From Maylandia zebra (Eukaryota; Chordata; Actinopteri; Cichliformes; Cichlidae): 64,000 nucleotides of DNA. Below, one piece after another: positions 1 to 64,000 of this stretch. The notes below the pieces were generated by a model that searched no databases, had not been told where the DNA came from, and worked only from the letters and a program-made list of their open reading frames with translations. The DNA is taken from NCBI RefSeq assembly GCF_041146795.1, contig NC_135187.1, positions 3,483,556 through 3,547,555 on the forward strand, in the 5' to 3' direction. The position numbers and the translations under genes were made by a program. Position 1 is the first letter of the stretch. Each line of letters starts with the position of its first letter.

Positions 1-491
1 TGGAAATAAAAGAAGCAGATGTGGAAACATTTACAGCAGAAGTTTGGCTTTAAAATGATTAGAAGTCTAAATCATGGACGACTGAAGACATTAGTGGACA
101 CAAGCACAGAGCAGCTACTCATTCATATAGATTTGAAATGTTATTGAACAGCTCACATGATTTCAAACTAAATCTGAAACATCTGACACGATAAAAACAT
201 CAGAAAGCAAACTTTGACTCATCCAAACAGCAGCTGATGTGGTGGAAATTTACAAACTAATCATAAGATGATGAAGTTTACTCTTGTCTACATTTTACTG
301 TGACAGAAATGTAGATTAAACAAGAGAAACTCGCAGAGCTCATCTGAATTAGTCCAGTAAAAAGGACAAACATCAAACACTAAATTATTTTAAATAAAAA
401 AAATACTTTTGTCTCATCTAAGCAGCCTAACAAGTAGTTATTAAATAAATTGATACAATATTTAATAATAAACACAGTTTAATTAACTTAC
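1..491 (-). other. J-C intron of the light-chain cluster cut by the left window edge
   Basis: Bases 1-600 are almost the same as 11942-12540, the intron between J3 and C1. The first bases match a point about 195 bp upstream of the C1 acceptor. I infer that a C exon lies roughly 200 bp left of the window and is served by J1 and J2. There is no coding sequence in this stretch. Confidence 0.8.
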
Positions 492-529
492 TTCCAACAT
501 CCAGTCTGGTTCCTCCACCGAACGTGTAC
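492..529 (-). CDS. Immunoglobulin light-chain J segment J1
   Basis: Read on the - strand this 38-nt segment encodes [12 protein letters not shown], with the FGxG bulge motif of light-chain J regions. It follows directly on a 23-spacer RSS and ends in a GTAAGT splice donor, leaving one base of a split codon. It supplies the end of CDR3 and strand G of the V domain after joining. Its C exon should lie left of the window. The coding part is identical in sequence to J2. Confidence 0.95.
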
Positions 530-568
530 CACAGTGATACAAACTCATTGAGGCGCCGTACAAAAACC
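530..568 (-). other. 23-spacer RSS of J1
   Basis: Heptamer CACTGTG (530-536 on -), 23-nt spacer (537-559), nonamer GGTTTTTGT (560-568). It is the RAG target that pairs with a V 12-RSS. Confidence 0.95.
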
Positions 569-886
569 TCTGACTGTAGAGAGACACGGCTCTCTGACTC
601 TGTCAGACTGAACTAAACCTACAAGCCCTCAAAATACAACTTTATCATCAGAACTACAAATAATAATTAATACTATGAAACATCCCAGATTTTCATTGTA
701 AATTGTCCTGAGTGTCTGAATATTAATTTCCAAAGCTGACTTTGTTTCTTAGGACAAAATTTATGAATAAAATAATTAATCAGTTACACAAAAAGTTTCC
801 TAGCCTTTCATATTAAATGAAATCAAAGAAAAGAAAATTAAATTAAAGAGAAAAAGGACATAGAAGTAACTTTGTTTTTGTCTTAC

Positions 887-924
887 TTCCAACATCCAGT
901 CTGGTTCCTCCACCGAACGTGTAC
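887..924 (-). CDS. Immunoglobulin light-chain J segment J2
   Basis: This second J of the left-edge cluster lies about 360 bp upstream of J1 in transcription order. It encodes [12 protein letters not shown], is 38 nt long and ends at a GTAAGA donor. The 80 bp around it repeat those of J1, so it is a local tandem duplication. The second cluster (J3) has no such duplicate. Confidence 0.95.
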
Positions 925-963
925 CACAGTGATACAAACTCATTGAGGCGCCGTACAAAAACC
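925..963 (-). other. 23-spacer RSS of J2
   Basis: CACTGTG heptamer 925-931, spacer 932-954, GGTTTTTGT nonamer 955-963. The spacer is identical to that of J1. Confidence 0.95.
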
Positions 964-999
964 TCTGACTGTAGAGAGACACGGCTCTCTGACTCTGAG

Positions 1000-3480
1000 A
1001 CAAACAAACTCAACAAAATCATTCACTGTTTGTATCATTTAATAATATTATAATAGTGTAATTAAAACAAATAAAGCCCATTACAACAATATTTAAAGAA
1101 TCTGATTTCAAAATGTAGATTTTACAGCTTTCACATGTGAAAACATCTCTTGAAACCTGGCACTTATTTTTTCACAACTCTAAACACTGAAACTAATTCT
1201 CAGCCTAAAACGCTTCAAAAACACTTCAGATTCATGTAGTTATGTTTTGAATTTCACAAAAATATTAAGTTCTGGAAAGTGTACCAGCATTTTTTCCATA
1301 TTTTTTTTTAATTTCTGAAGGAACATGTCCATTGTTAAGACGCTGCCTACACATACAGGGTTTATTTAATGAGTTTTTATTTCTATTTTGGAATTCTGTC
1401 TACAAATAATGGTGTTTTAGGAAGTTTTGAAAATTCCTTCCAGGTAGAGAAGACGGTGCTCTGTGCTGTTTTCACTGTGAAGGCTTCTAACTGGTAAACA
1501 TTACCATTCAATTCGGGTTTTATCACCATGTGTTGCTTTGGTTCACTTTTGACATGTTTCACACACACACACACGTTTTCAAACGACTTCACTGACATTT
1601 ATTCGTGAACACTTAAATGAACTCCAGTAAATGTTTCCCCATCACTGCTTTTCTCAGTTGCTTTGGTGAAAGTCTTACATCAGGAACGTCATTCTCACCA
1701 CTCTTAATGCAGCTCTCCAAATATGTAAGGCCTTTTTCACCACACAGACTCATCTATGCAAAAGACACTTCATAAAACACTTTCACCGTCGTTTTAAGAC
1801 ATCAAAACAGGTTTTTTTGTTTTGTTATTTTTCTCAAAACCTCACCTACTTTGGAAAGAGTACTGCAAAAAACGTAGGCCTAATGTCACAAGGGGCCAAA
1901 GGCCTGTACGAAACTGGACTCAAGTGCTGGACCACATGTGGAGACGGTTGAGTTTGCTTCACACAAGTCTTTATTTGGCACAAAAACACAGAGTTATACT
2001 TGACGTGGGATTCCTGACAAGAAAACGTAGCGTGGTGGCCTAAGGTGGCGTGGTGATCAAGAAGGAGAGAGGAAAAGGGGGTTAGTGGGTTCACAGACTT
2101 CTCCAGGTGTGGTTGAATTTTAAAGAAGAGTATGGCTTATGTTGCAGGTGGAGTTGGTGGTACTTTGAGGGGAGTAGGTGAAGGTCCAGGTGAGCTGAAT
2201 AGATTTAAGATGGGCTGACCTGAGCTCCAAGTGATTCTGTGAGAAGCAGTGGGAAGAGGGCAGCAGGTGTGATATTGAAATCCTTCCCAGGAGACGGAGC
2301 ATGAAACTGCAGTGAGTATGGCCGAGTGCATAGACTTGGGCAAGGAGCATGAAGCATGGTAGCCTGTTAGCACCGAGGGTAAGTTGGCAAACTAGCAGTG
2401 AAGAGACGGCAATGCTGGTCTTAAATATCCTGAGTAGGTTGCTCCAGATTGGCTCCATGTGAGGAGATGACGGCTCTGCCCAGGGGCAGACACAGGAGAA
2501 CATGGTGGAAATTTACCAGCAGCTCACCCGGACTGTGACAGCTAATGAGAAGTTTAAAACTGTTTTCAGAAACAAAAATCACGTCTGATGTTTTTTTGTA
2601 TTTTTTTTTTTCTTACCAAGTGGATCATCATGGCCTTGCCATATAGGTCCATTTGATTGACCTTTATTATAATTATGAATTTATTTTATTTTCAGTTGCA
2701 AACGGGACAGACATGACAGGGAGAAAGAATGAAAGAAAGAGAGGGAGAGAAAGAAAGAAAACCAAAGGGGAGAAGAGACGGTGAGAAGGGGGGGAAGAGA
2801 GAAAAAAAAACAAACAAACAGAAAAAACAAAACTCCTGGGTCACCTGTATGGAGAAAAAAAACCAGAGGAGACAGCAAACAACAAAGAGCAACATAATAA
2901 GAAAAAAAAAAAGCACCATCACAATAAACTAGCTAGCCGTAGATATCAATAGTTACTAAATAATAAACGATATTGTGCAGCACGCAAGATAGACAGCGCA
3001 CAGTGTGCTTTGAGGCAGCAGCCAAGAAAGCTGTAGTCCGCGTCTGTGAATACCCATGTGTACACCTGTGTGCATACCTGTGTGGATCAGCATGCTTGTA
3101 TTCCGAAGGTTTCTCCATGTAATGATCTGCTAGGGAGTGTGGGGAGCCACAGCCCTGTCCTCTATGGTATGAAGCAGGTATGGAGGAAATCAAAACTCCA
3201 GACATCCAGAGGCCCCCAGAACACAAGAGACCAAGGAAGACCCACAGAGGGGCAGCCGCGCCACTGTCCCAGAAAGAGCCGAGGAGAGTCCCAGATGAGG
3301 GCTCACTCAGCAAAACTTACAAAACTGATGAAATGGAGAAAAGCAAAATAATACTCATTAAACTATATGTGTGTTCTGTTCACATTATCGACACATTCTC
3401 AGCCTGGCTGGGGGGCTTCTTTGCCCAGCCTGGAGGCTCCCGGTGCAGACGGCTCCCTGTGATAGTGTTTCCTCACCTGG
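1000..3480. other. Intergenic region with diverged repeats
   Basis: No gene is supported. There is a short CA run at 1561-1574, and purine-rich A/G tracts with A runs at 2700-2920. The part at 2690-3350 has the look of an old interspersed repeat, but I cannot classify it. Open frames here have no recognisable domain. Confidence 0.5.
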
Positions 3481-3489
3481 CTCATGTAA

Positions 3490-3490
3490 A

Positions 3491-3519
<29 letters not shown>
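3490..3519. repeat. (GATT)n microsatellite
   Basis: About seven GATT/ATTG units in perfect tandem. Confidence 0.95.
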
Positions 3520-3521
<2 letters not shown>

Positions 3522-3524
3522 TAC

Positions 3525-3702
3525 TACAGTGCCGTGATCTTCCTCGTGCTGTGTGTGTTTTGTTAGATTCTTCCCAGTTTAGGTTTTGTGGAGTTTTCTG
3601 TTCAGCAATAAAAGCTGCCATTTTGAGTTCAGTCCTGTTTCCAGTGAGCTTGAGTTTGGGTCCAATTCCTGCCTGGACACAGCCCGATCACGACAGTTGT
3701 GA
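3525..3702 (-). repeat. Fragment of a TGTCA-ended interspersed repeat
   Basis: The end matches, in reverse, the left end of the better-preserved copy at 50187-50736: a TTTGGGTCC-type segment, then GCCTGG, then CACGACA. It also holds an AATAAA. Class unknown. Confidence 0.5.
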
Positions 3703-4136
3703 GCTGTGAGTTGTGGATCAATGAAGTAACAAATCCCTTTATTAGTGTAGAAACAACAGCAGTGTGTATGTGTGTATGAAACAACGAGAAAGGCTAATTT
3801 AATTGGGGAAAAGCATCACTGATGTGAGAACTGCACCAAAGCGACTGAGAGAAACTGTAATATATGTTGGAGGTGGATGGTACTGGAGGAAATCATGTTG
3901 TATCATGATGTTTGAACCATATTTAATTTTGGATCACAGCCATCTGAATGGTGTCCTACAGCAATATTTTAAAATTGACATTGAACTTATTTTAAAAATA
4001 ATCAATTAGTAGTTCTTCAAACGCATCAGGATCTGCGTGGCGTACAGAATGTTGTAAAAACATGTAGTGAAGTCCAGACCTTTACTTTTTCACATTGTGC
4101 CTCTAAACTTGGTCAGATGATTTCCATAGAGAGGCA

Positions 4137-4144
4137 CTTTGCAT
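4137..4144 (-). promoter_or_regulatory. Octamer-like promoter element of VA1
   Basis: CTTTGCAT matches the inverted Ig octamer ATTTGCAT at seven of eight bases, 118 bp before the leader ATG. A TTTATAG sequence follows about 30 bp on. Confidence 0.7.
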
Positions 4145-4262
4145 CAGCAGCACCATGCTCCAGTGCTCTGGGAGAGTTTATAGTCCTGAGAGTTGAACAC
4201 TGGATGACTGACAGCTGTCCTTCATCACAACAGAAGCCACAGAAATCCTCCTCATCAAAAAC

Positions 4263-4736
4263 ATGACTTTGATCTGCGTCCTCATCTGGACTCTCCTCTG
4301 CTGCTGCTTCACAGGTAAAGTCCAGAGAATCAAACTCCTCTCCTCTATCAACATCTGTCCCTCTGAAATGAAGCCCACAAAACCATGAAGCTGCTTTATG
4401 TTTTTGTCTCTGTGTCCTCAGAGTCCAGAGGACAATATACAGTGACTCAGCCTGGAGCAGTGAGCTCTGCTGTGGGAGGATCTGTGAGCATCAAGTGTAC
4501 GACCAGTCAGCGTGTAGATAGTGGGAACCGTTTAGCCTGGTACCAACAGAAAGATGGAGGAGTTCCTAAACTGCTCATTTACTATGCTAGCAATCGACAA
4601 TCAGGGATTCCAGCTCGTTTTACAGGCAGTGGATCAAACTCTGACTTCACTCTGACCATCAGTGGAGTCCAGGCTGAAGATGCAGCAGTTTATTACTGTC
4701 AGAGTCGGCACTACATTAACAGTCAGTATGTGTTCA
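4263..4736 (+). CDS. Immunoglobulin light-chain variable gene VA1
   Basis: Germline V gene, the antigen-binding domain of a secreted or membrane light chain. Leader exon 4263-4314 encodes [17 protein letters not shown], a signal peptide. It ends at GTAAAG; the intron is 107 bp, and the V exon is 4422-4736. The split codon gives E, then SRG, then the mature start QYTVTQPG. Canonical residues are present: first Cys in SIKC, Trp in LAWYQQ, the [19 protein letters not shown] framework 3 and second Cys. CDR1 is [11 protein letters not shown]2 YASNRQ, and germline CDR3 [12 protein letters not shown]. The exon stops exactly at the RSS heptamer and the frame is open. It is on the strand opposite to every J and C, so it must join by inversion. 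A CA repeat follows the RSS by about 80 bp. It appears functional. Confidence 0.96.
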
Positions 4737-4764
4737 CACAGTGAAAAACAGTCGTACAAAAACC
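4737..4764 (+). other. 12-spacer RSS of VA1
   Basis: Heptamer CACAGTG 4737-4743, spacer AAAAACAGTCGT 4744-4755, nonamer ACAAAAACC 4756-4764. All six VA genes have this same RSS. Confidence 0.97.
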
Positions 4765-4842
4765 TCCCTCAGTCAGACTGAACAGAAACTGAAGTGACTG
4801 CTGCAGCTGGAAGATACTGCAGAGACTGATACAGTTCACTGA

Positions 4843-4844
<2 letters not shown>

Positions 4845-4915
<71 letters not shown>
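4845..4915. repeat. (CA)n microsatellite downstream of VA1
   Basis: About 35 dinucleotide units starting right after the conserved VA 3' flank (GTTCACTGAGG). Confidence 0.98.
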
Positions 4916-4916
<1 letters not shown>

Positions 4917-5800
4917 CTTTTCAGGCAACTTTCACAAAATGCAATGATATTCAAATCTCATAATCACATCAATTTAAACCAGGACTTTTTTGTTTTCTAT
5001 TAAATAAATATTAGTGTTTTTATTTTTTTATTTTTGATGAAGTCAAAAATATTTAAAGTCTTGTAAAAACAATGAGTCTCCAAACACTTTTCAGATGGCT
5101 GATCCCCAATCAAATAGCAATAATGCTAATACTGATATCAAAGATATTCATTAAAGGCAGAAAATAGTTTGTATTCAGTCTGAAAATGTACAAATTGCAA
5201 CATTACTTCATTGTTTACTTTGATGCTGTTTATTAGTTGTATCTCAATACTGGTACGACCTTTTTGACAACACAAAATATTTTCTTCATTCATTAAAATG
5301 TTGAAATAATCAGTTTTAATAAGCTGTGAAAAATCAAGGGAGAAAATTAATGATTAATAAATATAATATTTTTATTTACAAACATTATCATTGTTATCAA
5401 GATAATACATAGGAATACAAGTTATTTACAAACAAACACGATTTACTGTGTTAACACAGTAAATCTAATTAGCCTGTTGATTTATCCATTATATGTCTTT
5501 TTTCTTTTTTTAAACTGATTTATTTATTTCAATGAATCAGTCTGTTTGTAACCAGATCAAAACTGTTGTTTAATAAAATGTGTTAAATGTTTTTTTTATT
5601 TTGAAATCCATGTTAATGTATTTATATACATATATAACAAACAGTAGAAATAACAGGACATGTTCTGTTGAAAAATCTTTACTGTTGTAAAATCTTGAGA
5701 CAAGTTCATAAAACAGGCAACAAAGAGATGAAGAATAAAGAGACTGAGATTGAAAAAGTCTGCAGATTGAGAGCTGTAGCAAAGTTTAAACAACAACAAC
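4916..5800. other. AT-rich intergenic sequence
   Basis: I see no gene. A short (CAA)n run lies at 5790-5815. Confidence 0.6.
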
Positions 5801-5821
5801 AACAACAACAACAAAACAACG

Positions 5822-5963
5822 TCATGTCCCCAGTGAATCAGCTCATGACTGTCTGCTGCACCCCGGGGCTCCTGCTCACTTCACAATCAATGCTGCTGCA
5901 TCTGCGGCCGTCAACGATCCAGGACAGACTCCAGTCTGAGGGGAAGCCCTTGTTGGCCAAAAC
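5822..5963 (-). pseudogene. Internally deleted light-chain C exon relic
   Basis: On the - strand the right half matches the DWxLSW part of C exons, including the segment that reads NKGFPSDW in C1. The left end matches the C terminus and 3' UTR of C2. The middle (Trp loop to second Cys) is missing and the frame is broken. It belongs to a dead cluster with the J relic at 6327. Confidence 0.7.
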
Positions 5964-6326
5964 CCGTTTACAAACACAACTCACTAAAACAATTTTCTGC
6001 ATAAACAGAGATATTTACGAAACAATTAACCTTAATCTGAAACCAAGGAAGATGATGCAGAAGAATTTTTATTCATGTAAAATTTAGTTTTTCCACAACT
6101 TACTGTGAAGATCATATAAAGAAAAATCATTGAAGGAACTGGTTTATCAACAGCAAGTAGGTAAAAAGTTCAAACACAAATTTAGACATAAATTTCTGTC
6201 AGCCTCCCTGTGATATCAGGAAAAACAACAAAATAAAGTTTGGATGCTTTTTAATCTCACCCAACAGCCAACAACTGAAGCAAATATAACATATTATTTT
6301 TATCATTTTAAAGGGTAAAAACTTAC

Positions 6327-6350
6327 TTCCAACATTCAATGTGTTCCCTG
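6327..6350 (-). pseudogene. J segment relic
   Basis: The - strand keeps GGAACACATTGAATGTTGGAA and the GTAAGT donor, matching the 3' half of J1 (GGAACCAGACTGGATGTTGGAA). The FGGG part and RSS are gone. Confidence 0.55.
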
Positions 6351-6809
6351 TGTAATTCTTGCAGCTGATATGAAGGATTCTTTAGTGAAATTACACAACC
6401 TTTATTGTAATTTTTCTATATTGCTTACTCATTTCAAAGCTATCTATATAACATGTTACACGTGGAGTATTGTGACAAACTAGCTGATCCATCATTCAAC
6501 AACATGACAAAAGTAAGTGAAATTTTATTTATGTAGCACCTTTCAAGACAAGCGGGTGCTTGCTCATAATGCTTACAAAAGTGTGCAATGAATTACAATG
6601 AAGAAATAAATGAATAGAAATGAATAACAAGATAGAAAACTGGAGGTTTGCATTAGAATCCTAAATGTATGCAGAGTCGAGAGTTACCCCAAGAGTCCAG
6701 ACAGAGGATTTAATTGTGAAAACCATTCTTTAAGATAAATATATTAAAAAACATGCGAGCTGATTGATCTAAGTCCCTGTTAAAGTCAGTTCATTTCCAT
6801 AGAGAGGCA

Positions 6810-6817
6810 CTTTGCAT
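6810..6817 (-). promoter_or_regulatory. Octamer-like promoter element of VA2
   Basis: CTTTGCAT, same spacing to the leader as in VA1. Confidence 0.7.
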
Positions 6818-6935
6818 CAGCAGCACCATGCTCCAGTGCTCTGGGAGAGTTTATAGTCCTGAGAGTTGAACACTGGATGACTGACAGCTGTCCTTCATCA
6901 CAACAGAAGCCACAGAAATCCTCCTCATCAAAAAC

Positions 6936-7409
6936 ATGACTTTGATCTGCGTCCTCATCTGGACTCTCCTCTGCTGCTGCTTCACAGGTAAAGTCCAGAG
7001 AATCAAACTCCTCTCCTCTATCAACATCTGTCCCTCTGAAATGAAGCCCACAAAACCATGAAGCTGCTTTATGTTTTTGTCTCTGTGTCCTCAGAGTCCA
7101 GAGGACAGATCACAGTGACTCAGCCTGGAGCAGTGAGCTCTGCTGTGGGAGGAACTGTGAGCATCAACTGCAAAACGAGTCAAAGGGTAGATGATGGAGA
7201 AGATCAATTCTGGTACCAACACAGAGATGGAGAACGTCCTAAACTGCTCACTAGCTATGGAAATCGCAAAGTCTCAGGGATTCCAGACCGTTTCACAAGC
7301 AGTGGATCAAACACTGACTTCACTCTGACCATCAGTGGAGTCCAGGCTGAAGATGCAGCAGTTTATTACTGTCTGGGTGAATTCAATGTTAACAGTCAGT
7401 ATTCGTTCA
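6936..7409 (+). CDS. Immunoglobulin light-chain variable gene VA2
   Basis: Leader exon 6936-6987 and intron look the same as in VA1; the V exon is 7095-7409. This is the most divergent VA member. Framework 2 reads FWYQHRDGERPKLLTSYG instead of [17 protein letters not shown], the first Cys sits in SINC, CDR1 is QRVDDGEDQ, and CDR3 begins LGEFNVNSQY. Framework 3 has PDRFTSSGSNTDF. All canonical Cys and Trp residues are kept and the frame is open to the heptamer, so I call it functional. The loss of the usual framework-2 residues could affect pairing with the heavy chain; that is inference. Confidence 0.95.
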
Positions 7410-7437
7410 CACAGTGAAAAACAGTCGTACAAAAACC
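7410..7437 (+). other. 12-spacer RSS of VA2
   Basis: CACAGTG 7410-7416, 12-nt spacer, ACAAAAACC 7429-7437. Confidence 0.97.
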
Positions 7438-7515
7438 TCCCTCAGTCAGACTGAACAGAAACTGAAGTGACTGCTGCAGCTGGAAGATACTGCAGAGACT
7501 GATACAGTTCACTGA

Positions 7516-7517
<2 letters not shown>

Positions 7518-7580
<63 letters not shown>
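7518..7580. repeat. (CA)n microsatellite downstream of VA2
   Basis: Same position relative to the V gene as in VA1; about 31 units. Confidence 0.98.
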
Positions 7581-7581
<1 letters not shown>

Positions 7582-8560
7582 CGTGAAAGTAGACTCAGCT
7601 ATACAGACAGAAAAACACTCTCTTAATCAAAATCCAAGGAACAGGCCGATGTGTTGAGTTGGATGATTTAATAAGGAAAAAGTGTGAAACTGTTGACAAA
7701 ACCAGAAATAAACCAATAAAGATGTTGCATCAATATACAATATAACAAACACACCAGTAAGTCACATATTCAAAAATATGAGCACAATATTTATCTGCTT
7801 AGTGAGTGCCCGAATAAAACATCAAATGAAATCACGCTCATGATCAAAATGTTAAAGAAACCACATGGCATATGAGCTAGCTTAACCTTACTAGCTTAGG
7901 TTATACATGCATTCAAATTAAATTCAAACTACAAACTATATCACACCTTCACAACAAATAATAATGCACACAAGTCATCTCAGTGATAACAAACAATATT
8001 ACTTACAGATGATGCCGTTTATCAACTTGTGATGGCATGGATGTCAACAGATTAACAGAGGTGGAACTGCCTCTGGCTAATTAAATCTTACAGAGTAAAA
8101 ATACACAAAAACAACCACTAGAGGCAAACTGCAGGACAGAAAATACCTACCGCCTGCATGAATCATTTACATTCTTCATTAATAAACTATGATAGAGCAC
8201 ACATACAACTTAGACGCACTTGAAGAACACACAAATAAAAAGACATCACTTTAAATATCTGACTAAAAGTCACCGTCATCCTTTGAGGTCTCAATGTAAA
8301 ATCAACGAGCTTTGGTCTTAGCAAAAAAATGTAAACGGACTCATAAAAGGTAAAAATGTAGCACAATAGTCACTGCTCTTGCTTGTCATCGTTTCACAAC
8401 AGTTCCTACTGTACCAGCTTAAGTGCTACTGTACTATCCTATAACAATGACACAATACTTTATAATAACTACACAGTTTTAATCATCATCCCTTTTTAAA
8501 ATCAGACTTGTTTCTCTCCACTAGATATCATAAATTATTTAATTATTCACTGCTCACTAA
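7581..8560. other. Intergenic sequence between VA2 and VB1
   Basis: AT-rich; I can support no gene or named repeat. Confidence 0.5.
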
Positions 8561-8612
8561 GAGTAAATCAGCCTTTTATGTTGAGGACAGCTGCAGCTGA
8601 CTGACTCTGTGT

Positions 8613-8620
8613 GTTTGCAT
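8613..8620 (-). promoter_or_regulatory. Octamer-like promoter element of VB1
   Basis: GTTTGCAT, seven of eight bases of the inverted octamer, 95 bp before the leader ATG. Confidence 0.7.
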
Positions 8621-8714
8621 ATGTGTCCTGCCTCTCTGCTCACAGCTGTTAAGAGGCCAGTGTTGATCAGTGGCTGTCCAGGCCTTTCAGAGCCACTCAC
8701 ACACCAGCAGCACA

Positions 8715-9259
8715 ATGATGATGTCACTGACTCTACTGCTGGCCACCCTGGGGCTCCTTGTTCAGGGTGAGACTCTCTGTGAAAACTTTGCTTCAGCATG
8801 CAGCCAGGTTCACCACAATGATGTTCTGCTATGATGGAGAAACTCTGAAACCAGCAGCACTGACCTTCTTCCATCTGTTCTCCATGTTAGACAAATGATC
8901 CTTGAATGTTTGGATGTTCATCATCTCGATAACTTTTCTCCACTTTTTCATGTTTTCAGGTTCATCAGGAGAACAAGTCCTGACTCAGACTCCTACAGCT
9001 CAGTCTGTTGTTCCAGGACAGGCTGTCTCTGTCAGATGTAAAGCCAGTTCAAGTGTTGGCTCATGCCTCCACTGGTACCTTCAAAAGGACGGAGAATCTC
9101 CCAAACTCTTGATTTATTCTGCTACAAACCGTCAGTCTGGAGTTTCTGATCGTTTCAGTGGAAGTGGATCTGGGGCTGACTTCACTCTGACTATCAGCAG
9201 AGTTCAGGCTGAAGATGCAGGAGTTTATTACTGTCAGCAGTGTAACAGCTGGCCGCTCA
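8715..9259 (+). CDS. Immunoglobulin light-chain variable gene VB1
   Basis: Second V family. Leader exon 8715-8766 encodes [17 protein letters not shown] and ends at GTGAGA; ATG also occurs at the next two codons. The intron is 193 bp, and the V exon is 8960-9259 after TTTTCAG. The mature part starts near GEQVLTQTP. Framework features are [36 protein letters not shown] and DAGVYYC. CDR1 (SSSVGSC) and CDR3 (QQCNSWP) each carry an extra Cys, which could form a loop-to-loop disulfide. The V exon is shorter than in VA genes because CDR3 is shorter. The frame is open and the RSS intact. Confidence 0.95.
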
Positions 9260-9287
9260 CACAGTGATACAACGCTGTACAAAAACC
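9260..9287 (+). other. 12-spacer RSS of VB1
   Basis: CACAGTG 9260-9266, spacer ATACAACGCTGT, ACAAAAACC 9279-9287. The spacer differs from the VA type and resembles the ends of the J 23-spacer. Confidence 0.97.
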
Positions 9288-9289
9288 TC

Positions 9290-9700
9290 ACACAGCTGGA
9301 GAGGAACTGAGAAAAAAGATCATCTGAACTGACAGCTGCTCAGAAACACACATTATTTTATCTGTATAAAATAGTTTATATTTTTTTTATAAATACATGT
9401 TATAAATGTTAATATCATCATTTTGTGAATGTTTTTATTATTTTTATTTTTAAGCAAGAAGTTATTTATCCTATAAATAGAATTTTATTGCTACAATTAA
9501 TTATCTGTAAAACAGAGAATATCGATACGAGCAACGATTGAAAGCAATCAATTAAATATTTTATCTTTGGATTATGAAAGCTCGAATCAACTTTCTCAAA
9601 CCCAAAAGACCAATGACTAATTCATCCTGCTGTAAGTTCTACAGAAACACAAATATTTATGATTACCATGTAATCGTCTTTTTTATAAATATTTCTTCAC
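9290..9700. other. VB 3' flank and AT-rich intergenic DNA
   Basis: The first 400 bp parallel the flank of VB2 (46420-46830), so VB1 and VB2 were duplicated with their 3' flanks. No gene seen. Confidence 0.6.
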
Positions 9701-9839
9701 GTCATTATGCGGGCCACAAGTAGAGGTGAAATGGTCTGTGAGATTGAGACACAGAAATTACAGCCTCTTGATGTGTGTTTTGTTTGTGTTTCCACCCGCC
9801 TGGAATCACCAAAAATAGAGAGGGCACAGCCTAACATAT

Positions 9840-9998
9840 GAAACAGGAAAAGACTGACGTGTAAACCCTTTATTCCAACAAAGTAACTGTATTCTGAATG
9901 CCACCTTTTAAACGGTAACTGTAACGGAATACAGTTACTCATATTTTGTATTTTAGATACGTAACGGCGGTACATGTATTCTGTTACTCCCCAACACT
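9840..9998. mobile_element. End of a short DNA element (MITE-like)
   Basis: The sequence is rich in GTAACGG/GTTACT motifs and ends in TACTCCCCAACACTG, a terminus I know from abundant fish MITEs. It abuts the C relic at 9999 and replaces its 3' third. The other end is not resolved. Confidence 0.5.
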
Positions 9999-10188
9999 GG
10001 TCTGCAGGGAGCCTCAGGGTGCTGCTCCAGCTGTAGTGGCCATCATTCTGCAGCGCCCCGGGGCTCCTGCTCTCCTCCCAGCTGATGCTGCCACTTCCAT
10101 CCACCTTCCAGGACAGCCTCCAGTCTGAGGGGAAGCCCTTGTTGGCCACACACATGACTGTAGCCTTCCCCTGCTGCAGCTCCTCACT
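9999..10188 (-). pseudogene. Truncated light-chain C exon relic
   Basis: The - strand reads [17 protein letters not shown], the Trp region, then [13 protein letters not shown] and TLRLPADQ. It then runs into MITE-like sequence before the second Cys. The 5' end also diverges upstream of QQGKA, with no acceptor found. The first Ig Cys is kept; the second Cys and the terminal interchain Cys are lost. Confidence 0.85.
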
Positions 10189-10515
10189 AATGGTGTCTCT
10201 GTTATGGGTCAAAAATTTCACATTTCTATCAAGTAAATGATTCCATGCCGTGTTTCAAATTAAACTGAAGAGTTGTAAGTCCATTAGCCCTTGGTGAATA
10301 AATAATGACAGAGTCTAATATGACAGTGTCGTTGTTTCTCTCAAGCTTTATTTACCAAATTTTGACTCTTTCAACTCTAACACATCGATCCAAATTCACG
10401 CACAGATGTTCAACTGTCTTAAAGTCTGAAGGACTTGAAGGACACTTTATATGATTTATGTCAAAGAACAAATGGTGTCATGAAACTGCTGAGCAGGCAG
10501 GCAGGAAAGGACTCT

Positions 10516-10568
10516 AATGCAGCTACTGCAGAGACTGATACAGTTCACTGAGGACACACACACAAGCA
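10516..10568 (+). pseudogene. Orphan 3' flank of a lost VA gene
   Basis: It contains CTGCAGAGACTGATACAG, then TTCACTGAGGACACACACAC. This is the segment that lies between RSS and CA repeat in VA genes, but no V exon or RSS precedes it. The CA repeat has shrunk to a few units. Confidence 0.7.
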
Positions 10569-11410
10569 TATACATTGAGTATATTGCTACAAATTAAGAG
10601 ACGACCAAATACAATACATAGCACTTAGAAAACATCACTAGATTAATTGATAATCCTGAACACGTACTTTGTTCACACCTGTTTCTGGACAGGAGTGCTT
10701 TAACTCTCAGACTCCTGATCTCCACCTCATCCTGGACAATTATCCTCAACTAAGTCTCCACCTGCTTCATCTCTGCCACCACCAGCTTCTAGACTCTTCT
10801 CTGCTCTGTTGCTTCATCAGAGTTTCACTGACATATAGTTCATTAATCAAACTTCAGTAAATCTTCATTTAAATAGACTCTGTTTAAACATACAGATGAC
10901 AGCCTGCTCTTTAATTTCAATTATTAGGATATTTTTTATCTATATTGTCAGAATAAAATGCAGGTCAAGAAACAGCTTTGAGACTAGAAAATATGAAGAG
11001 CACACAGACAATCTATGGTTGGACCTCAACATCTTATAGAAAACACTAAATGTGTGTATAAGAATATATTTAACCATGTTGACTACACATTACACTTGGT
11101 GTGTCTGTAGACATTTTTATTTTGGTCTGGTTTAATAAATGTTACAAAATCTCTCTTTTTTAAATGTGCATCTATCAAACTCACAGAGTCAAAGAACATG
11201 TTTCCTCGTTACATTTTTATTCTTTTAAGAGTTTGAAATATCAGCTTTACAACAGACACAAAAGGATGAAACTAGAGGAGATTGTTGCTCTGATTGTTGT
11301 CATTATGAGATGGAAACATGACTGTTTGATGGGTTTATTTTTTTTAATCTGCCAAAAAGAAGAAACAAAGAGACAGAAGAAAATCAACATCAAAGACTCA
11401 GTGATTGACA

Positions 11411-11745
11411 TCAGGACTGGGAACACTGGTCTCGCCTCAGTATCTCTGAGATCGGAGTGTGGGAGCCCTGGGTGGCCTCACAGGTCACAGAGCCCACCTT
11501 CCCCCACTGGTCTGCAGTGAGCGTCAGGGTGCTGCTCCAGCTGTAGAGGCCGTCATTCTGCAGCACTCCAGGAGTCCTGCTCTCCTCCCCTCTGATGCTG
11601 CTGCTGCCACTGCTGTCGCTCGTCTTCCAGGACAGACTCCAGTCTGAGGGGAAGCCCTTGTTGGCCACACACATGAGCGTGGCCTTCCCCTGCTCCAGCT
11701 CCTTGTTGGAGGGACCCAGCACCTTCAGGGCGGGGCGGGTATCAC
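11411..11745 (-). CDS. Immunoglobulin light-chain constant exon C1
   Basis: Single C1-set Ig domain of a kappa-like teleost light chain. The acceptor is CCTAG at 11750-11746; the phase completes the codon split at the J donor (A+GT, Ser). The frame is open for 111 codons to TGA at 11411. It shows [15 protein letters not shown] (first Cys), LSWKTSD (core Trp), [20 protein letters not shown] (second Cys) and a C-terminal DQCSQS, whose Cys would bind the heavy chain. Relative to C2 it has extra Ser residues before IRGEESR. A possible AATAAA lies at 11334-11339, about 72 bp after the stop. J3 is about 690 bp upstream. Confidence 0.95.
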
Positions 11746-12434
11746 CTAGGAAACACCAATCAGCTTAGAGGACAGGGACCACAATTTGAATTTCTCCGTT
11801 AAGAAGTTTCTGTCAGGTGTTTTTTCTGCTCCACCAGTCATTCACTCACACATTGTTTCACTTCCCTTTAAGAAACCTCTCATGCATATCAGCACAGAGA
11901 GAATCATCACACAGTTTGAGCTGAAATATGTTCAAACTACACTGGAAATAAAAGAAGCAGATGTGGAAACATTTACAGCAGAAGTTTGGCTTTAAAATGA
12001 TTAGAAGTCTAAATCATGGACGACTGAAGAAATGAGTGGACACAAGCACAGAGCAGCTACTCATTCATATAGATTTGAAATGTTATTGAACAGATCACAT
12101 GATTTCAAACTAAATCTGAAACATCTGACACGATAAAAACATCAGAAAGCAAACTTTAACTCATCCAAACAGCAGCTGATGTGGTGGAAATTTACAAACT
12201 AATCATAAGATGATGAAGTTTACTCTTGTCTACATTTTACTGTGACAGAAATGTAGATTAAACAAGAGAAACTCGCAGAGCTCATCTGAATTAGTCCAGT
12301 AAAAAGGACAAATATCAAACACTAAATTATTTTAAATAAAAAAAAATACTTTTGTCTCATCTAAGCAGCCTAACAAATAATTATTAAATAAAATGATACA
12401 ATATTTAATAATAAACACAGTTTAATTAACTTAC
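11746..12434 (-). other. J3-C1 intron
   Basis: Nearly identical to the left-edge intron (1-491), with scattered substitutions, so these two clusters duplicated recently. An intronic enhancer could lie here, but I recognise none. Confidence 0.8.
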
Positions 12435-12472
12435 TTCCAACATCCAGTCTGGTTCCTCCACCAAAAGTCCAC
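12435..12472 (-). CDS. Immunoglobulin light-chain J segment J3
   Basis: Encodes [12 protein letters not shown] and ends at a GTAAGT donor. It differs from J1/J2 in the first codons (Trp for Tyr, and a TTT Phe codon). It serves C1. Confidence 0.95.
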
Positions 12473-12511
12473 CACAGTGATACAAACTCATTGAGGCGCC
12501 GTACAAAAACC
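12473..12511 (-). other. 23-spacer RSS of J3
   Basis: CACTGTG 12473-12479, 23-nt spacer 12480-12502, GGTTTTTGT 12503-12511. Confidence 0.95.
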
Positions 12512-12884
12512 TCTGACTGTAGAGAGACGCGGCTCTCTGACTAACAGACTGAATTAAAACTAAAAGCTCTCTAGACTTAACCAGATGTATGTATATGTAA
12601 AATATCCTCAAGTCCACTCTGATGTTTTATATCATTTGTTAATATTCATTTTAACATTTTAACATTTGAAACAAACAAACTCACCAATATGAATTCTTTA
12701 AATCATAATTTCATGACATATTATTATTATAATTATGAAATAAAAATGAATGAAACACAATAAAACAATTTTCCAAAAATGTAATTTGCATTTATTTTAG
12801 AGTTTTTATCCAGTTTTGGTCCTCAGTAACCAAAAGGTTATGGCTGTGATATATTGTGTATTTTAGAGTTAGAAAAATCTAAAA

Positions 12885-14205
12885 TAGTGCTGTCAGCGTT
12901 AATCTTGTTAAAATGACGTTAACGCCATAACCACATTAAGATCAAACCTGCACCATTCTTTTGGTCCACTGCAGTGTAGCAGTCAAAAGAAAAGTGAAGT
13001 GGCCACAAATGGCCAGGATAGAGCCCAGAGGGTTAATGCATAAAATGTATAAAAATATTATTGATTACAGGGTAATACATTAATGTTAATAGCAACTGTA
13101 AGCTTTTTACTTTGAAGTAAGAAGTATAAACAATGCTGTTACTGCCACTGGACCGAGTGGTCTGTACTGAACTGAACTCAGGCGCAGAAACCCAGAGCAG
13201 AGACAGCAGATGGTTTAACAATATTTTATTAGGCCTAAGCGCTCCAAATGTAGCAAGGACAAAAAAACCTAACCCTGCAATTCTGGCTTGGAGGCAGAAT
13301 AAACAGAGAGAAAAACAGATAAACACCATATACACATTTAAGTTCAGGTTTTAGCAGAAATAACACGTTACAGTTAGCATGTAAGAGATTTGGGAGAAAA
13401 TTCTTTACAAAAACATAATTTACCAGACACTTTTATTAGTGACATACGTATCTATTGACATATAACAGACAATTTAGCAAAGGCTAACTAACATCTGGGC
13501 AATAAAAAACAGAGCAGAATGTAAGTTTGTCTTTGTGACAAACGCTACAATGTTGATGCAGGTGGAATGAGAGACATAAATAAAGTGCAATATGCAGTAA
13601 AGGGAACAATGTGCACTGATGTCAGATAGAGAAAAGCAGTGAAGTGAATTTGTTCAATAACAAGCAAAAATCTAATACGTTTGAAACTGACCACTAAAAG
13701 CTAACCAGAGGTGTCAAAAGTACACACATTGCAAGTTGAGATACCTCGGGGGTCTGACTGTTGTTGTAACGCTAACAAAGTGCCAACATAATCAGTGTAA
13801 GCAAACTAGATGATTCCTGGAATTATATAATTATTAACGGCAAATTTATACATGACAGACTCTGTCCCAACCTTTATGATCCACTTGCAAGGTTTCCACA
13901 GACGATGATCCATGCAGGAACGCATTTCGGCCTACTGTAGAGATCACGTGTTTCCGGTTAGCATGGAGGTCACGTGCTTCCTTTTACTGTGGAGGTCGCA
14001 ATATGGCGCTCCCCAGTGGCTGCAGCCCTTCTCTGTGCATGGGGCTGCACGCCGCTAACACGTTAACGATCTAACTGCACCAATGCGTTGACGCCGTGCA
14101 GCCAACGCACGGGGCGATCTGCGTTAACTCGCTAAGAGAGATTTGTAGTGTTAATGCAGTTGTGGCTTCAACGTCATTTAAACAAAAATAACGCTAACAG
14201 CACTA
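12885..14205. mobile_element. hAT-like non-autonomous DNA element
   Basis: Terminal inverted repeats TAGTGCTGTCAGCGTTA (12885-12901) and its complement at 14189-14205 match at 16 of 17 bases. Flanking 8-mers ATCTAAAA and CTCTAAAC agree at six of eight positions, fitting an aged hAT 8-bp duplication. There is no transposase frame inside. The middle (13140-13260) looks like a second inserted repeat. Confidence 0.75.
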
Positions 14206-14790
14206 CTCTAAACATTAAAATGTACTTTTAACCTACATTCACTAAACTTCAAACTGCATCAAAAAACTATTTTGTGTGTACTCCCAAACACAGGTTACAA
14301 ACGATAAGGAGCAGTTATTACACACTACATCACAAAACCTGTTCAGGGCATGAAACTCAAGTCTGTCCAGTGTCACAGGTTGTCCTGTTATTCTACAAAA
14401 CATATACAAATGTGAAGTTAAAACAGAGATGAATGATTCTGAGCTGTGGTCAGGTTTAACTTTTGCATCCTGTGGTCAGCATTGTACATCATTGTGAATC
14501 ACTGAAAGTGTGTTTCACTGAGTGAGTTTTCTAAAAATCTAAAGTAAGTTTTACAAATTGAACCTTTCCTCTGAATATTTTTTAAATGTCCTTCACTTTT
14601 GAGGCCCTGTTTACATGTGCAGGCGTCTTTTGGAAAACAGACTTTACTATTTATTCTGTCCTGCTTACATGTTAACAGCACTTTAGTCCAAGACAATCCA
14701 ATACAAAAAGCACATGGCCCAAAAATCAATGAAGTTTCAATGAAGCTCCAGAGGACGACCCGGAGGTCGGCAGGGTGTGCCTGTGCTTTT
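14206..14790. other. Intergenic sequence
   Basis: No supported gene or repeat. Confidence 0.4.
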
Positions 14791-14792
14791 TT

Positions 14793-16873
14793 GATACAGG
14801 ACCCAAAAGCAGATGATGACAGAGGAGTTGCAGGTTTCAGCAAAAAACGAGCCTTTATTTGGGTTGAGGGCTGAACCAAAAATGAAAACTACGAAAAAAC
14901 TATGAGAACTGTGACAACAGTGACAATTGTGGTGGGTATAACAGACGACCTGACAATGACATTGGCAGGGCTCGTGGGATGAGCCGTGTGGAATTTAATG
15001 AGGACCCAAGATGCAGGCAGCTGAGATGCAGGGGAGTTTTTATAGAGAAGGTGGAGGTACAAACAGAAACGGCAGAGGAGTGGAGGAAACTAAACAAAAC
15101 CTAAACTGGAAAAAAGTAAGAAAACAAACCTGAAGCGCTAACGAACACGGAGAAGTGGGAGCAGGCAGGCACAGAACAAAACCCTAACAAATGGTAAACC
15201 TTAACAAAAGATATAACAGAATAAACAAAGAACATAGAATAATATAAATACACACAAAACACAGAGTCGTCAGACTCAGGACCATGACAGACATACAGAA
15301 AACACACCGACTTAAATACATACGGCGGACGAAAGCGAAAGCATTTGCCAAGAATTTTTTCATTAATCAAGTGTATGAAAAAAATACACACAGGTCCTTT
15401 TCTGTCACCATGGGTACCTACGCCTCCTCCATTGCCCCTGTTACCTCTGGTGTCCCCCAGGGGTCTGTGCTGGGTCCCATGCTGTTCTCTTTATACTTGT
15501 TACCCTTGGGCCGAATCTTTGATAAATACAATATTTCTTTCCACTTTTATGCGGATGACATTCAAATCTATTTTGAACTAGCTGAGGATGTCATGTTGTC
15601 GTTGCAACATTTCGCCGATTGTATGAATGAAGTTAAAATCTGGCAACTGAGCAATTCCCTCATTCTAAATGATAAGAAGACTGAAATTGTAATCTTTGAT
15701 ACTCCCTTCTCTCGGGCTGAACTAATTGGTATTTTTGGGCCCTTTGCTGACTCCCTTTATGACACTGTGAGGAACCTGGGTGTTGTCTTGGACAGTTCCT
15801 TCAAGTTGGACAAACACGTGTCCTCTGTAGTTAAATCGAGTTTCAGTCAACTACGTCTAATCTCTAAGGCCAAGCCCTACTTACCACGTAAGGACCTGGA
15901 GAAACTTATCCATGCCTTTGTTACATCAAGATTAGATTACTGTAATTCCCTTTACACTGGTCTCCATTCTGCCCTTGTTCACAAACTGCGGCTCGTTCAA
16001 AATGCGGCTGCGCGTCTTTTAACTGGAACTGGCAGGTTTGACTCTATTACTCCAGTTTTTTCCGACCTGCACTGGCTCCCTATTAAATTTTGTATTGATT
16101 TTAAAATCTTATTGCTCACTTTTAAAATCATAAGTAACACCGCGCCCAGCTATCTTACGGATCTCCTCAGCTTTTATACCCCTGGGAGAGCGCTTAGATC
16201 AGCAGGCCAAATGCTCCTGGTGCGACCTAGATCTCGGCTCAAGACCAGAGGTGACCGCGCATTCGCTGCTGTCACACCCTACCTCTGGAATTACCTCCCT
16301 CTAGCTATTCGGGCGTCTGATTCAATTCAATCTTTTAAATCTCGATTAAAAAGTTATTTGTTTAGCCTTGCTTTCCCCGCCTCCTAGAACCTGCATTTTT
16401 GGTGTACTGTAAGTTATCTTTTTCGCTTTATTTATAATGTTTTAACCTTCAGCCTTTCAGGTTGTGCCTACTACGCCTGGTGTATTATTGGTTAGTTATG
16501 TCACCCGCCTGTTAGTATATTTTATTTGTATTTTGTGTTTTGTGTTTTGTATTTATTATTGCTCTAACTCGTTCTGTGAAGCACTTTGGCATACCTGTGT
16601 TTTTTTAAATGTGCTATATAAATAAAATTGTATTGCATTGTATTGTACACAGGAGGTGATATGGGGACATGGGAACAAATGGGGAAACAGCTGACTGACA
16701 TTAACATAATGACGGGACAGGAGAAGTGAACCTAATACAACGAACAAAGAACACAAGACTCAAAATTAAAATAAAACAAAAATAAAACAGGGAAAACGGC
16801 CAAAAAATACAATAAACAACGAAATAGCACTAAAATACACAAAACACTGGGTCTCAGACCCAGTACCATGACA
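14793..16873. repeat. Nested TGTCA-ended interspersed repeats
   Basis: At least two related copies are stacked. One ends in CCATGACA at 15289 and begins near 14951. Another resumes after it, is split by the L2 fragment and ends in CCATGACA at 16873. Shared internal landmarks with the copy at 50187-50736 are GGACCCAA near one end, a CTTAAATACA segment, and an A-rich half. There is no coding capacity. I cannot assign it to a class. Confidence 0.6.
15395..16646 (+). mobile_element. 5'-truncated L2-type LINE
   Basis: It holds the C-terminal half of an L2 reverse transcriptase: SGVPQGSVLGP, YADDIQIY, then the L2 tail motifs SRLDYCNSLYTGL, LVQNAAARLLTG and LHWLPIKF, ending FKSRLKSYLFSLAF at 16387. 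The 3' UTR closes with AAGCACTTTGG, ATATAAATAAA and a TTGTA-type tail. It is flanked by a 7-bp target duplication ACACAGG (15388-15394 and 16647-16653). The frame is open from the truncation to the stop, so the insertion is fairly young. Without endonuclease and the first RT blocks it cannot move. Confidence 0.9.
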
Positions 16874-17310
16874 GCGATACCCTAATCCCATGGGGCATGT
16901 GGTCGTCTGCGCACCCACTGAGCTTGAACTGGCACCCTGTACAGTCCAGACTGGTCAACACTTAGTATTATATTACAATGTAGGGCTCAGGTTTGCTCTT
17001 GAAATATTTTCTTGTCTTCTCCTTCAGCTGAGATGTTTTTTTAAAAGGATTGCAGAAAATGTCCTATTTAAAAACATACCTATGTATGATTGTAACCTAA
17101 GACACGACGTTACAATCATACATTCACTCAAAAATATAATTATACAAAATCTGAAATATCTTTCTAACTAATGATAAAATCAGTTGATTCACCACCAGAT
17201 CAAGATAAAAAGAATTGAATTTTTCATAGAAGGAGGAAGAAATGTTCTTTTTGAAATAATTTACAGTGAACATCATCAACAGCATCATCAGATCGATCCC
17301 ACTCCCTGTT
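16874..17310. other. Intergenic sequence upstream of VA3
   Basis: AT-rich, no gene seen. Confidence 0.5.
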
Positions 17311-17333
17311 GCAGTCATTTCCATAGAGAGGCA

Positions 17334-17341
17334 CTTTGCAT
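17334..17341 (-). promoter_or_regulatory. Octamer-like promoter element of VA3
   Basis: CTTTGCAT at the VA1 spacing. Confidence 0.7.
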
Positions 17342-17459
17342 CAGCAGCACCATGCTCCAGTGCTCTGGGAGAGTTTATAGTCCTGAGAGTTGAACACTGG
17401 ATGACTGACAGCTGTCCTTCATCACAACAGAAGCCACAGAAATCCTCCTCATCAAAAAC

Positions 17460-17933
17460 ATGACTTTGATCTGCGTCCTCATCTGGACTCTCCTCTGCTG
17501 CTGCTTCACAGGTAAAGTCCAGAGAATCAAACTCCTCTCCTCTATCAACATCTGTCCCTCTGAAATGAAGCCCACAAAACCATGAAGCTGCTTTATGTTT
17601 TTGTCTCTGTGTCCTCAGAGTCCAGAGGGCAATATACAGTGACTCAGCCTGGAGCAGTGAGCTCTGCTGTGGGAGGAACTGTGAGCATCAAGTGTACGAC
17701 CAGTCAGAATGTTTGGAGCTCCAACTGTTTAGCCTGGTACCAACAGAAAGATGGAGGAGTTCCTAAACTGCTCATTTATCGTGCTAGCAGTCGAGCATCA
17801 GGGATTCCAGCTCGTTTTACAGGCAGTGGATCAAACTCTGACTTCACTCTGACCATCAGTGGAGTCCAGGCTGAAGATGCAGCAGTTTATTACTGTCAGA
17901 GTTTTCACTGGCCTGGCAGTCAGCGTGTGTTCA
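17460..17933 (+). CDS. Immunoglobulin light-chain variable gene VA3
   Basis: Leader exon 17460-17511, V exon 17619-17933. CDR1 is [11 protein letters not shown]2 RASSRA, CDR3 [12 protein letters not shown]. The CDR1 Cys has no obvious partner in CDR3, unlike in VB genes. Frameworks match VA1 closely. Open frame and intact RSS; apparently functional. Confidence 0.96.
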
Positions 17934-17961
17934 CACAGTGAAAAACAGTCGTACAAAAACC
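17934..17961 (+). other. 12-spacer RSS of VA3
   Basis: CACAGTG 17934-17940, 12-nt spacer, ACAAAAACC 17953-17961. Confidence 0.97.
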
Positions 17962-18039
17962 TCCCTCAGTCAGACTGAACAGAAACTGAAGTGACTGCTG
18001 CAGCTGGAAGATACTGCAGAGACTGATACAGTTCACTGA

Positions 18040-18041
<2 letters not shown>

Positions 18042-18114
<73 letters not shown>
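18042..18114. repeat. (CA)n microsatellite downstream of VA3
   Basis: About 36 units at the standard VA position. Confidence 0.98.
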
Positions 18115-18120
<6 letters not shown>

Positions 18121-18950
18121 TTAATGTGGGTTTGACTCAAAACATCAGACTTGTGTCCATCCTGACGAGCTCGCACAGAAGAACATGTGAAACACAAAAC
18201 AGTTGATACTGTGAGTCAGATCTGTGATGAAGAAACTCTCCTGTAAATATTCAAACTGGGAAGTAGTTATTAAATGAGAATATTTTAGTAAACTGCAGTA
18301 CTGATATATGTATGTATGTAGATTGCTCAACTACATTCTTGGTCACAGAAATATTTCACATGATTTGATCTGAAGATTTAAAGTTTAGTTCATCAAGTCT
18401 TTAACTTCATCTTTGTGACATAAATTATTCTGACATTTACACTTTTTAACCTGCACTGATGTTCTGAAAGAGACATTTTTAGTGTCTCCTATGTTGATAA
18501 AGAAAGTTTAGTTTTTCTTTGGGTTATTTTATCAATTCTGACTTTGAAGAAAACCAGGACGGGTCTCATCATGGGTCACATGCAGGTTACAATAATCTGT
18601 CACCATGTTTTCTACTTCTTCTACACCCAACAGCAAAGATCATCACAAAATCCAACATGATGGAAAATAATGCAGCTGCAAAAGACCTTAAAACTATTTA
18701 TAACAGGGAGCAGCTGTTGGCTGTGATTCTATTTTTAACTTATTGCTTTTTCATTTCTTTTTTTTAGTTGTTTTCATTTTTTTACGTTTACAGTCTGATG
18801 TGATACAGCACATGTGATTCTCTCAGTCAAAGTTACTGAAGCAGAGATTTTCAGTGTATGGAAGCATCACTGCTGAAGCTGAAGGATGATTATCAGACAG
18901 AAGAGCAGCTGAATGGAAACACATGAAAACCACTATTTGAAGACCTCAGT
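18115..18950. other. Intergenic sequence between VA3 and C2
   Basis: No supported gene. Confidence 0.5.
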
Positions 18951-18951
18951 T

Positions 18952-18957
18952 TTTATT
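18952..18957 (-). terminator. Candidate polyadenylation signal for C2
   Basis: AATAAA on the - strand about 130 bp past the C2 stop. Confidence 0.6.
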
Positions 18958-19088
18958 TGAAGTATTAAAACCATCAACAGTGCCACAAGCATGAAAACAT
19001 GAAAACTATCAAAGCAATACAGACACAGAGGGAGCAGACTGAGAGAAGCTGCAGACTAAAGCCAGTATCAGAGTCCCAGTGAGTCAGC

Positions 19089-19417
19089 TCAGGACTGGGA
19101 ACACTGGTCTGTCATCAGAGTCTCTGAGAGTGGAGTGTGGGAGCCCTGGGTGGCCTCACAGGTCACAGAGCCCACCTTCTCCCACTGGTCTGCAGGGAGC
19201 CTCAGGGTGCTGCTCCAGCTGTAGTGGCCGTCATTCTGCAGCGCCCCGGGGCTCCTGCTCTCCTCTCCACTGCTGCTTCTTCCATCCACCTTCCAGGACA
19301 GCCTCCAGTCTGAGGGGAAGCCTTTATTGGTGAGACACATGAGTGTAGCCTTCTCTGGTTTCAGCGCATCATCACTGGAGGGGGCCAGTACTGTCAGGGA
19401 GGGGGGGACTCGACCCA
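19089..19417 (-). CDS. Immunoglobulin light-chain constant exon C2
   Basis: C1-set Ig domain, 109 codons to TGA at 19089. The acceptor CTGCAG ends at 19418, after a pyrimidine-rich run of TC repeats. It starts [16 protein letters not shown] and continues [57 protein letters not shown] and DQCSQS. Both domain Cys, the core Trp and the terminal Cys are present. It diverges from C1 mainly in the N-terminal 20 residues and the Ser loop. Its J (J4) lies about 4.1 kb upstream because a LINE fills the intron. Confidence 0.95.
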
Positions 19418-20073
19418 CTGCAGAGAGAGAGAGAGAGATGTTAGAGAAACTGGGAGTTTGGGTGAAACTGCTCTCCAGATGTTTCACTTCCCTCTCTGAG
19501 CTTGGTAACCATGGTAACAGACAGGCTTCACTGCTGAACCATGGCAACAGACGAGTTTCAGTACCAAAGATAAAAATATTAAAGTGTTTCTTTGACTTCT
19601 GATATACTCATGTGTGTTATGTTTGTATTATTTATTAGTTTTATAATTAGAAAAAGAACAAAATATTAAAATGTGAGAATTTTGTCATAAACAATTTATT
19701 ATGTAAAAAAGAAAAAAGCATAGACCTGTTTTGCTCTATTTTGGAACAATAAAGATAACTGTACTTACTCACACATTAAAATTCATAAACTCAGCAAACC
19801 TCAGACAGCAAACTGTTAATGTGTCGTTAATAATGTTAAATCTTTAAGAACTATTAATTTTAGATCAAATCAAATCAAATCAAATCACTTTTATTGTCAC
19901 ATCACATGTGCAGGTACATTGGTACAGCACATGTGAGTGAAATTCTTGTGTGCGAGCTTCACAAGCAACAGAGTTGTGCAAAATACAAGAATGGCTACAT
20001 CTGAAACTAATAAATATATTTACAATATATAATAGTATATGCATTTCTGGATTTGTATACTAAATATTTTTCT

Positions 20074-20075
<2 letters not shown>

Positions 20076-20140
<65 letters not shown>
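20076..20140. repeat. (TG)n microsatellite in the LINE 3' UTR
   Basis: About 30 TG units; the related copy at 31285-31306 has far fewer. Confidence 0.95.
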
Positions 20141-20141
<1 letters not shown>

Positions 20142-20282
20142 ACATTTTTACAAATTAAATAGTAAAAAAATAATAGATAAAATATATAAAAATATACAGA
20201 GTTGAATATGTGCAAAACAAGTGGCATTTATATACAGTGTGGAGTGCATAATGTTGAAGTTCCAGTAGTGAAGCTGAGGTGT

Positions 20283-23204
20283 CTATGACGTGTTCAGCAG
20301 TCTGATGGCCTGATGGAAAAAGCTGTCTCTCAGTCTGCTGGTACGGGACCGGATGCTGCAGAACCTCCTTCCTGATGGAAGCAGTCTGAACAGTTTATGG
20401 CTGGGGTGACTGGAGTCCTTGATGATCCTCCCCGCTTTCCTCAGGCACCGCTTCCTGTAGATGTCTTGGAGGGAGGGAAGCTCACCTCCAATTATCCGTT
20501 CAGAGCACTGCACTACTCGCTGGAGAGCTTTGCAGTTGTAGGCGGTGCTGTTGCCATACCAGGTGGTGATGCATCCAGTGAGGATGCTCTCAATGGCACA
20601 GTGATAGAAGGTCCTGAGGATGCGGGGGCTCATGCCGAATCTTTTCAGTCTCCTGAGAAAGAAGAGGCGCTGCTGCGCCTTCTTCACTGTTTTGTTTGTG
20701 TGTACTGACCACGTAAGATCCTCAGCCAGATGTACTCCAAGGAACTGGAAGCTGCTCACTCTCTCCACAGCAGCGCCGTTGATGGTGATGGGGGTGTGTA
20801 CTTCTCTGCACCTCCGGAAGTCCGCTATCAACTCCTTTGTCTTTGCGACGTTGAGGGTGAGATGGTTGTCTTGACACCAGCGGGTCAGGGCGCTGACCTC
20901 CTCCCTGTAAGCCGTCTCATCACCGTTGGTGATAAGACCCACCACTGTAGTGTCGTCCGCAAACTTCACAATGATGTTGGAGTTGTTAGTGGCTGTGCAG
21001 TCGTAGGTGTAGAGTGAGTATAGGAGAGGGCTCAGTACACACCCCTGTGGAGCACCAGTGTTCAGTGTGATGGGGGATGAGGTGATGCTGCCCAGTCTGA
21101 CCACCTGGCGTCTGTCAGACAGGAAGCTAAGGATCCAGCTGCAGAGGGAGCTACTCAGTCCTAGATCCTGCAGTTTCCTGTCCAGCTTCGAGGGAACGAT
21201 GGTATTGAATGCTGAGCTGTAATCTACAAACAGCATTCTCACATACGTGTCTCTCTTCTCCAGGTGTGACAGGGCAGTGTGTAGTGTCAGGGCTATGGCA
21301 TCATCAGTGGACCTGTTGTGGCGGTATGCAAACTGTAGAGGGTCCAGTGAGTCGGGTAGTGCAGAGCAGATGAAGTCCCTGACCAGCTTCTCGAAGCATT
21401 TGCTTACGATGGGGGTCAGGGCTACAGGTCGCCAGTCGTTCAATGAGGAGATGGTGGAGGATTTGGGTACAGGGACGATGGTGGCCATTTTGAAGCAGGC
21501 TGGGACTACAGACAGAGAGAGGGAAAGGTTGAAGATATGCGTGAACACTCCAGCCAGCTGAGCCGCGCATGACTTGAGGACGCGGCCGGGAATCCCGTCC
21601 GGACCAGTAGCTTTGCGTGCGTTCACCTTCCTGAAGCACTTCCGCACATCCTCCTCAGACACAGTGTGCGCACTGACGTCATCCGCGGTGCGCACACTGT
21701 CCGGTCTCATGGTGTTCGCTGTGTCGAATCTAGCGTAGAATACGTTTAGATCCTCACACAGAGAGGCCGTGGTCTGCGGTGTGCTGGTTTTCCCTCTAAA
21801 GTCTGTGATCGTGTTTAGTCCCTGCCACATACTCCGAGGGTTGTCAAACTGTTGCTCCACCCTGTCCCTGTACTCACGTTTGGCTGCTTTGATCGTCTTC
21901 CGGAGTTGGTAATGTGCGTGTTTGTAGTCCGATGTGTTCGCGGAGGCAAAGGCGGTGCTCCGTGCCGCGCGAACATCTCCGTTAATCCAGGGTTTTTGAT
22001 TTGGGAAGGATTTAACTGTTCTGGATGGGACGACATCTTCCACGCATTTCCTGATAAATCCGCAGACTGAGTCTGTGTACTCATCAATGTCCCTAGCAGC
22101 CACGTGAAACATTTCCCAGTCCGCGTGATCAAAACAGTCCCGCAGCGCAGACTCCGATTGGTCCGTCCAACAGTGCACCGCCCTCCGGGTTGGAGCTTCC
22201 TGTTTCAGCTTCTGCCTGTAGGCGGGCAGGAGCAGGATGGAGCGGTGATCTGATTGGCCGAATGGGGCGCGGGGGAGGGCTTTGTACGCATCCCGGAAAG
22301 AGGTGTAGCAGTGGTCGAGTAGCCGGTCTCCACGAGTGTTAAAATGGATTTGTTGGTGGAGTTTGGGTGAGACTTTCTTCAGGTTTCCCTTATTAAAGTC
22401 TCCGGCTGTGATAAACGCTGCCTCTGGGTGTGCGGTTTCCTCGCTGCTGATCGCGCTGTACAGTTCCCTGAGTGCACGGTCAGTGTCGGCTTGTGGGGGA
22501 ATGTAAACAGCCGTAATAATCACTGCTGTAAATTCCCTCGGTAGCCAGAATGGCCGGCACTTAATCATCAGGTACTCCAGGTCCGGTGAGCAGAAGGATT
22601 TGACCGGGTGCACGTTCGCATAATCACACCAGCTGTTGTTGATCATGAAACACACACCACCGCCTCTGCTTTTCCCAGTAAGATCCTGTGACCTGTCCAC
22701 GCGATGCACGGAGAACCCCGGTAGTTGTATTGCGGAGTCCGGTACCTTGTCCGATAGCCAGGTTTCTGTGAGGCAGATCACGCAGCAGTCCCGCATCTCT
22801 CGCTGGAATGAGATCCGTGCCCGAAGCTCGCACAGCTTGTTCTCCAGAGACTGCACATTAGCCAGTAATAAACTGGGTAACGGTGGTCTGTTAGTGCGCC
22901 GTCTCAGTCGAACCAGAACGCCAGATCTTCTCCCTCTGCGTCGGCATTTGCGGCCTCCAGGGCCAGAGAACAAAGGCGTCTCAGGTGAGATGAATGGGGG
23001 GTCTGCAAACGGAACGTCCGTGTTGCAAAACTTGGACTCCGGAAAGTTATAAGAAAGACCGTCTTTTATGTCCAGTAAGGTTTGTCGGTCGTACACAAGG
23101 AGACATGTGCTACTCGCGAAAAAATGAAGGAAAAGTAAAATTAAACACAGAAAAAAGCTGTTGCTTGGGGGAGCTCGCGACGAGGCTGCCATACTCGGCG
23201 CCAT
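20283..23204 (-). CDS. LINE endonuclease-reverse transcriptase polyprotein, intact ORF
   Basis: A 973-residue single ORF. Residues about 15-38 are strongly hydrophobic (SFFLCLILLFLHFF), then YDRQTLLDI. An AP-type endonuclease follows: LLLANVQSLENK near 110, LTETWLS, the RGGGVCF loop, TAGDFN and GQSDHRSILL, so the catalytic Asp-His is kept. RT blocks follow: [47 protein letters not shown] and the catalytic IIVKFADDT. The C terminus has the Cys-free tail IRLLNTS. There is no internal stop or frameshift, so it could encode an active enzyme. The ATG at 23204 lies in the AAGATGGCG motif; a second Met is four codons on. Confidence 0.92.
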   Translation of the reverse strand: MAPSMAASSRAPPSNSFFLCLILLFLHFFASSTCLLVYDRQTLLDIKDGLSYNFPESKFCNTDVPFADPPFISPETPLFSGPGGRKCRRRGRRSGVLVRLRRRTNRPPLPSLLLANVQSLENKLCELRARISFQREMRDCCVICLTETWLSDKVPDSAIQLPGFSVHRVDRSQDLTGKSRGGGVCFMINNSWCDYANVHPVKSFCSPDLEYLMIKCRPFWLPREFTAVIITAVYIPPQADTDRALRELYSAISSEETAHPEAAFITAGDFNKGNLKKVSPKLHQQIHFNTRGDRLLDHCYTSFRDAYKALPRAPFGQSDHRSILLLPAYRQKLKQEAPTRRAVHCWTDQSESALRDCFDHADWEMFHVAARDIDEYTDSVCGFIRKCVEDVVPSRTVKSFPNQKPWINGDVRAARSTAFASANTSDYKHAHYQLRKTIKAAKREYRDRVEQQFDNPRSMWQGLNTITDFRGKTSTPQTTASLCEDLNVFYARFDTANTMRPDSVRTADDVSAHTVSEEDVRKCFRKVNARKATGPDGIPGRVLKSCAAQLAGVFTHIFNLSLSLSVVPACFKMATIVPVPKSSTISSLNDWRPVALTPIVSKCFEKLVRDFICSALPDSLDPLQFAYRHNRSTDDAIALTLHTALSHLEKRDTYVRMLFVDYSSAFNTIVPSKLDRKLQDLGLSSSLCSWILSFLSDRRQVVRLGSITSSPITLNTGAPQGCVLSPLLYSLYTYDCTATNNSNIIVKFADDTTVVGLITNGDETAYREEVSALTRWCQDNHLTLNVAKTKELIADFRRCREVHTPITINGAAVERVSSFQFLGVHLAEDLTWSVHTNKTVKKAQQRLFFLRRLKRFGMSPRILRTFYHCAIESILTGCITTWYGNSTAYNCKALQRVVQCSERIIGGELPSLQDIYRKRCLRKAGRIIKDSSHPSHKLFRLLPSGRRFCSIRSRTSRLRDSFFHQAIRLLNTS

Positions 23205-23494
23205 CTTGGATCAAGATGGATGTCACATTTTTTGCAGCAAAAGGTTGAAGACAAAACTTTTATGGAAATGTAAAATATATAAACTTTTTCTACTTTCCTT
23301 CAAGAAAAAAAAAACTTTTAAAAGTTTAATTTCCAGTAAAAATAAATGCACAAGACGATTTTAGTCTGAATTCAAAATTTACACTGATATTAGATTTTAT
23401 ATTCATGAGAAACATGAAGTATTTATGTAGAAGGAAATGAAATCCACCTTAATGATACAAGTTTGAGCTTCATAAATGAGTGAAATGTACTTAC

Positions 23495-23532
23495 AGTTAA
23501 CCTCCAGTCTGGTTCCTCTACTGAACGTGTAC
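23495..23532 (-). CDS. Immunoglobulin light-chain J segment J4 with altered FGxG motif
   Basis: Encodes [12 protein letters not shown] and ends at a GTAAGT donor; phase joins C2 (T+TG, Leu). The usual Phe-Gly-Gly-Gly is Phe-Ser-Arg-Gly, so the first Gly of FGxG is replaced by Ser. The RSS is perfect, so rearrangement should work. Whether the folded domain tolerates the change is open. Confidence 0.93.
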
Positions 23533-23571
23533 CACAGTGATACAAACTCATTGAGGCGCCGTACAAAAACC
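23533..23571 (-). other. 23-spacer RSS of J4
   Basis: CACTGTG 23533-23539, 23-nt spacer 23540-23562, GGTTTTTGT 23563-23571. Confidence 0.95.
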
Positions 23572-23599
23572 TCTGACTGTAGAGAGACGCGGCTCTCTG

Positions 23600-24010
23600 A
23601 CTCTGAAACAAACAAACTCAACAAAATTATTCACTGTTTGCATCATTTTGTCAGCTCATGTGAAAACTGAAAATATTACAGTGCATCACATTTAAATAAT
23701 GAATAATTTATTTGGAATGTAAAACTTTTGACTTTGATTTCTTGGGACTTTTTCTGATATCAAACTCTGAGAATAACACAGTGGATCCAATTTACAGAAA
23801 TGTAAATGTTAATTAAAATGCATCAGTGTAAATTAAGACTTTGCTGATTTTCTACATTTTTAGAGACTATATTCATAAATATAGAAAAATCAGATATATT
23901 TGTGTTTGATGCTCTGATAAACTGGCTGATCCACTCCATACAAAGATGCATATATATTGACAAAGGACACAAACATACAACGGTACTGAGCCAGCACTGA
24001 ACAGCAAGAC
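23600..24010. other. AT-rich intergenic sequence
   Basis: No supported gene. Confidence 0.5.
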
Positions 24011-24011
24011 T

Positions 24012-24245
24012 AAGGCTACGTTCACACTGCAGGCGAAAGTGCATCAAATCCAACTATTTTGACCCTAAGCGACTCATATCCGATCATGGTATGACAGAAC
24101 AGCACAAATCCAATATTTTCCAAATCCGACCTAGTTCACTTTTGTCTGCGGTACTGAATCCGAGACATATCTGACGTTTTAGAAAGCGACTGCTGTGTGA
24201 ATGGTCATTGGTCACATGGAAGGCAATACAATTGGAAGCTGGAGG
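24012..24245 (+). mobile_element. MITE fragment
   Basis: Starts AAGGCTACGTTCACACTGCA, a terminus related to the one at 24983. It then has repeated AAATCC/ATCCGA motifs. The far inverted repeat is not found, so it is truncated. Confidence 0.5.
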
Positions 24246-24982
24246 ATCACTATATAAATATCAGATAAGCTTCATACAAGCTAGGTCGCTTAACGATAGC
24301 TGTTGAAAGCATAAAGTTGTGGTATACCAGCGGTCAGAACTACCACTGCTTTTCTAGTACGCCAGTTATCTTAACCACAGTTTCTATTGAATGAACATCA
24401 TGTGTCCATGTGTAATTTGACATTTTTGGGAAGCTTTTTCTTTTAATCATTCTTGTTATCTTTTGCATATAGAAGTTTAGGCTATGAGGACGATTGGAGA
24501 TGAACAAAAGGGTGGAGAGGAGAATAGTGAAGTGAGGATGCACATAGTGAAACCTCTTTGAGTGTACAATGGTGTTGATGTCAGAAAAGAAATGTCTGTT
24601 ATTGATGTGATTAGCAGAGTAATCCAAAGAGTGGGAATGTGCTGGAAATTTCTTTTATTTTATGAATTTGTCACATGTTTTAGTAATATCACTTTTGGGT
24701 CACTTCAAGGTTCACATGTGGGGAAGCATTCAGCTTTAACTCTGTTGCACAAAGTCAGGCATCGTGAGAAAGTTGGTGACACCCAGAGGGGGAGAATTCA
24801 ACAGGTGGTGAAGTCTTTTGTTAATCAGGTCTTTGAGGATGGGGTGAAGAGGCAAGGAGCAGTCTCTATGTGACACTGGAAGAGGAGACAAGGTTGTAAA
24901 CTCTCTCTCCCTCTCGGATGGGACAAGGGTGAGAACAACAACTGTTTGACTGTATTTAAAGAGGGCTGTGCCATTCATCTTC
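24246..24982. other. Intergenic sequence
   Basis: No supported gene; short open frames have no recognisable domain. Confidence 0.4.
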
Positions 24983-25235
24983 AGGCTACGTCCACACTAG
25001 TCCAGATAGATTTGAAAACGGCGTTTTCATCTGAAAACACTCCACGTCCACACTAGGGTTTTCAGTCGTTTTCACAGAGTTGCGGGTCCACATTGAAACG
25101 GCTGAAAATGTTTTCATTTCAGTACTGTGCATGTGTGAAACACAAGAAGATTGGACCTGCTTCATTTCTGCCTGCCACGTATTTACTTTCCAGCTCTTTA
25201 AACATTGCGGCAAAAAAAAAAAGACTTTTTCCAAG

Positions 25236-26421
25236 ATGGCGGCGCGTGAACAACGCGAGGCTCAGTGTCTCTCCAGAATCTGCTATTTAGCGGTTTTTTT
25301 TATCTACTTTTAACCGGATTATTCGTCCAGAATTGCTGTGCGTTGCTGACCTACAGCAGACAAGAGCTTATGGACATCTGGACTCATAACTCCAACAGTT
25401 TTATCGCCGATCTCCGACTAATCCCAGAGATCTCCAGAACACCGGAGGCTGCCCACTCTCCCCGGCCGGGAGGAAGTGCACGCAGACGGCGCCGAGATCG
25501 TAAACAAAGGCGAGGTAGGCGCGGAGGGCTACGGGCTAAGCTAAAGCTAACACCACACCGACTGCCTTTACCCAGTATTTTCCTCGCCAATGTCCATTCT
25601 CTGGCAAACAAAATGGATGAGATACGGCTCTCCATCACTAACAACAGACGGATTATGGACTCAAATGTCATGTTTTTCACCGAAACATGGTTGAACAACA
25701 GCTGCTCGGACAATGCTATCGAGTTAGCAGGACGCCACACACACCGAGCCGACAGGCTAGCAGATGATTCCGGCAAGACCAGAGGTGGAGGTTTGTGCAT
25801 TTATATTAACTATGCATGGTGCATGAACTCCACTACTACTGAGAGTCACTGCTCACCTAATGCGGAGTTTTAATGGTCAAATGCAGACCTTATTATCTCC
25901 CCAGAGAACTCACTTCGATCATACTCACTGCAGTGTATATCCCCGCCGATGCTAATGCTAGGTTGGCCATGAAAGAACTTTCTGCAGCCATTAACAAACA
26001 CCAGAATAAACACCCCGAGGCTGCTTTTATTGTTGCTGGCGACTTCAACCACACCAACTTAAAGACAGTCCTCCCCAGATTCCACCAACATGTCTCCCGC
26101 CACACCAGAGGAGACAAGACTTTAGACCATGTGTATTCCAACCTGGCTGGAGCCTACAAAGCCACACCCCTCCCCCACATTGGACAATCGGACCAGCTCT
26201 CCCTGTTCCTCACACATCGGTATTCACCACTCATCCAACATGTGAAACCTGCTGTGAGGACAATTAAAGTGTGGCCAGAGGGGACAGACGCAGTGCTCCA
26301 GGACAGATTTAAAAACACAGACTGGAATATGTTCACCCACACAGACCTGGACCAGTATGCCTCATCTGTACTGGTGATCCGTTTCTGGGTGGTGACACTG
26401 TCTGTGGTTTCGGAGATGTAA
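25236..26421 (+). pseudogene. LINE endonuclease region, inactivated
   Basis: The N terminus MAAREQREAQCLSRIC plus a hydrophobic run is shifted out of frame at 25300. The next piece (to 25873) has IFLANVHSLANK and FFTETWL. After a one-base loss, the piece to 26421 begins MVKCRPYYLPREL and has VAGDFNH. The catalytic SDH motif reads GQSDQLSLF, with Gln in place of His. So the endonuclease is dead by frameshift and by loss of its catalytic residue. Confidence 0.88.
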
Positions 26422-26602
26422 CCCAACCAGAAGCCTTGGATGAACCGGGATGTTCGTCTCCTTCTGAAGGCCCGCAACATCGCCAGGAGATGCACACGCC
26501 TACAGTACAGCCAGGGCTAATCTAAAGAAGGGCATCAAAAAAGCCAAACACCATTACAAAAAGAAGGTAGAAGAACACTTCTCCAACTCCAACCCCCGAC
26601 GC

Positions 26603-28156
26603 ATGTGGCAAGGACTCCAGACCATCACAGACTACAGGACCACCAAACCCTCCCCCGCATCCTCTGATGTCTCCTTCCTCAACGAGCTCAACAACTTTTA
26701 TGCTCGTTTTGAGCGAGGGAACCCCACAACCACAACCAAAGCAGACGTGACGCCAGACCACCAACCTCTGACTCTCTCCCCCACCGATGTAGGAGCGGTG
26801 CTGAGCAGGATCAATGTCCACAAGGCTGCAGGCCCTGATGGCATCCCCAGGCGTGTTCTCAGAGCGTGTTCTGGGGAGCTTGCAGAAGTGCTCACAGACA
26901 TATTCAATCTGTCCTTGGCCCACGCTGTGGTACCGGCCTGCTTCAAATCCACCTCCACCGTCCCGATACCCAAAAACTCCAACCCATCTTGCCTCAATGA
27001 CTACCGCCCAGTAGCACTCACCCCCATCATCACTAAGTGCTTAGAGCAGCTGGTCCTAGCACACTTCAAATCCTGTCTCCCCCCCACCCTGGACCCCCAC
27101 CAATCTGCATACCGCCAGAACAGGAGCACAGAGGATGCAGTCTCCATCGCACTGCACTCTGTCCTCTCACACCTGGACAACAACAACACCTACGCCAGAA
27201 TGCTGTTTATAGACTTCAGTTCAGCGTTCAATACAATCCACCCCTCACAACTCATCAGGAAACTGACAGACCTGGGCATCAGTTCCCTCATCTGCAAATG
27301 GTTACTGGACTTCCTGACCAACCGCCCCCAACATATCCGGCTGGATAACCGCTGCTCATCTACCATCACAATGAACACCGGTGTACCACAAGGCTGTGTG
27401 ATGAGCCCTTTCCTCTACTCCCTCTTCACCCACGACTGCAGACCTGCTGATGGTTCCAACACCATCATTAAGTTTGCAGATGACACCACGGTGATTGGCC
27501 TCATCAATGACAACGATGAGGCCACCTACAGGGAGGAGGTGGATCGTCTGGCTGAGTGGTGCGACAGAAACAACCTGCTGCTTAACACCGAGAAGACCAA
27601 GGAGCTCATCGTGGACTACAGGAGGAATGCTGACCCACATCCACCCATCCACATTAAGGGGACGGCTGTGGAGCGTGTGAGCAGCTTCAAGTTCCTGGGA
27701 GTCCACATCTCCGAGGATCTCACCTGGACGACCAACTGCTCCAAGCTGGTCAAGAAGGCTCACCAGCGCCTCTTCTTCTTGAGGACTCTGAGGAAGAACC
27801 ACCTGTCCTCAGACATCCTGGTGAACTTCTATCGCTGCACCATCGAGAGCATCCTGACCAACTGTATAACAGTCTGGTACGGGAACTGCTCTGCCTCGGA
27901 CCGGAAGGCGTTGCAGAGGGTCGTGAAAACTGCCCAGCGCATCGCCGGAGCACCACTTCCTGCCATAAAAGACATCTACAGGAAGCGGTGTCTGAAAAGG
28001 GCTGGGAAAATCATCAGAGACCCCAGCCACCCATCACATGGACTCCTCACCCTCCTGCCCTCTGGGAGGCGCTACAGGAGCCTCCGGACTAAGACCACCA
28101 GGTACCGGAACAGCTTCTTCCCCATAGCTGTCAGACTCCTGAACTCTGCCTCCTGA
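26603..28156 (+). CDS. LINE reverse transcriptase region, open 517-codon frame
   Basis: Starts inside the protein at [15 protein letters not shown] blocks are [50 protein letters not shown] and [12 protein letters not shown], then the C-terminal [14 protein letters not shown]. The catalytic Asp pair is kept. It is a fragment of the same polyprotein as the upstream pieces and has no start of its own. It is related to, but clearly distinct from, the LINE at 20283. Confidence 0.9.
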
Positions 28157-29186
28157 CATCTGACCCATGTTAACACATGGACTGAACATACACACACCCA
28201 CAATGGACAACTGTACCCTCAAACACAATAATAACATGGACTGAACCACCACTCACAACCACTAGCACTTTACATAGCCTCTGTAGAAATTATCCACATA
28301 TCTCACTTATCTTAACTGCACTACTGTATAGCTCTGTGTAAATAATCATTCTGTACATACGATAATGTTTAACCCTACAACTGTTTACAACTTGCATAGT
28401 TCCCATTTCTGTATAGCTGTATATCTCAGATTTCTGTAAAGTTATTTATTTCATATTCTGTATAGTTTTTCATATTTATATCCTGTTCATATCCTGTACA
28501 TAGCTTGTACTCACTACAGCCTGTACATACTTATAGTTATAGAATATTCACAACATACTTCATACCGTGTACATTATAACATACCATAATAGACCCATTT
28601 CTGTAATATACTCACATATCTATATTATTGCTAATATATATTGTAATATATCTATATCACTAAAGCACTTCTGGATGGATGCAAACTGCATTTCGTTGCC
28701 CTGTACCTGTGCATGTGCAATGACAATAAAGTTGAATTCTATTCTATTCTAAAATGTTGAGGAAAAGCACCGAGTTTTTTAAATGGACTAACAATGAGGT
28801 GGAGTTGTTGCTGCGAGTAACACAAAAGTACAAAGTTGCAAAAGCGAGTAAGAGTTAAAGAATTTGAAGAAAAGCTATCTGGAGCATGTACAGACTGATA
28901 TTAGTCTTAATAGAGCAAACAAAACAACTGCTGTATAATGTCCTCCGCTATCTTAGTTTAATTGGTCAAATGACTGCATCACATGACTAACATGCGTCAT
29001 CGTTTTAGAAAGTCTCTGTTTTCGCTGTCCACACTGCGACGCGAATGCACCATTTTCAAATGTATGCATTTTCGAGAGCACAGCATTTTCCTTGAGTGAA
29101 AACGCTGTCTCAGTGTAGACGGGACGCCAAAACAGAGAGAAAATGATGTGTTTTCCAATGAAAACACATTAGTGTGGACGTAGCCT

Positions 29187-30186
29187 TAGAGACTGCGTTT
29201 CAGTGCCCCACTGAATGTCCTCTCTCTCACCTGCTTGGGAATTAAAAGGTGTTGGCTACATCTCATCGTGTCTGTGGACTGTTAATGAAATGTCCATGAC
29301 ATCATTCTGCAGTGACAAAGTGAGGTAAGTAACTCACAACAAAGGAGCAAAAACTGAACAAGTGTTTGTTTACATTGTTGAGTCAACATTGATTATAAAA
29401 CCTTCGGTGCTCTTTGGCACTGATTCTCCTGTTTGTTCTAAAGTCTTATAATTATGATTATGTCGCCTCATTCAGTGTCAATGATGGTGATGATACAGGA
29501 GGATAAAGGTGAGCTCTAACACATCTGTTCAAATTCATACAGCGTTCACATCCCCTCACTGTAGGGGTCGAGTTATATTTTTCCCTAACACCAGAAAAAG
29601 TCGCCAGATTTGTCGCTAGTCGCTTTTTAGAAAAAAAGTCGCTAAGGGGGTCTGAAAACTTGCTAAAAATAGCTACAAAGTCGCTAAGTTGGCAACACTG
29701 GACTGACGTTTAGTCCTTTTACAGCATCCTGCCATGCGATTGCATTTGCCCCTAACCATTGGGAACCCTCACATTAACTTTTATCCAGTGGAAAAAAGTC
29801 CTCCGTTAGCGTTCGTCCTCCAGCTTTACTGTTTATGTTATGCTAACATAGCTTTGTCGGGCTAGTGATCACGTAGCACATCATTATATACCAGGTAGTC
29901 CAACTTCAGTAACCCTACAAATATCACTGCTGTTTTCTTTCCTGTCTTCGTTTATGTTGGAAGTGATAGCAGAGCTGTACATTTTAATTTGTTTCATAAA
30001 TCTCTCAGTCAGAACATGGTGTAATATATTTAGATAGAAGTCTAAATATAAATTCTGTTTTCATGGATGCCCGGATGTTAAACTTAATTGTTATATCTGG
30101 TAGAGCAGCCACACTGATCATTTTATTAAAGATGAAAGAATTTATAAAGTTTTTTAACTCTCAGTAATACTGCAGTGATCATTTTT
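29187..30186. other. Intergenic sequence with unclassified repeats
   Basis: 29456-29574 is duplicated at 31811-31930. 29585-29700 carries repeated GTCGCTA-type words and ends GGCAACACTG, like an abundant fish repeat I cannot name. No gene. Confidence 0.5.
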
Positions 30187-30291
30187 GTTTTGATCACGCG
30201 GACTGGGAAAATGTTTCACGTGGCTGCTAGGGACATTGACGAGTACACAGACTCAGTCTGCGGATTTATCAGGAAATGCGTCGAAGATGTC

Positions 30292-30533
30292 ATCATCATC
30301 ATCATCATCATCAACTTTATTTATAAAGCACTTTAAAACAACCACAGCTGACACAAAGTGCTGTACATTGGAACTGTAAAATAAAATTACATGAGATATA
30401 AATAAAAAACAAATAAAAGAAGAGTGAAATCATTAATTAAATAACTACTGCATTAAAAAAGAAACTAAGTCTCACTGAGGTTAAAAGCCAAGGAATAAAA
30501 GTGGGTTTTAAGACGTGATTTAAAAGTGGACAG
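30292..30533 (-). mobile_element. L2-like LINE 3' end inserted in the deleted LINE
   Basis: Read on -, it ends TGCTTTATAAATAAAG followed by GTT and an (ATG)n tail. At least TGTC is duplicated at the two junctions. Confidence 0.75.
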
Positions 30534-30537
30534 TGTC

Positions 30538-31143
30538 GTCCCATCCAGAACAGTTAAATCCTTCCCAAATCAAAAACCCGCAAAGACAAAGGAGTTGATA
30601 GTGGACTTCCGGAGGTGCAGAGAAGTACACACCCCCATCACCATCAACGGCGCTGCTGTGGAGAGAGTGAGCAGCTTCCGGTTCCTTGGTGTACATCTGG
30701 CTGAGGATCTTACGTGGTCAGTACACACAAACAAAACAGTGAAGAAGGCACAGCAGCGCCTCTTCTTTCTCAGGAGACTGAAAAGATTCGGCATGAGCCC
30801 CCGCATCCTCAGGACCTTCTATCACTGTGCCATTGAGAGCATCCTCACTGGATGCATCACCACCTGGTATGGCAACAGCACCGCCTACAACTGCAAAGCT
30901 CTCCAGCGAGTAGTGCGGTGCTCTGAACGGATAATTGGAGGTGAGCTTCCCTCCCTCCAAGACATCTACAGGAAGCGGTGCCTGAGGAAAGCGGGGAGGA
31001 TCATCAAGGACTCCAGTCACCCCAGCCATAAACTGTTCAGACTGCTTCCATCAGGAAGGAGGTTCTGCAGCATCCGGTCCCGTACCAGCAGACTGAGAGA
31101 CAGCTTTTTCCATCAGGCCATCAGACTGCTGAACACGTCATAG
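30538..31143 (+). pseudogene. LINE polyprotein remnant, RT core deleted
   Basis: The open frame reads VVPSRTVKSFPNQKP, then directly [14 protein letters not shown] and the C-terminal part to IRLLNTS. Everything from the connector to just past the FADD catalytic motif is missing. The retained parts are nearly identical to the 973-residue protein, so the copy is young. It cannot encode RT. Confidence 0.88.
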
Positions 31144-31539
31144 AAACCTCAGCTTCACTACTGGAACTTTAACATTATGCACTCCATACTGTACAGTAAC
31201 GCCACTGTTTTGCACATGTCTCACTCTGTATATTTTCATATATTTTATTTATTGTTTACTCTATTTAATTTGTAAAATATGTGTACACACACACACACAC
31301 ACACAGAAATATTTAGTATACACATCCAGAAATGCATATACTATTATATATTGTACATATATTTATTAGTTTCAGATGTAGCCATTCTTGTATTTTGCTT
31401 GTTTACATTATTGTATTTTGCACAACTCTGGTGCTTGTGAAGCTCGCACACAAGAATTTCACTCACATGTGCTGTACCAATGTACCTGCACATGTGATGA
31501 GACAATAAAAGTGATTTGATTTGATTTGATTTGATTTGA

Positions 31540-32035
31540 CTTAAGGACCTGCAGCGGAGTTTGGGCCCAGACATGGCTAACGACATCAGACTTAATGAAC
31601 GGATACATAACATGAGGCGAGAGAAGGAGAAAAAAGCTCCACCCAGACTGAGCTCCTGATGGGTGAACAGTTTGAGGACAGAAAAAAAACCACCTCAGCA
31701 CAAAAGCACATGAATCTTAATACACCATAGAAGCACATGACAAGAAACAGGCATGAGTAAGGGGTGAGAGTAAGTCGGTGTAGACAGCACATCCGGTCCT
31801 CCAGCATTTTGATTATGTCCCCACATTCGGTGTCAATAATGGTGATGATACTGGAGGATAAACGTGAGCTCTAACACATCTGCTCAAATTTACACAGCTT
31901 TCACATCACTTCATTGTAGGGGTTGAGTTTTTCTTTATTTGTTACATGTCTATGAATCTACAGTGTTCAGTTGAGTCACATTCCAAATATGCTGTGAAAA
32001 ACTCTTTTTAAACGAGTCGTGCTGGAGTCAGTCAG
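31540..32035. other. Intergenic sequence upstream of VA4
   Basis: 31811-31930 repeats 29456-29574. No gene seen. Confidence 0.5.
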
Positions 32036-32055
32036 TTCATTTCCATAGAGAGGCA

Positions 32056-32063
32056 CTTTGCAT
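32056..32063 (-). promoter_or_regulatory. Octamer-like promoter element of VA4
   Basis: CTTTGCAT at the VA1 spacing. Confidence 0.7.
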
Positions 32064-32181
32064 CAGCAGCACCATGCTCCAGTGCTCTGGGAGAGTTTAT
32101 AGTCCTGAGAGTTGAACACTGGATGACTGACAGCTGTCCTTCATCACAACAGAAGCCACAGAAATCCTCCTCATCAAAAAC

Positions 32182-32670
32182 ATGACTTTGATCTGCGTCC
32201 TCATCTGGACTCTCCTCTGCTGCTGCTTCACAGGTAAAGTCCAGAGAATCAAACTCCTCTCCTCTATCAACATCTGTCCCTCTGAAATGAAGCCCACAAA
32301 ACCATGAAGCTGCTTTATGTTTTTGTCTCTGTGTCCTCAGAGTCCAGAGGACAGATCACAGTGACTCAGCCTGGAGCAGTGAGCTCTGCTGTGGGAGGAT
32401 CTGTGAGCATCAAGTGTACGACCAGTCAGGATGTTTATTTTTACAGCAGTTCCCACTCCCACTCTTTAGCCTGGTACCAACAGAAAGATGGAGGAGTTCC
32501 GAAACTGCTCATTTACTATGCTAGCACTCGAGCATCAGGGATTCCAGCTCGTTTTACAGGCAGTGGGTCAAACAAAGACTTCACTCTGACCATCAGTGGA
32601 GTCCAGGCTGAAGATGCAGCAGTTTATTACTGTAAAGGAGAATTTAATGTCAGCTCTTGGGAGCTCTTCA
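32182..32670 (+). CDS. Immunoglobulin light-chain variable gene VA4 (long CDR1)
   Basis: Leader exon 32182-32233, V exon 32341-32670. CDR1 is [13 protein letters not shown], five residues longer than in VA1. CDR2 is YASTRA. CDR3 begins [11 protein letters not shown], close to VA2 (LGEFNVNSQY), while the frameworks follow VA1. The 3' flank diverges after AGAAACTG and lacks the CA repeat found behind every other VA gene. Open frame, intact RSS. Confidence 0.96.
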
Positions 32671-32698
32671 CACAGTGAAAAACAGTCGTACAAAAACC
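32671..32698 (+). other. 12-spacer RSS of VA4
   Basis: CACAGTG 32671-32677, 12-nt spacer, ACAAAAACC 32690-32698. Confidence 0.97.
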
Positions 32699-32699
32699 T

Positions 32700-33727
32700 C
32701 CCTCAGTCAGACTGAACAGAAACTGCAGTAACTTCCAGCTGCAGCAGAGACTGACACAGTTCAATGAGCACAAACACAATTTCATGAAGGGACTGAATTT
32801 TTCATCATATCACTCAGAAATCTAAAGTTCACTATTAAATGATCATTATGGTGGAAACTTCTTTCTACCCACTCAAAACTCAGGAAATCTCGAACTAACA
32901 CAGTTGTTGCTGTGAATCTTTGAGTAGTTAGAAGATGCTTGATCATGAACTTTGACCTCAGCTTCATAATGGATCACAGACACACTGTCTTTAAATAAAA
33001 GAAACAAATCTCAACACTCAGTCACCCTGAAGCTCAACGATTTCTAAAGATTATTAAAGTGATTCTTTTTAAGAAAACAAACACTGCTCTCAGTCAGTTC
33101 AGTGTCAGCGTGGTTCTCCAGGTGTCCTTTTAATAAATAAATCCAACTTTCAATGGAAAAATAAATAATTTCAAACCAAAAATCGAATCAGTTTAAAGTC
33201 AAATATATCCAGTTTTACATTCAGCTCTTATGAGACCAGAGTTTTTCAGTTTTTTCTCGTCTTCATGTTCAGACAACAAACATTTGAAAGTGAGGCCTTT
33301 AGCCTGCATGTTAGCAGCTTTCAGCCAATCAGAGCAGAGTTCAGGATGAATAAAGTCACTTAGTGCATTAGTGTGAACTCATCTGCCTTCTGCAAAGAGG
33401 ACACCTTCTGTTCATTTAGATCAGCCACAGAAGAACTCAGGCACACATTTCATAAACAGCTTCACTATCATTAGCTCACACACTGATGCTAAATCAGTAG
33501 CATTTCAAGCCAAGCAGCCGTCAACAAGGATTCCTGTCACTCTGTTGACGTCAGAATGAGTCTCATGTCATGTTTTCTTTAGGCTTCCAAGTTCACACAA
33601 TTCTACCTTTGAGTTTAAACTTTCTTCAGAATTCAGAAAAATGCATGAAACCACATATTTACTTTGTTTTTGTTGTTTTTAATAATTACTTTGCTTCACT
33701 TCAGCATTTTTTTTATAATCTACAATT
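32700..33727. other. Intergenic sequence between VA4 and the L2 LINE
   Basis: No supported gene. Confidence 0.5.
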
Positions 33728-36328
33728 AAGGCAAGGCAAGGCAAGGCAAGGCAAGTTTATTTGTATAGCACAATTCAACAACAAGGTGATTCAAAGTGCT
33801 TTACAGAGACATTAGAAACAAGAACAAATAAAAAGCATGATTTAAAATTGATTAAAACAAGCAAATAAACTAACTAACTAATTAATAAACAAACAAACAA
33901 ACAAACAAACAAACAACAGTATATAAAATCAAAACAGATAAAATCAGAACAGTAGATAAAATCAGTAGTTAAATGTAAGTTTTGAAATTTAAGCTTAAAG
34001 TGTGGATTTGGTGCTTTATTCAAATGCAGCTGAGAATAGGTGAGTCTTCAACCTGGATTTAAATAAACTGAGTGTTTCAGCTGATCTGAGGCTTTCTGGG
34101 AGTTTGTTCCAGATATAAGGAGCATAAAAGCTGAATGCAGCTTCTCCGTGTCTGGTTCTGACTCTGGGAACTGATAAAAGACCGGATCCAGATGACCTGA
34201 GGGATCTGGATGGTTCATACTGGGTCAGGAGGTCATTGATGTATTTTGGTCCTAAACCATTCAGAGCTTTATAGGCCAGCATCAGAACTTTAAAGTCTAT
34301 CCTCTGACGGACAGGCAGCCAGTGTAAGGACCTCAGAGCTGGACTGATGTGGTCCACTTTTTTGGTCTTAGTGAGGACTCGAGCAGCAGAGTTCTGAATG
34401 AGCTGTAGTTGTCTGACTGATTTTTTAGGTAGACCTGTAAAGATGCTGTTACAGTAATCAAGCCTACTAAAGATGAATGCATGGACTAGTTTTTCCAGGT
34501 CCTGTTGAGACATCAGATCTTTTATCCTTGAAATATTCTTGAGGTGATAGTAAGCTGACTTTGTTATTGTCTTAATGTGTTTTTCTAAGTTTAGGTCTGC
34601 ATCCATCACTACACCCAAATTTCTCGCCTGGTTTGTGGTTTTTAGATGTATAGATTGAAGTTCTCTGGTGACCTGTAATCGTTTTTCTTTGGCGCCAAAG
34701 ACTATTACCTCAGTTTTGTTTTTGTTTAGCTGGAGAAAATTGTGGCACAACCAGTCATTGATTTCCTCAATGCATTTACCAAGAGCCTGTACAGGGCCTC
34801 GGTCTCCTGGTGACATTGTGATATATATTTGTGTGTCATCTGCATAGCTGTGATAGTTTATTTTGTTGTTGTTTATAATCTGTGCCAGTGGGAGCATGTA
34901 GATGTTAAACAGAAGGGGTCCCAAGATGGAACCTTGGGGAACTCCACATGTGATACTTGTCTGCTCAGATGTGAAGTTACCTATTGATACAAAGTATTTC
35001 CTGTTTTCTAAGTATGTTTTGAACCAGTTTAGTACAGTTCCTGAAAGACCTGCCCAGTTCTCCAGTCGTTTGAGTAATATGTTGTGGTCAACTGTATCAA
35101 ATGCTGCACTGAGATCCAGTAAAACTAGGACTGACATTTTTCCACTGTCTGTATTCAGACATATGTCATTAAACACTTTGGTCAGAGCGGTTTCAGTGCT
35201 GTGGTTCTGTCTAAAACCTGACTGGAAGGCATCGTAGCAATTATTCTGTTTTAAGAAGTAACTGAGCTGTTGAGAAACTGCTTTTTCAATGATCTTACTT
35301 AAAAACGGGAGATTTGAGATCGGCCTGTAGTTGTTCATTTGTGTCTTGTCAAGATTGTCCTTTTTCAGTATAGGTTTGATTACAGCAGTTTTTAGTGGTT
35401 CTGGAAACACACCTGATAATAAAGAAAAATTGACGATCTGTAACAGGTCTGACTCTAAAGTCTTTGAGACCTTTTTGAAAAAACTTGTTGGCAGGACATC
35501 TAAACAGCAGGAGGAGGAGTTCAGTTGACCTAAGATGTCCTCCAGGTCTTTGCTGTTAATAGGTTGAAACTGTTTCATGGTGTTTAAACAGTTTTTTGGT
35601 GGACATCCTGGATCTGCTGTTGATGTACCAATTGCTTGTCTAATTTTTTGGATTTTTTCTGTGAAGAATTTGGCAAAGTCATTGCAGGCCATGGTTGAAT
35701 GAAGTTCAGCTGCCACTGACACAGGAGGGTTTGTTAGCCTGTCAACTGTAGAAAATAAGACCCGAGCATTATGGCTGTTTTTAGTGATGATGTCAGAGAA
35801 GTAGGACCTCCTTGCATTCCTCAGTTGTAAATTATAATTGTGAAGTTTCTCTTTATAAATGTCATAATGAACCTGGAGGTTTGTTTTTCTCCATCTGCGC
35901 TCAGCTTTCCTACACTCTCTTTTTTCATTTTTCACCAGTGTGGAGTTTCTCCATGGAGACTTTTTCCTTCCAGAGATAACCTTCACCTTAATGGGAGCAA
36001 TAGTGTCCATTACATTTAACATGTTAGCATTGAAGCTATTGACGAGCTCATTGACTGACCCTCTGGGCAGGTCAGGTGTTAATGGGAAGACCTGGTTAAA
36101 AATTGCACTACTGTGTTCAGTTATACACCGTTTTGTGATCACTGTTGTTGATATATTTATGTGGGCTGAGATTTTACTTTCAAAGAAAACACAGTAATGA
36201 TCAGACACGCCCACATCAGACACAGTAACCTTTGAAATGCTCAGGCCTTTGGAGATCAGTAGGTCAAGAGTGTGTCCTCTATTATGTGTGGCCTCTGTTA
36301 CATGCTGAGTCAGCCCAAAGTTGCCCAG
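33728..36328 (-). mobile_element. L2-type LINE, 3' part
   Basis: 3' end on -: CACTTTGAATCACC, ATACAAATAAACTTGCC and a TTGCC-repeat tail (33728-33754). The 5' part of the same copy is 44718-45645. The two were separated by the LTR element, whose CCCAG target duplication is at 36324-36328 and 44718-44722. Confidence 0.93.
34016..36328 (-). CDS. L2 LINE endonuclease C-terminus and reverse transcriptase
   Basis: The open frame runs from the LTR insertion point to the stop at 34016, at least 735 residues. The endonuclease end has GVSDHYCVFF, so the catalytic Asp-His is present. RT blocks are MNNYRPISNLPF, LLDLSAAFDTVDH, CGVPQGSILGP and YADDTQIYI. The C-terminal L2 signature follows: SRLDYCNSIFTGL, IQNSAARVLTK, LHWLPVRQRIDFK and FKSRLKTHLF. 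There is no frameshift in this part. It joins in frame with the 44723-45433 piece across the LTR insertion, so the LINE was whole here before the insertion. Confidence 0.92.
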   Translation of the reverse strand: MGNFGLTQHVTEATHNRGHTLDLLISKGLSISKVTVSDVGVSDHYCVFFESKISAHINISTTVITKRCITEHSSAIFNQVFPLTPDLPRGSVNELVNSFNANMLNVMDTIAPIKVKVISGRKKSPWRNSTLVKNEKRECRKAERRWRKTNLQVHYDIYKEKLHNYNLQLRNARRSYFSDIITKNSHNARVLFSTVDRLTNPPVSVAAELHSTMACNDFAKFFTEKIQKIRQAIGTSTADPGCPPKNCLNTMKQFQPINSKDLEDILGQLNSSSCCLDVLPTSFFKKVSKTLESDLLQIVNFSLLSGVFPEPLKTAVIKPILKKDNLDKTQMNNYRPISNLPFLSKIIEKAVSQQLSYFLKQNNCYDAFQSGFRQNHSTETALTKVFNDICLNTDSGKMSVLVLLDLSAAFDTVDHNILLKRLENWAGLSGTVLNWFKTYLENRKYFVSIGNFTSEQTSITCGVPQGSILGPLLFNIYMLPLAQIINNNKINYHSYADDTQIYITMSPGDRGPVQALGKCIEEINDWLCHNFLQLNKNKTEVIVFGAKEKRLQVTRELQSIHLKTTNQARNLGVVMDADLNLEKHIKTITKSAYYHLKNISRIKDLMSQQDLEKLVHAFIFSRLDYCNSIFTGLPKKSVRQLQLIQNSAARVLTKTKKVDHISPALRSLHWLPVRQRIDFKVLMLAYKALNGLGPKYINDLLTQYEPSRSLRSSGSGLLSVPRVRTRHGEAAFSFYAPYIWNKLPESLRSAETLSLFKSRLKTHLFSAAFE

Positions 36329-36578
36329 TGTTAGGTTTGTAGCTTGAACCTATTCGCTGGAACGTTAAGACAATATAATTACACTGCTAAGCAAGACACA
36401 AATAGGCAAAGTTCTTCATGTTACTCGTGCACGGGAGAGACTGGACAGAGCGCCGTCCCTTCGCTTGACCCCAGTAGCTCTCGTCCGTTCTCCCATACAC
36501 TGTCCTTTTATTGAGGTTACATGAATATGCATAGGTTCATTAACATACGACGTCTACATACAAACAAAGAGTACCTTG

Positions 36579-36631
<53 letters not shown>

Positions 36632-36967
36632 ACTGCTGATCAAAGGGTCAAACATCCTTGGTCAGGAAGAGGGTAGCCTCCCCCTCACCCTAGATGGTTC
36701 ATCCTAGATAACACGGTGAGGAAGTCCTGCAGTTCATCTAAACAAAGAGCACTTAGACTAGAACAGACGTAGCTACGTTAATCCTACCATAAAACAATAA
36801 GACACGGTATGACCTCTCATGCTCCCAAAGTGCTGTCTAATACACACAAAGTTTGCAGACTATCAAGGATCAAAACCTCTACCAATCTACAACTAATTAC
36901 AAAACTCTAAGCATATATAAGTAAATATTTCTAAGCATAAATGACAATCAACAATACAAATCTAACA
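36329..36967 (-). mobile_element. 3' LTR of the first LTR element
   Basis: 639 bp, with TG...CA ends (TGTTAG/CTAACA). On - it contains CCTCAATAAAAGG as a poly(A) signal, followed by an R/U5-like stretch. It appears identical to the 5' LTR apart from 25 versus 32 TG units at 36581-36630, which accounts exactly for the 14-bp length difference. Confidence 0.95.
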
Positions 36968-36982
36968 TTTCCCCCCTTTTTG
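36968..36982 (-). other. Polypurine tract
   Basis: On - it reads CAAAAAGGGGGGAAA directly before the 3' LTR, the usual primer for plus-strand synthesis in LTR elements. Confidence 0.85.
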
Positions 36983-37724
36983 ACCTTTATGCTTGAAAAG
37001 TTCCCAGGTATGAATACCTCATGTCTGACAGTTTCAATGCAAACCTTTTTATACTCAGCATATGTCAAATCACCCTAAATTACTGAAAGGTACACAGTTT
37101 AATAAATGTATTAGCAGTTACCCCATTCATTGAGCTCATCTCATGGCAAACTGCATCTTACGAGCAACCAAAGAAATTGTTAATTTAATAGTGAAACTAA
37201 AAAAGTAACATTTTCAAAAACATCTCAACTTGGTGGTGCTTCCTCCGGGTGTGCACATCACATGTCTCTCTGCAGAGTGGTTTAAGCTCTGCAGGGCGTC
37301 ATGAATGTCTCTTCCAGTTGTTTCCATCACTGTCCATAGGACCAGAGTCCAAATGTATGTAGAATAGACATTCAAACATACTAGTTGGTTTTGTGGTTCG
37401 TCAACATGGGTCTCAGCTATTTCCAAGCTGCAGACCTCTCAGCACTCTAGTTTTATGGCCTCTTACCAGCCCCCATCACCTGACTTCAGACCTTCGTCTT
37501 GTGAGGGGGATATTTATGACTCCTTAATTGTCCACGCTCTGCAGAAAAAGCTCTCTGTGGAAAGGGTGCTGGGTTCCGTCATCTTACTGCTGTTATGATC
37601 CCAGCAGCCTTCAGAGTGTCATCGTATGCACAGTATAGTGGCACAGCATTAGGTGATGTTCATAGGAAACTGCTGTCATCACCACCATAGCTTCTGGTTC
37701 CTGTGCTTTCACAGAATCAAGATG

Positions 37725-38093
37725 TCATCCTCGAACTCCTTCTGCGCTGTCGATGGAGCTTGGCACGCTCCCCTCATCCCACGAGTTTTCATGTTCCAAC
37801 GCTGCTGAAGGTTTAAGGCAGAGCACGTCGTACACCTTAGTCGTCTTCCTCAGCGTCAATATTGAATCTTTCATTTTATTTAAAATCTCCTGGAAACTCA
37901 GTAGCACAGCTCTCTGTGTGATGTCTGCTGTGCTGAAGATGATCTCTGATCCTCCTGAAGCCTCTCTCCTGGCCTCAGCTCCCATCTTGTGGACGATCCT
38001 CTCCTCTATTTTGCAGGCAGTTTCATGGTCCTTGCTGTGGCTCCAAGGTCTGATCTCATGATGGGCCCCAACCAGCTTGACCTTTGACCTCAA
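37725..38093 (-). other. Uncharacterised open frame in the LTR element
   Basis: A 122-codon open frame between the H1 ORF and the 3' LTR. It starts with TTG rather than ATG, so translation is doubtful. The sequence is polar, with a possible amphipathic stretch (LSFQEILNKMKDSILTLRK). I recognise no domain. It may be a remnant of a third captured or viral gene, or chance. Confidence 0.25.
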
Positions 38094-38407
38094 CCACTGC
38101 CTGGCTGTCAGCTATGCCTGGAATGGTTCACGCTTCTCACTGGGCCTCTGAAGATTTCTCAGGAGATTACTGCTGCACCTGTATTCCCTTGCTAAGAAGA
38201 AAAACTTCTATTTGGAGAGCATGTCAACAATCATCAAACCACATTCTTTAGTTCAGTGAACTTCACTTATAGGCCATCAAAGCCTCATCTGAACATGGAT
38301 GCACCACTTGCATAGGTTTAATATTTGTAAATAAAACGGCTAATCACACAAATCACTGCAACAATAATAGTAAACATTGTTTAATGTTACTCCTTGCACT
38401 CCACCTC

Positions 38408-38435
38408 TTGACGCATGGACATTCCCATGCGTCAA
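38408..38435. other. Perfect 11-bp hairpin
   Basis: TTGACGCATGG, 6-base loop ACATTC, CCATGCGTCAA. It lies inside the LTR element. Function unknown. Confidence 0.6.
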
Positions 38436-38449
38436 CTCACCAAACCTGG

Positions 38450-40990
38450 ATCCCTGTCTTAAAGAAAAAGATTAGCTAGATCATGTCCCAGGCAACATCA
38501 GGGCATCTCCTCTGGAGTAGCTCCGTAACCCTGCAATAAAAGATGTTAGCGTGTGTTGCATATTAAGTTTGCTTAACACCTGGCTCTCCCAGGAGCCTGC
38601 ATACACACCATCACGGCCTGGAAAGCAAAATCTGGAAGTGAAATCAAACTTCATACCTGTAAACAATTGTATCATAAGAGTAATAAGCATTCAACATCAG
38701 CAAGACAAGTGTCATGTGCAGGTTTTCTCAAATCAGTAACTACAACTATTACCCTAATTCACCTCAGACATGGATTATCCCATGTACTCTGTTAACATTA
38801 ATGTAATCAGTGACTTCTCTTAAGCAAAGTCACTCCACTCATATATTATTATTATGGGTTCAAAAGTGGCCAGCAAATGAGCCCATAATAAACTATTCCA
38901 TAAATACCGTAATCTCTTATTTGTATTACCCATGTCACTTGTCCGCTTCAGCTGAATCTACTACAGCATTCTCAAAGAAACAAACATTAGCAATACACAT
39001 TGACTGTGGTCAGACGGAGGTCAGACACAGGTCAACGGATTCTAGAGGTGCCATAAAACACCATAAAGTTAACACTCGCTGTGGAAACAGTAACACTGGT
39101 CTCATCACAGTATGTCTCAAACTATATTAATTTCTCCATCAACATATGCCTGTAACTACAGTTTTCTTCACACATAAACCCAGAAATCTTGTAGTAGAGA
39201 AACATTAGCCAGTATTCCTATAAATCACATGATCAAACACATGAAGAACCGTAATGCTGTAAAAACGAAAATGCAAATGTTAGCGCTTGCGCAGGCGTAT
39301 GCATACTTTGTCACAGTTATCTCTGTGAGCACACAAGCTAGTGAATGACACACACATAGTAAATTCACAGACACAGAAAATGGCATTTAAAATGTTAAAT
39401 CATCACGCAACCTCGAGTGTTGCTGTCATCTTTCTGCTTCTGTAAAGGGAAGCACACACAGACTCATCTGCACCCCTGCCAGGCGGGGGTCAACTTCACA
39501 CAGTCGTGTTACATCAGTAAAGTCTTGTCAGCTTTTGTCAGCTTTTACCAGTCAGTCAGTTTGTTTTCCTTTCACTCACTCATTCATGCATTCATTCTTT
39601 CTTTCTTTGCTGATAGTGGAACCTATCGTCGCATTTAGTTTCCACTCTCAGCAAAATGACGTCATTTCAAAAAGAAAAAGAAGAACTTTAGTTTGGATTA
39701 CATCGCTGAATCCTTTTGGACTGGGACTGTCATTTAATAATTGTCCCAAATAAGTGGCTTTCTCCAGAGTCCATTTAAATGTGGAGAACTCACTTGGCAC
39801 AATTTTCTCGACGACGTGTAGCGCTTTTAATTCCCGACGTGCAGATCTGCTTAAAGAACAGAGATTATCAAACAAAACTTTCAGTGCACTGTGAAAGTAT
39901 CAAAATAAAAAGGCCTTGTTAAGTCATGACACAAGCTCCTCATCTCAGGAGGGTAAATCATACCATTAGCATGGTTTATCATACCATCATACTAATCGGC
40001 AGGCTCAACTTCACAACAAAAGAAAAATCATCAGCTAGATTCACTCCAAATCAACCATCAGCTGCACAACACACAACATAACCCTAATGTCATATTAGCT
40101 ATGAGTTTAATCACCCGGTCTGTGCTCTTCACTCATTTAAGCCACAGATCTATTTTATTCAATTTTTCCTTTTTCCCTTCATCATAAAACATGTGACATG
40201 CTGTCATGCACTTCACAAAACAGTCTGTTCTGACGTATTCAGAGTTGTGTATCTAAATACAGGATTCACTCGCACATCAAAGCAGGAAACTCAGTGTTTT
40301 AGAGTCTCTACTCAACACACAACAACTCCAACACATCTCATTCACTCATACTAGAATTCAGTCACCTTTCATTAATCTAAAACCGATCAACTAATTTGCA
40401 TATCAGCTATTAACCCACTAAGTTGACAGGACGACAGAAAAGCATGTTCAAAATAGTATCACAAAAGACAATTTCCCTCATACAGTAAATTACTTATGCT
40501 GCCTCAATCAAGCAGGAAGCTTCTCCCAATTTACCATTTTAACACTAAATTTATTGTCTGATCACTGATTTATCAAACCAGGATTTTTTTTTTTTTTTTT
40601 TTTTCCCACAAAAGTTAAATTGTTGTCCTGCAACTTGGAGAGTCAATTTTTTTTCTTTAGGATAAATTCAGTATTTGATAACAAGTGTCTGCTAAATTGA
40701 CACTATTGTAACACTGATGAAAGATAACAAGCTAATTTTCATTACATGTGTTTGTGTTATTAGGCAGGTCTAATGCATGTCTGTGGAGCTGCATCTCCAG
40801 CAGAGCATGTTCTTAAAGCTGCCTTTCCTACACATTTCTCTGCTATTATTTAATCATTTCTTAACTAATGTGCTATGAGTCTTCATGAGTCATTTTGTGT
40901 TTGGAATTGCATGTTCTGCTTGTGTGTGTGTGATTTTGTATATGTTTCTATTTTCGCAATGTTTCAGACTCCGTCTCAATTTTCCAACTT
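38450..40990. other. LTR element interior without recognisable genes
   Basis: AT-rich, many short frames, no domain. A T-run lies at 40584-40604. Confidence 0.5.
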
Positions 40991-40999
40991 AAGCAGTCA

Positions 41000-42190
41000 G
41001 TTTTCTTTTCCCCAGGTTTGCTAACCCAAATTTTGATTTCCCACATTAAATAATTCCTATGTGTTCTCACCTAGTCTTCTCACTCTGTTGTCCTCTCACT
41101 CTTTTGTCCTCTCCCTCTTCAACAGTCCCGGCAGTTCTCCTTCAGCTTTGTCCTGTCTAGTAGCTGAAGTGCTGCTGCTGCCTTCTTGGGCGACTTCTTA
41201 GCAGCTGCTGCCGGTTTCTTGGCTTTGGCCGCGGCGGGCTTCTTGGCTTTGCTCTCAGTAGCCTTGTTCATCTTGAAGGATCCGGAGGTCCTGGTGCCCT
41301 TGGTCTGCACCAGAGTGCCCTTCGCCACCAGGCTCTTGATGGCGGTCTTGACACGGGCCTTGTTCTTGTCCACATCGTAGCCTCCGGCAGCCAGAGCCTT
41401 CTTGAGAGCGGCCACAGACAGGCCGTTGCGCTCCTTGGAAGCGGCCACGGCTTTCACAATCAGCTCGCCCACGCTGAGGCCGACCTTCTTGGGCTTGGAA
41501 GTCATCGTCTTCTTCTTCTTGGCCTGAACCTCGGCGCAGGGCGTGTTTATGATGGAGCCTTTCCCACCACAGCGCTGGCACGTTGAACGCATCATGAAGG
41601 GTCCATTTCTTTCATGTCGCTAGCCGCATGTGGCTTGCCCGAGTCACTCAGTCCTTTTTGAGCATTTCAACATGCTGCCGCCGCAGACCCTGGCCTCAGA
41701 TCCAGCAAGTTTAGCGCGCTGATCTCCAAAAAAGTCCCGAAGGCCAGAAAGACGTCAAATAAGTGTCTCGTGCTGAGAACTCAAACAAAAACTCCTCTTC
41801 ACGCTGCCATCTTGCTCGCCCCTCCGTGAAATTCAACCAATCAGACAGGAAGATGGGTTTGCTTTCTTCTTCTGCTGCTGTTTATCCACATTGCTGCTGC
41901 TTTGCTGGGACTTTTTGTGCTCAGGACTTGCTGCTGTCTCTTTATCATGTTATTGCTTTGGAGCTGCATTCCTTATCTTCAGGGAGGAGTGAGCTCGCTT
42001 GTGAGGTTGAGAAACACATGGCACTGTAAATAAGTCAGCCAGAAACTTGGCCTGCATGTTTCCAATGATGTTAAACTATAACTTTCTTCCGACCGTTGCA
42101 TGTGGAAAATTGATTCAGGTCTGCTTTTCACCTGAAAGTGACAAACTAAGACATTTCATTATTATCATCACTGCTTAATCAACACACATC
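41000..42190 (-). repeat. H1-bearing block shared with the second LTR element
   Basis: From ATGATAATAATGA (upstream) through the H1 ORF to GAGTCTGAAACA (downstream), this block matches 62935-63985 in the opposite orientation. Outside it the two elements differ. Confidence 0.9.
41119..41595 (-). CDS. Chimeric DNAJA3-like / histone H1-like ORF in the LTR element
   Basis: 158 codons with a true ATG (two in a row). Residues 3-18 ([18 protein letters not shown]) match the CxxCxGxG zinc-finger part of mitochondrial DnaJ protein DNAJA3 (Tid1). They continue to QAKKKKT with the next Cys pair lost. From about residue 32 ([16 protein letters not shown]) it is linker-histone H1: [36 protein letters not shown] and [14 protein letters not shown] of the winged-helix domain, then a short Lys/Ala/Pro tail with KKSPKK. 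It ends with a non-H1 tail, [11 protein letters not shown]. The tail is shorter than in normal H1 and no histone 3' stem-loop follows. GC-rich against an AT-rich background. Sense to the element. Probably captured host RNA; whether it is translated is unknown. Confidence 0.85.
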
Positions 42191-43560
42191 TCTCTCTCTC
42201 TCTCTCTCTGTCTGTGTTTGTGTGAACAATCCTTTCTTAAAAGCAGAAAATGACATTGTAGTTGTTTTTCGGCTGATCAACACAAAACCTTTTTCCTATG
42301 ATTATTTCTCTTCGTCTACAATGTAGTAATTTGTCTCTTTTTCACTCTTTTTTTTTTTTTTCTTCACAATAGCTGGTGGTCTGCAAAATCACCGCTCTCA
42401 CTCACAATCAGAGGCAATCACTTTTGCACAGCGCACAAAAACACTGTGATGTCAGACACATTCACACTCACTTTTTCATCTGCATAAATAAACCATATGG
42501 CTAGAGATATGTGCCATGGTGATCCATAAGCATGATCACCAGTTTATTTAATTATTTTTAATCCAACAAAACAAATAAACAAAAACATGATGCTGATGCT
42601 ACACACACACACACGAGTCAAGGTGCAGAAAAACTGCTCATGGAAACGCTGCACACTCTCTGTTTCCCTCTCTTTGAGTAGTTCTCAGACAGCTCTTGAT
42701 CTGATAATGTGTAGCTTGCTCATCAGCTCAAAAAACAAAAACAAAACTGCAACGCGACATCACACAGTAGTTGCATGCTCTGCCCACAGTGGCAAAGTCT
42801 TACACTTACATATTCAACACAGCTTCTCCATCATGTATTTTTAGATGTTTCATACAGGGTTCAGCATATTAGTTGTTTTCACAGATGTGCTCTATATCTC
42901 AACAATGGCTCATAACAAGACGACAGTCTTCCACACAGGTCAAGTGCCTCTATGCACTTCATTAGTTTAAATATTTATCTATATCACTTCACCTCACATG
43001 TCATTGTACTGAATTTAAGCAACCACAAGCTTAATGTAGATTACTTTTAACAACTATCCACCTCAATTAAATCTATGGTCTGGCACACAGGCTGCTGTCG
43101 ATCAGGGCAAGCTAAAGAATAAACATTGTGTCAGCAAGGGGTGGGGGGAAAGCCATTCACCAGAGCATATCTTAAGTGCTGCTGATGTGGGCTGGCCTTC
43201 TCCACAGCTCTCCAAGGCTGGTGTGTTTTCTGAAAACTTCTAACATGTGAATCTCTTCCATTTATAAGCCTGCGATTAACCGCACGGCTCAGGTCCGCGT
43301 GACCGCGCTCGCGTGAACCCGCGCAGCTGTGGAGCCGTCGCTCTCTCTCTTTTTTACATAAATACTTTGTGCTGCCAGGAGCAAAGTCCAGCACAAACGT
43401 CTGTCTCCCTCCGACTCACTCTTGGTTGCTTAGAAACCCATGATAACAACAACAGTCGGTGTCACAGACCACATGTTCTGCTCCGCACACACAACAACAA
43501 CAACAACGACGACGACAATGACAACAACACAAAATAGGCCTACTGTCCAGCACAATCTGG
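42190..43560. other. LTR element 5' interior
   Basis: No gene. It contains a short TC run at 42190-42210, a T-run at 42348-42361 and a CAA/CGA repeat at 43492-43530. Confidence 0.5.
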
Positions 43561-43581
43561 ACCCCGCGGAACTTCTCAACA

Positions 43582-43860
43582 CCCCACTGAGCGGTGGAGA
43601 ACTCACTACAGTACCCCACACAGCGGTCTGTATTTCGCCCCACTAAGACGGCGAACCAAAAAAAGTTCGAACTGCGCAACTCTGCGACTTAATGCTTCTG
43701 TACAAAAAACCCCACTGAGCGGCCTTGTACATCGCCCCACTTAGACGGCGAATTTTAGCCCCACTAAGCGGCCACGGACAACGCCCCACTGAGCGGCGAA
43801 GACGTAATTTTAGCCCCACTAAGCGGCCACGGACAACGCCCCACTGAGCGGCGAAGACGT
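43582..43860 (-). repeat. Leader tandem repeat of the first LTR element
   Basis: About nine spaced copies of CCGCTYAGTGGGG (on -). The last four are organised as two perfect 55-bp units (43751-43805 and 43806-43860). They lie 200-480 bp downstream of the primer site, where packaging signals normally are. Confidence 0.9.
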
Positions 43861-44041
43861 ACAGTTATAGAGTTGGACTCTAAACTTACTCGGTGTTGCT
43901 TAGCGTGTAATATCAGCCTCGAATCCCGCCAATCGCCATTCATCGAGGAGAAAAGACATACAGCGAATCCACAGGAACTTCCTGGCTGACGTCAGTCTTT
44001 CAGCGTGTCCCTCCTCCCCTCGGTGAATGCGATTCCAGGGC

Positions 44042-44059
44042 TCCGGCATCGAAGGACCA
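44042..44059 (-). other. Primer-binding site, tRNA-Tyr-like
   Basis: On -, TGGTCCTTCGA then TGCCGGA. It is complementary to the 3' end of vertebrate tRNA-Tyr (CCGGC TCGAAGGA CCA) with one extra base. Five bases separate it from the 5' LTR. Confidence 0.75.
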
Positions 44060-44064
44060 ATTAA

Positions 44065-44314
44065 TGTTAGGTTTGTAGCTTGAACCTATTCGCTGGAACG
44101 TTAAGACAATATAATTACACTGCTAAGCAAGACACAAATAGGCAAAGTTCTTCATGTTACTCGTGCACGGGAGAGACTGGACAGAGCGCCGTCCCTTCGC
44201 TTGACCCCAGTAGCTCTCGTCCGTTCTCCCATACACTGTCCTTTTATTGAGGTTACATGAATATGCATAGGTTCATTAACATACGACGTCTACATACAAA
44301 CAAAGAGTACCTTG

Positions 44315-44381
<67 letters not shown>

Positions 44382-44717
44382 ACTGCTGATCAAAGGGTCA
44401 AACATCCTTGGTCAGGAAGAGGGTAGCCTCCCCCTCACCCTAGATGGTTCATCCTAGATAACACGGTGAGGAAGTCCTGCAGTTCATCTAAACAAAGAGC
44501 ACTTAGACTAGAACAGACGTAGCTACGTTAATCCTACCATAAAACAATAAGACACGGTATGACCTCTCATGCTCCCAAAGTGCTGTCTAATACACACAAA
44601 GTTTGCAGACTATCAAGGATCAAAACCTCTACCAATCTACAACTAATTACAAAACTCTAAGCATATATAAGTAAATATTTCTAAGCATAAATGACAATCA
44701 ACAATACAAATCTAACA
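44065..44717 (-). mobile_element. 5' LTR of the first LTR element
   Basis: 653 bp with 32 TG units at 44317-44380. It ends at the CCCAG duplication 44718-44722. It matches the 3' LTR without any other difference I could see. Confidence 0.95.
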
Positions 44718-45645
44718 CCCAGAGTGTTACTCAGGTCTTTAGTCCCTTTGTCCTGAGGGTTGTCCACATGAATGTTAAAATCCCCAGCAATAATTACACA
44801 GTCAAAATCAACACAGATCACAGACAGCAGTTCACTGAGGTCATTAAAAAAGTCTGTGCAGTATTTGGGAGGCCTGTAAACATTAAGAAACATAACTTTG
44901 GATGGGGCCTTCAGCTGTAAAGCCACATATTCAAAAGACTGAAAACTTCCAGGAGATAGCTGCTTACATTGAAATGATTCATTAAATAAGACAGCAACCC
45001 CTCCTCCTCTCCTGCTCGCCCTGACCTCACTGATAAAACTGTAGTTAGGAGGGGTCGTCTCGATGAGAACAGCTCCACTGTTACTTTGGTCCAACCAAGT
45101 TTCAGTTAAAAACATAAAATCAAGGCTGTGCTCAGTGATTAAATCATTAATTAAAAATGTTTTCCCAGCTAAAGATCTAACGTTTAATAAAGCCAACTTA
45201 AGTGTTTTAGAGGTATTACTTGTCCCCTCGTGTTTGGGAGCAGTCTGTGGCACACAAGGTATGTTTACTTTGTTTAAAGATCTTTTAGAGTGCAGCTCTC
45301 TGTGTTTTGACCAGGCCACATGTCTCCTGTCACCTAAAAGTACAGAAATTTTAAAACCTTCTAGTAAACAGGGTCCCAGCTTCTCCTGGGAAAAGTCATC
45401 ACTGCCATAATCCTCACAGCCCGGACCCTTCACACATCACGCATCAGACTGCGGAGACAGGGCATGAAGAGGAACTAAGGGGGGCGAGGCTGGGCAATGT
45501 GACTTCGATTGCTCTGTTGAGGGTGGGGCTCGATGGCGAACCTTTGGCCGCTCTGGTGGGGGGTTTATGGGGGACAAAAAGGGATTGGGACGGGGGGTAG
45601 ATCTGAGCCCAGCATTGACCCGCTCCATCATCTCCTCAGTGAATA
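44718..45645 (-). pseudogene. L2-type LINE, 5' part with endonuclease
   Basis: The - strand frame 44723-45433 holds LKLALLNVRSLAGK, MFLTETWLD, SRRGGGVAVLF, NVYRPPKY and IIAGDFNIHVD, the AP-endonuclease motifs. It reaches KDLSNTLG at the LTR insertion. Upstream in the same frame is a TGA at 45437, then a Pro-rich stretch back to an ATG at 45631. Apart from that stop, the LINE ORF would be continuous over both parts. The 5' boundary near 45645 is approximate. Confidence 0.88.
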
Positions 45646-45742
45646 ACTGTCAGAACATTCGATGTCCTCAATATGTAATAATGTAAAGTGGAAATGGCTT
45701 CAGTACTGAGAAGGAAACAGCTGCAGCTGACTGACTCTGTGT

Positions 45743-45750
45743 GTTTGCAT
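45743..45750 (-). promoter_or_regulatory. Octamer-like promoter element of VB2
   Basis: GTTTGCAT, 95 bp before the leader ATG as in VB1. Confidence 0.7.
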
Positions 45751-45844
45751 ATGTGTCCTGCCTCTCTGCTCACAGCTGTTAAGAGGCCAGTGTTGATCAG
45801 TGGCTGTCCAGGCCTTTCAGAGCCACTCACACACCAGCAGCACA

Positions 45845-46389
45845 ATGATGATGTCACTGACTCTACTGCTGGCCACCCTGGGGCTCCTTGTTCAGGGTGA
45901 GACTCTCTGTGAAAACTTTGCTTCAGCATGCAGCCAGGTTCACCACAATGATGTTCTGCTCTGATGGAGAAACTCTGAAACCAGCAGCACTGACCTTCTT
46001 CCATCTGTTCTCCATGTTAGAGAAATGATCCTCCAATGTTTGGATGTTCATCATCTCAATAACTTTTCTCCACTTTTTCATGTTTTCAGGTTCATCAGGA
46101 GAAAAAGTCCTGACTCAGACTCCTACAGCTCAGTCTGTTGTTCTTGGACAGACTGTCTCTGTCAGATGTAAAGCCAGTTCAGGTGTTGGCGGCTGCCTCA
46201 ACTGGTACCTTCAAAAGGACGGAGAATCTCCCAAACTCTTAATTTATTATGCTACCAGCCGTCAGTCTGGAGTTTCTGATCGTTTCAGTGGAAGTGGATC
46301 TGGGACTGACTTCACTCTGACTATCAGCAGAGTTCAGGCTGAAGATGCAGGAGTTTATTACTGTCAGCAGTGTTACAGCTGGCCGTTCA
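45845..46389 (+). CDS. Immunoglobulin light-chain variable gene VB2
   Basis: Leader exon 45845-45896 (same peptide as VB1), V exon 46090-46389. CDR1 SSGVGGC, CDR2 YATSRQ, CDR3 QQCYSWP. The extra Cys in CDR1 and CDR3 occur at the same positions as in VB1. Frameworks differ at only a few residues ([22 protein letters not shown]). Open frame, intact RSS. Confidence 0.95.
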
Positions 46390-46417
46390 CACAGTGATAC
46401 AACGCCGTACAAAAACC
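46390..46417 (+). other. 12-spacer RSS of VB2
   Basis: CACAGTG 46390-46396, spacer ATACAACGCCGT, ACAAAAACC 46409-46417. The spacer equals the first six and last six bases of the J 23-spacer. Confidence 0.97.
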
Positions 46418-46419
46418 TC

Positions 46420-48215
46420 ACAGCTGGAGAGGAACTGAGAAAAAAGATCATCTGAACTGACAGCTGCTCAGAAACACACATTATTTCATGTTGATAAAAT
46501 GTTTTTATATTTTGTTATAATATTTTTTTTTATAAATGTTAATATCATCAGTTGTAACATTTTCATTATTTTTTATTATTTTAATTTAAAGTTCTTTGTG
46601 TACAAAATTTTTATTTTATTGCTACAATTAATTATCTGTAAAACAGAGAATATCCATACGGGCAACGAGTGAAAGCAATCATTTAAATATTTGATCTTTG
46701 AATTATGAAAGTTAGAAACAATTTTCTCAAAGTCAAAAGACTAATGACTAATTCATCCTGCTTTAACTTCCACACAAACACAAATATTTATGATTATCAT
46801 GTAATCATCTTTAAAGCAAAAACTTCAGGCAATGTGTCTCTGAAGTGTTTTAGGTACATGCTCTATATTATATATTACTACATTTGAATTTAATTTATCA
46901 GTACATACTGACAGTTATAAATATTTCCATTAACACAGCTGATTTGAGAGTATTTATGTTCTATTTTAAATTATTGTTAGCATTACTGTCAGCAATGAAA
47001 ATGGGATCATAGTAATTCACTGTAAGACAACAAGAGATACAGACTGTTTTCTCTCTGCTCCTGTTTTTGGTAAAGTTCTCCATGCAAATGATACCATGTA
47101 CTTTAATTATGTCACTGAATCTCTTTATTAATATAGTTTTAATGTGATGATCAGAATCAAATGCAGGACAAAGAACTGCTTCAGGATGAGAAATTATGAA
47201 GAGCATCTGGTTCATCGACCGCTGACGTGACCCAAACAGCTCGACTCACATTAGATGTGGACATAAGAACACATTCAACCTTTTTACTACACCTGATGTT
47301 TAACAATCTGCCCTGTTGGAACGTTTCATGGTTTTCTTCCTCCTTTTGCTTCCATCTGTCCTTTTGGGAGGAGCTACATCCCCTTTATTAAAAGCTTTAT
47401 TAAAAGACCAGCAGCAGCCTTGTGGCATCTCATCTCATCCTCTCATTCTTTGAGCCATAAATTTAGGGACTGCAACAGGATCAACAGATGTTCACATTTT
47501 AAAGCATTTTTTATACTTTTTTAAATTTTGTGATCATTTTGGCTGTGTTATAACTTGTGACATGGATTTTTGAAGGAAATCTTCTTTTTGGTCAAGTTTT
47601 TTGAAATCTGGTGTCTTTTACTTTTACGTGTCATCCATACTCTGTTGATGCATTTTGCACCCTGTCGACACCTTTGTGGACCAAAATGTACAAGAACAGA
47701 ATCTGGCATTAAATCCTCATACAACAATATTTTTTCAGCTTTTTTGTTTTTCATGAAGAACTTAATAATTATGCAATCAAATCAGTTTTGTTGCTCAACT
47801 TTGACATGTCCAAGACACTAATAGACACTAATGTCCCATCCTATTTATTATATGGAAAATATTTAGTTTTGGAGAGTTTTTTCAATAAAGATTAAACTGT
47901 TTAAAGTGGCATTTAAAAGGTTTAAACTGTGAAAATTATTTAAATTGGAAAAGGGCTCAATTTATTTTTGAAGACAAAGGAGAAAAAATATTGCCATATG
48001 AGGATTTTATGGCAAATTTTTTGCATGTACATTTTTGTATATGAAGGTGTCGACATGGTGGAAAATTTGATGAGGGCAGAAGAGTTAAATAAAAAGAGAC
48101 ATTCAGAAAAATAATTTCCACTTAAATAAGTCTAATTGGATACTGAAATGAGCACCTTTGTTTCTGTCAATATCATGAAGTGTTTGATTCATTGACAAAC
48201 AACATCCCTGCTGGA
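46420..48215. other. Intergenic sequence between VB2 and VA5
   Basis: The first 400 bp are shared with the VB1 flank. The rest is AT-rich; no gene supported. Confidence 0.5.
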
Positions 48216-48244
48216 GTCAGTCAGATGATTTCCATAGAGAGGCA

Positions 48245-48252
48245 CTTTGCAT
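48245..48252 (-). promoter_or_regulatory. Octamer-like promoter element of VA5
   Basis: CTTTGCAT at the VA1 spacing. Confidence 0.7.
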
Positions 48253-48370
48253 CAGCAGCACCATGCTCCAGTGCTCTGGGAGAGTTTATAGTCCTGAGAG
48301 TTGAACACTGGATGACTGACAGCTGTCCTTCATCACAACAGAAGCCACAGAAATCCTCCTCATCAAAAAC

Positions 48371-48844
48371 ATGACTTTGATCTGCGTCCTCATCTGGACT
48401 CTCCTCTGCTGCTGCTTCACAGGTAAAGTCCAGAGAATCAAACTCCTCTCCTCTATCAACATCTGTCCCTCTGAAATGAAGCCCACAAAACCATGAAGCT
48501 GCTTTATGTTTTTGTCTCTGTGTCCTCAGAGTCCAGAGGACAGATCACAGTGACTCAGCCTGGAGCAGTGAGCTCTGCTGTGGGAGCAACTGTGAGCATC
48601 AAGTGTAGGACCAGTCAGGATGTTTTTCTTTCCATCGCTTTAGCCTGGTACCAACAGAAAGATGGAGGAGTTCCTAAACTGCTCATTTATGATGCTGACA
48701 CTCTAGAATCAGGGATTCCAGCTCGTTTTACAGGCAGTGGATCAGACTCTGACTTCACTCTGACCATCAGTGGAGTCCAGGCTGAAGATGCAGCAGTTTA
48801 TTACTGTCAGAGTGTTCATGAGATCAACAGTCAGTATGTGTTCA
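48371..48844 (+). CDS. Immunoglobulin light-chain variable gene VA5
   Basis: Leader exon 48371-48422, V exon 48530-48844. CDR1 [11 protein letters not shown]2 DADTLE (acidic), CDR3 [12 protein letters not shown]. First Cys context is IKCRTS, shared with VA6. Open frame, intact RSS. Confidence 0.96.
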
Positions 48845-48872
48845 CACAGTGAAAAACAGTCGTACAAAAACC
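48845..48872 (+). other. 12-spacer RSS of VA5
   Basis: CACAGTG 48845-48851, 12-nt spacer, ACAAAAACC 48864-48872. Confidence 0.97.
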
Positions 48873-48950
48873 TCCCTCAGTCAGACTGAACAGAAACTGA
48901 AGTGACTGCTGCAGCTGGAAGATACTGCAGAGACTGATACAGTTCACTGA

Positions 48951-48952
<2 letters not shown>

Positions 48953-48989
<37 letters not shown>

Positions 48990-49011
48990 CGCACACGCAC
49001 GCACGCACGCA

Positions 49012-49081
<70 letters not shown>
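48953..49081. repeat. (CA)n microsatellite downstream of VA5, interrupted
   Basis: 129 bp, the longest of the set, with ACGC/GCAC interruptions at 48981-49015. Confidence 0.98.
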
Positions 49082-49083
<2 letters not shown>

Positions 49084-50105
49084 GAGACATTTGAGATCAA
49101 TCTAAAAATAGTTTCTTTCTCTTTTTCCTTTAAATTTAACTAAAAATAAGTCAAGATGTTCTGAAGTTGAGAACAGTTGAGAAAACTCTTGATCATGACC
49201 TTTGACCTCAGTTTCATACTACCAGCACCACAATATCATCTATGATTTGTTAAATTTGAACAATCATCAGTAACATAAGACCTTCCTGTTAACATATACA
49301 AAATACAATCATTAAATATCATACAGCTCGACATACAAAATAAATTTTATTTTAAATAATCTAAACTTAAGTTTGCGGCTCAAAAACTGAAGTCATGAGT
49401 TGCTTTCATGATTAAATCACATGTGTCCATAACTACATATACATAACATCCAAATCGTATGCAGTGACATATTTGTCACATGTATACAACCCTTACTCTG
49501 AGATTCAAAGTTCATCCTGCACTTTAGACTTTCAGATGAAACAATCTCACCTCGAGTTACAGTCAGTACCTGTTGAGGAGCTTTCAGTGACAACACACGA
49601 TCAGATAGAAGCGTCCATTTATTATTGACATGTATGTGCTAAAAATAGCTTTTGTCCAGATTCACTGAGAAGTTTGTATCCCAATCTTTAAACACATGAA
49701 GGATCAAGCGCTAACACTTTTAATTTTAGCAGCCACACCACCACATGTAAACTGCTGCGTCCATCTGGATTTTGACGTGACCGACACAATGCATTATGGG
49801 ACTGTTGTTCACGCCAATCTGAGTTTATAATGGAAGAAGGAGCCAGAGGTTGGTTTGGTGTTTTAAAGTTAAAATTTGGAGATTAGCTGCTCTGCTGCAA
49901 AATGATGCAGTCGCTCATCTGACCGAACAGAAGCATTTTATGGAGTGGACTAATTTTTGTGCTCAAAGCTTGGAACCATCAACAAGGCTCAGGTAGCAGC
50001 TGGAAGAAGAAAAACAATATTTCAGAAAACATGTTTTTGTGATCTCAGCTCTGTTGGTAAGTTATAATGCCAGCACATGTAACTGTTGTAGCCACTCATA
50101 ACCAG
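49082..50105. other. Intergenic sequence
   Basis: No supported gene. Confidence 0.5.
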
Positions 50106-52018
50106 TCTCAATCATTTCCGTCCAATTGCACTAACCTGTGTCATCACCAAGTGCTTTGAGAAACTGGTTCGGGGACACATCAAAACTGTCACAGGGTGCC
50201 GAGGCAGGCCGTGTGAGAATATAAACGGACCCAAAATGCAGACTGCTTAAGTTGTGAGTGAGCTTTATTAACAAACAGGTGAAACAAACCGGGACGAGGA
50301 GGATGAAAACCAAAACCTAAGAACAAACTGGGAAAAGCTACGCAAAAACAAACCTGAAACCTTGAGGTGAGAAACAGAGACGCAGGGAGAATACACGAGA
50401 ACATGGAGGGGAACAACACAGACGAACCAGCAACTACTAAGACAGAAGACACGACTTAAATACACTCAGAGAACACAGGGAGATTACACACAGGTGGGGG
50501 ACACAGCTGGGAGTGATTAACGTGACGAGACAGGGGAGGCAACTGAAAACACTCACATAAGACGCAGACCTTCACAATAAAACAGGAAACACACGCACTG
50601 ACACAACACACAAACTTCACACAGACTGGGGAACACAGAACATAGGAACATGAAATGTGAACAAGGAACGTACAAGAAACCCAAAATAAACAGAACCACA
50701 GAATAAACACGGAGTGGCAGACTCCGGATCATGACAAGAACCTGCCCCCCCCACTCTGCACCCACACCAATTCACATACCGGACTAACAGATCCACCGAA
50801 GACGCCATAGCCATTGCTCCCACACAGCACTGACCCACCTGGGACAACAGGGGAGCTATGTCAGAATGCTCTTCATCGACTTCAGCTCAGCATTTAATAA
50901 AATAATACCAGACATTTTGATCACCAAGTTAGCAAACCTGGGGCTCCTACCACCCACCTACTGTTGGATAAAGGACTTCTTGGTCAACAGACCCCAGCAG
51001 ATGAAACTGGGTCCTCACCTCTCTTCCCCTCACACTCTCAGCACCGGCTGGGTACTGAGCCCGCTACTCTACTCCCTCCACACATCTGACTGCAGTCCCG
51101 TCCGCCCAGAGAACATCATTGTCAAATTTGCTGATGACACAACGGTGGTGGGGCTGATCACAGGGGGATAATGAGGCGGCTGACAGAGATGAGGTCCTGA
51201 GACTGGGAGAATGGTGTGCATCAAACAACCTGGCACTTAACATCATCAAGACCAAGGAACTCATCCTGCACTTCAGGTGGAACAGAACTGCCCCCCTGCA
51301 TGTCAACAGAGAATGTATCGTGTGAGTGGAGTCCTTCAAAATTCCTTGGCGTCCACATCTCTGCAGACCTCTCCTGGTCAGCTAACACCACGGCCCTAGT
51401 CAAGACAACCCAGCAGTGGCTACACTTCCTAAGGGTGCTCAGGAAGGAGCATTTAAACGCCCCACTGCTGGTGACCTTCTACAGATCCACCATCGAGAGC
51501 CTGCTTACCTGTGCAGTCGCAGTGTGGCACGCCAGCTGCATGGAGGCAGACAAGAAGAGACTGCAGAGGGTGGTAAACAAAGCATAAAAAATCATCTGCT
51601 GCCCCCTGCCCTCCTTGTCTGCCATCAACAACTCCCGTTCTCTCAGCAGCGCCAGAAACATGTTAAAGGACACTCTCCACCCCGGCTACCATCTTTTCAA
51701 CCTACTGCCCTCTGGCAGGGGCTTCATATCCATACGGGCCAGAACAAACAGCTTTGGGGAAGAAGCTGTCCCTGAGTCTATCACCATACTCAACTCAAAC
51801 TTGCAGAAAAAGTAATCTGCACTGAAATATCATCAATTCTCTGCCTGTCTGTCTCTGTCATGTAATACTGTACTGTGTATTTATATTTATATTAAGTGTA
51901 TAGATAAATTGTTGTATAGTTTGTATAATGTGCTAAAGCACAAGTGCACTTTTATAGAGCTGTTTTAATCTTGTTATACTATATATAATGACAATAAAGG
52001 CTTTCAATTTCAATTTCC
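50106..52018 (+). mobile_element. CR1/Rex-type LINE fragment, decayed
   Basis: The RT part starts at PIALTCVITKCFEKLVRG (50130s) and is interrupted by a repeat at 50187-50736. It resumes with [24 protein letters not shown] and [13 protein letters not shown] (51115-51155). Frames change near 51171 and again further on. The 3' end has AATAAAGGC and a TTTCAA tail. Endonuclease absent; inactive. Confidence 0.85.
50187..50736. repeat. TGTCA...TGACA repeat inserted in the LINE
   Basis: The termini TGTCA and TGACA are exact. Non-coding; splits the RT frame of the LINE between HIKT and CPP. It is the reference copy for the fragments at 3525 and 14793-16873. Confidence 0.75.
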
Positions 52019-52159
52019 AATTAGTTACATGTTGTAGAGCTGTGGACGGCTTACAGAGATGAGACATGTCAGTTTAAACATTTGGGTCTTTTTTCCTAAC
52101 TGAAAATAAATTAATAAATTAAGGGTTAAAATGTATAAAACAGCTTTTACTTGGGATGT

Positions 52160-52209
52160 TGGATGTAAGTTTCACAGTCGGGTTCCTCCACCAATCGTGA
52201 ACCACAGTG
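52160..52209 (-). pseudogene. Dead J segment with heptamer
   Basis: Heptamer CACTGTG at 52203-52209, then FTIGGGTRL and an in-frame TGA. The Phe of FGGG is Ile and the donor is lost. The 23-spacer diverges after ATACAAACT and there is no nonamer. Confidence 0.85.
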
Positions 52210-52827
52210 ATACAAACTAAAAAAATGAAAATAGAAGCAGTATCACACGTTTTCAACTCTATAGTTTAGGGAAAAAAATACAGTCGACTATTAAATATTT
52301 TTGACAAGTTAAAAATTTGTGATTTAACTGCTAAATTATTTCAATGTCAGTAGTTTTAGAATTTTGTCACAAGTCGAAAAAGTAGGAATCAACATATTTC
52401 AAAGAGAAAAATAAATATTATGAATACATGTAAATCCTATGTTATATAGAGAGGCTACTCATTTATTGCTGCACCACTGGTAATTTTACACAGGGAGTTA
52501 TTACAAGTACATAATAAAATGAAAGAAAATTGTTTGGGTAGATAATGTAAATATAAGGAGTGAAGTCATGTACCAAAGCCTATATTCCATAAGCATCAAC
52601 TGATCCATTGATGAACAATTTAAGGTGGATTTTTCTCAGTCCTCTGCAAACTTTATTCATAAATTACACAAATACCAATAACAGATATCACTGATTTAAA
52701 ATGATCATTAATATTTTGTAAGAGTGACAATAAATGTCCGTTTTGCATAAGACACAAACCTGCAGGAAATTTCCAAACGCATGAAAGAGTAAAGAAGGCA
52801 ATAAACATGAAAATATTTGAATTAATC

Positions 52828-52833
52828 TTTATT
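52828..52833 (-). terminator. Candidate polyadenylation signal for C3
   Basis: AATAAA on -, about 98 bp past the C3 stop. Confidence 0.5.
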
Positions 52834-52930
52834 GGGCTAATAAATTCATCAGCATTACAACAAGACAAAAAGAAAATAATCAGACCAAGAGGACAAAGAG
52901 AGAGCAGTATCAGAGTCCCAGTGAGTCAGC

Positions 52931-53249
52931 TCAGGACTGGGAACACTGGTCTCTGCTTATTATGTCTGAGACAACAGTCTGGGTGGCCTCACAGGTCACA
53001 GAGCCCACCTTCTCCCACTGGTCTGCAGGGAGCCTCAGGGTGCTGCTCCAGCTGTAGTGGCCGTCATTCTGCAGCACCCCGGGGCTCCTGCTCTCCTCCC
53101 CACTGCTGCTTCTTCCATCTACCTTCCAGGACAGAGTCCAGTCCGAGGGGAAGCCTTTATTGGCGAGACACATGAGTGTAGCCTTCTCCGGTTTCAGCGC
53201 ATCATCACTGGAGGGGGCCAGTACTGTCAGGGAGGGGCGACTAAACCCA
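52931..53249 (-). pseudogene. Light-chain constant exon C3, one-base frameshift
   Basis: Close relative of C2. The acceptor CTGCAG ends at 53250. After GLVAP the - strand has CGCCCC where C2 has CCCCCCC. This one-base loss brings TGA into frame within eight codons of the splice. Downstream the C2-like frame is open to 52931: [44 protein letters not shown]. Three residues are missing near the C terminus ([12 protein letters not shown]). J5 upstream looks usable, so a spliced transcript would be truncated. An assembly error in the C-run is possible. Confidence 0.85.
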
Positions 53250-53887
53250 CTGCAGAGAGAGAAAGAAAATACATTTTAAAGAAGTTGACAGTTTAAATGA
53301 AACTGGTCTTCAGTGTTTCACTTCCCTCGCTGAGCTCGGTAACCATGGAAACAGACAAGCATCACTGCTGAACCCTTGCAACAGACGAGTTACAGTACAA
53401 ACAACTTAAAACATTGTGTTGTTTTTCAATATATCCCCATCTATAAACTCATTCTTAATCTAACAGTTAAAAAAAACAAACTACCTCTGATAAAACTACC
53501 AACATTTCTTATTCTTCTTACTTTCAACAAATAAATATGTGAAACAGACAGAGAACTAACAAAAATGAATGTTTGCTCCTTTTGAGAAAGATAAGTATTA
53601 ACTGCACTGAAGTAGACAATAAAACTCTTCAAATCTGTTAAATATGTAATTATTAATTGAAATCTTTTTGACAGATCAAGATAAATGGATGACAAATAAT
53701 TTGCAGTTACTTCCAGAGACAGAAAATGTCAAACATTTAGTTTGTCTGAAGTCATTAAATAACCAGCTCATATTTCATATTTTCATTTATATATAATTCA
53801 TATTGTTCTAAAGTAGTAATTTCTAGAATCATAAAATGAAACTAAATAAAAGTAATTTACTTTCATAAAACAGTTAAACATATTTAC

Positions 53888-53925
53888 AGTGAACATCCAG
53901 TCTGGTTCCTCCACCAAAAGTCCAC
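53888..53925 (-). CDS. Immunoglobulin light-chain J segment J5
   Basis: Encodes [12 protein letters not shown]; its donor is GTAAAT, weaker than the GTAAGT of the others. It would serve C3, about 640 bp downstream. Confidence 0.93.
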
Positions 53926-53964
53926 CACAGTGATACAAACTCATTGAGGCGCCGTACAAAAACC
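53926..53964 (-). other. 23-spacer RSS of J5
   Basis: CACTGTG 53926-53932, 23-nt spacer 53933-53955, GGTTTTTGT 53956-53964. Confidence 0.95.
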
Positions 53965-53969
53965 TCTGA

Positions 53970-55080
53970 CTGTAGAGAGACACGGCTCTCTGACTCTGAA
54001 ACAAACAAACTCAACAAAATCATTCACTGTTTGTCCAGTTTGTCGGCCAACATGAAAACAAATATAAACAACAAAGTTTTATAAACAGTACATTTATTTA
54101 AATTCCAGCAACAGGATCTGGGTCGGACTTGAACCCAGGTTTCTGCACTGAGCTTTGTGTCAGAGGAGCTAAACTGGCTTTGAGAACTGGCTTTTATAAT
54201 GAGACAAATATTATCGACTGGTCTTCTAACAGGATATTCTACCCCCAAAATAAACTTTTTAGCACATTTTTAAATAAATAATTAGATATTTGGAAACAAG
54301 ATGATATTTTGAAATAAGGCCGTAAATTGTGAATCCACCTTGTTGTAAAATGTCCCAAAAAACTGAAAAAGAGAGAAGCATGATGATGATGATCAAACAG
54401 AAGAACAAATAACCTGAACAACATGTTTGCTCTGGGTTAGGGTCAGGGTTAACCTCTAGGGTCAGGGTTAACCTCTCACCCAAAATTATTTAACTGTATA
54501 TGAACCAGTATCAGAGTAAAGCCAGCGTCAGTTGCTGATACTATTCTTATAACTAACTCATTTTTTATTTAGGTTTTCTAGAATCTCTTCATTTATTTTA
54601 AATGTTTCACAAAATCAAAAGTTCACAATAACATAGTGAGTGGCAAAACTTTCTAGAATTCAAAAAAATAAGTCCTTCATTTTCTTCTAAATTATGGGAT
54701 TTTAAGATATAAAAGACCTTGGATAGTGGGATTATTTAATAAAATAAACACTCATAAATACTGAAAAAAAAGAATAGATATATTTCCAGTAGATCCCCTG
54801 ATAAACGCAGATACAAAGGTTATTAAGCAATGTCGAAGGAGAGAAAAAGATCATTCAAAATAAAGTGTCTGATCACCTCCTCTGCATTCATGCTCTGACT
54901 CTCTGAGCTCGACTGGAAGGATGAAAACCATTCTTCCTTTCAATAAAACACATGCGCTGAGATTTGAAGGTGTTACCTACTGCTCACTGTGTCTGTGGAC
55001 TTTGTTAATTCAATTTCCATAACAATATGTTTTGAAAAATTTGTTATAACAAACCACGTCATCAGATGGATCCCACTCCC
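53970..55080. other. Intergenic sequence upstream of VA6
   Basis: AT-rich. There is a short duplication of GGGTCAGGGTTAACCTCT-type words at 54435-54478. No gene. Confidence 0.5.
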
Positions 55081-55112
55081 AGCTGGAGTCAGATGATTTC
55101 CATAGAGCGGCA

Positions 55113-55120
55113 CTTTGCAT
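55113..55120 (-). promoter_or_regulatory. Octamer-like promoter element of VA6
   Basis: CTTTGCAT at the VA1 spacing. Confidence 0.7.
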
Positions 55121-55238
55121 CAGCAGCACCATGCTCCAGTGCTCTGGGAGAGTTTATAGTCCTGAGAGTTGAACACTGGATGACTGACAGCTGTCCTTCA
55201 TCACAACAGAAGCCACAGAAATCCTCCTCATCAAAAAC

Positions 55239-55721
55239 ATGACTTTGATCTGCGTCCTCATCTGGACTCTCCTCTGCTGCTGCTTCACAGGTAAAGTCCA
55301 GAGAATCAAACTCCTCTCCTCTATCAACATCTGTCCCTCTGAAATGAAGCCCACAAAACCATGAAGCTGCTTTATGTTTTTGTCTCTGTGTCCTCAGAGT
55401 CCAGAGGACAGATCACAGTGACTCAGCCTGGAGCAGTGAGCTCTGCTGTGGGAGCAACTGTGAGCATCAAGTGTCGGACCAGTCAGAATGTTCATGTTTG
55501 GAACAACTACCATCTTTTATCCTGGTACCAACAGAAAGATGGAGGAGTTCCCAAACTGCTCATTTACTTTGCTAGCACTCGATATTCAGGGATTCCAGCT
55601 CGTTTTACAGGCAGTGGATCAAACTCTGACTTCACTCTGACCATCAGTGGAGTCCAGGCTGAAGATGCAGCAGTTTATTACTGTCAGAGTGCTCACTGGC
55701 TGAACAGTCAAGCTGTGTTCA
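55239..55721 (+). CDS. Immunoglobulin light-chain variable gene VA6
   Basis: Leader exon 55239-55290, V exon 55398-55721. CDR1 [11 protein letters not shown], three residues longer than VA1. CDR2 FASTRY, CDR3 [12 protein letters not shown]. Open frame, intact RSS. Confidence 0.96.
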
Positions 55722-55749
55722 CACAGTGAAAAACAGTCGTACAAAAACC
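55722..55749 (+). other. 12-spacer RSS of VA6
   Basis: CACAGTG 55722-55728, 12-nt spacer, ACAAAAACC 55741-55749. Confidence 0.97.
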
Positions 55750-55827
55750 TCCCTCAGTCAGACTGAACAGAAACTGAAGTGACTGCTGCAGCTGGAAGAT
55801 ACTGCAGAGACTGATACAGTTCACTGA

Positions 55828-55829
<2 letters not shown>

Positions 55830-55872
<43 letters not shown>
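55830..55872. repeat. (CA)n microsatellite downstream of VA6
   Basis: About 21 units, the shortest of the five full-length VA-associated repeats. Confidence 0.98.
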
Positions 55873-55873
<1 letters not shown>

Positions 55874-56033
55874 TTCATCTGAGCTTTCCTTTCCAACTCA
55901 GGTTGAAGAACAATACAAAAATGTCTTAAGAGTATAAACAAGACCTTATGTATTTTTACGGTGTTAGGCAAGAAGGTTGAGCAGTTGGAATACGAAGGAA
56001 GAGAAGAGTCAGAGGTCTTTGTGTAGAGTAAAA

Positions 56034-59000
56034 AGATAAGATAAGATAAGATAAGATAGAACTTTATTAATCCCTCGGGTGGGTTCCTCTGGGAAATTCG
56101 ATTTCCAAAAAAGCACAGCACCGACAGAAGTTACAGAGTTATACACACACACATATATATAAATACAGAGACAATATAAATAAAATATACGAAGGGGATA
56201 AATAGAATAAATAGGAATAAAAATAAAAATACAAGTGAATTGCACATTTCAAGTATTGAGTCTATTGCACTGTTGACTATTTACAAAAAGTATTGCACAA
56301 GGTATTGTACAGTGAGGTGCAGAGGCACTACAGCTTAGTTGTTCCCCCCTCCTTTGTCCTCCTGTTTCCCCTCCCTCTCCCCTCCAGAGAGGAGTTAAAC
56401 AGTTTGATGGCGTGTGGGACAAAGGAGTTTTTAAGTCTGTTAGTTCTTGTCTTTGGGAGAAGCAACCTGTCACTGAACAGACTCTTCTGGTTGTTAATGG
56501 CCGTGTGCAGAGGATGCCTGGCATTGTCCATAATGTCCATCAGTTTCTTTAATGTCCTTTTCTCTGCCACTGTCACCAGAGTGTCCAGCTTCATGCCGAC
56601 CACAGAGCTAGCCCTCCTGATCAGTTTCTCCAGCCTGGATGAGTCCTTCTTTGCTGTGCTGCTCCCCCAGCACACCACAGCATAGAAAAGTACTCCAGCA
56701 ACCACCGACTGGTAAAACATCCTCAGGAGCTTCCTGCAGATGTTAAAAGACCTCAGCCTCCTGAGGAAGTACAGTCGGCTTTGGGCTTTTTTATACAGGT
56801 GCTCTGTGTTGCATGACCAGTCTAGTTTATTGTCCACCCACAGCCCGAGGTACTTGTACTTGTTGACCACCTCCACCTCCTCCCCCTCTATCTGAACCGG
56901 CAGTGGACCTGCTCTAGACCTCCCGAAGTCCACAACCAGTTCCTTAGTCTTTGAGGTGTTGAGTTGCAGGTGGTTTGTGTGACTCCATGCGACAAAGTTC
57001 CTCACCAGACTTCTGTACTCCTCTTCCTGATCATCCCAGATACACCCCATGATGGCTGTGTCGTCTGCAAACTTCTGAATGTGGCATAATTCAGAGTTGT
57101 AGCAGAAGTCAGAGGTGTACAGGGTGAAGAGAAGAGGGGACAGCACAGTTCCCTGTGGTGCTCCTGTGCTGCTGACCACTGTGTCAGACGTGATGTCCTT
57201 CAGCCTGACGTACTGTGGTCTGTCGGTGAGGTAGTCGGAGATCCAAGCCACCAGGCAGGGGTCCACCTCCATCCTGTTCAGTTTTTCTTGAAGCATACAG
57301 GGCCGGATGGTATTAAAGGCACTGGAAAAGTCAAGAAACAGGATCCTGACCGTGCCTTTTCCCCCATCCAGGTGTGAGTGGGCTCTGTGTAGGAGGTACA
57401 GGATGGCATCCTCCACTCCGACACCCGCCTTGTATGCAAACTGTAGTGGGTCCTGGGCATGTTGTACCTGTGGTCGGAGGAGGTTGAGGAAGAGCCGCTC
57501 TAGAGTCTTCATAAGATGTGACGTCAGTGCCACCGGTCAGAAGTCATTCAGCTCATTGGGCCGGTTCCTTTTGGGGACCGGGATGATGCAGGATGTCTTC
57601 CATAGGGCGGGCACTCTCCCCAGTCGCAGACTGAGGTTGAAGACTCGTTGTAGCGGCTCCCCAAGTTCAGCAGCACACGCCTTTAGCATCCTAGGACACA
57701 CCTTGTCTGGGCCTGCTGCCTTTCTGGGGCGAAGCTTCCTCAGTTGTCTCCTGACCTGATCCACTGTGACACTGGGAGATGTTTGGGAAGAGGGGAGGGG
57801 GGGAGATGTCTTGCTGCTGAGAGAGGGATTGGAGGAGGGGGGTGTCATGGTGTCAGGAAGGGGGGGAAGCGAGGGAGGTAGGAGAGTGGGGATTGGACTC
57901 TGTAGTGAAGGTGAGGGTGGGGGGGTTGTGGGCTGGTCAAACCTGTTGAAGAAGTTGTTGAGTTCGTTTGCCTTCTCCACAGTCCCCCCCACTGTGCTTT
58001 TCTTGGTGTTGTGGCCTGTGATGGTTTTCACACCATTCCAGACCTCCCTCATATTGTTCCTCTCCAACTTCTGCTCCACCTTCCTCCTGTAGGTGTCCTT
58101 TGCTTCCCTCAGGCAGCGTTTCACCTCCCGCTGTGCTGCCTTCATCTCCTCCTTCACTTTGCTCCTGAAAGCCTTCTTCTTCATGTTGAGGACAGCTTTG
58201 ACTTCCTGTGTTACCCACGGTTTGTTATTAGGATAACACCGTACCGTCTTAGCAGGGGCGACCGTGTCCACACAAAAGTTGAGGTAGTCTGTAAGACAGT
58301 GTGTCGCCCCCTCTATGTCCTCACCATGTGGGCTCAGGAGCACATCCCAGTCTGTGGTGTCATAACAGTCCCTCAGAGCATCCTCCTTTTCTGGGGTCCA
58401 TCTCCGGATGGAGCGCGTTGTGACCGGCTGCCTTTGGACGAGGGGTGTGTATTGTGGCTGTAGGTAAACCAGGTTGTGGTCTGACTTCCCTAGTGGGGGG
58501 AGGGGGGTGGCTCTGTATGCATCTCTCACATTAGCATACAGTAGGTCAATTGTCCTGTTGCTTCTTGTGGGACAATTCACAAACTGGTGAAAAGCAGCCA
58601 GAGTAGAGTCCAGTGTGGCATGGTTAAAGTCTCCAGATATAATAATGAAAGCCTCGGGGTTTTGTGTCTGAAGTCTTGCTGTGACTGTGTGTATTTTCTC
58701 ACAGGCAGCTGTTGCGTCGGCCCTCGGAGGGATGTAAACACACACACAGATCACATGACTGAACTCCCGAGGTAGATAATATGGCCGCAAGCTAACAGCT
58801 AGCAGCTCCAGGTCCGGACGGCATACCGAAACTTTAACGGAGACGTGTCCAGGGTTACAGTATCTGTTGTTAACGTAGACAATGAGTCCCCCACCTCTGC
58901 TTTTTCCGCTGGCCTGCGTGTCCCTATCGGCTCTCACGGGTGTGAAACCGCATAGGTCTACGTTAGCCTGCGGCGTTAGCTCGGTTAGCCACGTCTCCGT

Positions 59001-59450
59001 GAAGATAAACAAGCTGCACTCACGGTATAGTCTGTGGTTGTTCAGAGCGCACAGTTCGTCAATCTTATTCTGTAACGAGTTCACGTTGCCCATGATCACT
59101 GTCGGGATTGATGGTTTGAATCGCCTCCGGTGATCCGCTCTCCTCGCTCCAGCTTTGCAGCCTCTGTAGCTCCTCTTTAGCTCGGCCGGGATGTTGTGTC
59201 GCATGCCGGTCTGTCCCTTTGTTTTTAGTGCCAGCAGCTCCGCTCTCGAATAGATGAAGGAACTGGTTCCAGAAGTTTTAAAAAGTGCATTATCCATCTT
59301 GTATCGCTATATCTAAGAGGTATAAGTAGAGGAAGGTGAAAAAAAGTTTGAAAAGCCTAGTCTAAAAAGTTAAAGTTAACAAAAAGGTGCGGTGTTGCAG
59401 AGCTACTTGGAAAGGCTGCCGTCACTCCAGCGCCATCTTGAACAGCGCCA
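56034..59450 (-). mobile_element. CR1/Rex-type LINE, nearly complete
   Basis: 3' tail of TTATC repeats (56034-56060) after ATTAATAAAGTTC. 5' end with two copies of TTCAAGATGGCGCTG. One long ORF is cut once by a TGA. A third family beside those at 20283 and 25229. Confidence 0.92.
56328..59297 (-). pseudogene. LINE endonuclease-RT polyprotein with one nonsense codon
   Basis: From ATG at 59297, 586 codons to TGA at 57539-57537, then in the same frame about 400 more to 56328. The first part has YSRAELLAL, VIMGNVNSLQNK, FTETWLTE, ISGDFNH and GKSDHNLVYL, so the endonuclease is intact. There is a Pro/Ser-rich linker, then RPRKAAGPDKVCP. The stop sits in RT block LNDF-stop-PVALT, where relatives have Arg ([16 protein letters not shown]). 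A CGA-to-TGA change explains it. After it come [21 protein letters not shown] and KFADDTAIMG. Otherwise undamaged. Confidence 0.92.
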
Positions 59451-59454
59451 TCTT

Positions 59455-59805
59455 GAAAACAGATCCAGGGATGTGTGGGACCATGAACAAATTTGCTCTC
59501 CCTCCTCTGCACATGTCCAAACCACTTTAGCCTTGCATCTCTAACTTTGTCTCCAACACTCTGAAGCTGTGTCGTCCCTCTGATGTACTCATTTCTAATC
59601 TTGTTCGTCCTGATCACTCCCAGTGAAAAGCTCAACATCTGCACCTGTGCCACCTTGAACTCGGCCTCCTGTCTTTCTGTCAGTACCCTCGTCTCCAAAA
59701 CATATATCATAGCAGGTCTTCCTTCTGTCACAAATCACCCCTGACACTCGTCTCCACCCACTCCACCCTGACTGCACTCTCTTCTTCACCTGCCATGTGT
59801 AACCT
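59455..59805 (-). mobile_element. RTE-type LINE 3' fragment
   Basis: The - strand encodes EFKVAQVQMLSFSLGV, IRGTTQLQSVGDKVRDARL and KWFGHVQRRE, the C-terminal RT motif of RTE/Rex3-like LINEs. It is inserted into the start of a dead C exon. Confidence 0.85.
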
Positions 59806-59935
59806 TACTGTAGGGGGTCAGCACTCATTGCAGAGAAAGAGACAGAGAATACATTTTAGAGAAACTGCTCAGTGTTTTCACTTCCCTCTCTAACCTGAGT
59901 AACCATGACAACAGATAGGCAGGGAAGAGTTGTAA
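59806..59935 (-). pseudogene. 5' end of a dead light-chain C exon and its intron
   Basis: Matches the sequence upstream of C2 and C3: GAGAAACTG, then TTTCACTTCCCTCTCT, then GTAACCATG. The acceptor CTGCAG has become CTGCAA. About ten bases of exon follow before the RTE fragment. Confidence 0.75.
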
Positions 59936-60042
59936 GAAGACATTTTGTTCATTTCACATGTTGATGTTTAAACGGTTAATTAAAAATATCAGATAAAAGA
60001 AGCAGAAATGTCTAAAATGATAAAAGTTTGGATCCAAATTTC

Positions 60043-60265
60043 AAAGACAGGAGGCCGTGGTGGAGGTGGCAGAGATTTCCATTAGGAGCGTCCAGGATGG
60101 ATAAGATTATAAATGAGAACATCAAAGATTAGAATGATTACACCTAAGAGAGCTGAGGTGATATGAAGCTTCCAGGCAGGAGGAAAAGAGGAAGATCTCA
60201 GAGTTTGTTCATGGATGTCGAAGATGACCACTGTGGTGACCCATAAAGGAAGCAGTGGACATCAG
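60043..60265 (+). mobile_element. RTE-type LINE 3' end fragment
   Basis: Contains AAAGACAGGAGGCCG and TAGGAGCGTCCAGGATGGA. It ends with GTCGAAGATGACCACTGTGG, TGACCCATAAAGGAAGCAG, a typical RTE 3' end. It is opposite in orientation to the fragment at 59455. Confidence 0.7.
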
Positions 60266-60467
60266 ATAAACATGCAGATCGTGTCTATGTTGGGTCCATC
60301 GCTTCTTGGATTCTCTTGGCTCTTGGCGAAGGCAGTCACACTTTTTCTCCTCTCCTCCTTACCCTTATCTTCCCTGCTTAGCCTCTTGTGTCCTTGTCCT
60401 GTCTTGTGTGTATTACTTTCCCTAGAACAGCCTCTCACTGTCGTTCTCTAAAACCTAAAAGAGAATT

Positions 60468-61076
60468 ATGGAATTGATCAACTGGTCTCTGAATGCTATT
60501 GACACCCTCTTCTCAATGAGAAGTCTGGGCTCGGGAGAGCCCGAGTGCCCTGGAGGGACTTTCCCTGCCGGATACACAATGGATGGGTGGCAGACCTGGA
60601 GGATCTTGTGCCTGGCGGGACTGTTGATCGAGGACGCTGAAGATATCTACCTATTCGGAACCATGATAACAGGGTTCTTGCTGATCGGAGCTGGCTTGGC
60701 CCTGGCTTATTGGAGAATTAAGAGAGCGGAACCGGCTGTTCAAACCCCCCCAAGGCTGCCCGCTGGAATTGAAGCGATGGGTCGAGGCGCGACCTCTCAC
60801 AACGAACGCAGCATGGTTAACACCTTGGAGACGCTTACAGCTGCCGTGAAGACTCAAAATAACACCATTGAGCGTATGATGGGATACATCAAAGAGAGGC
60901 CTGCTCAAAATGAGACCCTTGAGCGAAAGTTGGATCACATCGCAGAACGGCTCACTGCAGTTGTGGGGTCTCAGAATCAACAGAATGACAACACCACGGA
61001 ACGGAAGTTTGATACCATCATGGGGAGGCTCGCGGTTCTCCAACGGGAGATTGAGAGACCAGTGTCGGAGTGTTAA
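60468..61076 (+). CDS. Unrecognised membrane-anchored coiled-coil protein
   Basis: 202 codons from ATG to TAA. Residues 1-60 are mixed, with a Cys/Gly/Pro motif CPGGTFPAGYTMDGW. Residues about 65-88 form one hydrophobic helix (TMITGFLLIGAGLALAYW) followed by the positive stretch RIKRAE. Residues about 110-190 are polar with repeated units: NNTIERMMGYIKERP, NETLERKLDHIAERL and NTTERKFDTIMGRL. These give Asn-Thr-(x)-Glu-Arg heptad-like repeats suggesting a coiled coil. The base composition is richer in GC than the flanks. The frame is intact and long for chance. It lies about 0.6 kb upstream of an LTR-like segment, so it may be an accessory gene of a retroelement. I do not recognise the family. 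Confidence 0.55.
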   Translation: MELINWSLNAIDTLFSMRSLGSGEPECPGGTFPAGYTMDGWQTWRILCLAGLLIEDAEDIYLFGTMITGFLLIGAGLALAYWRIKRAEPAVQTPPRLPAGIEAMGRGATSHNERSMVNTLETLTAAVKTQNNTIERMMGYIKERPAQNETLERKLDHIAERLTAVVGSQNQQNDNTTERKFDTIMGRLAVLQREIERPVSEC

Positions 61077-61639
61077 AGAACAGCTTTGAAATTCTCCTGA
61101 GCTGCTCGCATAAAAAGGAAAATCAACAACATCAACATGCGGACACCAAGGCGCACGCTGCGGGCCCAAGGCTGGAGCCGAACAAAAATTCCCAGATAAC
61201 GACTGTGTGTTGACTATTCTTCCCATTCCATGCAAGGCCACCTGGGTTGGCTGGCAGACTGTTTACTTACCCTGAGAGGGTGGAGGACACTGTCTCAGCT
61301 GAACTCTGGACACGCACACACATACACTTACATTGATAAGCACACACTCATCCCCCTCCCTTTCCAAACGCCTTCGATGCTTGTTTCCTGCGGGGGAAGA
61401 TGGCAGGTCTGTGTGCCGCGCTGGAATGGTAGCGCTGTGCAGGATGACTGCTGTGTTTCCTTCAGATTACTCCTCACCCCCTACCCAACCCTGTGGCTTG
61501 TCACGTGCTCCAATGTTGTACTGTGGACATTTATGTGCTCTCTATGCAGAGGAGTTTTTTTGTTTCCTGTTCTCATGCTGTCCTCCCATAGGTGCCCAGC
61601 ATAAGCAGAGGTCTCTTTTTCCTCTTCTACTTTCCCATT

Positions 61640-61990
61640 GTTGTGTACTTGTTGTGATATTTTGACCCCATGGGCGACTTCCCTTGGCCTGCTGGTCTGG
61701 AAAATCCAACAGTTCATCTATATGTAAAGAAGGCACTTAAACTGGAACAGGCATAGCTGCGTTGATCCTGCCGTGGAACAATGGGACAGGGTGCAGGCTC
61801 TCATGCTCCCAGGACGTGGGGGTGCATTCCTGGAGTGCACACCAAGCTTGCAGCCTGCTAAAGATCACACACAATTGATTATATGCCTCTAGGTATACAT
61901 GGTTAAATATTTCCTAATGCAAATAACTACATGCAGTATTCTACCATGTGCAAACTTATATCACTAAAGGATTCTAACTGTCTAGTGTTT
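61640..61990 (+). repeat. Segment related to the LTR at 36329/44065
   Basis: CAGTTCATCTA, GCACTTAAACTGGAACAG and CTCTCATGCTCCCA align with 36731-36840 of the first element in the same + orientation, with many substitutions. Because that LTR belongs to a - strand element, the match is antisense to the second element. Confidence 0.75.
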
Positions 61991-62323
61991 AATGGACCTG
62001 TCAAAGGTATGTTGAGATTATAGAAGGCCCCTTTCAGAGCTAGGGGGAACTTCCTTATATGGTTGTAACTTGAAACTTGTTGACACACGAACCCTTCTGC
62101 CTACAAAAACCCTGCACAAAAGAATAAACCTTTGAGTTAGTTTGGAATGACAATCTAGAACAGTCTCCGCGTCTTTTTGTTCTTCCAAACTGCTCCCGGT
62201 ACTCCGGCCGGTACCGTAATTAACCGTTGATCATACTTGAGAATATTTTAATTGTTATAGGTTAAAGGATGAACTCTGATGATGAAAGCCCACACCTCAG
62301 AGAAACCCGGAATGGAGTTTCTT
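61990..62323 (+). mobile_element. 5' LTR, R/U5 part, of the second LTR element
   Basis: TATA-like CCTTATATGG, then GAATAAACC as the poly(A) signal at about 62122. It ends TTTCTTACA three bases before the primer site. The left border is not resolved and may include the 61640 segment. Confidence 0.7.
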
Positions 62324-62326
62324 ACA

Positions 62327-62344
62327 ATTTGGTGTCAGAAGTGG
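62327..62344 (+). other. Primer-binding site, tRNA-Leu-like
   Basis: TGGTGTCAGAAGTGGGAT is complementary to the 3' end of vertebrate tRNA-Leu (ATCCCACTTCTGACACCA). A candidate splice donor GGTAAATA follows about 15 bases on. Confidence 0.85.
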
Positions 62345-62615
62345 GATCCGCTGACAAAGGTAAATACGTGTCTTTTTTATTTTATAAGACTGTATTATAC
62401 CTTTCTCAGTGACCCACGTAGAAACGGGATATGCTGACGAAGCTTTCCTCAGTGGCCCAGATAAATGGGATACACTGACGAATCTTCCTTAGTCCCCGAA
62501 TAAAGTAAATTAAAAGCAGAGAGAAACAGGATATGCTGACGAGCTTTCCTTAGTGGCCCAAATTATAAACGGGATACACTGACGAATCTTCCTTAGTCCC
62601 CGTATAAAGCCTGTT
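62341..62615 (+). repeat. Leader repeats built on the primer-site sequence
   Basis: The word GGGATNNNCTGACNAA, which starts inside the primer site, recurs about five times (near 62341, 62427, 62469, 62530, 62570). The last four form two roughly 90-bp units that include CTTTCCTYAGTGGCCCA and CTTCCTTAGTCCCCG. Confidence 0.85.
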
Positions 62616-62633
62616 ATTTTGTAAATTAAAATA

Positions 62634-62785
62634 GAAAGACACAGGAAGTTGCCTGTTGTTTTGAAACGCATGCTAAGAAAGCGAGAAGTTGCTCGTTAAG
62701 TGAGAAGTTGCTCACCAAAAAAGACACAGGAAGTTGCCTGTTGTTTTGAAACGCATGCTAAAAAAAGTGAGAAGTTGCTCACTCA
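62634..62785 (+). repeat. Second leader repeat
   Basis: Two copies of AGACACAGGAAGTTGCCTGT, then TGTTTTGAAACGCATGCTAA, each followed by GAGAAGTTGCTC words. Confidence 0.9.
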
Positions 62786-62934
62786 GAGAGCTAGCAAATA
62801 ATTAAATTAACCTCAGATGTGCCATCCTTCAAGTGTGTAAACTCTACGTAGATGAAAAAGTGAGTGTGAATGTGTCTGACGTGCGGGAGCGGTGATTCTG
62901 CAGGTCACCAGCTATTAAAAAAAAAAAAAGGGTT

Positions 62935-64000
62935 GTGTGTTGGTTAAACAGTGATGATAATAATGAAAATGTCTTAGTTTGTCACTTTCAGGTGAAAAGC
63001 AGACCTGAATCAATTTTCCACATACAGCGGTCGGACGAAAAGTTATAGTTTAACAATTGGAAACGTTCAAGCCAAGTTTCTGGATGACTTATTTACAGCA
63101 CGATCTGTCTCAAAACTCTCACTCTTACCTGAAAAAACCTGATCAGCAGCGGCAGTATCGGAGCAGAGGCTGCAGAAGCAGTGAAAAAAAAAAAAAGCAG
63201 CAGAAGAAGAAAGCAAACCCATCTTCCTATCTGATTGGATGAATTCCACGGAGGGGCGAGCAAGATGGCGAAGTGAAGAGGAGTTTTTGTTCGAGCTAAT
63301 AGCACGAGACACTTATTTGACGTCTTTCTGGCTTTCTGGACTTTTTTGGAGATCAGCGCGCTAAACTTGCTGGATCTGAGGCCAGGCTCTGCGGCGACAG
63401 CATGTTGAAATGCTCAGAAAGGACTGAGCGACTCGGGCAAGCCACATGCGGCTAGCATGCTGGCTAGCGACCATAGCTACATGAAAGATGGTGAAAGCCG
63501 TGGCCGCTTCCAAGGAGCGCAACGGCGTGTCCGCGGCCGCTCTCAAGCAGGCTCTGGCTGCCGGAGGCTACGATGTGGACAAGAACAAGGCCCGTGTCAA
63601 GACCGCCATCAAGAGCCTGGTGGCGAAGGGCACCGGGGCCTCCGGATCCTTCAAGATGAACAAGGCTACTGAGACCAAAGCCAAGACGCCCGCTGCGGCC
63701 AAAGTCAAGAAACCGGCAGCAGCTGCTAAGAAGTCGCCCAAGAAGGCAGCAGCAGCACTTCAGCCACTAGCACAAAGTCAACCGCATCAGAGGAGGGACA
63801 GGACAAAGCTGAAGGAGAAACTGCCTGCTATTGGACTATTGAAGTGGGAGAGGACAATAGAGTGAGAGTGGTGAGAACACAAATTTTGTTATTTAATGTG
63901 GGGGATTAAAATTTGGGGTAAAAAAACCTGGGAAAAGAAAACTGACTGTTTAAGTGGGAAAATCGAGAAGGAGTCTGAAACAAAAAAAAAAAAGGAAACA
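62935..64000 (+). mobile_element. Interior of the second LTR element, cut by the window end
   Basis: Collinear with 42190-41000 (reversed) of the first element, including the AATTTTCCACAT segment, the GAGCAAGATGGCG region, the H1-like ORF and the GAGTCTGAAACA downstream flank. Confidence 0.9.
63488..63865 (+). CDS. H1-like ORF of the second LTR element
   Basis: 125 codons. It starts [19 protein letters not shown] and covers the last two thirds of the H1 winged helix ([22 protein letters not shown]), then [13 protein letters not shown] and a Lys/Ala/Pro tail with KKSPKK. It ends with a non-H1 tail, [16 protein letters not shown]. Compared with 41119-41595 it lacks the DNAJA3-like part and H1 helix 1, through a deletion from CATGAAAGA to TGGTGAAAGCC that creates its ATG. 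It also lacks seven residues between two KGT repeats. Nucleotide identity in the rest is high. The globular domain is incomplete, so DNA binding is doubtful. Confidence 0.8.

Follow-up and report, generated by a model that had tools for sequence, protein, structure and literature searches.

How does one reading frame come to join a zinc-finger piece of DNAJA3 to the globular domain of a linker histone, and why does it stand inside an LTR retroelement? This question is raised by an ORF of 158 codons in a window of 64,000 nt from the cichlid Maylandia zebra (contig NC_135187.1); with the window we mean the whole stretch of DNA that was analysed. What we find is a real, recent and multi-copy capture of host sequence with unusually legible joins, of a kind known from plants and new in its details.

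Anatomy of the element

The ORF is housed by an element of about 8.4 kb, the features of which are listed in Table 1. Its assignment to the LTR retrotransposons is based on LTR pairs of the form TG..CA flanked by a short target-site duplication (TSD), a primer-binding site, a polypurine tract and the presence of multiple copies at different sites. The two LTRs in the window are free of substitutions and differ solely in the length of the (TG)n run. The primer-binding site resembles the 3' end of a tRNA, putatively tRNA-Tyr. An earlier note, made from the sequence of the window, had placed the ORF in sense orientation inside a well-bounded LTR element. This is the case, with the correction that the strand is the minus strand.

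Table 1. Positions of the element, its captured pieces and a second copy within the window
Feature	Position	Strand	Remarks
5' LTR	44065..44717	-	653 nt, TGTTAG..CTAACA, with (TG)n run
3' LTR	36329..36967	-	639 nt
Target-site duplication, 5' copy	44718..44722	-	CTGGG in element sense, 5 bp; partner at 36324-36328
Primer-binding site	44042..44059	-	TGGTCCTTCGA.., after the 5' LTR
Polypurine tract	36968..36983	-	directly adjoins the 3' LTR
First cassette part, ~220 nt	41605..41826	-	wholly or partly in H1 copies, none seen in cassette-less copies; left border approximate
DNAJA3b zinc-finger exon piece	41520..41604	-	7-nt unit: twice in host, once here
H1 piece: globular domain and short basic tail	41174..41524	-	joined at GGCCA
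DNAJA3b last-exon piece after H1	41135..41182	-	joined at GGCAGCAGC; shortened; borders approximate
DNAJA3b-H1 ORF, 158 codons	41119..41595	-	from the ORF list; sense orientation within the element
Internal ATG, residue 31	41503..41505	-	opens H1 even in copies with an out-of-frame DNAJA3b start
Second, older, broken copy	62853..64000	+	leader, H1-like ORF, DNAJA3b last-exon piece; start approximate
Second copy, H1-like ORF	63488-63865	+	without the DNAJA3b zinc-finger piece
Second copy, DNAJA3b last-exon piece	~63741-63820	+	from sequence comparison

Sense frames of 55 codons or more number 15 within the element; the H1 frame and two that overlap with it account for three of them. Ten of the remaining 12 internal frames were scanned. 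None of these ten gave a Pfam match above the cut-off, nor was gag, protease, reverse transcriptase (RT) or integrase recognised in them. Since no coding sequence besides the H1 frame was recognised, we call the element non-autonomous and LARD-like. A scan of positions 36300-44800 against Rfam yielded no match at the gathering score and thus no histone 3' stem-loop. When viral contigs were searched by pattern, seven matches were obtained, none of which encodes a relative of the element.

With regard to the surroundings, the insertion apparently interrupts one LINE, as judged by eye, of which the ORFs 44681-45115 and 34016-36022 would be the parts. Between 4112 and 55872 the window holds repeated immunoglobulin light-chain V-like segments (for instance the ORFs 32304-32678 and 55361-55729) among many retroelements; by eye, this region is an immunoglobulin light-chain locus.

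The encoded protein

For residues 1-30 of the ORF, the top match in the PDB is human DNAJA3 (2ctt, E 5e-8, best stretch residues 1-23), and residues 1-21 are identical to cichlid DNAJA3b at 20 of 21 positions. Residues 41-110 correspond to the Pfam family Linker_histone (E 4e-19) and represent an H15 globular domain. Both assignments made in the earlier note, an N-terminal part from the DNAJA3 finger and a remainder consisting of the H1 globular domain with a shortened basic tail, are thereby confirmed. The DNAJA3b part comprises a single complete CxxCxGxG motif and the beginning of another, which does not amount to a full zinc site as in DnaJ. Its DnaJ zinc-finger match stays under the Pfam cut-off, and the hallmarks of DnaJ type A, a J domain and a complete CxxCxGxG cluster, are absent from the ORF. 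The long lysine-rich C-terminal tail of linker histone H1 is missing as well: the similarity to H1 stops early in the tail, which is cut short and then runs into other sequence. In an AlphaFold2 model built with 25 sequences (mean pLDDT 61.7), block values are 70-88 for residues 41-110 and about 40-53 for the tail and for the DNAJA3b-derived residues. The globular domain is modelled with helices at residues 42-52, 61-70 and 79-92 and two strands.

Copies in the genome and their age

The chimeric protein was used to search the whole 962-Mb genome from which the window is taken. Of 78 matches, 40 (the window copy included) cover H1 at a protein identity of at least 88% and without a stop. We read 35 of these 40, namely the window copy and 34 fetched ones, 20 at full length and 14 as pieces of 1.4 kb. 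In each of the 20 other full-length loci the ORF is flanked by LTR matches oriented in the same sense. Hence, the view that the chimera exists in many copies between LTRs was borne out in the window's own assembly. The U3 regions of three copies (L015, L018 and L023) are only 74-78% similar to that of the window, which makes the family a mosaic. TSDs were detected by script in 15 of 21 copies, and in 18 after correction of a one-base offset in the same three copies; as for the rest, L011 has none, the 3' end of L013 runs into N, and in L025 the TSD was not located. LTR pairs differ by 0-1 mismatches in 14 of 21 copies and by at most three in 17, the other four having 5, 5, 7 and 11 (the comparison is partial in L013, L024 and L025). 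These low numbers indicate that the family was recently active. Older copies with stops or frameshifts are also present.

As these first copies came from a protein search, a search with the leader DNA was added, and 40 of its 312 candidates were scored. In 39 of the 40 the leader match stands directly before a stop-free H1 match, the exception being C8:5509360. This result would fit weak selection, too.

A second copy, older and broken, is located at the end of the window and extends past it (L054); there its 3' internal part and its U3 are related to those of the first copy, at 82% and at 89% over 179 nt, respectively. That this copy might place the cassette in another LTR family was considered and rejected, because only its 5' end differs. 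Upstream of it, at 60468-61076 on the plus strand, an ORF of 202 codons with a TM-like stretch and coiled-coil-like repeats was noticed by eye, for which no Pfam match above the cut-off was obtained. The stretch 61702-61913 is 65% similar to the U3 of the element, in the orientation opposite to the H1 of the second copy. On the 5' side of the second copy, at 62328-62800, a primer-site-like TGGTGTCAGAAGTGGGATCC (by eye) is followed by short repeats; this stretch may belong to a further LTR element that is fused to the second copy.

Host genes and joins

The host DNAJA3b gene could be resolved exon by exon in the window's own genome (C6:13224355-13228829). Over 72 nt, the element and the zinc-finger exon of this gene share 94% identity. 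The H1 piece, which begins within the N-terminal tail and finishes within the C-terminal tail, can be aligned with three host H1 genes; with gaps included, the agreement is 84-87% in up to 390 columns. After H1 follows the last coding exon of DNAJA3b, with 80 nt at 91% in the second copy of the window and 46 nt at 93% in L018; in comparison with these two, the piece in the window's first copy is shorter and altered. With the zinc-finger exon before H1 and the last exon after it, H1 divides a copy of DNAJA3b that lacks the intervening exons. The joins are located at microhomologies common to both partners: the five bases GGCCA at the transition from DNAJA3b to H1 and nine bases, GGCAGCAGC, from H1 to DNAJA3b. 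Intron sequence of DNAJA3b is absent from the element. From the microhomology joins and the lack of introns we infer that the captured material was RNA rather than DNA; as neither DNAJA3b piece extends beyond one exon, capture of DNA is possible, too. For the first cassette part of about 220 nt, from which several H1 copies have lost a portion, the 5' region of DNAJA3b was considered as a source and rejected, because it gave no notable match.

The earlier note had proposed that two host RNAs were joined and built into the element. The two host genes are indeed DNAJA3 and H1, but they are not simply linked end to end, since H1 is nested in the DNAJA3b copy, and that they entered as RNA is what the joins suggest. 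Furthermore, joining the two directly does not preserve the reading frame, and 10 of 35 copies are still in this state.

The frame depends on a unit of seven bases, CGCCCTG, which is present twice in the host DNAJA3b exon. Where both units are kept, DNAJA3b and H1 are in different frames, whereas in the other 25 of the 35 one unit is left and the two parts are in frame. These 25 comprise 23 identified by script plus L013 and L014, in which the first ATG is altered and the second is preserved, with no indel in the interval. A longer DNAJA3b stretch is retained in the M. zebra protein P0015, which would be in frame through some other change. The old decayed copies L033 and L034 also have a single unit; therefore, the contraction is old or recurrent and not one single late step. 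Independently of the unit, the ATG at residue 31 opens the H1 frame in all 35 copies, and none of the three fetched host H1 genes has an ATG at this position. A loss of 11 globular-domain residues is seen in five of the 35 copies.

Cassette-less forms and the search for a partner

Seven loci (L049, L050 and L058-L062) have kept the leader and the 3' internal part and do not contain the cassette. One of them, L059, has a stretch of 22 bases, 20 of which match the last exon of DNAJA3b. This stretch may be the site where the polymerase left the element RNA. Alternatively, the cassette-less copies might be deletion derivatives and the 20 of 22 bases a remnant. In a search with the 3' internal DNA (40 scored of 309 candidates), comparison of positions placed no H1 match within reach of 15 of the 40, with two more ambiguous. 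A search with a junction pattern gave 186 matches (89 + 97), compared with 2 + 1 for the reversed control. Eight junction loci without an H1 match were sampled: five are cassette-less (L058-L062), one is a deletion form (L056), one is L055 and one gave no match (L057). L055 encodes CCHC, protease and RT and has the same primer site as the element. It was considered as the autonomous partner and rejected, as its LTR has no similarity to that of the element. Consequently, the 186 matches include other families. An autonomous partner sharing the LTR of the element was not found among the loci studied.

Two side observations concern these loci. The element covered by L055 and L064 (C1:24572300-24576100) has a CCHC knuckle, an aspartic protease, RT and, further on, an open frame of 666 codons. 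In L049 and L051 the sequence upstream of the LTR start is similar at the protein level; the two may lie in repeats of one type or result from a segmental duplication.

Distribution in protein databases

When the junction region (P0003 residues 1-42) was compared with 5.8 billion proteins, 18 candidates yielded 14 clusters of proteins, whose names refer to three East African cichlids: Maylandia zebra, Astatotilapia calliptera and Simochromis diagramma. With one protein from A. calliptera the window protein shares 99% identity, which makes a haplochromine-type cichlid its probable source. In several gene models H1 is combined with peptides from other parts of the element, arranged as in the element itself, for instance P0026 (43688-43650, H1, then 37966-37901). 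Such models are predictions and no evidence for splicing. Within the set P0001-P0034, a number of cichlid entries that bear the name histone H1 or histone H1-like were predicted from the mobile element.

Origin and role of the cassette

The observations are, in our judgement, probably best explained by serial capture of the cassette during reverse transcription, followed by amplification of the new element, with a cargo that most likely is a passive passenger. The polymerase would have left the element RNA for a DNAJA3b transcript at the 20/22-base stretch, jumped at GGCAGCAGC to an H1 transcript and at GGCCA back to the DNAJA3b transcript, and would then have moved onto the further sequence that is now the first ~220 nt of the cassette. 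The resulting element retained its LTRs, primer site and polypurine tract and would have been amplified to at least 40 copies, presumably by gag and pol of a relative acting in trans. Its H1 frame may be translated either as a fusion, where one 7-base unit is left, or from the internal ATG. If the cargo is a passenger, its intact state is explained by the youth of the copies, in which it has not yet decayed.

Does the element nevertheless profit from its cargo? The LTR transcript could yield a short-tailed linker histone that either competes for chromatin with host H1, so that the silencing of the element through H1 is weakened, or coats the element RNA as a basic protein with affinity for nucleic acids. 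We consider this rather unlikely, although several observations point in its direction. All 40 matches with an identity of at least 88% are free of stops in H1, a stop-free H1 stands beside 39 of 40 scored leader matches, no frame-breaking indel occurs in the H1 core of the aligned copies, the internal ATG is present in all 35 copies and at this place in none of the three host H1 genes fetched, and the model predicts the helices and strands of a globular domain. The selection tests give a different picture. The pN/pS ratio is 0.59 within the family and 0.25, 0.38 and 0.74 from the three host H1 genes to the family. A count by hand found 15 synonymous and 22 non-synonymous changes, and the p value for the synonymous excess depends on the mutation model, from 0.04 without to up to 0.27 with transition and CpG bias. 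A first count of indels had 0 frame-breaking indels per 23 substitutions in the H1 core versus 94 per 481 in ten non-coding pieces. In a conservative count, with alignment jitter merged, simple repeats masked and the in-frame 33-nt deletion not counted, the ratio became 0 per 34 versus 41 per 482 (Fisher p 0.16), upon which the notion of clear purifying selection on the ORF was dropped. The substitution level of the ORF resembles that of the neighbouring non-coding pieces, and the idea that it is the best-conserved part of the element does not hold against the pieces beside it. The loss of 11 globular-domain residues in five of 35 copies and the common occurrence of cassette-less copies also speak against a use. 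As the tests are weak or not significant, we do not claim selection. The suggestion in the earlier note that the cargo could help packaging or chromatin targeting has nothing but the open frame in its favour: synonymous excess and lack of frame-breaking indels fall short of significance under conservative assumptions.

Linker histone H1 has a role in the silencing of retroelements. On a more specific version of such a use, a short-tailed H1 made from the LTR in the germ line would displace host H1 and loosen H1-dependent silencing, or would coat the element RNA, so that copies with the cassette outspread those without. This version we regard as improbable.

Another possibility is that the chimera came first, as a retrocopy made by a LINE through serial template jumps, and was later inserted or recombined into the LTR element. 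The first cassette part starts with GGAGGGGCGAGCAAGATGG, which we take to resemble a LINE-1 5' end, and chimeras from LINE template jumping have been published (PMC2104539, PMC13174262). Yet neither a poly(A) nor a TSD was seen by eye around the cassette in an alignment of six sequences, and no stand-alone copy was seen, 39 of 40 H1 matches having leader DNA of the element adjacent. Moreover, a search with DNAJA3b matched only the two DNAJA3 genes and the places of the H1 copies. We therefore hold such a beginning to be improbable. Ordinary host H1 genes near repeats, or an annotation artefact, might be suspected from public gene models naming the proteins histone H1-like, and can be dismissed in view of the 20 loci with related LTRs on both sides and differing TSDs and of the three host H1 genes, which have long tails and no DNAJA3b part.

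Relation to known systems

LARDs, large retrotransposon derivatives, are a class of non-autonomous LTR elements. Like them, the cichlid element is large, has LTRs, a primer site and a polypurine tract and is without recognised gag or pol; unlike them, it bears an ORF of host origin. Acute transforming retroviruses carry host coding sequence in sense between their LTRs, at the expense of viral genes. This arrangement is shared by the cichlid element, whose cargo, in contrast, is a fragment of a linker histone and which is known here from genomic copies and not as an infectious element.

The closest precedent is the LTR retroelement Bs1 of maize. According to a review, Bs1 has taken up segments of three host genes and its chimeric gene is transcribed and translated (PMC13317346; also PMC7264820). 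In both elements fragments of more than one host gene, two in the cichlid case, lie inside an LTR element and gave a hybrid ORF after further mutation (PMC13317346, PMC7264820). The cichlid element differs from Bs1 in that it resides in a vertebrate with at least 40 matches in one genome, in that H1 has a piece of one and the same other host gene on each side, and in that the host sources and cassette-less copies share the genome with it. Whereas transcription and translation of the Bs1 chimera are reported (PMC13317346), the cichlid ORF is known from sequence and predicted gene models. The joining of several transcripts by template switching is also a feature of the LINE-made chimeric retrogenes with double template jumps in Magnaporthe; unlike these, the cichlid product is part of an LTR element and was multiplied with it (PMC2104539). 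In the literature searched, for the most part listings of freely accessible papers, no report of an LTR element carrying H1 or DNAJA3 was recognised.

Thus, a vertebrate LTR element with pieces of two host genes is at hand, for which the cassette-bearing form, the cassette-less form and both donors occur in one and the same genome. The joins mark the sites of the switches, and the copies vary between the capture out of frame and the in-frame form that has lost one 7-base unit; the record of gene uptake by LTR elements is here unusually clear. For cichlids it follows that histone H1-like entries predicted from a mobile element affect the counts of this gene family. If the H1 cargo were useful to the element, a captured architectural protein of chromatin would have been turned against the silencing by its host.
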